IMG/VR virus record: IMGVR_UViG_3300042373_000180
Span: 1 to 29,209 of that record
Source: a virus
Length of the DNA stretch: 29,209 nucleotides
Strand: one strand, 5' to 3'
Part shown: piece after piece, positions 1-29,209 of the stretch
How the letters are laid out: every line of letters starts with the position of its first letter
How positions within the stretch are numbered: position 1 is the stretch's first letter
Notes under the pieces: model-generated
The model's database searches: none
Seen by the model: the letters and a program-made list of their open reading frames with translations, nothing else
Told to the model about the DNA's origin: nothing
Position numbers and translations under genes: made by a program

Positions 1-880
1 CGTCAATATCAATAACGAACTGCCATACTATGCCCGAACCCGTTGGGCCAACTGGGTTAAACGTACTATCCGAATAATCCCAATAGTCAGTAGTTACGGG
101 GGCAAACTCGTCTGGCGCAAGCACCTTTGTCCACGGCATTGAGGTAGGCAGGTCCTTGTACATATAGCCAGCGTTTCGGTGACACCAGATATGCAACTTG
201 TTGTAGTCGTTAATTCCACTTACGTTGATAGTAATTCCATATTTATCTTCTATCGCATCAACCACCTTGTTTATTTCAATGGCTGGCTTTAAGTCGTAGT
301 ATTGGACACCGTGGGTTTGATTAATACTGTGGAAGTATATGTTGTTTGGGTCGTTATTGCTGGTATTGCTTTCGTAAAACCAAACGTCCTTTGCTGTAAT
401 TAATGGGAATACGATGGAATCCAAGGTGAGCGATACCAAGCCAGCGTAAACATTGTTTGGTGTATAATCTAAATTGTAAGCCGACAACCCTTCAAGGTCG
501 TACAAGTAGTCCTCCCCGAAAATGTCGGTTAGGTTAACCAGCAATCCGTAAAACGTAATATCGTAAGCGTAAGGAGCATTCTTACGCATCTGTACGCCCT
601 CCAATTCAATAGAGCCATACCGAAATACCAACCCGTTGATTTCAATGCGTCCATCGGCTCTTAATCGGTAGTCAGCACCGCCCACAATATCCGTGCGGTA
701 GTAATGCTCGAAAATGGCGTTGTTGCGAGGCGAAGCGGGAACGCTAAACCCCTGCGTAAAGTCGGTGAAGACCTTGCTTATGTCTTGAATGTTTTGGACG
801 GAAAGGTTAATCGTAATATCCTCGTCTTGGAATACGTCAAGCTCTTGCTCACCTACAAAAATTGTAACCTTGTTTCTCAT
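1..880 (-). CDS. Tail structural protein, N-terminal part (split by the window edge)
   Basis: The frame opens with ATG at 880-878 and runs to base 1 with no stop, giving 293 residues that start MRNKVTIFVGEQELDVFQ. If the ends are joined, base 1 is the first base of a codon completed by 29209-29208, and the frame continues to the stop at 28266-28268, for 607 residues in all. The ATG overlaps the stop of the preceding gene (ATGA). I cannot name a family. Its place before the tape measure gene, its size and its beta-rich look point to a virion or tail protein. Confidence 0.85.
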   Translation of the reverse strand, partial: MRNKVTIFVGEQELDVFQDEDITINLSVQNIQDISKVFTDFTQGFSVPASPRNNAIFEHYYRTDIVGGADYRLRADGRIEINGLVFRYGSIELEGVQMRKNAPYAYDITFYGLLVNLTDIFGEDYLYDLEGLSAYNLDYTPNNVYAGLVSLTLDSIVFPLITAKDVWFYESNTSNNDPNNIYFHSINQTHGVQYYDLKPAIEINKVVDAIEDKYGITINVSGINDYNKLHIWCHRNAGYMYKDLPTSMPWTKVLAPDEFAPVTTDYWDYSDSTFNPVGPTGSGIVWQFVIDID

Positions 881-2127
881 CGTGCGTTATTTCGGATGTC
901 CCAAGCAATATCAAACGTCAAGGTGTAATTAATGTTTCGGTCGTTAACCTCTTTAAGGTATTGGATTCCAGTATCTTGCGGGTTAACGGTGAACTCTACG
1001 CCCTCATAATTGATGGAGCATTTTTCGCTCATAAGGATTTCACGAATAACGTCGTCGTAGTTCTCGTCCACCCAGCCCGTATTTAGCACAATCGTTTCAC
1101 GGCTATTTACGTCAAAGTTACGATACTGCACTTGTTGCGATACGTTGAAGGGTTGGTTCAACTGCGGCATATAGCTTTCCCGTGTAACCGCTCCGCTTCT
1201 TGTTGAGACCTTGAAGAACGTAACAAAGTCGCTAACGCCAAAGCGGTTAATAAACGTAAGGCGTACTGGCGTGTACTTTGGTTCGCAAACCAACTCGTAA
1301 TTGTATTCGGTAGCGTTTTCCTCGTAGCCCAATTCGGCAAGTGCCTCACGTAGGCAGGCGAATCCTTCGCACGTTCCGCCGTCGGCTTCAACACGTGCTT
1401 TGTAGTTTACAGATGCGCTATCGCTAATAAGGGAAATGGTGTAGTCCTCGGTTGGTATAACCCCCAAGAACGAATCTACGCTTGCGGGGCCTGCTGGAAT
1501 GTAGATTACCTTTTGCGTTGACTCCGTGCTTGTGTTAGCAAAGCCCAACTCGTCAGACAAGACGTAAAAATAGTCCGTTCCGTTTACATTGTACAGAACT
1601 CCGTTAAGGTCGGTGTTGGTATCGTACAAAGCGGGAAGCGATTGCTCGTAACCGCTATAAACTTGCATAGTGCGGTTTGTCAACAGACCAGCACCCGCAA
1701 CAATACCACCCGACTGCTGCGTAAATGGTAGCCACCCATCCGAGCATAAGAAGGACTGGTTGCTTTGGATTAAACCAGAGGCAGGAGTTCCTGCATTCAC
1801 GTAGTTAGACGAAAGAGTAAACTTACACCATACCACTTCGGTTGTTGCCGTCTCCCAATCGCTTATTGCTTGATTCTTCAACACCGAAGCAATTTCCTCA
1901 CGTATAAGGTCGCTAATTTCAAACGTGATAGGAGCGTTGTCGATGCTTGTCTTGAATAGCGTGTAGTCGGCGGTTGGGCTTGATGCGCTACTACCTGTAA
2001 ATATCCGCAAGGTAAGCGTAGCGTCAATTAAGCCATCGTTGGCCAGTGGCCCTTTGGTTAGCGTTATGAAGATAGGCGACCTTGTTAATTGTAACGAGGC
2101 GGGGAAGGTGGCTACTGGTGCTGACAT
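877..2127 (-). CDS. Putative virion (tail) structural protein, 416 aa
   Basis: A 416-residue protein beginning MSAPVATFPASLQLTRSPIF. It is rich in Thr, Ser, Asn, Val and aromatic residues, as expected of a beta-structured virion protein, and has no signal peptide or membrane segment. Its ATG overlaps the previous stop as TAATG at 2127, and its own stop overlaps the next ATG as ATGA at 877-880, so it sits in the tail operon with the genes around it. From memory, similar proteins occur beside the tape measure region in Bacteroidota phages. The exact tail role (baseplate, distal tail or other) cannot be read from the sequence. Confidence 0.8.
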   Translation of the reverse strand: MSAPVATFPASLQLTRSPIFITLTKGPLANDGLIDATLTLRIFTGSSASSPTADYTLFKTSIDNAPITFEISDLIREEIASVLKNQAISDWETATTEVVWCKFTLSSNYVNAGTPASGLIQSNQSFLCSDGWLPFTQQSGGIVAGAGLLTNRTMQVYSGYEQSLPALYDTNTDLNGVLYNVNGTDYFYVLSDELGFANTSTESTQKVIYIPAGPASVDSFLGVIPTEDYTISLISDSASVNYKARVEADGGTCEGFACLREALAELGYEENATEYNYELVCEPKYTPVRLTFINRFGVSDFVTFFKVSTRSGAVTRESYMPQLNQPFNVSQQVQYRNFDVNSRETIVLNTGWVDENYDDVIREILMSEKCSINYEGVEFTVNPQDTGIQYLKEVNDRNINYTLTFDIAWDIRNNAR

Positions 2128-2666
2128 TATTTATTCTTTGGATTCGTTGCGAACATTTGGAAGTCATCTGGGCCAAGCCCGAACGCAATAATTAACTCTT
2201 GCGGTAACTTTTGGAACTGCAAGCGGAATGGCGTAGTAAAGAATTTAGAAGGCGAAATACCTTGGCGGAATACCGATTCACGAACGGCATAAGGATTCAA
2301 ACCCTTTGCCTCTGCCCACTTCTTAAAATGTTTTACAGATGGCTTTGTGCCCTCCTTAAATTTGAATCGACTATTTGGTGCTTTCTGTTTCCAGATTTTG
2401 CCTTTGTTGTTTCGGTTGTTGAAGCTGCTTGTTGTCTTGCGTGTACCGCCTGCGCCTTTAACACCTTCGTCTTGATACGCTCCATATTCCTCCATATAAA
2501 AATTTAGATAGAAGGAGTTTTTAGATACGTTCAATTTGTAGGTCAAAGAATTGTAAAGCGTCTTATCGAAGTTTTTTCTTTTCTTCGTAAGATTCGTTCT
2601 CGCCTGTTGAATTACCCGCTTGGCGAATTTGTTTAACGTGGCCTCTACCAATTCTTGACGGCTCAT
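2127..2666 (-). CDS. Putative tail/neck protein, HK97 gp10-like by position and character
   Basis: A basic protein of 179 residues starting MSRQELVEATLNKFAKRV. The ATG at 2666 overlaps the previous stop (TAATG); an in-frame TTG two codons upstream is less likely. Its features are an N-terminal amphipathic helix with many Lys/Arg, then a segment around YQDEGVKGAGGT, then a Lys-rich middle. A small basic protein with a YxDxG-like segment next to a terminator-like gene recalls the HK97 gp10 family of head-tail joining and tail completion proteins. That assignment is inference, without a clear signature. Confidence 0.7.
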   Translation of the reverse strand: MSRQELVEATLNKFAKRVIQQARTNLTKKRKNFDKTLYNSLTYKLNVSKNSFYLNFYMEEYGAYQDEGVKGAGGTRKTTSSFNNRNNKGKIWKQKAPNSRFKFKEGTKPSVKHFKKWAEAKGLNPYAVRESVFRQGISPSKFFTTPFRLQFQKLPQELIIAFGLGPDDFQMFATNPKNK

Positions 2667-3133
2667 TAGCAAATACTGATTTCAGTGTTTGGTACAATCA
2701 AGTCAAAGGTCAGGTTCCAACCGGTAAGCAAGTTCTCAAACCTTTCCGTGAATGGCTCGCAACTTACGTCTCCTTCGATTTCGTATTTGTCCGTGTACAA
2801 CGTGCCACGGCGTAACTGCGATTGCAGGCCGTTGAGGATGGCAAGAGTGGTATTGAGAATATCCTGTTGGTTGTCTACTCCGAAGAAAGGCTCGTTTTGG
2901 TTTCTCAAATCTTGCTTGGTCTCGTCCACGATGTCCATAGCAAGAACCGATACGTTAAAACGAATTACGTGATCGGAGAAGGTGGCTTGGTTCACCATAA
3001 TATGCGCCAAGGGAAAGATGGTCTGCTTGTTTAAGTCCACGTCGAAGATGTCGCCAAACGTAACCACCTTCACCAGCGGGTGACTGGTCAGGTAGTCGTT
3101 AATCTTCTCGGTGGCTTGATAGAAACTTCTCAT
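2666..3133 (-). CDS. Putative tail completion/terminator protein, 155 aa
   Basis: A 155-residue protein starting MRSFYQATEKINDYLTSHP. The mixed alpha/beta pattern and the phrases GDIFDVDLNKQTIFPLAHI and LRRGTLYTDKYEIEG match, as I recall them, a conserved unnamed family of Bacteroidota phages in the neck/tail module. The ATG at 3133 overlaps as ATGA the stop of the -1 frame of the upstream gene, not its zero-frame stop, which lies 56 bases earlier. The family looks like tail terminators; function is inferred from position and size. Confidence 0.75.
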   Translation of the reverse strand: MRSFYQATEKINDYLTSHPLVKVVTFGDIFDVDLNKQTIFPLAHIMVNQATFSDHVIRFNVSVLAMDIVDETKQDLRNQNEPFFGVDNQQDILNTTLAILNGLQSQLRRGTLYTDKYEIEGDVSCEPFTERFENLLTGWNLTFDLIVPNTEISIC

Positions 3134-3382
3134 AACTTTAATTTTTGCATTTCGATTTCGTTCTTCTCCTTCTCAAAGGTTAGGTAGGTCAAGCATTGAT
3201 GAATAGGTAATCTAGTGACTTCTTCAAATTTTGTGAGGTCTCCTGAAGCCAGAGCATAGATGCTGGAATACCATCCCCATCTTTGTCCAAACTGCGCTTC
3301 TCTTGTATAGATGTCTTCGCTTCCCTCGCCAAAGAGTTTAGTGTATGTTGCGCTAATACGTTCCCTAAACGATAAAAAAAAA
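3130..3382 (-). CDS. -1 frame extension (81 codons) of the upstream gene, by probable ribosomal frameshift
   Basis: From the T9 run at 3374-3382 the -1 frame stays open for 81 codons to the TGA at 3130-3132. The encoded peptide looks natural: it contains FGQRWGWYSSIYALASGD, KFEEVTRLPIHQCLTYL and a Lys/Glu-rich tail. Its stop overlaps the next ATG as ATGA, the usual junction of this genome. A shift after residue 165 would give a 246-residue product instead of the 226-residue zero-frame one. No good start codon lies in this frame near the run, so it is probably an extension and not a separate gene. An undercalled homopolymer (T10) would also produce this picture. Confidence 0.7.
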
Positions 3383-3869
3383 CCATCGCACCCAAGGCAA
3401 CCGATACGGGCATCTGCTTAAACAGTTCCTCCCTGCCTTCGTCTGGCGTGTAGTCCTCAATGTCGTAGCGTTCGCCTTTCTCCTTGGTCACGGGTCGGTA
3501 CAATACCGCCATTGCACGGTGCATAGTAGCCCAGTCCTTCATATAGTTGTCAAGGTCTACAAACTCACCCAATGAAATATCATTAAGCGCAGGAATGAAT
3601 CCGTACTTGGTTCCCTTCAGCTCAAAAAACTTGGTAAGGTCTGGTTTTTGGTTTAGCGTCTTGCTCAATACGGCAAGGACGTTGGTAGCGTCCACAAGCC
3701 GAACCTTTGGCAACTCCGAGAAAGGAACTTGGCAAAAGATTTCGAGCATCTTCTTTTGGCGAAATTCCTCGTCTCCTTCAATGCGAGCAAAGCGTTGGTA
3801 TTGCTCCAACGTGATTTCGTCAAGTGACGTAGGTACTACTAATTTCAGTTCCATAGGTAAATAACTCAT
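3189..3869 (-). CDS. Putative tail assembly chaperone-like protein, zero frame, 226 aa
   Basis: The start is ATG at 3869, overlapping the terminase stop as ATGA; a second ATG five codons in is also possible. The product is alpha-helical and acidic, with segments such as LDEITLEQYQRFARI and DISLGEFVDLDNYMKDW. At residues 163-166 the codons run through nine T. After it the zero frame continues for 61 codons, ending SLDYLFINA. A gene with a slippery run near its end, ahead of the tape measure, recalls lambda G/GT-type tail chaperones, but here six genes lie between it and the tape measure. Function is inferred from this pattern only. Confidence 0.75.
   Translation of the reverse strand: MSYLPMELKLVVPTSLDEITLEQYQRFARIEGDEEFRQKKMLEIFCQVPFSELPKVRLVDATNVLAVLSKTLNQKPDLTKFFELKGTKYGFIPALNDISLGEFVDLDNYMKDWATMHRAMAVLYRPVTKEKGERYDIEDYTPDEGREELFKQMPVSVALGAMVFFYRLGNVLAQHTLNSLAREAKTSIQEKRSLDKDGDGIPASMLWLQETSQNLKKSLDYLFINA
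3374..3382 (-). promoter_or_regulatory. Slippery T9 run, candidate -1 frameshift site
   Basis: Nine consecutive T on the minus strand occupy codons GTT TTT TTT TAT, an all-T version of the X XXY YYZ heptamer. Downstream, GTTTAG (3370-3365) can pair with CTAAAC (3341-3336), and inside that GTAT (3359-3356) with ATAC (3346-3343), giving a possible stimulatory stem. The 3-nt spacer is shorter than usual. Confidence 0.65.
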
Positions 3870-5026
3870 CGGACGTTGTAACGACCATAGTTAGGTTTAG
3901 AGAGCTTATTTGCTACCGCATAGCGTGCAGCGTCTATTCCGTGGTTGAATGCGTCTATCGGCTTGTTAAGTAGGTTTCCGTTCTTGTCTTCAACCCATTT
4001 GTAATTCTGGAGTTCTTTTATTAGGTTGCTGCTCCGTGGTGTTACGAATAGCTTATGCCGTTTTAGAATGTCAATACCAGCGTTTATTGAATCGGCTCCC
4101 TTTACTGTTGGCTTTACGTTCCACCCGAAGCGGTGCAGCTCATCGATGGACTTCGGCTCTGCGCTATCAGCAAAGATCTCATCCCGCCTATCTAAACTGA
4201 ACGACTGAAAGTGGGAATGAATGTCCCTGTTCGTGAGTCCAGTTCGGTAAATGAGTTCGTCAAGGTATAGGTGGTTGTCCAACTGGTAAACGGCCACGAG
4301 TGCCGTTGGGTCGTTGGTGTAACCGAAGTCAAGGCCATAGGATATAAGTTTTGCTTCTGTTGGTATTTCAGCCTGCCCGAACTGAAAGATAGTCGCACGG
4401 CTCATACCACGCTCACCCAAGCCATAGATACGCCAGTAGTCCTCGTCTGTGTCTCGTAGGCGTTCGATTTCGTCAACAATGGACTTGTCGAGGAATGGGT
4501 TGTCTTTGTAAGTGGACTGAATGTACGTTACATCGTCACGTGTCAGCAGCTTGTCATAAATCCAGTGAAACGAATCGGACGGGTTGTAGTCGAGCCATAT
4601 CTTGCCCGTTGTACGCACAAGCAACTGAAAGAAGTCCTCCCAACTTAATTCGTTCGCCTCGTTGCAGAATAGGTAGTCACGTCTTGCTCCTCGTTTCTTT
4701 TGCGGTTGATCAAGCGACAGGAACTCAAATAGGTTTCCATTAAGTGAGTAAGTGAAGTCGCTCTTGTTGTGCTTGGATTCGTCGTACAAGTTCATATTAC
4801 GCAGAATCTCCATAAAGTCACGATAAGCCGTCATTTTAAGAGATGGCAACGACTTACGCACAATAGAGAAGACCTTTCCCTTTTCTTGCATAGCCAATAC
4901 GATTAGCATTTGCAACAGAGAATACGTCTTGCCCGACCTTGAACCTCCTTGGTTAACTACGATACGTGTTGGTGCTTCGTAGTTACGCTCGAACAGTTCA
5001 CTTGTCTTGATTTCCAGAACGGACAA
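3866..5026 (-). CDS. terL: Terminase large subunit (PBSX/Terminase_3 type)
   Basis: The DNA-packaging motor, 386 residues. The N-terminal ATPase domain has Walker A GGSRSGKT (27-34) and a Walker B-like YLFCNEANE (118-126) with catalytic Glu near 123. The C-terminal RNase H-like nuclease starts at YGLDFGYTNDPTAL (about 230-243, metal-binding Asp 233) and has later acidic residues in FADSAEPKSID and DAFNHGIDAARYA. Its 5' end overlaps the small-subunit-like gene by 29 bases, and its stop overlaps the next ATG. Length and motif order fit a complete gene. Confidence 0.96.
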   Translation of the reverse strand: MSVLEIKTSELFERNYEAPTRIVVNQGGSRSGKTYSLLQMLIVLAMQEKGKVFSIVRKSLPSLKMTAYRDFMEILRNMNLYDESKHNKSDFTYSLNGNLFEFLSLDQPQKKRGARRDYLFCNEANELSWEDFFQLLVRTTGKIWLDYNPSDSFHWIYDKLLTRDDVTYIQSTYKDNPFLDKSIVDEIERLRDTDEDYWRIYGLGERGMSRATIFQFGQAEIPTEAKLISYGLDFGYTNDPTALVAVYQLDNHLYLDELIYRTGLTNRDIHSHFQSFSLDRRDEIFADSAEPKSIDELHRFGWNVKPTVKGADSINAGIDILKRHKLFVTPRSSNLIKELQNYKWVEDKNGNLLNKPIDAFNHGIDAARYAVANKLSKPNYGRYNVR

Positions 5027-5300
5027 TTTCTACCTTAATTTGGGTTAGCTCATCCGAGACCTCGTGCTTGTTCTCAACTCTTGCAAGTTTAGGCGTGGTA
5101 TACTCCGCCATCTTGCTCAATAGGTCAAGTGCCGCCTTCGGGTCTTCTGCAGCCACGTCACTTAACCAGATAGTCATATTCTCCAAGTTGTCTTCGATTA
5201 GCTTTTGGAATGCTTCTCGAATCTTGTTGGTCGTCTTATTTGGTGTTCCTGCTGGGCGACCGTGGTTGCCTTCAGTGAATCTTCCTTTGCTATCTTTCAT
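4998..5300 (-). CDS. Putative terminase small subunit, 100 aa
   Basis: A 100-residue protein opening with KGRFTEGNHGRPAGTPNKTT, followed by a helical middle (IREAFQKLIEDNLENMTIWL, then DPKAALDLLSKMAEYTTPKL). The GRPAGxPNK opening followed by helices is what I recall for small terminase-like proteins of Bacteroidota phages. It lies directly upstream of terL and overlaps it by 29 bases, the expected place for the DNA-recognition subunit. No other candidate for this role is present. Confidence 0.75.
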   Translation of the reverse strand: MKDSKGRFTEGNHGRPAGTPNKTTNKIREAFQKLIEDNLENMTIWLSDVAAEDPKAALDLLSKMAEYTTPKLARVENKHEVSDELTQIKVEIVRSGNQDK

Positions 5301-5338
5301 AACCGTTTATTTCCGTAGTTTTCGGTTAAATAACTCAT
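5297..5338 (-). other. Mini-ORF of 13 codons linking methyltransferase and small terminase genes
   Basis: ATG at 5338 overlaps the methyltransferase stop (ATGA), and the TGA at 5299-5297 overlaps the next ATG (ATGA). It reads MSYLTENYGNKRL. It may only pass ribosomes across the 34-base gap, or it may be chance. Confidence 0.35.
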
Positions 5339-5862
5339 TTGCAGTATATCCAACAGTCGTCAATCAAGATGCGATTTGGTAGCAACTCGTCTACCGCTTG
5401 AATTACTCCTTGCCAGTTCTCGTGGTAGTCGTCTCCTGCTAAATATCCGCCTTTCTTTACTTTGGGTAGCCAGAGGGCAATATCCTCTTTAACGGCTTCG
5501 TAGGTATGCGTTAGGTCGATAAACACAACGTCCAAAGATTCGTCCGCAAACTTCTTGGAAGCGGCTTTAGAAGTGGCCTTAATGGATTTGTATTTGCGTT
5601 CTCCCATATTGGCCTTGAACATTTGATAGATGTCTACCTCTGTCGCCAGCTTGTGTGTTGTGGCGAGTTCGTTTGGTGAACCCTTCCAAGTGTCAATGAT
5701 TGTTATTTGTTTGTCTGTTGCTTTGTCGCATAGGTAGGCCGAGGACTTACCAAGCCAAGCACCAAGCTCAACGAATGTACCCCCTTCTGGCATTTGTGCT
5801 ATTAGGTAGTCGTATGCTGTTTCGTGGTTAAACCAGCCGTCTATCTCTTGGTAGTGTTTCAT
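5335..5862 (-). CDS. Class I SAM-dependent methyltransferase (Methyltransf_24-like)
   Basis: A 175-residue Rossmann-fold methyltransferase. Motif I is FVELGAWLGKSS (30-41), an acidic residue for the ribose sits in IIDTW (55-59), and the core strand is DVVFIDLTHTYEAVKEDI (111-128), followed by GGYLAGDDYH (138-147). The VFID-H-YE-V-DI arrangement is shared by small phage and cell-surface-sugar methyltransferases. There is no DPPY/NPPY or PC motif, so a DNA adenine or cytosine methyltransferase is unlikely. It follows two glycosyltransferases in a coupled row (ATGA overlaps), so its substrate is probably the glycan, or another molecule, made by them. Confidence 0.88.
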   Translation of the reverse strand: MKHYQEIDGWFNHETAYDYLIAQMPEGGTFVELGAWLGKSSAYLCDKATDKQITIIDTWKGSPNELATTHKLATEVDIYQMFKANMGERKYKSIKATSKAASKKFADESLDVVFIDLTHTYEAVKEDIALWLPKVKKGGYLAGDDYHENWQGVIQAVDELLPNRILIDDCWIYCK

Positions 5863-6824
5863 TTCAGCAGGCGTTCTAAACGAATATCGTTAAAGTCGTG
5901 TATATTGAAGTTGGTTGTCATATCGGCGTGGAGTTGGCAAGCGATATCGAAGGCCTTGTCTTCTGTTAGTTCTCGAATGGCTTTGTTCCAGTCTCCCTTG
6001 TGAGCAACCTTTACGCAGTTCTTGTTTGTTAGGTGTTGGGCGTATGGTGCTACGTCACTAATAATTAACGCACAACCAGCAAATCCCGCCTCTACCATCT
6101 TTAGGTTTGATTTGCAGCGATTAAACTCACTTGGGATAAGTGGAGCAAGGGCAACGTCAAACGCTTGGTACATTGCTCCGTATTCATTCGGGGGCATTGT
6201 TTGGAGCTTGTATCTTGCTCGGCTTGCTTCAACGTAGCCACCAATATCGGCAACGTAAGATTCCACCGTTGAAAGGTCTATATTGTTTTGCGTAAGGTCT
6301 GGCAAGTGGCTTATGCCTGCAACGTAGCCGAAGCGCATTTCGTCTGACGGCTCCCGTGTTATTTGCCATTGCGGGTCTGCGGGGTCAAGGCCGTTCGGAA
6401 TGATAACTACGTTTTTATTTAGCTTCTTGATTTTATCGGCTAAATACTTTTGCGTTGTCCATACCTCGTCTGCAAAATACATAGAGTTTCGTATTCGGTG
6501 TTCAAGTCCTGCTTTGTCGTAGGTGACTTTGGAGGGGTGGTCTAACGCCAAATGCCACCAGTCGTCGTTATCAATGATAACCTTCTTTCCCGACTGCTTA
6601 CAAATAGCGAAGAAGTTGGCAAACGACTCACCAGAAAACGGTACGGCTCTGGAGAATATAACGTGCGTAATTCCTTCCCAGTTGTCGGGCTGTACCTCCT
6701 GCTTGTAATTGATTATTTGAAAATCAATAAGCCCCTTCTCTTTGAGTAGAGTTAGGGGCTTGTAGATGCGGTGGTAAACCACGCCAGAATTTTCGTCACC
6801 GATACAAAGTACGCTTGGCCTCAT
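5859..6824 (-). CDS. GT-B fold glycosyltransferase, GT4/GT1-like
   Basis: The protein starts MRPSVLCIGDENSGVVYHRI at ATG 6824 (ATGA overlap); an upstream in-frame TTG is not needed. It has 321 residues. The N-terminal half has the GVVYHRIYKPL loop of GT4-like enzymes; the middle has VVIIPNGLDP, the linker typical of retaining GT-B enzymes; the C-terminal half has the donor-binding stretch NLKMVEAGFAGCALIISD, the usual E-containing helix followed by the Pro/Ala-Gly loop. It likely uses a nucleotide sugar. The acceptor (DNA base, virion protein or host glycan) cannot be read from sequence. It sits between the GT-A gene and the methyltransferase. Confidence 0.88.
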   Translation of the reverse strand: MRPSVLCIGDENSGVVYHRIYKPLTLLKEKGLIDFQIINYKQEVQPDNWEGITHVIFSRAVPFSGESFANFFAICKQSGKKVIIDNDDWWHLALDHPSKVTYDKAGLEHRIRNSMYFADEVWTTQKYLADKIKKLNKNVVIIPNGLDPADPQWQITREPSDEMRFGYVAGISHLPDLTQNNIDLSTVESYVADIGGYVEASRARYKLQTMPPNEYGAMYQAFDVALAPLIPSEFNRCKSNLKMVEAGFAGCALIISDVAPYAQHLTNKNCVKVAHKGDWNKAIRELTEDKAFDIACQLHADMTTNFNIHDFNDIRLERLLK

Positions 6825-7357
6825 CTTAAATAGTTGTAGTAACAAAGATAGTCTTGGTACGTCTTAATCTTTGGGTTTCTTGTCATTAGCTCCTGTGCAA
6901 ACAACCCATCGGCTTCGTATCTGTACTCGAATCTTGCTTTGCCGATAAACCCAAGCCGAGCCATATAAGAAGCGGTGTCGATTGTTCCCACCCGTGGGGA
7001 TTCGGTAGCGTGAAGACGGGGGTCTCCGTTGCGGAAGCATTGCGCCCAGTTTACAAAGTCCTCCTTGCTATCCTTGACGGCTTCAAACCAGTTCGGGTGA
7101 ATAATGTTATCGTCGTCCAATATGTAAATGTAGTCGTTATCGCTTGCGGACGCTTGTAGGTAGTCAAGTGCCATATTGCGAAGCGGGTTGCCGAAGGCCC
7201 CGCCAAGGTTAGACCGCACCACTTTAACGCCTTTGGGTACTTCTTTCTTTTTGGTAGAGTAGTCCATAAAGACAGTCCAAGTGCAACCAGCAGGAATCGA
7301 CTCCCGCAAGTGTTCGAGGTTCTCTGGGCGTGAGCAAGGGGTAACGATATGAATCAT
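6821..7357 (-). CDS. GT-A fold glycosyltransferase (GT2-like), compact
   Basis: A 178-residue protein beginning MIHIVTPCSRPENL, a typical first strand and loop of GT2 enzymes. The metal- and nucleotide-binding motif is YIYILDDDNIIHP (77-88, DDD at 81-83). The segment NPLRNMALDYL resembles the donor-binding helix, and YEADGLFAQEL the later acceptor-side region. It is short for GT2, close to a bare catalytic domain, with no membrane segment, so it is probably soluble. It is coupled to the HNH gene before it and the GT-B gene after it by ATGA overlaps. Confidence 0.87.
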   Translation of the reverse strand: MIHIVTPCSRPENLEHLRESIPAGCTWTVFMDYSTKKKEVPKGVKVVRSNLGGAFGNPLRNMALDYLQASASDNDYIYILDDDNIIHPNWFEAVKDSKEDFVNWAQCFRNGDPRLHATESPRVGTIDTASYMARLGFIGKARFEYRYEADGLFAQELMTRNPKIKTYQDYLCYYNYLR

Positions 7358-7608
7358 TGAGGTATTTTTTTCAAATGTACAGCCTTCAAGAAGTCCTTTG
7401 ATAACTCAACACCAAAGTCGGCTTCGTGGTGGCACTCACGGCATAGAGCCATTAGATTTTCTATTACGTCTCGGCTCTTGCTACCACCCATACCCCTCGG
7501 TTCGATGTGGTGAATGTCTACGGCTCGCCTGTTGCAAACCTCACAAGGGATAAACTCAACAGGGCTTAACCCCATCGCTTTGAGGTAAATCTTCGTGTGA
7601 TTCTTCAT
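7354..7608 (-). CDS. HNH endonuclease, 84 aa
   Basis: The chosen start is ATG 7608 (MKNHTKIYLKAMGL), preceded by CTGGAG eight bases upstream, one of few Shine-Dalgarno-like sites here; a longer frame would need a TTG. It has a zinc-ribbon HNH fold: CEVC (22-25), DIHHI (31-35, catalytic His), ENLMALCREC (50-59, with Asn and the second Cys pair) and HHEADFG. In HK97-type phages an HNH protein works with terminase in packaging. Here it is four genes upstream of the small terminase, so either that role or that of a free-standing nicking enzyme is possible. Confidence 0.9.
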   Translation of the reverse strand: MKNHTKIYLKAMGLSPVEFIPCEVCNRRAVDIHHIEPRGMGGSKSRDVIENLMALCRECHHEADFGVELSKDFLKAVHLKKIPQ

Positions 7609-7696
7609 AATGTTCTCCAGAATTTCCGTTACGAATAATAATACGGAGGCGTTTCTCCTCCTCGTCCTCAACGTAGGTGTAATTAGCGCAGCTCAT
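7556..7696 (-). CDS. Small acidic protein, 46 aa, unknown
   Basis: ATG at 7696 overlaps the preceding stop as ATGA, the standard junction here. The product begins MSCANYTYVEDEEEKRLRII and is strongly acidic in the middle and at the end. It overlaps the HNH gene start by 53 bases. It fills an otherwise empty 85-base gap, which supports it, but no family is recognised. Confidence 0.5.
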   Translation of the reverse strand: MSCANYTYVEDEEEKRLRIIIRNGNSGEHYEESHEDLPQSDGVKPC

Positions 7697-7914
7697 AAGT
7701 TTATATTGTTGTCATTCATTAATTCCCGCAGTTGTTCACGGCAGGCGTAGTACGCCTTCAATTCACCCTCCGAGGTTCCATCTGGTGCATACTTGGTTTT
7801 GCTACGAAGCCATTGGTCTAAATCCCAAAGGACGGAGTGCATTTTGTGGCCGTTTATTGCCATATCAAACTCTATCTGGTCTTCTGGCAATTCGTATTCA
7901 AGTGTCGCCTTCAT
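7693..7914 (-). CDS. Conserved small phage protein, 73 aa
   Basis: It starts at ATG 7914 (MKATLEYELPEDQIEFDMAI), which overlaps the previous stop; an upstream TTG is rejected. The pattern YELPEDQ, then VLWDLDQWLRSKTKY, then a C-terminal helix ending near LREL is shared by a widespread small phage family of unknown function, found mainly near replication genes. It is probably a helical soluble protein. Confidence 0.75.
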   Translation of the reverse strand: MKATLEYELPEDQIEFDMAINGHKMHSVLWDLDQWLRSKTKYAPDGTSEGELKAYYACREQLRELMNDNNINL

Positions 7915-8066
7915 TTCTCGTTGGTGTTCCAATACATTTCACACTCACCCTTTTTAATTGGCGAGGTCATAAAGTAGGATTGAAGCATACCAGCAGGAGT
8001 CGTGAAGCGGTAGCAGGTCTCCCGAAGGTCGCAGCCCCTGCCTGTGCATTTGGTTATGTCGGTCAT
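7911..8066 (-). CDS. Small Cys-rich protein, 51 aa
   Basis: ATG at 8066 overlaps the exonuclease stop, and the TGA overlaps the next ATG. The protein begins MTDITKCTGRGCDLRETCYR and ends near GECEMYW. Four Cys in the pattern C-x4-C-x5-C-x24-C suggest a metal-binding or disulfide knot. Similar short proteins with an ITxCTGxxC opening occur in many phages; no function is known to me. Confidence 0.75.
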   Translation of the reverse strand: MTDITKCTGRGCDLRETCYRFTTPAGMLQSYFMTSPIKKGECEMYWNTNEK

Positions 8067-8842
8067 AACTGCCCAATAATAGTGTAGTTGTCTAACTCTG
8101 GCTCCTCCTTGCCCAAGAAAAACTCCTTGTAGATGGAAATCGCCTCTTGCAACTTCTTCTCGCCTTCTTCTACAAATGCAGGACTAATAGTGTAAATACC
8201 TACGTCAAGACTTGCTTTGTCTATTGCAATAAATACGAACTTATCAATAGGTACTCCAAAGAGTCGAGTGTAGATATACGCTTGTAGGTCGTAACCGTAC
8301 TTCTTTGCGCTGTAAGGAAATGCACGTAGGTCTGACGTAGTCTTCAAATCAGCAATAAAATTGTCACCAAGTACGTCGGCCTTAGCGCGAAAAGGAATAC
8401 CGTCAATCATACCAATAGCGGGAACTTCGAACTGGCATCCTTGAATATAGCCAAGGACGTGTTCGTTTCGTATAAGTGCATCTGCAATGCGTCTTGCTTC
8501 GTTGTATTCCTTCTTTGTAATTATTTGGCCGCCTCTTGCTTTGGCCTCCTTCCATATATTCGTATTCTTGCTCTGTACGTCGATAATGTCGTACTCCTCA
8601 ACCCTGTGAGGCTCCAGAGCCATCAGGTGAACTAAACGACCAACGGAAAAGGCATCCGATTCGTCTTGGCCGTATTTCGTGACGTAGTGGTACGTTTTGG
8701 GTGACTGAAGCAAGAGTTTACAAGCCGACGAAGAAAGCGCGGCCTTTGAAAGGTACCCGTAGTAAAACGGATCGTGCATCATCTTTTCTTTGATGGTCTC
8801 CCTATCCCAGGTGCTGCCATCGAGTAGTTCAATAATTTTCAT
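8063..8842 (-). CDS. PD-(D/E)XK exonuclease-like protein (DUF3799/RecE-like)
   Basis: A 259-residue protein. An N-terminal helical segment with SKAALSSSACKLLLQSP and GRLVHLMALEP (His 72) is followed by the nuclease core: Glu 139 in FEVPAIG, KADVL (Asp 156), ADLKTT (Asp 165 and Lys 167, the DxK pair) and the Gln/Tyr motif YDLQAYIYT (Gln 187). This is the order of RecE/Cas4-type PD-(D/E)XK exonucleases. It likely processes DNA ends for recombination, with the ssDNA-binding and RusA proteins as partners. Its 5' end overlaps the dCTPase-like gene by 14 bases. Confidence 0.85.
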   Translation of the reverse strand: MKIIELLDGSTWDRETIKEKMMHDPFYYGYLSKAALSSSACKLLLQSPKTYHYVTKYGQDESDAFSVGRLVHLMALEPHRVEEYDIIDVQSKNTNIWKEAKARGGQIITKKEYNEARRIADALIRNEHVLGYIQGCQFEVPAIGMIDGIPFRAKADVLGDNFIADLKTTSDLRAFPYSAKKYGYDLQAYIYTRLFGVPIDKFVFIAIDKASLDVGIYTISPAFVEEGEKKLQEAISIYKEFFLGKEEPELDNYTIIGQL

Positions 8843-9275
8843 CTTGTCGCTTGTGGTTTTCTTGATTCTTAGAAATATACATACCCTGGATCTCGGAAGC
8901 GTCCATATCTATCGCGATAAATATGTTGAATACGAAATGCAGCACGTCGATCGCTTCGTACTTGAGCTCTGTCATCTCGTCTGTTGATAGTTCTGTTAGT
9001 TTCTTGCTTTTCAATGAGGCGTTTGCAGACTTCCAGGTTTTCCAAGAGGCGTTACCTAACCTACCGCCCAGCGCGTCTAGCAGTTCGCCGAGTTCGTCGT
9101 CAAGGCAGTGCTTATTGTAAATCAAGTAGTTAGCGCATTCGACTATTGACATATTAGAAAAATCATAACCAAGGCGCTTTTGAAGTCGCTTTTGTTTATC
9201 AAGCATCTCTTGCAGACCATTGTTCTCGATCAGCGAGTAACCAAGATCTTTTAATTCATTGTCTTTGTTAGCCAT
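8829..9275 (-). CDS. dCTPase/dUTPase of the dimeric all-alpha family, T4 gp56-like
   Basis: A 148-residue all-alpha NTP pyrophosphatase. Metal ligands: CLDDELGELLDALG (57-70, E61xxE64) and KYEAIDVLHFVFNIF (105-119, E107xxD110). The N-terminal MLDKQKRLQKRL and the ending SKNQENHKRQDENY are very close to T4 gp56 as I remember it, including the C-terminal RQD-x-x-Y. gp56 hydrolyses dCTP and dUTP to monophosphates, keeping cytosine out of phage DNA and feeding dCMP to the hydroxymethylase, which here is the adjacent gene (8-base overlap). A plain dUTPase is the alternative. Confidence 0.88.
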   Translation of the reverse strand: MANKDNELKDLGYSLIENNGLQEMLDKQKRLQKRLGYDFSNMSIVECANYLIYNKHCLDDELGELLDALGGRLGNASWKTWKSANASLKSKKLTELSTDEMTELKYEAIDVLHFVFNIFIAIDMDASEIQGMYISKNQENHKRQDENY

Positions 9276-9972
9276 TGTTGTGTGTTATTTTTTTAAGTAG
9301 GTTAAAATGTTTCTCATAAACGTGGAACGAGTTAGCCGAATATATTAAATTTCCTAATCCAACTGACATTCCTTGATTATTTAAGTTGCTTAATAATCTT
9401 TTGTGAACTGTTGCAAACCAAGCAAAGTCATTAAAGAAGCCGTATATCGCGTCATTAGAACGCATATTAACTACGGAGTGAAGCTTTCCGCCCCTTATGA
9501 AAAACTGATGCGATAGAGTGCATATAAAGTCATTCATACCATCTCGCTTAAAATCTTCGTGCATAGATGGTCTATTGTAAATCATAATAGCTCTACGCGA
9601 ACTTTTGTCTTCTAAAAGAGTTTTCGCGCACTTGTTGAACTGAAAATGATTTTCACTAGAATAAACAAGGTGGCCATAGTTAGAATTTACTTCTCTATTT
9701 GCCGAGCAAATGTTATTCCATATAGAAGCAACGTTTGCAACCTTGTCTACGTTAAGCGAATAACTATCGTACCAATCTGTCTCAAGCTTAACGTATTCTT
9801 CATTTGTCTTTTTAGCGCCTAAGTCAATAACGTAATCAGAAGGATCGAGAACAAGAACAGCCATAAGCTTTTCAACTAATAACGATCCAGACTTGTCCTT
9901 AACAAAGTTCTCTTTGTCTAATTCTTCTCTTAGCTCTGTGAATAGCTTTAATACAGCTTTATTGTTTTTCAT
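9268..9972 (-). CDS. Deoxycytidylate (dCMP) 5-hydroxymethylase-like, T4 gp42 type
   Basis: A thymidylate-synthase-fold protein of 234 residues (T4 gp42: 246). Phosphate-binding Arg pair SSRRAIMIY (124-132); catalytic Cys 151 in DFICTLSHQFF; RSNDAIYGFFNDFAW (171-185). In ThyA the position of Asp 182 is Asn 177, which selects dUMP; Asp here is the mark of dCMP hydroxymethylases. VNSNYG, RPSM, DGM-DF and SFHVYEKHF match gp42 as I recall it. It would make hydroxymethyl-dCMP with methylene-tetrahydrofolate. No hm-dCMP kinase (T4 gp1) is seen. The gene is AT-richer than its neighbours and carries GATC sites that are rare elsewhere. Confidence 0.9.
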   Translation of the reverse strand: MKNNKAVLKLFTELREELDKENFVKDKSGSLLVEKLMAVLVLDPSDYVIDLGAKKTNEEYVKLETDWYDSYSLNVDKVANVASIWNNICSANREVNSNYGHLVYSSENHFQFNKCAKTLLEDKSSRRAIMIYNRPSMHEDFKRDGMNDFICTLSHQFFIRGGKLHSVVNMRSNDAIYGFFNDFAWFATVHKRLLSNLNNQGMSVGLGNLIYSANSFHVYEKHFNLLKKITHNNG

Positions 9973-10210
9973 AAGATGCCGCGTAAGCTATTAGATCAAG
10001 AACAGAATCGTACTTCTTGGCGTGAGCTAGTCTAGATAACTTTAATGCCATCATACACTTGTAGAAGTCGTCTGTTGTTATTTCCTTATTACACAACTCA
10101 GATGCTATTCTAGCTGCCTTAGTCATAGACTCGCTGAATGGACCGTATTCGCGCTCTTTTTCTTCAGAACGTTCAAATACAATTTTGTTGGCGTGTTCTA
10201 GTATATTCAT
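9959..10210 (-). CDS. Small conserved phage protein, 83 aa (possibly DUF6378)
   Basis: An 83-residue helical protein, MNILEHANKIVFERSEEKER, with the phrase REYGPFSESMTKAARIA and then DDFYKCMMALKLSRLAHAKKYDSVLDLIAY. This pattern (YGxFxES, Kx2RL, DSxxDxIxY) matches a small phage family I believe is DUF6378. Family members often neighbour nucleotide metabolism genes. It overlaps the hydroxymethylase gene by 14 bases and its ATG abuts the previous stop (TAATG). Confidence 0.78.
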   Translation of the reverse strand: MNILEHANKIVFERSEEKEREYGPFSESMTKAARIASELCNKEITTDDFYKCMMALKLSRLAHAKKYDSVLDLIAYAASYEKQ

Positions 10211-10371
10211 TATTTAGCGTTTATGGCCAGTTGCAACGCCTCGTTAAATCCACGCTGGTAGTTTATTTCCTTGTCGGATTCTTCAATTCGCTTCAAGAAG
10301 TCAATATCTTTTTGGTCGATTCTTGCTCCGTGTTCGGATGCAATCTTTACAAATAGGTAGGTAAGTGTCAT
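10210..10371 (-). CDS. Small protein, 53 aa, unknown
   Basis: ATG 10371 to TAA 10210-10212, the stop sharing one base with the next ATG (TAATG). It reads MTLTYLFVKIASEHGARIDQ, then a charged helix and a C-terminal YQRGFNEALQLAINAK. It is a soluble helical protein. It fills the gap between two supported genes with perfect junctions; no family is recognised. Confidence 0.65.
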   Translation of the reverse strand: MTLTYLFVKIASEHGARIDQKDIDFLKRIEESDKEINYQRGFNEALQLAINAK

Positions 10372-10373
10372 AA

Positions 10374-10646
10374 TTAAAAGTGTAAGTAGTTAAAATCTTG
10401 CTCCATTGCTCGCTCATACAACGGCTCCCAGTTGAAGCCCTCAACCATTGCTGGTTGGTATGGGTACTGGTCAACGTCACCAATGCCGTAAGCATCGACA
10501 ACGTCCAAACGCCAGCTAAACATATCTTGTACGGTTTTGAATCCTGCCCAAGCGGCAAATACCTCGAAGTAGTCGCCTGAGATGTCTTCTGGTGCAAGAC
10601 CTTGGTTCTCGGCCTCGTACATAAGGTCGGTGTAGGTTACTTGCAT
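10374..10646 (-). CDS. Acidic protein, 90 aa, unknown
   Basis: The likely start is ATG 10646 (MQVTYTDLMYEAENQGLAPE); a longer reading would need a TTG inside the upstream membrane-protein gene. It is very acidic and aromatic, with ISGDYFEVFAAWAGFKTVQD and a Trp-rich end. It is perhaps a mimic or inhibitor-like early protein, but that is only a guess from composition. No homologue is recognised. Confidence 0.65.
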   Translation of the reverse strand: MQVTYTDLMYEAENQGLAPEDISGDYFEVFAAWAGFKTVQDMFSWRLDVVDAYGIGDVDQYPYQPAMVEGFNWEPLYERAMEQDFNYLHF

Positions 10647-10762
10647 AACGCCAAAATAATAAAGGGTGAGTAAACCAGCGTGAAGGCAACAGTGCCTAAA
10701 ATCAAACTCCAAGCGATGAACACGGTCACGTCTTGGAATAGGTCAATCAGTTTGTTTTTCAT
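10637..10762 (-). CDS. Small membrane protein, 41 aa
   Basis: ATG 10762, 5' leader ATTAAACACACACACA. MKNKLIDLFQDVTVF is followed by one long hydrophobic stretch (WSLILGTVAFTLVYSPFIIL), so it is a single-pass inner-membrane peptide. It is the first gene after a terminator-promoter pair, and its stop lies inside the next gene's start (10-base overlap). Function unknown; an early host-takeover peptide is possible. Confidence 0.65.
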   Translation of the reverse strand: MKNKLIDLFQDVTVFIAWSLILGTVAFTLVYSPFIILALCK

Positions 10763-10784
10763 TGTGTGTGTGTTTAATGTTCAC

Positions 10785-10813
10785 CAAAGATATAAAATTT
10801 TTAATACACACAA
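10785..10813 (-). promoter_or_regulatory. Bacteroidota-type promoter, TTG-N18-TATCTTTG
   Basis: The -7 box TATCTTTG is at 10785-10792 (TAnnTTTG) and the -33 TTG at 10811-10813, spaced by 18 bases. It lies between a strong terminator and the 41-aa membrane protein gene and has a C/A-rich leader. It restarts transcription of the genes from 10762 downwards. Confidence 0.75.
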
Positions 10814-10822
10814 CATTGAGGC

Positions 10823-10849
10823 AAAAAAAATAGCCCCGAAGGACTATTT
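10823..10849 (-). terminator. Rho-independent terminator
   Basis: Minus-strand hairpin AAATAGTCC-TTCG-GGGCTATTT (9 bp with one G-T pair), running into T8. It overlaps the stop codon of the 46-aa gene at 10844. Confidence 0.88.
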
Positions 10850-10984
10850 ATTTTTCCACTGAGTGTAACAGACGGCTAATCGCTGGTCTGTACGTGGGTA
10901 CTCGGAAATCATTACGTCGTCAGAAGTGCACCGAAAAATGAACTCCTTCTGCGTCTCGGTTGGCTTGGGGACTGGAATTGGCAT
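10844..10984 (-). CDS. Small conserved phage protein, 46 aa
   Basis: ATG 10984 to TAG 10844. It begins MPIPVPKPTETQKEFIFRC, followed by MISEYPRTDQRLAVCYTQW. The MPxPxP opening, CxxD, MxxEYP and QRxAVCYxxW pattern is common in short phage proteins, often near head or packaging genes in other phages. It overlaps the preceding gene by 65 bases in another frame. The two Cys may bind metal. Function unknown, but coding support is good. Confidence 0.8.
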   Translation of the reverse strand: MPIPVPKPTETQKEFIFRCTSDDVMISEYPRTDQRLAVCYTQWKNK

Positions 10985-11360
10985 CTATTAAGGATTTAAT
11001 TAAACCGTAGTTGTTTATGTGGTCTACTAACTGTTGCTCATTCAGGAAAGCTATAACCTTAGTGTTTTGATACTGTTCAGCAACGCGTTCAATAGTATAA
11101 GAGTCTTCAGTATGCTTTCTAATAATAACGTATGGTATACCTCTTTCTTTTTCCCACCTTGGTAGATTGTACCATTGTTGGCCTGTTAATTTTTCATTGT
11201 TTTGCTTTTCTTCAATAATGAGCTGCGGCTTGCCAGGTATTTTGTAATATGTAATAATCATATCAATATCTTGCACGGCCATTTGCTTATTGCACTTGTC
11301 GTAAACTAATTTATTCAAGTGCGAAGCAAATCTATTTACAACCTTTGGCTCAGTACTCAT
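10920..11360 (-). CDS. Possible PD-(D/E)XK nuclease-like protein, 146 aa
   Basis: It starts at ATG 11360 (MSTEPKVVNRFASHLNKLVY). VQDIDMIITYYK (Asp 33) followed 17 residues later by QLIIEEKQNN (E50xK52) and then GQQWY (Gln 61/62) follows the D-(x)n-ExK-Q layout of restriction-endonuclease-like folds. A later strand is IPYVIIRKH. It is a small standalone nuclease candidate, e.g. a Holliday-junction or host-DNA-degrading enzyme. The match is short, so this is a hypothesis. AT-rich relative to the replication genes. Confidence 0.55.
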   Translation of the reverse strand: MSTEPKVVNRFASHLNKLVYDKCNKQMAVQDIDMIITYYKIPGKPQLIIEEKQNNEKLTGQQWYNLPRWEKERGIPYVIIRKHTEDSYTIERVAEQYQNTKVIAFLNEQQLVDHINNYGLIKSLIDANSSPQANRDAEGVHFSVHF

Positions 11361-11760
11361 TGTATACGTTTCTAAGTTCTTCAATCCACTGCTTCCAGAG
11401 TTTAGGATTGCAACCGCAAGGGATATGGTAGGTATGATTAAAAACGCGAGCGTGAATCTTTGCTATTTGCTTTTGGTCTTGTGAACTCATTGAGGACTTA
11501 TACCGTACATAAAACTCGGTAAGCCATTCGTATTCCTTCTGCTCCAAGCATTTTGGATTCTTGCTTGGAAATAATTGATTAAGCTTTTCTTTACGAGCTT
11601 CGCAACCGCAGTCTACACCTGTTGCTTCGCTAAACCAATCAACTACTGCCTTGATGCCAGTAGCTTCGGTAAACTGCTCGATTCTATCCCCTAGACCTTT
11701 TGGCTTTGGACCACGCTTGGTACTCTTCTTCGCAATTGGTTTTAATTCTTTCTCTTCCAT
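11350..11760 (-). CDS. Cys-rich conserved phage protein, 136 aa
   Basis: A basic N-terminus (MEEKELKPIAKKSTKRGPKP) is followed by GLGDRIEQFTEATGIKAVVD, then VDCGCEARKEKLNQLFP, and a C-terminal HIPCGCNPKLWKQWIEEL. The paired CGC motifs probably form a metal site. From memory, this GLGDxIExFTxATGI / DCGCxxRKxxLNxLFP family is typical of Bacteroidota phages, with unknown function. The basic tail followed by a Cys motif would suit DNA binding. It overlaps the sigma-like gene by 77 bases in another frame. Confidence 0.75.
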   Translation of the reverse strand: MEEKELKPIAKKSTKRGPKPKGLGDRIEQFTEATGIKAVVDWFSEATGVDCGCEARKEKLNQLFPSKNPKCLEQKEYEWLTEFYVRYKSSMSSQDQKQIAKIHARVFNHTYHIPCGCNPKLWKQWIEELRNVYNEY

Positions 11761-12214
11761 TTTTAAGTGTGTGATAAATTGAACGTAAGCTAATTTTTGT
11801 ATCTTTTGATAGCTTTCTCATAGATATATCTGAACCGTGGTACAAAGTAAATAATTTATTGTCGTACCAGTCCCATTTTGCCACTTCCATATTTACCGCC
11901 TCAGCTAAGTCTGTAAAAGCCAGATCAGATTCAAGATCGTGCATTTCGTCTATATCGTCGAATTCCTCAATCGATACGAATTTAGCCGCCTGTTGCTGCT
12001 GGCGCAAATAAAGATTCCGAAGCGTAATGTAAACGAAGAACGTATTTGGTTCGTCTCCGTAACGAATCTTCTCAAAGTCCTTTACGTACGTGTACATTCT
12101 TATGTACATATCTTGAACGAGGTCTTGGGCGGTATCGTAGTCCGCACCAAAACTTTTGGCCATCCGAATCCAGTCGGGGTGGCGTTCTGCTAATCGTTCA
12201 AGTAGTTCTCCCAT
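11684..12214 (-). CDS. Sigma-like transcription factor (sigma-70/ECF type), 176 aa
   Basis: The N-terminal part has a region-2-like helix set, HPDWIRMAKSFG and DYDTAQDLVQDMYIRMYTYV (about 26-45), as in sigma factors (A-x-DLxQDxYxR). The C-terminal part has a region-4-like HTH, ISMRKLSKDTKISLRSIYHT (about 130-150), followed by a basic helix. An acidic linker lies between. It probably redirects the host RNA polymerase to phage late promoters. It could also act only as an HTH regulator. Confidence 0.75.
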   Translation of the reverse strand: MGELLERLAERHPDWIRMAKSFGADYDTAQDLVQDMYIRMYTYVKDFEKIRYGDEPNTFFVYITLRNLYLRQQQQAAKFVSIEEFDDIDEMHDLESDLAFTDLAEAVNMEVAKWDWYDNKLFTLYHGSDISMRKLSKDTKISLRSIYHTLKNGRERIKTNCEEEYQAWSKAKRSRG

Positions 12215-12345
12215 TCGATTTCGAGGATAAAGATAAGCAAGGGTATCTGTATCTGGTGAACTTCGATGTCGTCCAGTTCTACTTTCGACCAGTTGAAGCC
12301 AAGTAAAACGCCATAAATAGGGTAAAATCCGATATTAAAATTCAT
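12190..12345 (-). CDS. Small protein, 51 aa, partly hydrophobic
   Basis: ATG 12345 to TAG 12190. MNFNIGFYPIYGVLLGFNWS is followed by an acidic stretch and IQIPLLIFILEIEW. It overlaps both neighbours slightly (11 and 25 bases). The pattern recalls short phage proteins with a GxxLGxNW motif, of unknown function; it may be membrane-associated. Confidence 0.65.
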   Translation of the reverse strand: MNFNIGFYPIYGVLLGFNWSKVELDDIEVHQIQIPLLIFILEIEWENYLND

Positions 12346-12724
12346 TGGTTATCTGGTTTATTTGTTGCAGCTTGGCTTTTAGATACGTTATCTGTTGCTT
12401 CAATTCTGCATTCTCTTTAACCAAATAATCATAATTAAGCACATTGGTTACCGATTTCTCTTCTGGCGTTTCTTGCTTTGGCAATTCACCTCGGATATGC
12501 AAGGCCGACTTCAATGCCGATTCATAAAAAGCGTTGCGCCTGTATTGCAACTTCTCATAGTGAATTATAGTCGAGTGGTCTTTGCCTAATTGGAACCCAA
12601 GCTCCGTTAGCGTGTACATAGGTCGGAACGCCTTGCAATAAGCCGAGCGGACTACCACGTTTCTTGCCTTGCGGCTTCCATCGTCTTCGTACTGAATGTA
12701 GTCGCAGAATGTTTTGTAGTTCAC
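12335..12724 (-). CDS. DnaA domain IV-like DNA-binding protein, 129 aa
   Basis: The best start is GTG 12724, which overlaps the previous stop as GTGA; a reading from ATG 12826 would run 103 bases into the upstream gene. The HTH matches the DnaA C-terminal domain: ARNVVVRSAYCKAFRPMYTL and ELGFQLGKDHSTIIHYEKLQ (41-60), the latter carrying the DnaA signature DHSTIIH. The C-terminal third is a coiled coil (YLVKENAELKQQITYLKAKL). It may mark the phage origin or recruit host replication proteins for the helicase encoded nearby. Confidence 0.85.
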   Translation of the reverse strand: MNYKTFCDYIQYEDDGSRKARNVVVRSAYCKAFRPMYTLTELGFQLGKDHSTIIHYEKLQYRRNAFYESALKSALHIRGELPKQETPEEKSVTNVLNYDYLVKENAELKQQITYLKAKLQQINQITNEF

Positions 12725-12942
12725 CTTTTGCCTCGGTATTGTGCCTTGCCCATCTGGCGTTGCGTTAGTACGTGAAGGAGTGGTACGCTGAATTGTTTGC
12801 CCTGCTCGTCCTGTATAAGCATCCACGCTCCCCAGTCCTTCCAGTTGCTTGCACGGCGGTAGTCAAGCACGACAAAACGCTTCTGGTCTATTTCAAAGAT
12901 TTCGTCGATGTCAAACGGCAGGGGGATAAAATCGCCTCTCAT
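12721..12942 (-). CDS. Small protein, 73 aa, unknown
   Basis: ATG 12942 overlaps the previous stop (ATGA). MRGDFIPLPFDIDEIFEIDQ is followed by a compact beta-like segment (KRFVVLDYRRASNWKDWGAW) and a basic end. It may be a small DNA-binding or SH3-like fold. No family is recognised. Confidence 0.65.
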   Translation of the reverse strand: MRGDFIPLPFDIDEIFEIDQKRFVVLDYRRASNWKDWGAWMLIQDEQGKQFSVPLLHVLTQRQMGKAQYRGKR

Positions 12943-13259
12943 ATTAACTGCTCTTGAAGTTTTAGGATTTCGGCTTTTGCTTGGTCAAGTTGTACAAGCG
13001 ACTGGTTTAGGTCGTAGCGTAGTTTAGAGTTATCTAAACGGGCTTCAAGTACCTTAACGTCTAACGTCCTTTTAAGGTCGACCATATCCTCCAGCATTTG
13101 CGTTGCCTTCCATAGCGAAAGCAGGTGGTCAACAATTACGGTTTCGGTCGGGTTGTCTACCGCTACTTGGTTAATCCAAAGGATAGCGTCATTCACACGG
13201 AGAATCTTGTCCCTAACGTGAATTTCCCAAGCGTCTTCAGAATGGTGCATCGGTGTCAT
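12939..13259 (-). CDS. Coiled-coil protein, 106 aa
   Basis: It begins MTPMHHSEDAWEIHVRDKIL (an ATG three codons on is an alternative). The C-terminal 50 residues form an obvious coiled coil (DLKRTLDVKVLEARLDNSKL, then LDQAKAEILKLQEQL). It overlaps the helicase gene end by 23 bases, so it is likely co-translated with it. It might be a helicase accessory factor, an inference from location only. Confidence 0.7.
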   Translation of the reverse strand: MTPMHHSEDAWEIHVRDKILRVNDAILWINQVAVDNPTETVIVDHLLSLWKATQMLEDMVDLKRTLDVKVLEARLDNSKLRYDLNQSLVQLDQAKAEILKLQEQLI

Positions 13260-14178
13260 TTAAGGTAATTTGTACAGGTGTCGGAGCGTCCAGCAAGTTA
13301 TATCCGTCTATCTTAAATCCAACATTTCCTCTTATTGATTCCATACGAATAGGGTCACCCAGCGGAGTAGGTCGTCCGCCTGTTTCCATTTCTTTTGTTT
13401 TGCGAACGTGCAGCTCGGTAAATAACCAGTCGGTCGGGTGTTGGGCCATACGGTGAACCACAAGAACGCAATCGGCACGGTTGCCCCACTTACCCCCTCC
13501 TTCGATGTCCGAAGTCATTGGGGGCATTGGAAGCCCTGCGTATTGATGGCCCTGCGGAAAGGTTCTGCGCATTGCTTCGGTAACTGGGTGTGTGTTTACG
13601 ACTGTTGTTACGTTGTTCTTGTGGGCGAACACCCGAATAGCCGAGGCCACCTCGTAGTGGTATTCGTGCATTCCTGTCTTGCCAAGTTTCTTTTGGTCTG
13701 TTGATAGTGAGTTGTACGGGTCAATAAGTGCGCCAGTGTATTCCCATTCCTCTTTGATTTCCTCCATTACCTTCAATAGGCCAAAGGCATCGTACAACTT
13801 GTTGCCATCTATAAACGTAAAGTATTCGTTTACAAAATCCAAATGCCGATACATAACGTGTTCTGGTATCTGTTGAATCGGAGCGCAGGCAAGAAACTCA
13901 ATCATTTTTCTTTTGAGTGAGTGTACCTCGTTTTCTGCTGAATAGACCAACCACTTCTTTTCGTAGTTCTGGCTCTGCATAAGCATAAGGTAAATAAGCG
14001 TGTGCGTCTTACCCACGTTGGCGTGGCCAGTTACAACGATAAACTCCCCGTCTTTGAAACGCAGGTATTCGTCTATCTTCGGGTTGCCGAGCTTGCCAGT
14101 ATCGAAATACTTGCCCGCCCTTGCTCGTTCCAGAAACGGCAGTACCGCTTCGTTGGTTAAAATGTCTGGGTGTCTCAT
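13237..14178 (-). CDS. RecA-fold/DnaB-like replicative helicase ATPase, 313 aa
   Basis: The start is ATG 14178 (MRHPDILTNEAVLPFLERAR), just after the leader CCAAACACACAGA; a longer frame needs a TTG. Walker A is GHANVGKT (51-58), and the Walker B strand is GALIDPYNSL (149-158, Asp 153). Later come VVNTHPVTEAMRR, the Q/H motif 3 of this family, and LVVHRM followed by a basic LHVRKTKEMETGG loop typical of DnaB C-terminal domains. There is no N-terminal DnaB helical domain and no primase in the genome. It is the likely phage replicative helicase. Confidence 0.87.
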   Translation of the reverse strand: MRHPDILTNEAVLPFLERARAGKYFDTGKLGNPKIDEYLRFKDGEFIVVTGHANVGKTHTLIYLMLMQSQNYEKKWLVYSAENEVHSLKRKMIEFLACAPIQQIPEHVMYRHLDFVNEYFTFIDGNKLYDAFGLLKVMEEIKEEWEYTGALIDPYNSLSTDQKKLGKTGMHEYHYEVASAIRVFAHKNNVTTVVNTHPVTEAMRRTFPQGHQYAGLPMPPMTSDIEGGGKWGNRADCVLVVHRMAQHPTDWLFTELHVRKTKEMETGGRPTPLGDPIRMESIRGNVGFKIDGYNLLDAPTPVQITLNDTDAPF

Positions 14179-14192
14179 TCTGTGTGTTTGGT

Positions 14193-14219
14193 CAAAAGTA
14201 AACAAAATATCAATACAAA
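14193..14219 (-). promoter_or_regulatory. Weak promoter-like site before the helicase gene
   Basis: TACTTTTG at 14193-14200 fits TAnnTTTG. The nearest TTTG (14216-14219) is only 15 bases away, shorter than the usual 17-23. Its place between a terminator and the start of the helicase gene favours it; the spacing argues against. Confidence 0.4.
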
Positions 14220-14230
14220 AAACTCAAAGC

Positions 14231-14256
14231 AAAAAAAAGCCCCTCCGAAGAGGGGC
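14231..14256 (-). terminator. Rho-independent terminator
   Basis: On the minus strand GCCCCTC-TTCG-GAGGGGC (7 bp, UUCG-like loop) is followed by T8. It lies 25 bases after the ssDNA-binding-like gene stop. Confidence 0.92.
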
Positions 14257-14257
14257 C

Positions 14258-14295
14258 AGCAGTCCTAAAAAACACACACACTAAAAAGGACTGCT
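14258..14295. repeat. Inverted repeat at the end of the ssDNA-binding-like gene
   Basis: AGCAGTCCT (14258-14266) and AGGACTGCT (14287-14295) are perfect 9-base inverted copies around a T/GT-rich loop. The stop codon at 14281-14283 is in the loop. It may form a second hairpin just ahead of the terminator. Confidence 0.75.
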
Positions 14296-14724
14296 TTCTT
14301 CCACACGTGGAGCGAAGTGTTCCTCGTGACTTGCGCCCTTCTGCTCGTTGAGCATCCAAGCGTTAAACTTATCGGCAAGCTCAAAAATCTTATCTACTGG
14401 AATTGTTGCTCCTTGTGAAACGTAGGCCGCTGACATTTCAACAGCCGACTTCAAAGCAACTTGGCGAATAATGGACTTACCACGGTCGTCGTTACCCGCT
14501 GCGCTCTTTGCAAACGGAGCGGTGTAGTTGTTTTGGAATCCTGCTTTTTGAATCTTGATGGTTCCCTTCTCGTTCTTGGTGTAGGTAACGTCGTCACCTA
14601 CTGCGTAAGGAGGGGTTGTGGACTTTGCGAAAGTCGTTCCGAAGTCGCCATCGTCAAAGCGTACTTCAAACTTGAAAAACTCGTTCCACTGTCCAGTGGG
14701 GGTGATGCTGGTGATTTTAGCCAT
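14281..14724 (-). CDS. Putative ssDNA-binding (OB-fold) protein, 147 aa
   Basis: The N-terminal 60 residues are beta-rich (TSITPTGQWNEFFKFEVRFD, then DVTYTKNEKGTIKIQKAGF). The middle has GKSIIRQVALKSAVEMSAAY, a helix common in phage proteins beside recombination genes. The C-terminus ends EESSPF, recalling the acidic PF tip of SSB proteins that recruits partners. Its neighbours, RusA and the helicase, fit. The fold is inferred; a recombination mediator is another option. Confidence 0.6.
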   Translation of the reverse strand: MAKITSITPTGQWNEFFKFEVRFDDGDFGTTFAKSTTPPYAVGDDVTYTKNEKGTIKIQKAGFQNNYTAPFAKSAAGNDDRGKSIIRQVALKSAVEMSAAYVSQGATIPVDKIFELADKFNAWMLNEQKGASHEEHFAPRVEESSPF

Positions 14725-14878
14725 TTTGCAATTCGTTAATTAAGGTTCTTTTTAATACTTCGTTTTCTGCTTCGAGGAACTCGTTGCGTGAGGCAAGTGC
14801 CTCGATGCGGTGTTGCAGAAATTCCACCATTTGTGCGGCCCCATCTTGAGACCAATTCGTTCGGAATGTGTATTCCAT
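14717..14878 (-). CDS. Small coiled-coil protein, 53 aa
   Basis: ATG 14878 to TAA 14717, overlapping the next start by 8 bases. MEYTFRTNWSQDGAAQMVEF is followed by HRIEALASRNEFLEAENEVL, a leucine-zipper-like coil. It is the first gene after a good promoter and a C/A-rich leader. A longer reading in another frame (14752-14943) is rejected. Function unknown. Confidence 0.75.
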   Translation of the reverse strand: MEYTFRTNWSQDGAAQMVEFLQHRIEALASRNEFLEAENEVLKRTLINELQNG

Positions 14879-14903
14879 AAAGTGAGTGTGTTGGTTAATG
14901 GTT

Positions 14904-14933
14904 CAAAGATATGTAAAAAATCAATACCACAAA
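14904..14933 (-). promoter_or_regulatory. Bacteroidota-type promoter, TTTG-N18-TATCTTTG
   Basis: The -33 TTTG is at 14930-14933, and the -7 box TATCTTTG at 14904-14911, 18 bases apart, the same arrangement as at 10785-10813. It begins in the last codons of the RusA gene and would drive the coiled-coil and ssDNA-binding-like genes, which end at the 14231 terminator. Confidence 0.78.
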
Positions 14934-15304
14934 CATTCACCAAAAAAAATTACACGCCCTGTATTCTTTTCTATTTCAGAGTTTCTATATATGGAAACTT
15001 TTGTAACAAAACGAGCGGTGTCGTCCTGTACGCCTCCGTGCTTACGCAAACCATCCAAGGCAAACTTAATGGCCATAATACAGTTGTCGTTATCATAGCC
15101 GTAGTTATGTTCAAGGTTTACTACCAGTGAACTAAATTTGAATTGGTCGTATCCTGCTAATTGTTCCAGTACCTCGGCAACAAACTTGTCCTTGGCCTTC
15201 TTGCGGACAATCCAATGCTTTGACGAGTAGAACTGGTTTAGCGAAGGAACCTTGCCCAAGGTGACTTCTATGCGTGTGTCACAAACCACCCTCGCCGTAG
15301 CCAC
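14921..15304 (-). CDS. rusA: RusA-family Holliday junction resolvase
   Basis: The product has about 122-127 residues. RusA signatures: GKVPSLNQFY near the N-terminus, then YDNDNCIMAIKFALDGL (70-86, catalytic Asp 71 and 73, Lys 80) and GVQDDTARF (third Asp about 94). Spacing equals that of the known Asp70/Asp72/Asp91 triad. The start is uncertain: GTG 15304 or GTG 15289; no ATG is suitable. It resolves recombination or replication junctions before packaging. The last 12 codons carry a promoter. Confidence 0.9.
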   Translation of the reverse strand: MATARVVCDTRIEVTLGKVPSLNQFYSSKHWIVRKKAKDKFVAEVLEQLAGYDQFKFSSLVVNLEHNYGYDNDNCIMAIKFALDGLRKHGGVQDDTARFVTKVSIYRNSEIEKNTGRVIFFGECLWY

Positions 15305-15521
15305 CCTCCGCTTTTTTGTTCCGCTGGTGCTTTAATTCACGTTGTAGGTGGATTATTGCTTTCTCAATGTCTTGCTCTAACGGGTTGTCTTGCTTCTTGC
15401 CAGCACGGAGCAAGTAGGCGATTGCAACTCCGAGGTTGTAGTTATCCTCTTGGAAGTCCAGTACCACGTCCATCGCTTCAATGCCCTTGTACTTGCCGAT
15501 GTAGTATTTAGGTGCGCTCAC
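15279..15521 (-). CDS. DUF3310-like protein, 80 aa
   Basis: GTG start at 15521, overlapping the previous stop as GTGA. The phrase IEAMDVVLDFQEDNYNLGVA, then AYLLRAGKKQDNPLEQDIEK and AIIHLQREL, is the DUF3310 pattern seen in SaV-like phage proteins and in T7 gp1.7 nucleotide kinase. A small kinase-like or binding role in nucleotide metabolism is plausible; the kinase activity is not shown by this short domain. It has a Gly/Glu-rich end. Confidence 0.85.
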   Translation of the reverse strand: MSAPKYYIGKYKGIEAMDVVLDFQEDNYNLGVAIAYLLRAGKKQDNPLEQDIEKAIIHLQRELKHQRNKKAEGGYGEGGL

Positions 15522-15706
15522 TGGTCGAAGTGTTTTGTACCGTTCTCGAACGTGTTGTATTTGCGAATGTCTCTTGCTTCGTCAATAGACAAGTTGTAGT
15601 CACAAAATCCAAAATGATTCAAGAAGGCGTTGGTGTAGTCGTTCTTCAAACGACCCTGCTCGATAGCGAAGTATTTCATTCGCTTGGTGTTTCTATCTGT
15701 TCCCAT
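15518..15706 (-). CDS. Small protein, 62 aa, first gene of the early region
   Basis: ATG 15706 (MGTDRNTKRMKYFAIEQGRL) or the internal ATG at 15679. It is a basic/aromatic protein with HFGFCDYNLSIDEARDIRK. It directly follows the promoter-like site, so the first ATG would be nearly leaderless, which slightly favours the second. No family is recognised. Confidence 0.65.
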   Translation of the reverse strand: MGTDRNTKRMKYFAIEQGRLKNDYTNAFLNHFGFCDYNLSIDEARDIRKYNTFENGTKHFDQ

Positions 15707-15710
15707 ATTG

Positions 15711-15744
15711 CAAACCTAAACAAGAATCGAATAGGTCTGACAAA
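15711..15744 (-). promoter_or_regulatory. Promoter-like site, TTTG-N22-TAGGTTTG
   Basis: TAGGTTTG at 15711-15718 with TTTG at 15741-15744, a 22-base spacing within the 17-23 range known for Flavobacterium. It would start the early region. Only four bases separate it from ATG 15706. Confidence 0.55.
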
Positions 15745-15806
15745 TGTTAAAAAGAAAAAAGTTTTCAACAAATGTCGGAGGTATGCTCCTAATGCTTATT
15801 TTTTAC

Positions 15807-15862
15807 AACTAGTTAGTTAGTTAACTTAATAACTTACTTAACTAATAACTAACTTAACTAGT
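15807..15862. repeat. Imperfect long inverted repeat with TTAGTTA/TAACTAA iterations
   Basis: Left arm AACTAGTTAGTTAGTTA and right arm TAACTAACTTAACTAGT (15846-15862) are near-perfect inverted copies with one extra T. The spacer also repeats AACTTA/TTAACT units. It could be a protein-binding array (repressor, initiator) or a cruciform. Confidence 0.8.
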
Positions 15863-15990
15863 AAGTAAAGTTAGAACTTGACTAAAATTAAAAATAAAAG
15901 AAAATTTGCGTTTAGACGCATTTTATTAGTCAAGGTATATCAATGTACCAATTTTGGTAGAAAGTGCGTTAGAATGCAAATAAAGTACCT

Positions 15991-16401
15991 CTATCGCCTT
16001 AATAACACTATTAGCAGCATACCAACTGCAAACAGCATCAGGTACTTTTCGTAATTGCGGCTTCTGGGAGCCGTTACAGAGGTCTTTATGTATTTAGTCA
16101 CTTGTACGGTGTCAGGTAAGCAAGTTGCGTTTACACGCACCGTATCAAAGTTCCTAACAATTTTTAGGCGTATGTTATCCTTTTGGACAACCACCGTATC
16201 AATATATTTTAGCGTAAGCGTGTCCCAAAGGTTTCGCTCTTTGGTTACAATAGTGGTATCAAACTTCGTTTGCCAGACGTTTGCTCCTTTCTTTACGGCT
16301 TGGCGCAAATGCCATTCGGCAGAGCAACTACCCAGAACAAGACTCACAATCAGGATTATCAATGCTGCAAGCAGGGGGTGTGGGTACGTCTTCGAGTTCA
16401 T
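15991..16401 (-). CDS. Unimolecular spanin-like lipoprotein, 136 aa
   Basis: The start is ATG 16401 (MNSKTYPHPLLAALIILIVS). An N-terminal signal with lipobox LVLGSC (lipidated Cys 26) is followed by a periplasmic stretch rich in beta character (KFDTTIVTKERNLWDTLTL) and a C-terminal membrane segment EKYLMLFAVGMLLIVLL with two Arg at the end. Outer-membrane anchor plus inner-membrane helix in one chain is the architecture of u-spanins (phage T1 gp11), which fuse the membranes at the last lysis step. Placement right after the endolysin fits. A plain lipoprotein is the alternative. Confidence 0.7.
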   Translation of the reverse strand: MNSKTYPHPLLAALIILIVSLVLGSCSAEWHLRQAVKKGANVWQTKFDTTIVTKERNLWDTLTLKYIDTVVVQKDNIRLKIVRNFDTVRVNATCLPDTVQVTKYIKTSVTAPRSRNYEKYLMLFAVGMLLIVLLRR

Positions 16402-16412
16402 TAAGCCAGCTT

Positions 16413-16841
16413 TCAAAATTTGATGTACTTGGTTTTCCCATTTTTCTTTATTGCTTTTAATACTTCTCCTTTATTGTTGTTAACGTCGTACGCAACGTGA
16501 ATCCACGCAGGTTGCTTGTCTGTACCAAACTCCCAGATGAGTTGCTTAAAATGCGCCTGCTTGCGTATGTAGGCGAATACTGCTGCCATATCCTCGCACT
16601 GAATGTCTGCCGCCTTTCCTTTTAGGTGGTCGCTTGTTGCTGAACCACCAACAGCCGCATTCACCTTATCGGAGCGATAGCCGCTTGTAACTTCAATAGG
16701 CCCGAACTTTTCTCGTGCTGGTTGCAGGACATATTGAACCAAGTATTTCAAATTGGTTATCGCTTCTTGGCTTGGCTTGTTCGGTAGGCCAGTTGAGGTC
16801 TCGGTGAACTCGCTCAAACTGAAATTTTCAGATAGCTTCAT
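16413..16841 (-). CDS. Endolysin, Peptidase_M15 (zinc D-Ala-D-Ala type)
   Basis: 142 residues. M15 features in order: MKLSENFSLSEFTETSTGLP (typical start), SGYRSDKVN (53-61), SDHLKGKAADIQ (70-81, Zn ligands His 72 and Asp 79) and AWIHVAYD (112-119, His 115). There is no signal peptide or cell-wall-binding domain, so it needs the holin-like proteins upstream to reach the peptidoglycan. It cleaves peptide cross-links. Confidence 0.94.
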   Translation of the reverse strand: MKLSENFSLSEFTETSTGLPNKPSQEAITNLKYLVQYVLQPAREKFGPIEVTSGYRSDKVNAAVGGSATSDHLKGKAADIQCEDMAAVFAYIRKQAHFKQLIWEFGTDKQPAWIHVAYDVNNNKGEVLKAIKKNGKTKYIKF

Positions 16842-16960
16842 TTTTGATAAATTTTATGCAGTAACTCTAACTGGTTCCGAGTTAACGTGTCTTATATCGC
16901 ACTTTTTGGTAGCAGGTTATCCCCTATATGGTACTTTATCTTCCCTGCCCTCGGTACTTC

Positions 16961-17203
16961 TTACTCGTCACCCCTTTGTTCGGGCTTTTGGTGTGCCTTC
17001 CGAGTTTTGGTTTTGACTTCTTTTGGAACTTCGTTTCCTGCTGCTTCGCCATCTCTGCTCATCATTAAAGCAAATCCACCCATCAGGAACGCACTAAACT
17101 CCGTTAGAGACGCTTTCTCGTACCAAACGAGAATACCTCCAAACGAAATTAAGATAAGCCCTATTACGGTTGTCTTTGGGTTTCTAAAAATTCTATCTAT
17201 CAT
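16961..17203 (-). CDS. Holin-like membrane protein, 80 aa
   Basis: The start is ATG 17203 (MIDRIFRNPKTTVIGLILIS); an in-frame GTG four codons upstream is possible. Two hydrophobic segments, TTVIGLILISFGGILVWY and FSAFLMGGFALMM, are followed by a highly charged tail (KEVKTKTRKAHQKPEQRG), a classical class II holin layout. It is followed by 119 bases without a gene and then the endolysin. Confidence 0.65.
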   Translation of the reverse strand: MIDRIFRNPKTTVIGLILISFGGILVWYEKASLTEFSAFLMGGFALMMSRDGEAAGNEVPKEVKTKTRKAHQKPEQRGDE

Positions 17204-17354
17204 TCTTAATGTCACGGCTCCAACGCCACAAGGTGTAAACGAAGGAGGTTAGCATAACTACCATTCCCGCAATCTGGTGTACCTCGGCAATCGTTAGACC
17301 TCCAACGGCCAAAGACCAACTCGTTGCTACTGCGCTTGTACTATCGTGTTTCAT
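17193..17354 (-). CDS. Small membrane protein, 53 aa, lysis region
   Basis: ATG 17354 overlaps the previous stop (ATGA); TAG 17193. MKHDSTSAVATSWSLAVGGL is followed by HQIAGMVVMLTSFVYTLWRW, one clear membrane helix and a weaker first one. It may be a holin or antiholin. It overlaps the 80-aa holin-like gene by 11 bases. Confidence 0.72.
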   Translation of the reverse strand: MKHDSTSAVATSWSLAVGGLTIAEVHQIAGMVVMLTSFVYTLWRWSRDIKNDR

Positions 17355-17731
17355 TCCTCAATCGGGGCTGGTGGTTGGCAATAGGCGGCATCTGGGTTGG
17401 CAGCGCAGTATTCAGCAGCGTAAACTTCTTCCCATCCTGCAAAAATATGGATGCCACAAGGCGCAGGCCACACCACCGAATCAGCATAAGCGGCAAGCGG
17501 CTCGTTTTGCCAAAGGATGTCAACGGCATAGTTGGGATTCTCGGCAACGCAGACCTGCTCTCCTTGCTCGTTTGTTTCCCATTGGGTGCAGATATGCCCC
17601 AACTCAACTACGGCCACTACAAGCTCCGTATTCCACGTTGTTTCCGTAATGCCATCCAGTGAGGTGGTGGTCTTTTCTATTGCTTTTTTGGCTGTTGCCC
17701 AATCAGCAAACTCGTATTTGTTGAATGTCAT
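17351..17731 (-). CDS. Conserved phage protein, 126 aa, unknown
   Basis: It starts MTFNKYEFADWATAKKAIEK with ATGA overlaps on both sides. It is acidic, Trp- and Ala-rich, with NYAVDILWQNEPLAAYADSV and WPAPCGIHIFAGWEEVYAAE. I recall similar proteins after the fibre gene in Bacteroidota phages. A fibre assembly or lysis-linked role is possible; neither is shown. Confidence 0.72.
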   Translation of the reverse strand: MTFNKYEFADWATAKKAIEKTTTSLDGITETTWNTELVVAVVELGHICTQWETNEQGEQVCVAENPNYAVDILWQNEPLAAYADSVVWPAPCGIHIFAGWEEVYAAEYCAANPDAAYCQPPAPIEE

Positions 17732-17925
17732 AGTAAGTAAATAAATAATCCGCCCAAAAGTGTTGCAATCAAATCCTTGTAGTCAAATCCTCCGTATCTT
17801 ATTTCGTCTATTAATTCCTTGCCTGCTGCTGCGATTAATACGAGCAACATACTTCCCGAAATAAGATAAAGCACCGCACCACCTACGAAGTGCAGTACCT
17901 TATCAAATGATGTCCAACTGCTCAC
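17728..17925 (-). CDS. Small two-helix membrane protein, 65 aa
   Basis: MSSWTSFDKVLHFVGGAVLY begins an early hydrophobic segment, followed by MLLVLIAAAGKELIDEIRYG and a second segment LIATLLGGLFIYLL. The pattern DKxxHF...KExxDxxxxGGFDxxDLxAT recalls small phage and YfiM-like membrane proteins. It may be a holin or a membrane-anchored lysis factor. Confidence 0.7.
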   Translation of the reverse strand: MSSWTSFDKVLHFVGGAVLYLISGSMLLVLIAAAGKELIDEIRYGGFDYKDLIATLLGGLFIYLL

Positions 17926-19685
17926 AACGTGGTCAATTCTGCCAGTTGGGCGTTTGTTAGACGGGTCTTAAATAGGAGGGCTTGGGCAATTCCAAAAGCG
18001 TTAGCAGTTGGAGCATTAAAGTTAAGGTCTAAAATGTCGCACGTTGGCACGGTAGCCGAAGTGTCAGTTCCAACTTGAGTCCCGTTTACATACATAACAA
18101 AGTCGTTAAGCTTGTAAGCCATTGCCACCTTTGCAGTTTGTGGCGTATTTGCTATGTAGTTTATTGCCGTTTGCAAAACGCCATTGTCTACGGTTTCAAA
18201 ACGAAGATTTCCAGCTTGGATACGCAAACCTAAATAATCGCTTACCGCTGCATCACGCAAAAGAATATATGAATTATCTACTGGTGCGTTTTTCAAATCT
18301 ATTTCAACAAAAAAAGTCCCCTCCGTCTGCCCAATTAGCGAGCTTATGCCCGTCTTACTGGCAGCATCGGCCACACGGGTAACACTTGCGCCCAGCGTTG
18401 GAATGTAGCTGGTGGCGTAGGCTCCTGCTTCTACTTGGTAACCATAAACCAAAATTCCTTTTGTTGGGTCACCAATGTAGGGTGCTAAACTTAAAGCTGT
18501 GGAATTTGTCGTGCTTATCGAAATAGTTGCAGTAGTAGTTGCGCCTGCTGTATAAGATACCTCACAACGATACCACCCGTTGCCATAGTTTGTTATTTTA
18601 GAACCTACAACCGTGCCTAATGCCGTGCCTATTACTGTTCCAGTAGACAAATTAAATTTAACGGCAGCGGCCGTTCCCGTGCTAATGTAAATATAAATTA
18701 AATTTTGACCCGCTGATTTTACAAAGCAAGAGGCAGTGTAAACAGTTCCACTTGTTGCGCTAAAAGAACCTAAAATATCGTGGTAGGCATCTGCCGAAGT
18801 TTCCATTGCCCTGTCGGCATTTGTAGAGCCATCGGGTGAAGTGGCAAAATTTGCGGTTAATGTTATTTGATTTTTCGTCCAAGCCGCATTATCAAACTGC
18901 TCGGAGTACGTCACCAAGTTCGTCCGCTGGGGTTCCAGCAACAGACGAGGACAAGAACTACCTAAATAGTCAAGACGGGGTACGTTGCTCACTGGCCCAA
19001 CTGATACGGCTGCGGTGGTGGTGGGTATGTAGTTTGTTGCGATGTCGCCTGCTTCTAATTGGTAGCCAAAAGCAATCAGCGTTCCCGTAGAACTTGTAGT
19101 AGAAAAACGAGTTGCGGCTAAAGAATCTACCGCTAGAATGAAAACGTGCGTACCAGTAGTTGAGGTGAATGACATTGAGCATCTGAACCAACCGTTTCCT
19201 GCTGCAACAATAGTTGCGGTGCTGCCAGTTGCACTTGCAGTTCCGTTTACTAAATCAAAATTGGCATAAAGTCCAGCATCCGAACCCAAAAGGAACTGAA
19301 CGAACTGATTTGTTCCAGCCTTTAGGTAAGCACTTACCGTATAGTTACCATTAAATGAAAATGCTTGAATGACGTACTTCTGCGTAGTGCCACCCGTGAA
19401 CGTAATGGTGTCAGCATTTACCGCACCATTTAAAGGGTTAGCAGTTGTGTTGGTGGCTACGGTGCAAGAGTTTGCACTCCAAGTAGTAGAGAAGTCTTGG
19501 CTCTGCAGAATAAGGTTCGTCCGCACCTTCTCAATAAGGCCGTCAGGGCCAACACGGGTAGCATCCGAAGCACGGGTAAAAGTCAAATCACCCGAACCAT
19601 CGGTCGGCTTCTCTGCGTAAATCTTGCTTGTCTTGTATCCGCTTGGTATAACAACAAGCGAAGCATCTTCGTAAAAACTGGCCAT
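17922..19685 (-). CDS. Tail fibre/receptor-binding protein with tandem carbohydrate-binding-like modules
   Basis: 587 residues, rich in Thr, Ser, Ala and Gly. A short N-terminal part (MASFYEDASLVVIPSGYKTS) is followed by two copies of one module of about 180 residues (roughly 55-225 and 255-435). Shared phrases include RTNLILQSQDF / RTNLVTYSEQF, NGWFRC / NGWYRCEVSY and FGYQLEAGDIATNYIPT / YGYQVEAGAYATSYIPT. The C-terminal 150 residues look like a concanavalin/LamG-type lectin domain (EGTFFVEIDLKNAP, DFVMYVNGTQVG). It likely binds host surface glycans. No enzymatic motif is seen. The stop overlaps the next ATG (ATGA). Confidence 0.85.
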   Translation of the reverse strand: MASFYEDASLVVIPSGYKTSKIYAEKPTDGSGDLTFTRASDATRVGPDGLIEKVRTNLILQSQDFSTTWSANSCTVATNTTANPLNGAVNADTITFTGGTTQKYVIQAFSFNGNYTVSAYLKAGTNQFVQFLLGSDAGLYANFDLVNGTASATGSTATIVAAGNGWFRCSMSFTSTTGTHVFILAVDSLAATRFSTTSSTGTLIAFGYQLEAGDIATNYIPTTTAAVSVGPVSNVPRLDYLGSSCPRLLLEPQRTNLVTYSEQFDNAAWTKNQITLTANFATSPDGSTNADRAMETSADAYHDILGSFSATSGTVYTASCFVKSAGQNLIYIYISTGTAAAVKFNLSTGTVIGTALGTVVGSKITNYGNGWYRCEVSYTAGATTTATISISTTNSTALSLAPYIGDPTKGILVYGYQVEAGAYATSYIPTLGASVTRVADAASKTGISSLIGQTEGTFFVEIDLKNAPVDNSYILLRDAAVSDYLGLRIQAGNLRFETVDNGVLQTAINYIANTPQTAKVAMAYKLNDFVMYVNGTQVGTDTSATVPTCDILDLNFNAPTANAFGIAQALLFKTRLTNAQLAELTTL

Positions 19686-19903
19686 TAGTTAAAGTTTAAT
19701 TCGTCTATTGCATTTTCCAAACACTCAAAGCCCTCCACGATACCGCTATCCGCAAGGACACGAACCTCGTATGCCTCGGCATAGGTGTAGGCGTTATTAA
19801 AGCACGCAGGCACACCATCAGCGGGTAAGCTGCGGGTATTGTAGTCCTCGTCTCCCCAATCGGAGGAGCAGTAAATCTCGCCCCAGTTAATGTTATTTCC
19901 CAT
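19685..19903 (-). CDS. Small acidic protein, 72 aa, tail region
   Basis: ATG 19903 to TAA overlapping the fibre ATG (TAATG). It reads MGNNINWGEIYCSSDWGDED, then a Cys- and Tyr-rich acidic middle and ends CLENAIDELNF. The last part recalls the EGFxCLxEAL segment of the 416-aa tail protein (IEGFECLENAI versus CEGFACLREAL), suggesting a shared small domain. It may be a fibre attachment or structural protein. Confidence 0.72.
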   Translation of the reverse strand: MGNNINWGEIYCSSDWGDEDYNTRSLPADGVPACFNNAYTYAEAYEVRVLADSGIVEGFECLENAIDELNFN

Positions 19904-20015
19904 CTTTACTTAAATAACTGCGTAGTTTATTTATATTCTCCTGCTTTGGCTTATAGCACCCACGAAGACGCTCGGTTGTCTCGGTCTGGGTAGATGTCCT
20001 CGTTGACGTTTTCAT
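19893..20015 (-). CDS. Small basic protein, about 40 aa
   Basis: The frame ends at TAA 19893 with RLRGCYKPKQENINKLRSYL, a sensible basic helix that leads to the next start with an 11-base overlap. The start is unclear; ATG 20015 (MKTSTRTSTQTETTER) overlaps the connector gene by 65 bases. The N-terminal codons may be only a shadow. Low certainty about length, fair certainty about the C-terminal part. Confidence 0.5.
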   Translation of the reverse strand: MKTSTRTSTQTETTERLRGCYKPKQENINKLRSYLSKDGK

Positions 20016-20451
20016 TGTATTCGGGAAATTCGGTTGAATGGAAGGCCATATAGTCAATAAAGCGTTGTGCGTAGTATTGCGCAATCGTTCGCTCCTTCTC
20101 AACTAAATAGTCGATTTCAATTTTTTCTGCGTTTGTTGAGTTCTCGCTAATATGCTTAAATACGCCTCCGTTGGCAACGGTGTACGCTGCGAATGGCAGG
20201 TACTCGGTCATTGCGAAGTGAATAAGCATCGGCTGTATGTAGTCCACCACCAAAGCCAAGTAGTCGCCAGCCAAGGTGTCGTTTAGGATTTCGTTTGAAA
20301 TTTTGTCGTACAGCTTGGTTCCCGTGTAGTTCTGGACGTGAATCTGCTGTGCAATCTTAATGAATTGCAGAAACTTGTCCGTATCTACGTTGCCCGAAAT
20401 TGCCGTGTTGCGGACAATATCTTCTCGTTTGATAAAAAGCGCAGTTGGCAT
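19951..20451 (-). CDS. Head-tail connector-like protein (DUF6712 type), 166 aa
   Basis: It begins MPTALFIKREDIVRNTAISG with VDTDKFLQFIKIAQQIHVQN and YTGTKLYDKISNEILN, the pattern I associate with DUF6712 head-tail adaptor proteins of Bacteroidota phages. It is alpha-helical, with a hydrophobic midsection (FAMTEYLPFAAYTVANGG). It lies right after the portal gene (TAATG junction), where connector proteins are expected. Confidence 0.82.
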   Translation of the reverse strand: MPTALFIKREDIVRNTAISGNVDTDKFLQFIKIAQQIHVQNYTGTKLYDKISNEILNDTLAGDYLALVVDYIQPMLIHFAMTEYLPFAAYTVANGGVFKHISENSTNAEKIEIDYLVEKERTIAQYYAQRFIDYMAFHSTEFPEYNENVNEDIYPDRDNRASSWVL

Positions 20452-22250
20452 TACTTTTTAGATTTTGGAAGGAATCCTTCGTTTGGCATATCGACAGGAC
20501 GGGTAGCAACCTTCTTGTCGTTCTTTGGCAAATCAACTCCTGCTTTGCGGGCTTGGTTAACCGAAATGTCAGCATTCGGGTTTTTAGCGTCTGGCGTTAC
20601 GCCTTCGGCCTTTGCCAAGTAGGTCTTACGCATCCAGAAGTGGTGGCAACGTGCGCCTCCTTTGTACAACCAGATGTCGTAGTTAGCAGCGCCACGTGGG
20701 CCAAAGCCAGCGTTAACCTCCTGCTTGCCCATACGCTCGATGTCCTCCTTGCGGTAGACCTTCTTTGCGTTTACCATTTTTTTGCAAAAGTCTCGGCTGT
20801 TGCTCTTTGCGGAATTGGGAGCGTAGGCATAACGAATCTTGTACTTACGGCCATCCTTGCTTACTCCGTCTTGCTCGCTCTTGGCGTTTGGGAATGCGTC
20901 TCCTGTTTTAGCAAGATTCGCCATATAAGAGCTTGCCGACTCACTCAATTTAAGAAGTGAATCTAAATACGCCTCTTGCTCGTAGTCAACAGGACGCTCA
21001 TCTACCAAATCCCAGTTCTCCAAGTCCTCCTCCTCGCCAAATTCGGCAAGGCGGTCGAATACCTCATCCAGTTGGGCATCGGTAGCGTCAGAAGATAAAC
21101 TAAAGCTGCTATCCTCGATTCCTGTTGATTCCTCTACAACGTCAGTAGGGGCAACAATTTCCTCCTTGAACTCCAACGGCTGCAAGGTCTTGAAATAGAT
21201 ATTTAGAGTCGCTTGGTTAAATGAAAGGATTTGCTCGATGGCATCCAAAATCATTTCTTGAAGCGGACGGATAACGATATTGTCAAACAGAATAGAAGCC
21301 GTTTTAAGCTCCTCTGCGTTGTTACCGAGTCCAGAGTTATCCTTGATGCCCAAAAGCATCGGAGAAGTCACCCTGTGGCCTACCATAATCTTTTGGGTGC
21401 ATTCCGTAGACAAGAACTGGTACTGGTCGCTTGCGTCCGATAGTTGTACGGGTTCGATTGTTGCTGCGAGTTCCTTGTTATCGTTAAACGCCAAGATAAA
21501 CCGACCAGCATTCGAACTACCAGAAAACTTGTCTGCAATCCTGCGCTCGATTAGCGTCTGGTCTTCTTCGGTTGGGATTCCGTTATTGAAGTTAACCAGC
21601 ATCGAAGGCGCAAGGCCGTTCTTAATGTTGTTAATATGGTAATTGGCTACTTCCTCTTCCAAGTCGGCATAAGGCAAGGAACCTTGGTAGTCTGTTGGTG
21701 CGTAGTAGTAGTATCCTGCTTTGTAGGGCTTAATGTAAAGGATTTCAATTCCGTTATTCGACATACCAAACGCATCAATGCGTACTGGTTCCTCTTTGCG
21801 TGCCTTTACGGCATCCCAGCTCTTTGCGTAGTAGTAGGCAGGAATATCGCCCTTCTCGTTGGCACGTTCGGCACGTAGCGTCTCAACGGGGATATGCTCG
21901 ACCTTTACAATCTTGGAATGGTCTTGGTTGTAGATAACTTGAAACGCAGCGTTACCCATCATCTTAAAATCCGAGCAAACACGTGAAACGGTCTGCTTGG
22001 AAAATAAGCTCATCATCATTGCGTACTCATCGGGCTTTCTGGATGCGTCTGTTGCTCCAAGGCCCTTGCCGTACACCATATCAATAATGCCATTGATAAT
22101 AGCGTTATTGGTCGGGCTTCCGTTGTACCTATCAATTAGGTATTGGAAGTAACCGTTGTCTTCACCATACTCCACCCATCCCTTATTCGCCACCTCTTTA
22201 ATTTCGGGGCGAACGTAGGAGTTCATTGCTACAAATCTTACGTTGCTCAT
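20451..22250 (-). CDS. Portal protein with a fused C-terminal domain, 599 aa
   Basis: Residues 1-380 are portal-like: WVEYGEDNGYFQYLIDRYNG, NNAIINGIIDMVYGKGL, FQVIYNQDHSKIVKVEHIPV and SSNAGRFILAF, with QKIMVGHRVTSPMLLGI late in the fold. An acidic linker (about 390-460) follows. Residues about 465-560 form a separate compact domain (YKIRYAYAPNSAKSNSRDFC, YRKEDIERMG, NYDIWLYKGGARCHHFWMRK) that ends in a CHH cluster possibly binding zinc. The domain may be a minor head protein fused to the portal. The gene lies after major capsid and major tail genes, an unusual position. Confidence 0.9.
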   Translation of the reverse strand: MSNVRFVAMNSYVRPEIKEVANKGWVEYGEDNGYFQYLIDRYNGSPTNNAIINGIIDMVYGKGLGATDASRKPDEYAMMMSLFSKQTVSRVCSDFKMMGNAAFQVIYNQDHSKIVKVEHIPVETLRAERANEKGDIPAYYYAKSWDAVKARKEEPVRIDAFGMSNNGIEILYIKPYKAGYYYYAPTDYQGSLPYADLEEEVANYHINNIKNGLAPSMLVNFNNGIPTEEDQTLIERRIADKFSGSSNAGRFILAFNDNKELAATIEPVQLSDASDQYQFLSTECTQKIMVGHRVTSPMLLGIKDNSGLGNNAEELKTASILFDNIVIRPLQEMILDAIEQILSFNQATLNIYFKTLQPLEFKEEIVAPTDVVEESTGIEDSSFSLSSDATDAQLDEVFDRLAEFGEEEDLENWDLVDERPVDYEQEAYLDSLLKLSESASSYMANLAKTGDAFPNAKSEQDGVSKDGRKYKIRYAYAPNSAKSNSRDFCKKMVNAKKVYRKEDIERMGKQEVNAGFGPRGAANYDIWLYKGGARCHHFWMRKTYLAKAEGVTPDAKNPNADISVNQARKAGVDLPKNDKKVATRPVDMPNEGFLPKSKK

Positions 22251-22582
22251 ATAATTACAAATGTATTATCCCCAGCGGTCTCCTGCGTGTACACGCCAGA
22301 GTTAACAGTGTACTTCTCAAAGTTCGTTTGGTTGGTGCAAAATACACGACCTCGGTAGATTAAGTTAGAGCCGCTAAATACTTCCAACAAATAGAAGTTG
22401 GCCTCCTCCAAAGTCCAAGCCGCTGCGATGGTCATATAGCCATTTGCGGACGTTGGAGTTATCGTCTGTTGCTGCGTGGTGTTCGTTGACTCGTTGGTTA
22501 ACTTGACAACCACCGAAGCAGGAAACGACCTCGGAATAATAACGAGGTTTTGAGACGATGCGCTTGTTGTTAAGATGTTCAT
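22247..22582 (-). CDS. Small virion-like protein, 111 aa
   Basis: MNILTTSASSQNLVIIPRSF, followed by a beta-rich Thr-rich stretch and a YRGRVFCTNQTNFEKYT segment. It looks like a small beta-sandwich, e.g. a head decoration or tail protein. It sits between a terminator and the portal gene, with an ATGA overlap with the latter. Confidence 0.75.
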   Translation of the reverse strand: MNILTTSASSQNLVIIPRSFPASVVVKLTNESTNTTQQQTITPTSANGYMTIAAAWTLEEANFYLLEVFSGSNLIYRGRVFCTNQTNFEKYTVNSGVYTQETAGDNTFVII

Positions 22583-22624
22583 ATTTTAATTAACCCAAGG
22601 CAGTCGTTTTGTTTTTCTTACAAA

Positions 22625-22647
22625 CAAAAAAGCCACCCGGAGGTGGC
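22625..22647 (-). terminator. Rho-independent terminator
   Basis: Minus-strand GCCACC-TCCG-GGTGGC hairpin followed by T6 with a further T-rich tail. It ends the unit containing the 137-aa gene. Confidence 0.9.
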
Positions 22648-22668
22648 CTTTCTGAAAGTTTTGATTTG

Positions 22669-23082
22669 TTAAATCTTGACACCAATAACGGAAGCCATAT
22701 CCTTTACCAAACCATTAGTGGTCTTGTTAAACTTAATCAAGTCCTCCTGCGCTGTTTTCAAATCTGCATACGCCTTGATTCCTTCTGGATTAACACCAAG
22801 GGATGCGGCTTCTTGCTCGATTTTATTAAGCAAGCTCTTTACTTGGGTAGCGTAACCACCTTCTAAAATCGCCTTCTTGGCTCCATCTCGGAAGTCGTTT
22901 TGAACTCGGCTGAATTGGCTGTAAATTTTTGTCAGCTTATTAAACTCGGACTTAAGCTCGTCTTTCTTTTGAGCAATAGCTTGAGTCATTTTAACTGCAT
23001 CGTCAACTGCTGCAAATTCAACCTTAACTGGCTCGCTCTTCATAGAGGCGAGGATGTTGTAAACGGTTTGTTTAGTATTCAT
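22669..23082 (-). CDS. Helical protein, 137 aa, after the major tail gene
   Basis: MNTKQTVYNILASMKSEPVK followed by long amphipathic helices (DELKSEFNKLTKIYSQFSRV, SLLNKIEQEAASLGVN, KTAQEDLIKFNKTTNGLVKD). It is fully helical and charged. It lies directly after the major tail protein gene and before a terminator. It could be a tail assembly chaperone or a structural protein. No slippery site is seen in it. Confidence 0.75.
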   Translation of the reverse strand: MNTKQTVYNILASMKSEPVKVEFAAVDDAVKMTQAIAQKKDELKSEFNKLTKIYSQFSRVQNDFRDGAKKAILEGGYATQVKSLLNKIEQEAASLGVNPEGIKAYADLKTAQEDLIKFNKTTNGLVKDMASVIGVKI

Positions 23083-23086
23083 ATAT

Positions 23087-23118
23087 CAAAGATAATTAAA
23101 AGTCAGAACCAGTTACAA
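23087..23118 (-). promoter_or_regulatory. Promoter-like site, TTG-N21-TATCTTTG
   Basis: TATCTTTG at 23087-23094 and TTG at 23116-23118, 21 bases apart. It overlaps the end of the major tail protein gene and lies 4 bases from the ATG at 23082, so any transcript would be almost leaderless. Confidence 0.45.
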
Positions 23119-23629
23119 TAGTTGAAATACCAGCAGCAGACAAAGTGCCGTCCAAGAAGTTCGCAGGAACTGGCTCTTGGCCGTTCAACACCAAGGTATA
23201 ACCGCTCATATCGCCCATAGCAGCACCAGTAACGATAGTACCACCAGTAACCTCGCAACCGTGTTCCAAACCAGCAACGAAGAAGTTGTTGTTGCGGTCT
23301 TCAACGATTACAATAGGACGACCATAGGCCATCAACTTGATTTCCTTGTGTGACTGCTTGCTCAACTTGTGCAAGGTCAAGTTCAAGGTCTGGTCAAAGA
23401 ACGTGGTTCCGTTGTCACGACTTGAAGTAATTGCCTGCTCGAAAGAGGAGGTTCCTTTCAATTCGTATTTGTAAGCGGTCAATCCGCTTCCGAGAACGTC
23501 AATAGCATCCGTGTTGGTAGCATCGTATGTTACCGTAAGGTTTGCGTAGTTCAAAAAGTAAACCGCATTCAAACCACCTACAACGTCCTTGCAGGGTTCA
23601 ATACGGCCAAGGGAAAGTGCACAAGCCAT
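23096..23629 (-). CDS. Putative major tail (tube) protein, 177 aa
   Basis: It begins MACALSLGRIEPCKDVVGGL. The beta-rich middle contains FFDQTLNLTLHKLSKQSHKE and IKLMAYGRPIVIVEDRNNNF, then TGAAMGDMSGYTLVLNGQEP, a phrase typical of tail tube proteins of Bacteroidota phages as I recall. It lies in its own gene block after the major capsid gene, with a hairpin upstream in the 23.65-23.7 kb gap, consistent with high, separately tuned expression. Confidence 0.8.
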   Translation of the reverse strand: MACALSLGRIEPCKDVVGGLNAVYFLNYANLTVTYDATNTDAIDVLGSGLTAYKYELKGTSSFEQAITSSRDNGTTFFDQTLNLTLHKLSKQSHKEIKLMAYGRPIVIVEDRNNNFFVAGLEHGCEVTGGTIVTGAAMGDMSGYTLVLNGQEPVPANFLDGTLSAAGISTIVTGSDF

Positions 23630-23650
23630 TTTGTTTTTATTTAGTAAGTT

Positions 23651-23694
23651 AAAAAAGAAAGGGGTGGGGCGTTATTACACCACCACCCCCTTCA
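23651..23694 (-). terminator. Probable terminator between capsid and major tail genes
   Basis: A G-rich arm (AAGGGGGTGGTGGTG on the minus strand) pairs imperfectly with CGCCCCACCCCTT, followed by TCTTTTTT. The stem has bulges. It follows the major capsid stop by about 17 bases. Confidence 0.72.
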
Positions 23695-23710
23695 AGGAAT
23701 TTAAGAACGA

Positions 23711-24637
23711 TTAGGCGTAGTAAACGATGTCGGAACCGATACCGTACTGGATGCCTGCGCTCATACGCATTACCAAGCGGAAATTTTGGCTACCGTCGAT
23801 GTCCGCCATATCGATCAGGCGCACCTCGTTCTTGTCGCTCAACAAGCCGGTTCCAAAGAACAAGTTGCTCTTTTGAGCGGCAACCATACGGTTAGAAGAC
23901 AAACCTTCTGCCAATACAACGGGGATTCCGTCGAAGAACAAAGGCTGGTCGCCATACCACATAGTCCCTTTGTTGTCCAGACCGTTAGCACCCAAGCCAG
24001 ATGCCCCGAATCCACCCAAAGCACGTACATAAGCCTTGGCTACGTTTTGAGAAACGTACAAGTAAACGTCAGGCTTGCCGTATAAAGCGGCAGGGATAGC
24101 GTCAACCACCTTGCCCATTTCAGCGATAACGTTAGAAGCGGTAACGGTAGTACCGGTTACGTCTACAACGTCAGAATCAGCAGCGAACAAAGTTTGGAAA
24201 CCTGCGAACTGGCCAGAAGATGCGTTAACACCAGCCCAGATGTTCTGTTCGATACGAGCAGAAACACGCTCGGCAGCGTAAGCAATCAAGAAGTCGGTAA
24301 AAGAAGCAGGGATATTCTTGAATGCAGAATAGCCCATTTCAACGGCTTGCCAAGTTTGCTCGAAGTCCTTTTTGCACATTTGCAAGTTAACTTGGAACTC
24401 TTCCAAGGTCAAAACACGCTCGGTCAAGGTAACGGTAGACGTGGGGTCGAAGTCGCAAGTAGCGTCCTTCAAAATGTCGTCCGTGTTAACCTTTTGGATA
24501 ACGGATTTGTAAAGTACGTTGGGCATAACCTCGATGAGGCCTTTGTCCAAGGTAGGTGCGCTCAACAGAGCAGCGGCAACGTATTTACCAGCGAACTCGC
24601 CAGCATACGTCGTGGTGATTGAAGTAGTTGTGGGCAT
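23711..24637 (-). CDS. Major capsid protein (HK97 fold), 308 aa
   Basis: 308 residues starting MPTTTSITTTYAGEFAGKYV. The N-terminal helix (KYVAAALLSAPTLDKGLIEV) and later FTDFLIAYAAERVSARIEQN (spine-like helix), the DVYLYVSQNVAKAYVRAL segment (P-domain), and a C-terminal FRLVMRMSAGIQYGIGSDIV strand fit an HK97-fold capsid protein. It is preceded by scaffold and protease genes and followed by a terminator. Codons are regular and the gene has no Cys-rich motif. Confidence 0.9.
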   Translation of the reverse strand: MPTTTSITTTYAGEFAGKYVAAALLSAPTLDKGLIEVMPNVLYKSVIQKVNTDDILKDATCDFDPTSTVTLTERVLTLEEFQVNLQMCKKDFEQTWQAVEMGYSAFKNIPASFTDFLIAYAAERVSARIEQNIWAGVNASSGQFAGFQTLFAADSDVVDVTGTTVTASNVIAEMGKVVDAIPAALYGKPDVYLYVSQNVAKAYVRALGGFGASGLGANGLDNKGTMWYGDQPLFFDGIPVVLAEGLSSNRMVAAQKSNLFFGTGLLSDKNEVRLIDMADIDGSQNFRLVMRMSAGIQYGIGSDIVYYA

Positions 24638-24650
24638 TTGTTATTTTGGT

Positions 24651-25196
24651 TTATTTGTTTAGTCGTGCAAGAACTCGGTCAAGGGCGGATTCTGGCGCAT
24701 TCTGCGACAGGTTTACAACCTCTTTCGTCTTTCCTTCTGGATTGTGTTTAATAGGGGAAGCGGCTGGTACGTCAGAAGACATTTCTTGCTTCTTCTTGTA
24801 TGCACCCATTTCCTCACGCATAGCGGACAACTCCGCCTTCATTTCTTCGATTAAGGGCATTACTACCTCTTTAATCTTGTCTTCAACAGACGGCTCCATA
24901 GCGGCCTCAACCTCTATTTCTACCTCTGGTGTTTCCTCTTCGGCTGCTGCTTCTTTGATTTCGCCAACAATACCTTCCTCGGTAACGACAAGAACACGTC
25001 CGTCTTCCATCAGGTATTCACCTACTGGAACGGCGATGCGGTCTTCTTCGCTAACGATAAAGATGGGTTGGCCTGCTTCAAATGCTTCGGCTTCAAGGAC
25101 AGTGCCGTTGTCAAGTTTGGCTTGCGCCAACTTAACTTCTTCTTCTACTGCGGATAGCTCCGCAAAGAACTTGGTGAAAATTTCACTTGCCTTCAT
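24651..25196 (-). CDS. Scaffolding-like protein, 181 aa
   Basis: It starts at ATG 25196 (MKASEIFTKFFAELSAVEEE). It is very acidic and helical, with Glu-rich runs (EEETPEVEIEVEAAMEPSVE), a coiled coil around EDKIKEVVMPLIEEMKAEL and a basic C-terminal end (LDRVLARLNK) that may touch capsid subunits. The acidic, low-complexity, coiled layout plus the place between protease and major capsid is typical of capsid scaffolds. Confidence 0.82.
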   Translation of the reverse strand: MKASEIFTKFFAELSAVEEEVKLAQAKLDNGTVLEAEAFEAGQPIFIVSEEDRIAVPVGEYLMEDGRVLVVTEEGIVGEIKEAAAEEETPEVEIEVEAAMEPSVEDKIKEVVMPLIEEMKAELSAMREEMGAYKKKQEMSSDVPAASPIKHNPEGKTKEVVNLSQNAPESALDRVLARLNK

Positions 25197-25225
25197 ACGC
25201 AATTAATTAAATGGTTATTGGATTG

Positions 25226-25369
25226 TTACAAATTCGGGGCTTTGTTCACTGGCCCTACTCCCTGCGCTCGGAGCGAACCATCGCAGCATTTGGAGGAATA
25301 GGTATTGTTTTTGCATAAGCAGCCACGCTTGCCGTTCTTGGGTGAGGTGCGGGATGGTGTCTCTTTCAT
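25226..25369 (-). CDS. Small Cys-rich protein, 47 aa, head region
   Basis: ATG 25369 overlaps the protease stop (ATGA). MKETPSRTSPKNGKRGCLCK is followed by NNTYSSKCCDGSLRAQGVG. Four Cys (CLC and CC) suggest metal binding. The CLCxxxTYSxxCCDGSxxAQGxG pattern is, to my recollection, conserved in short proteins of Bacteroidota phages near capsid genes. Confidence 0.78.
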   Translation of the reverse strand: MKETPSRTSPKNGKRGCLCKNNTYSSKCCDGSLRAQGVGPVNKAPNL

Positions 25370-26298
25370 AATTTACCGAGTTCTTTTAATTTAGATTCAG
25401 ACCAACGCTTTGCGGCAAGCCCGCCCCATAGCAAGTAGCTAATAGTACCACACGCTTCGGTATCGCCTTCGTCGTAGTATGTTTCGGCTCTTGATAGGTA
25501 CGAGTACATACGGCTAATTGTTTCAACGCTTATGGGCTTTCCGTCTGCGAGTTGTTGCGCTCGTATCTTGCCGACTTGCGTAGCGCACTTGTTACCGCCT
25601 TTCTCGTTTAGTTCGATGCCTCGCTTTGCGTTGTTGCGTACCGCCTCTGGGTAGTCCGAGTAGGATTCCATTTCGATTCGCTTCTTGCTTTTTAGGCGGC
25701 CATCCTTTTTGATTTTGGCAATAATGTTCGATAGCAGGAACTCGGCTTCTTCTTCCTCGATGCGTTCCAAGTGGGATTCCATTTGCAACTTATCAACAAA
25801 GTAGCCTTCTATTGAGAAGCCCTTTACACGGCCTGTTTTAACGTAGTTTTCCCAAACGTCCTCGTTATTTACCTTCATTGAGACCATCCAAGTTCCTTCG
25901 GGTAACTCCATTCCGTAGATAGCCGTCTTGTCCTTTTGGGGGTCTTCAATAATCCACGATTCAACAACCGACAAGCCATTAAGCTCCGCTGCGTGTTCGA
26001 GCGTTGTGTTGCCTTGGTAGCCACGCATAAGGAATAGTTCGGATGCCTTACGCACCGTCTCCTTTGAGAAGTAAACGTAAAATTCCTCTCCGCCTTGGTT
26101 GCGGTAGATGGTCTTGTTGGGAATTAAAGCTGCGCCCATAAGGATTCGCTTTTCCTCGTCCTGCTTGGCGAACTGTACCTCGTGTTCTTTCGACAACGTA
26201 ATAAAGTTCTCCTCAATAGCGGGATGCTCAACGATGCTTATGGCATTAATGCCGTTTAGTCCTTCGGTATCTTCCAATACCAGCTCAATTACTTTCAT
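25366..26298 (-). CDS. Prohead protease of XkdF type (Peptidase_S78_2-like) fused to an extra domain, 310 aa
   Basis: Residues 1-170 are the protease: GINAISIVEHPAIEENFITL (typical start), TTLEHAAELN (98-107, catalytic His 102), SWIIEDPQKDK (114-124) and GFSIEGYF (160-167, catalytic Ser 162). It cleaves capsid and scaffold proteins in the prohead. Residues 190-310 form a separate basic domain with YPEAVRNNAKRGIELNEKGG, GKIRAQQLADGKPIS and GTISYLLWGGLAAKRWSESK. The second domain is likely a structural or DNA-linked extension. ATG 26298 directly follows the tape measure stop. Confidence 0.88.
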   Translation of the reverse strand: MKVIELVLEDTEGLNGINAISIVEHPAIEENFITLSKEHEVQFAKQDEEKRILMGAALIPNKTIYRNQGGEEFYVYFSKETVRKASELFLMRGYQGNTTLEHAAELNGLSVVESWIIEDPQKDKTAIYGMELPEGTWMVSMKVNNEDVWENYVKTGRVKGFSIEGYFVDKLQMESHLERIEEEEAEFLLSNIIAKIKKDGRLKSKKRIEMESYSDYPEAVRNNAKRGIELNEKGGNKCATQVGKIRAQQLADGKPISVETISRMYSYLSRAETYYDEGDTEACGTISYLLWGGLAAKRWSESKLKELGKL

Positions 26299-26299
26299 T

Positions 26300-28138
26300 T
26301 TATCCGAATGTTGCTGTTCTTGCTCTGCGTCTATTTAAGTTCTGTTGTGAAGTAACCTCACCCGCTACCACGTAGGCACGTATTGGGCGGCTATTGGCCG
26401 AATTAACGGATTCGGCTAACTGGTTAATACCACCACGCCCAACAACGTTAAATTGAGGCGTAGAGGACGCTCCTGCGGACTGGGGCGAATACGAGGTATC
26501 TGGACTTGGGCCTTCTGCCCCGTCGAACTTGGTGGCCGCAATCTTGGCCACGTTAGCCGCACCGATTACACCAGCGGCAACAGCGTTAGCGACCCGTACT
26601 GGGAAGGGTAACAATCCATCGGCTCCTTTTGCGCTCAACGCCCCAACAACTGCCGTGTAAGTGGCCATCGTGGCATCGGCAATTTGCAGGGCTTTGTTCA
26701 ACTGGAATGCCTTGCGCTGGCGGGCTTCGTTATCGCCTGCAAACAATTCAGAAAGTGAGGTTAGTGCAGACAAGGACTGCTGCGCCAAATTCATATAGGC
26801 ATCGTTAACCATCTTGCGGTCTTCAATGTCCTTTTGGTTTAGGTCTTTTTTAATCTTGGCGGTTTCAATAGACGCATTTTGCTCTATTTCATTACGCTGG
26901 TTAATCAACTCTGCATACCGAGCCGTGCCTTCTTTTGTGGCATTCAATTCGTCCTCAATGGCGGCAAGGCGTGCCGTTTTTAGAATGTCGATGTTTTGCA
27001 GTTGCGAGTTTAGGCGCATACGCTCCGAATCTATTAATTCAGCATCGGCGTTTAACTGGTTCTCTAATTGCGTTAGGTACGCTTCGGTGTTTGATTTTTC
27101 AATGTCGTTTTGTTCACGGAGCAAGGATATGTAATTCATTTTCTGCTCCGACCGCTGGCCTTCCAAACGTTCTTCAAGGTCTACCAATTCCAAACGTGCC
27201 TGCTCAAGTGCAACGTAGTTCTCGGTTGTTTTATTTATATTGTATTGCGCCTGTGCGAAGGCAACCTTTTTATCAATCTGTGCTGCTTCGTCCAGATATT
27301 GTTGCTCTAAAATCTTGCCGAGTTTCTCATTTGCCTCAATACGTTCTTGAATAGACGCAAACTCGTCGTCACGTGCTTGGCGTTGCTTCTCGGCTAACGT
27401 CTGGGCTTTTAACTGAATCTTCTGGCGTTCCACGTCCGCCTTTGCTGCGGCCTTCTCCAACTCGTTTAGTTTTTCACCGTCCTTAACTGCTTCCTTGACT
27501 CGTTTAGTTAGTCGCTCTGCGGCTTTCTGTATTTTTTCAATACCACCCTCCTCAACGCCAACGATGCCGTCCACAACCTCGCTAAATGCCTCCTTGGCGA
27601 GTTTAGATGCTTCCGCAAAGTCACCTTTGAAGAAAGCAAGAATCGCACTACCAAGCGCACTAACGGAGTTGCCCATTTGCTTAAATAGGTTCAGTCCGTA
27701 TTCAACAACCAACGAACCAAAGTCCTTAATCGCCTGTACTGGGTCTTTGAAGATTCTATCAAGGGCATCGGCTACCGCTGGGAACACCACCTCCGCAAGG
27801 TCGCTAAATAGAATCTTGATTGTATTTATGGTGACGTTAAAAAAGTCGACTACCTTTTGGTTTCCTGTAAATACTTCGGTAATGGTGTCGCCTACAACGC
27901 CAATAATGGTCAAGCTCTTGATAGCGTTAACAAGTTTAGATATGCCGCCTTGGGTCTTCTTTGTAGATTCCTCGGCCTTCTCTGCGCCCTTCTCTACCTT
28001 ATCAAAACCTTTTTTTGCGACATTACCAACCTCCTTGAGTGTGCCTACAAGCTCTTCCGCTTTATCGTTGAGTTTGTTTATGGAGTTTTCAAGTCCTTTG
28101 GTATCGCCTTCTATCTTTACTGTTTCGGTGACCGCCAT
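26300..28138 (-). CDS. Tape measure protein, 612 aa
   Basis: 612 residues of mostly long alpha helices. The N-terminal half is a coiled coil (ENSINKLNDKAEELVGTLKE), followed by hydrophobic segments (VNAIKSLTIIGVVGDTITEV; VFPAVADALDRIF). The middle has repeated coiled runs rich in Ala, Glu, Gln and Lys (LEQQYLDEAAQIDKKVAFA and LEQARLELVDLEERLEGQR). The C-terminal segment is Gly/Ala-rich with VANAVAAGVIGAANVAKI, common in this protein class. It determines tail length. At the usual 1.5 angstrom per residue, the tail would be roughly 90 nm, a rule-of-thumb estimate. Confidence 0.93.
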   Translation of the reverse strand: MAVTETVKIEGDTKGLENSINKLNDKAEELVGTLKEVGNVAKKGFDKVEKGAEKAEESTKKTQGGISKLVNAIKSLTIIGVVGDTITEVFTGNQKVVDFFNVTINTIKILFSDLAEVVFPAVADALDRIFKDPVQAIKDFGSLVVEYGLNLFKQMGNSVSALGSAILAFFKGDFAEASKLAKEAFSEVVDGIVGVEEGGIEKIQKAAERLTKRVKEAVKDGEKLNELEKAAAKADVERQKIQLKAQTLAEKQRQARDDEFASIQERIEANEKLGKILEQQYLDEAAQIDKKVAFAQAQYNINKTTENYVALEQARLELVDLEERLEGQRSEQKMNYISLLREQNDIEKSNTEAYLTQLENQLNADAELIDSERMRLNSQLQNIDILKTARLAAIEDELNATKEGTARYAELINQRNEIEQNASIETAKIKKDLNQKDIEDRKMVNDAYMNLAQQSLSALTSLSELFAGDNEARQRKAFQLNKALQIADATMATYTAVVGALSAKGADGLLPFPVRVANAVAAGVIGAANVAKIAATKFDGAEGPSPDTSYSPQSAGASSTPQFNVVGRGGINQLAESVNSANSRPIRAYVVAGEVTSQQNLNRRRARTATFG

Positions 28139-28269
28139 TTTCTATACTTTCTTTTTACGCTTCCGTCTAACTTGTACATTCCTTTTGCGATGTCGATTTC
28201 CTTTCCTACGCCGTAAAGCGTACTTGCATTAAGAAGCTCTATCAAATAACTTAAATACCCCTGTTTCAT
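28117..28269 (-). CDS. Small basic protein, 50 aa, before the tape measure
   Basis: ATG 28269 overlaps the preceding tail gene stop (ATGA); TAA 28117 lies 22 bases inside the tape measure gene. MKQGYLSYLIELLNASTLYG is followed by a Lys-rich end (DGSVKRKYRKWRSPKQ). It fills the otherwise empty 127-base gap. It may be an assembly factor for the tape measure; no family recognised. Confidence 0.7.
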   Translation of the reverse strand: MKQGYLSYLIELLNASTLYGVGKEIDIAKGMYKLDGSVKRKYRKWRSPKQ

Positions 28270-29209
28270 ACATTGTTTAATAACTCAAACTCGGCCTTGC
28301 CTGTGGTAAGGTTTATCGTTACGTTGTTAACCAACCACCTCTGCCCGTTCCAGATTAACTTATTTTTTAGGTCGAAGTTTAGAATCTTGCCAAGTGGCAA
28401 AATAGCGGGAACCCGCACTAATCTACGGCTGGGGTTGTACAAGTCCGTAATATAGTCGCTCCAATAGGTGTTGTAAAGTGAATTATTTACCGACTGCAAT
28501 AGGTACGGGTCGATGTCTGCTCCGTAGTTTAACGAGTAGGTAGAAGCGTCATTAAAATTTTGATTCGATGCGTTGGCGTAAACTACTTGGGTTACTGATA
28601 CTGCCTTATGCCCAGATATTATTGTTTGAGTTGGGTCAATAAAGGCCAATACCGCAGGGTTAATGGTTATTGGGCTATTCACGTAAAATATAAACGGCTG
28701 GCCTAAATAGGTTTCTAATTCACGTGTTATTGCATATCCCGCCAGCAATTTCGTTAATGCTCCGCCATCTTGGTCGGTTAACCGTGTAAAGAGCATCTGG
28801 TCGAACTGCGGCTCTACCGCCAGTTCCTCGTCCGTGTCAAAAACGAAATTAGAACGCAGATCACCGTAACCCACGTCGTTAGTAAGGCGGTATTCTTCGC
28901 CTGTAATTGCCCCCGTTTCGTTGTACTTGAAATTGATTTGCTTGTACAGTTGCGGGCGCTCCACTTGGCTTTCCGTTATGTCAAAGTATTGCGACAAGTC
29001 AACGTCCGTTCCGTCACCATACCATTCGTCAAGAGGCAAAAGGTCAAACTCCGTGTCGCTTACTGGAACAATAACCAGATTGAACATTTTGCAAAGCGAA
29101 GCCAAAAAGTCAGTAACCTTTTGCTCTGGCATCAAAGAAGGAATATCAATAGTGCCAAAAATCTGTTGACTTGCGGAATTGTACGCATTTGCATAAACGT
29201 CAACTCCAT
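28266..29209 (-). CDS. Tail structural protein, C-terminal part (split by the window edge)
   Basis: The frame is open from the right edge to TGA 28268-28266, contributing 313 residues after the codon shared with base 1. A TTG-ATG at about 29135-29130 is not a real start: the frame upstream reads YANAYNSASQQIFGTIDIPS with no stop and matches the phase at base 1. The rest is rich in Tyr, Asp, Asn and Thr (DEWYGDGTDVDLSQYFDITE; PSRRLVRVPAILPLGKIL), consistent with a beta-rich tail or baseplate protein. It is followed by the 50-aa gene and the tape measure. Confidence 0.85.
   Translation of the reverse strand, partial: GVDVYANAYNSASQQIFGTIDIPSLMPEQKVTDFLASLCKMFNLVIVPVSDTEFDLLPLDEWYGDGTDVDLSQYFDITESQVERPQLYKQINFKYNETGAITGEEYRLTNDVGYGDLRSNFVFDTDEELAVEPQFDQMLFTRLTDQDGGALTKLLAGYAITRELETYLGQPFIFYVNSPITINPAVLAFIDPTQTIISGHKAVSVTQVVYANASNQNFNDASTYSLNYGADIDPYLLQSVNNSLYNTYWSDYITDLYNPSRRLVRVPAILPLGKILNFDLKNKLIWNGQRWLVNNVTINLTTGKAEFELLNNV

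Follow-up and report, generated by a model that had tools for sequence, protein, structure and literature searches.

The window analysed here, a 29,209-nucleotide stretch of viral DNA (IMG/VR record IMGVR_UViG_3300042373_000180), carries on its minus strand three genes that overlap within one operon and that we interpret as an exchangeable cassette for cytosine modification. In order of transcription, they encode a DUF6378 protein, a dCMP hydroxymethylase of the T4 gp42 family (‘P0002’) and a dCTPase of the T4 gp56 family (‘P0001’). Judged from the genes, we consider it probable that these proteins draw on a host kinase and a host DNA polymerase to produce phage DNA that contains 5-hydroxymethylcytosine (hmC). 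P0001 would cut host-supplied dCTP, and probably dUTP too, to the monophosphate; removal of dCTP would exclude plain dC from the phage DNA and feed the hydroxymethylase. P0002 would then make 5-hydroxymethyl-dCMP (hm-dCMP) with methylene-tetrahydrofolate, host kinases would charge this to hm-dCTP, and the host DNA polymerase would insert it. Much or all of the phage cytosine would become hmC, and so resistant to restriction. In T4, the dCTPase depletes dCTP, the hydroxymethylase makes hm-dCMP, and dNMP kinase mutants resemble hydroxymethylase mutants (PMC6071114). What the genes predict here is the textbook T4 chemistry of cytosine replacement as a portable cassette of 1.4 kb, in phages six times smaller.

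The hydroxymethylase and dCTPase genes

The genes for the hydroxymethylase (positions 9268–9972; 234 amino acids) and the dCTPase (8829–9275; 148 amino acids) overlap by 8 bp and are present where the earlier note, which did not give their strand, had placed them; both are on the minus strand. P0002 has the thymidylate synthase (TS) fold, as that note proposed: it matches the Pfam model Thymidylat_synt (E 8e-13), and its best match in the PDB by phmmer is T4 dCMP hydroxymethylase (E 9e-49, residues 15–226). It aligns at 38% identity with gp42 from the T4 genome, and its identity to gp42-type phage genes is 39–46% among the matches listed. The nucleophile of T4 gp42 is Cys148, and Asp179 sets the preference for dCMP over dUMP (PMC6400193). 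Both are kept in P0002, as Cys151 (codon 9520–9522, minus strand) and Asp182 (codon 9427–9429, minus strand), together with R123, R124, E60, D145, Y96, H216 and Y218 (T4 numbering), conserved residues whose roles have been established in T4 (PMC6400193), and with S94 and D171. Aligned with E. coli ThyA, Cys151 falls on Cys146 and Asp182 on Asn177; the selecting position is thus Asp, not Asn, and the assignments to gp42 and gp56 made in the earlier note hold in alignments to those two T4 proteins. On its sequence, then, P0002 is a member of the T4 gp42 family, and production of hm-dCMP is predicted.

A ThyA-type C-terminal tail was sought in P0002 and not found; the protein ends ...LLKKITHNNG, without the KAPxAI-type end, and T4 gp42 likewise lacks the tail (PMC6400193). 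The tail bears on another reading of P0002, as a dCMP methylase making 5-methyl-dCMP, so that the DNA would contain 5-methylcytosine (5mC) rather than hmC. A dCMP methylase route has been proposed for XP12-type phages; Asp-type enzymes with a ThyA-like tail do occur beside DUF6378 in other phages, and Asp at the selecting position alone makes ThyA a dCMP methylase, according to work cited in PMC8670742. Yet P0002, tailless, is far nearer T4 gp42 than any ThyA, and on the TS tree it lies inside the gp42 clade (SH-aLRT 99), which makes a methylase quite improbable here.

P0001 aligns with T4 gp56 over 145 residues at 40% identity, with a score 38 standard deviations above shuffled sequences, and the two proteins match the same models (PF08761, phrog_173, phrog_18650 and phrog_12184). 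The gp56-like motifs named in the earlier note are all present in P0001: MLDxQxxLQxRL at residues 24–35, the metal-site motif formed by E61/E64 and E107/D110, and the RQDxxY ending, which aligns with that of gp56. By homology and by its ExxE/ExxD motifs P0001 is a member of the T4 gp56 family, all-alpha pyrophosphohydrolases of the dCTPase/dUTPase type, and hydrolysis of dCTP is predicted. Its structural model is all-helical, but the mean pLDDT is 57 and the model was built on 4 sequences only; a sequence search of the PDB with P0001 gave no match.

Because gp56-family enzymes cut dUTP as well, the dCTPase reading of P0001 relies on similarity and context. The protein might instead be a housekeeping dUTPase, an incidental neighbor of the hydroxymethylase that leaves dC undepleted. 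PF08761 is named dUTPase, T4 gp56 itself cuts dUTP, and in some phages (L220 and L490, discussed later) a trimeric dUTPase stands between DUF6378 and the hydroxymethylase. We nevertheless think a housekeeping role unlikely: the gene for P0001 is gained and lost with that for the hydroxymethylase as one cassette, and its best phage relatives, among the matches listed, are T4-type gp56 dCTPases. Measured against a relative of 92–93% identity (L004), dN/dS is 0.03 for DUF6378, 0.07 for the hydroxymethylase and 0.06 for the dCTPase, values that rule out decayed genes or pseudogenes and point to strong purifying selection. Chance resemblance to the T4 enzymes is ruled out by the E-value of P0002 in the PDB search and by the distance of the P0001 score from shuffles.

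Genome size, kinases and glycosyltransferases

The IMG/VR record is classed as linear. Two sister records, of 29,993 and 29,494 bases, are circular permutations of the window, with gene content and order in common and different start points, and their ends overlap each other. Both ends of the window lie inside one tail ORF, whose length in the sisters is 711 and 714 amino acids. From this comparison we estimate that about 0.2–0.3 kb is missing from the window and that the full genome is about 29.5 kb. The description ‘29-kb phage’ in the earlier note is therefore right approximately; the record is classed as linear, yet the sisters, of 29.5 and 30.0 kb, are circularly permuted. Since the window is nearly complete, the absence from it of a nucleotide kinase and, among the proteins scanned, of a recognizable DNA polymerase counts as evidence. 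That the window is a piece of a larger T4-like genome is ruled out: its replication and structural genes belong to a small tailed phage, and it is collinear, up to permutation, with the two sisters. The replication block, with small ORFs adjoining, includes a sigma-factor-like protein (11684–12214, minus strand) and a weak DnaA C-terminal match (12335–12826, minus strand).

T4 requires gp1 for the kinase step on hm-dCMP. With T4 gp1 and a pair of thymidylate-kinase-like proteins as queries, phmmer found no homologue in the window or in sisters G009 and G010. P-loop motifs are confined to the terminase, the helicase and two small proteins unrelated to kinases of this kind, leaving no spare P-loop kinase in any of the three. 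The earlier note was correct, then, that no gp1-like kinase is encoded. A subset of the window's proteins was run against Pfam or PHROGs, with no DNA polymerase among the matches. How hm-dCMP would be charged without a phage kinase becomes a concrete, testable question. Host enzymes might charge it poorly, leaving hmC at a minority of cytosines; the absence of a kinase from the window and from two near-complete sister genomes favors such partial modification, as does the pairing of an Asp-type enzyme with a nearby thymidylate-kinase-like gene in L006 and in Microbacterium phage Juanyo. The dCTP-destroying partner, however, is under strong selection, and without hm-dCTP as a working substitute for dCTP such an enzyme would come at a cost. 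We therefore hold partial modification to be rather doubtful and prefer replacement of much or all of the cytosine.

Two glycosyltransferase-like genes (5859–6845 and 6821–7357) lie 2–4 kb from the cassette and share its minus-strand orientation; the sisters that carry the hydroxymethylase have kept both. They could glycosylate hmC, as the alpha- and beta-glucosyltransferases of T4 do, but they occur family-wide, and enzymes 97–98% identical are present in close relatives that have no hydroxymethylase. Dedication to hmC was rejected on this account as the simplest reading, and we judge hmC glycosylation by these enzymes to be improbable; because they are family-wide, their main role is probably another one, and they are probably not partners of the hydroxymethylase. 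With a SAM methyltransferase (PF13578) they form a block (5335–7357, minus strand) found throughout the family irrespective of the hydroxymethylase; its genes may be used to decorate the virion, or else to act at the surface of the host. Another phage contig, L006 (6288–10738), has a hydroxymethylase beside the thymidylate-kinase-like gene. It also encodes there a UDP-galactopyranose mutase (E 4e-79) and carries an unassigned gene that may specify a glycosyltransferase, and is a candidate for DNA containing galactofuranosyl-hmC.

The exchange slot and the DUF6378 gene

The cassette is inserted (8843–10209, minus strand) between two conserved genes: upstream a small ORF (10210–10371, minus strand), and downstream a PD-(D/E)XK exonuclease of the DUF3799/exonuclease VIII-like kind (8063–8842, minus strand; Pfam and PHROGs). 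More than 100 loci of this phage family emerged from scans that used the glycosyltransferase and the exonuclease as anchors, and 70 slots were classified. No insert is present in 41 of the 70, with a gap of exactly 2 bp in 10 of these, and 18 hold a C5-cytosine DNA methyltransferase (PF00145; E ~1e-66 or better for the complete genes tested). The DUF6378–hydroxymethylase–dCTPase cassette is complete in three slots and truncated by the contig edge in two; the rest hold a PP-loop/PAPS-reductase-like gene (two), something else (two) or edges (two). Slot junctions are gene-exact, at start codons. Since its occupants include both the hydroxymethylase cassette and a C5-cytosine methyltransferase, which would give post-replicative 5mC, the slot houses alternative ways of altering C5 of cytosine: it is a locus where phages swap two modes of modifying one cytosine atom, presumably under restriction pressure. 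Elsewhere in the window, tblastn gave no significant match to a second C5-methyltransferase. The methyltransferases in the slots of L040, L055, L059 and L063 range from 280 to 466 amino acids and differ in size by repeated middle segments, comparable to the several target domains of multispecific phage methyltransferases. The PP-loop/PAPS-reductase-like gene of L113 (4918–5781), read from sequence with no Pfam match and found in the corresponding slot of two relatives (L170 and L181), may represent a third type of gene for modification or counter-defense.

In sister phages L007 and L009–L011, DUF6378 and the hydroxymethylase are followed, ahead of the exonuclease, by a MazG protein (PF01503) where the gp56 relative stands here, and so the position behind the hydroxymethylase is filled by two kinds of pyrophosphohydrolase. 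MazG also accompanies 9 of 80 ordinary ThyA loci, hence its co-occurrence alone is not specific. This substitution, the exchange slot with its C5-cytosine methyltransferases and the DUF6378 gene itself were overlooked in the earlier note.

The DUF6378 gene (9959–10210, minus strand; 83 amino acids) overlaps that of the hydroxymethylase by 14 bp and matches PF19905 with E 2e-14 (53.8 bits, against a gathering threshold of 27.1). It is present in cassette-bearing relatives and absent from cassette-less ones. In an IMG/VR scan anchored on DUF6378, the TS-family neighbor carries Asp at the position of ThyA residue 177 in 71 of 71 scorable loci, against Asn in 80 of 80 ordinary ThyA loci, none of which (0/80) has DUF6378; these counts include loci shared between scans and many near-copies, and the ThyA controls come from other phage groups. 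Within the clade that has a ThyA-like tail, Asp occurs in all 58 scorable loci, with both DUF6378 and MazG in 54, and these tailed Asp-type enzymes beside DUF6378 may be dCMP methylases. L202 (3115–4872) and its relatives L269–L327 have the order DUF6378, ThyA-like enzyme (Asp at 177, tail intact), MazG, and are candidates for dCMP methylase systems that would yield DNA with 5-methylcytosine. In L220 (4001–5732) and L490 (133–1881), the trimeric dUTPase-like gene mentioned above replaces MazG or gp56 between DUF6378 and the Asp-type enzyme; L220 has a deaminase-like gene there as well. DUF6378 accompanies 11 of 80 gp42-like loci. Its association on the TS tree requires approximately eight changes, at least five of them forced by starred branches, and inheritance as a single block therefore fails to explain it. 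More distant DUF6378 copies in two mycobacteriophages have no annotated TS gene adjoining, and for that reason we confine the claim that DUF6378 is a marker to the close subfamily. A scan of 84,980 cellular genomes returned one short contig, also with an Asp-type enzyme.

DUF6378 is predicted (pLDDT 87) to fold as a bundle of four helices, and it has conserved charged residues. No match to this fold was found in the PDB by Foldseek (best E 2.3), by VIA-align (best Z 4.9, ordinary for a helical bundle) or by sequence, and no function can consequently be deduced from it; matches among viral structures are mostly other DUF6378 proteins. A speculative reading, which we hold less likely than not, is that DUF6378 of the close subfamily is an unrecognized third component of phage pathways for C5 modification of cytosine. 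It might help a host kinase to accept hm-dCMP, or channel hm-dCMP between enzymes. If so, DUF6378 would let compact phages that lack a kinase or polymerase replace all of their cytosine. An uncharacterized domain in any case gains a strong functional context.

Comparison with known systems

The hmC system of T4 is the closest in kind: homologues of gp42 and gp56 are present, their active sites are conserved, and the same pre-replicative logic is predicted. The T4 genome, though, is 169 kb, as against ~29.5 kb here; in the phage described here the gp42 and gp56 genes are adjacent and overlapping, with DUF6378 added, and there is no gp1, no recognizable polymerase among the proteins scanned and probably no glucosyltransferase linked to the hydroxymethylase, whereas T4 has gp1 and both alpha- and beta-glucosyltransferases. 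The system is thus one predicted to work like that of T4, yet it is not the complete T4 system, no kinase being encoded. Phage C5-cytosine DNA methyltransferases (PF00145) modify the same cytosine atom and occupy the same slot in relatives; they differ in acting on DNA after replication and in yielding 5mC at target sites.

The MetaGPA contigs, picked out by an assay that detects cytosine modification, share two features with this locus and its sisters, namely a TS-family protein with Asp at position 177 and a co-occurring pyrophosphohydrolase domain of the MazG clan (PF01503) (PMC8670742). The two features together support the cytosine-modification reading independently, by analogy. There, a carbamoyltransferase modifies hmC further, and the main text neither mentions DUF6378 nor describes an exchange slot (PMC8670742). 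Microbacterium phage Juanyo (41 kb) is likewise small and has MazG near its Asp-type TS-family enzyme; it differs in having its own thymidylate-kinase gene, no annotated DUF6378 or gp56 relative, and a very long branch on the tree.

The earlier note called such a system unexpected in so small a genome. For the gp42 clade among isolates this is so: nearly all close gp42 relatives, among the matches listed, are in T4-like phages of ~160–175 kb. It is less so more widely, as databases hold smaller isolates (41–53 kb) with distant Asp-type enzymes and IMG/VR holds many contigs with gp42-like enzymes. The enzyme families themselves are known; what is new, going by the sequences compared, is that a phage of 29.5 kb combines DUF6378 with the gp42/gp56 pair in an exchange slot.
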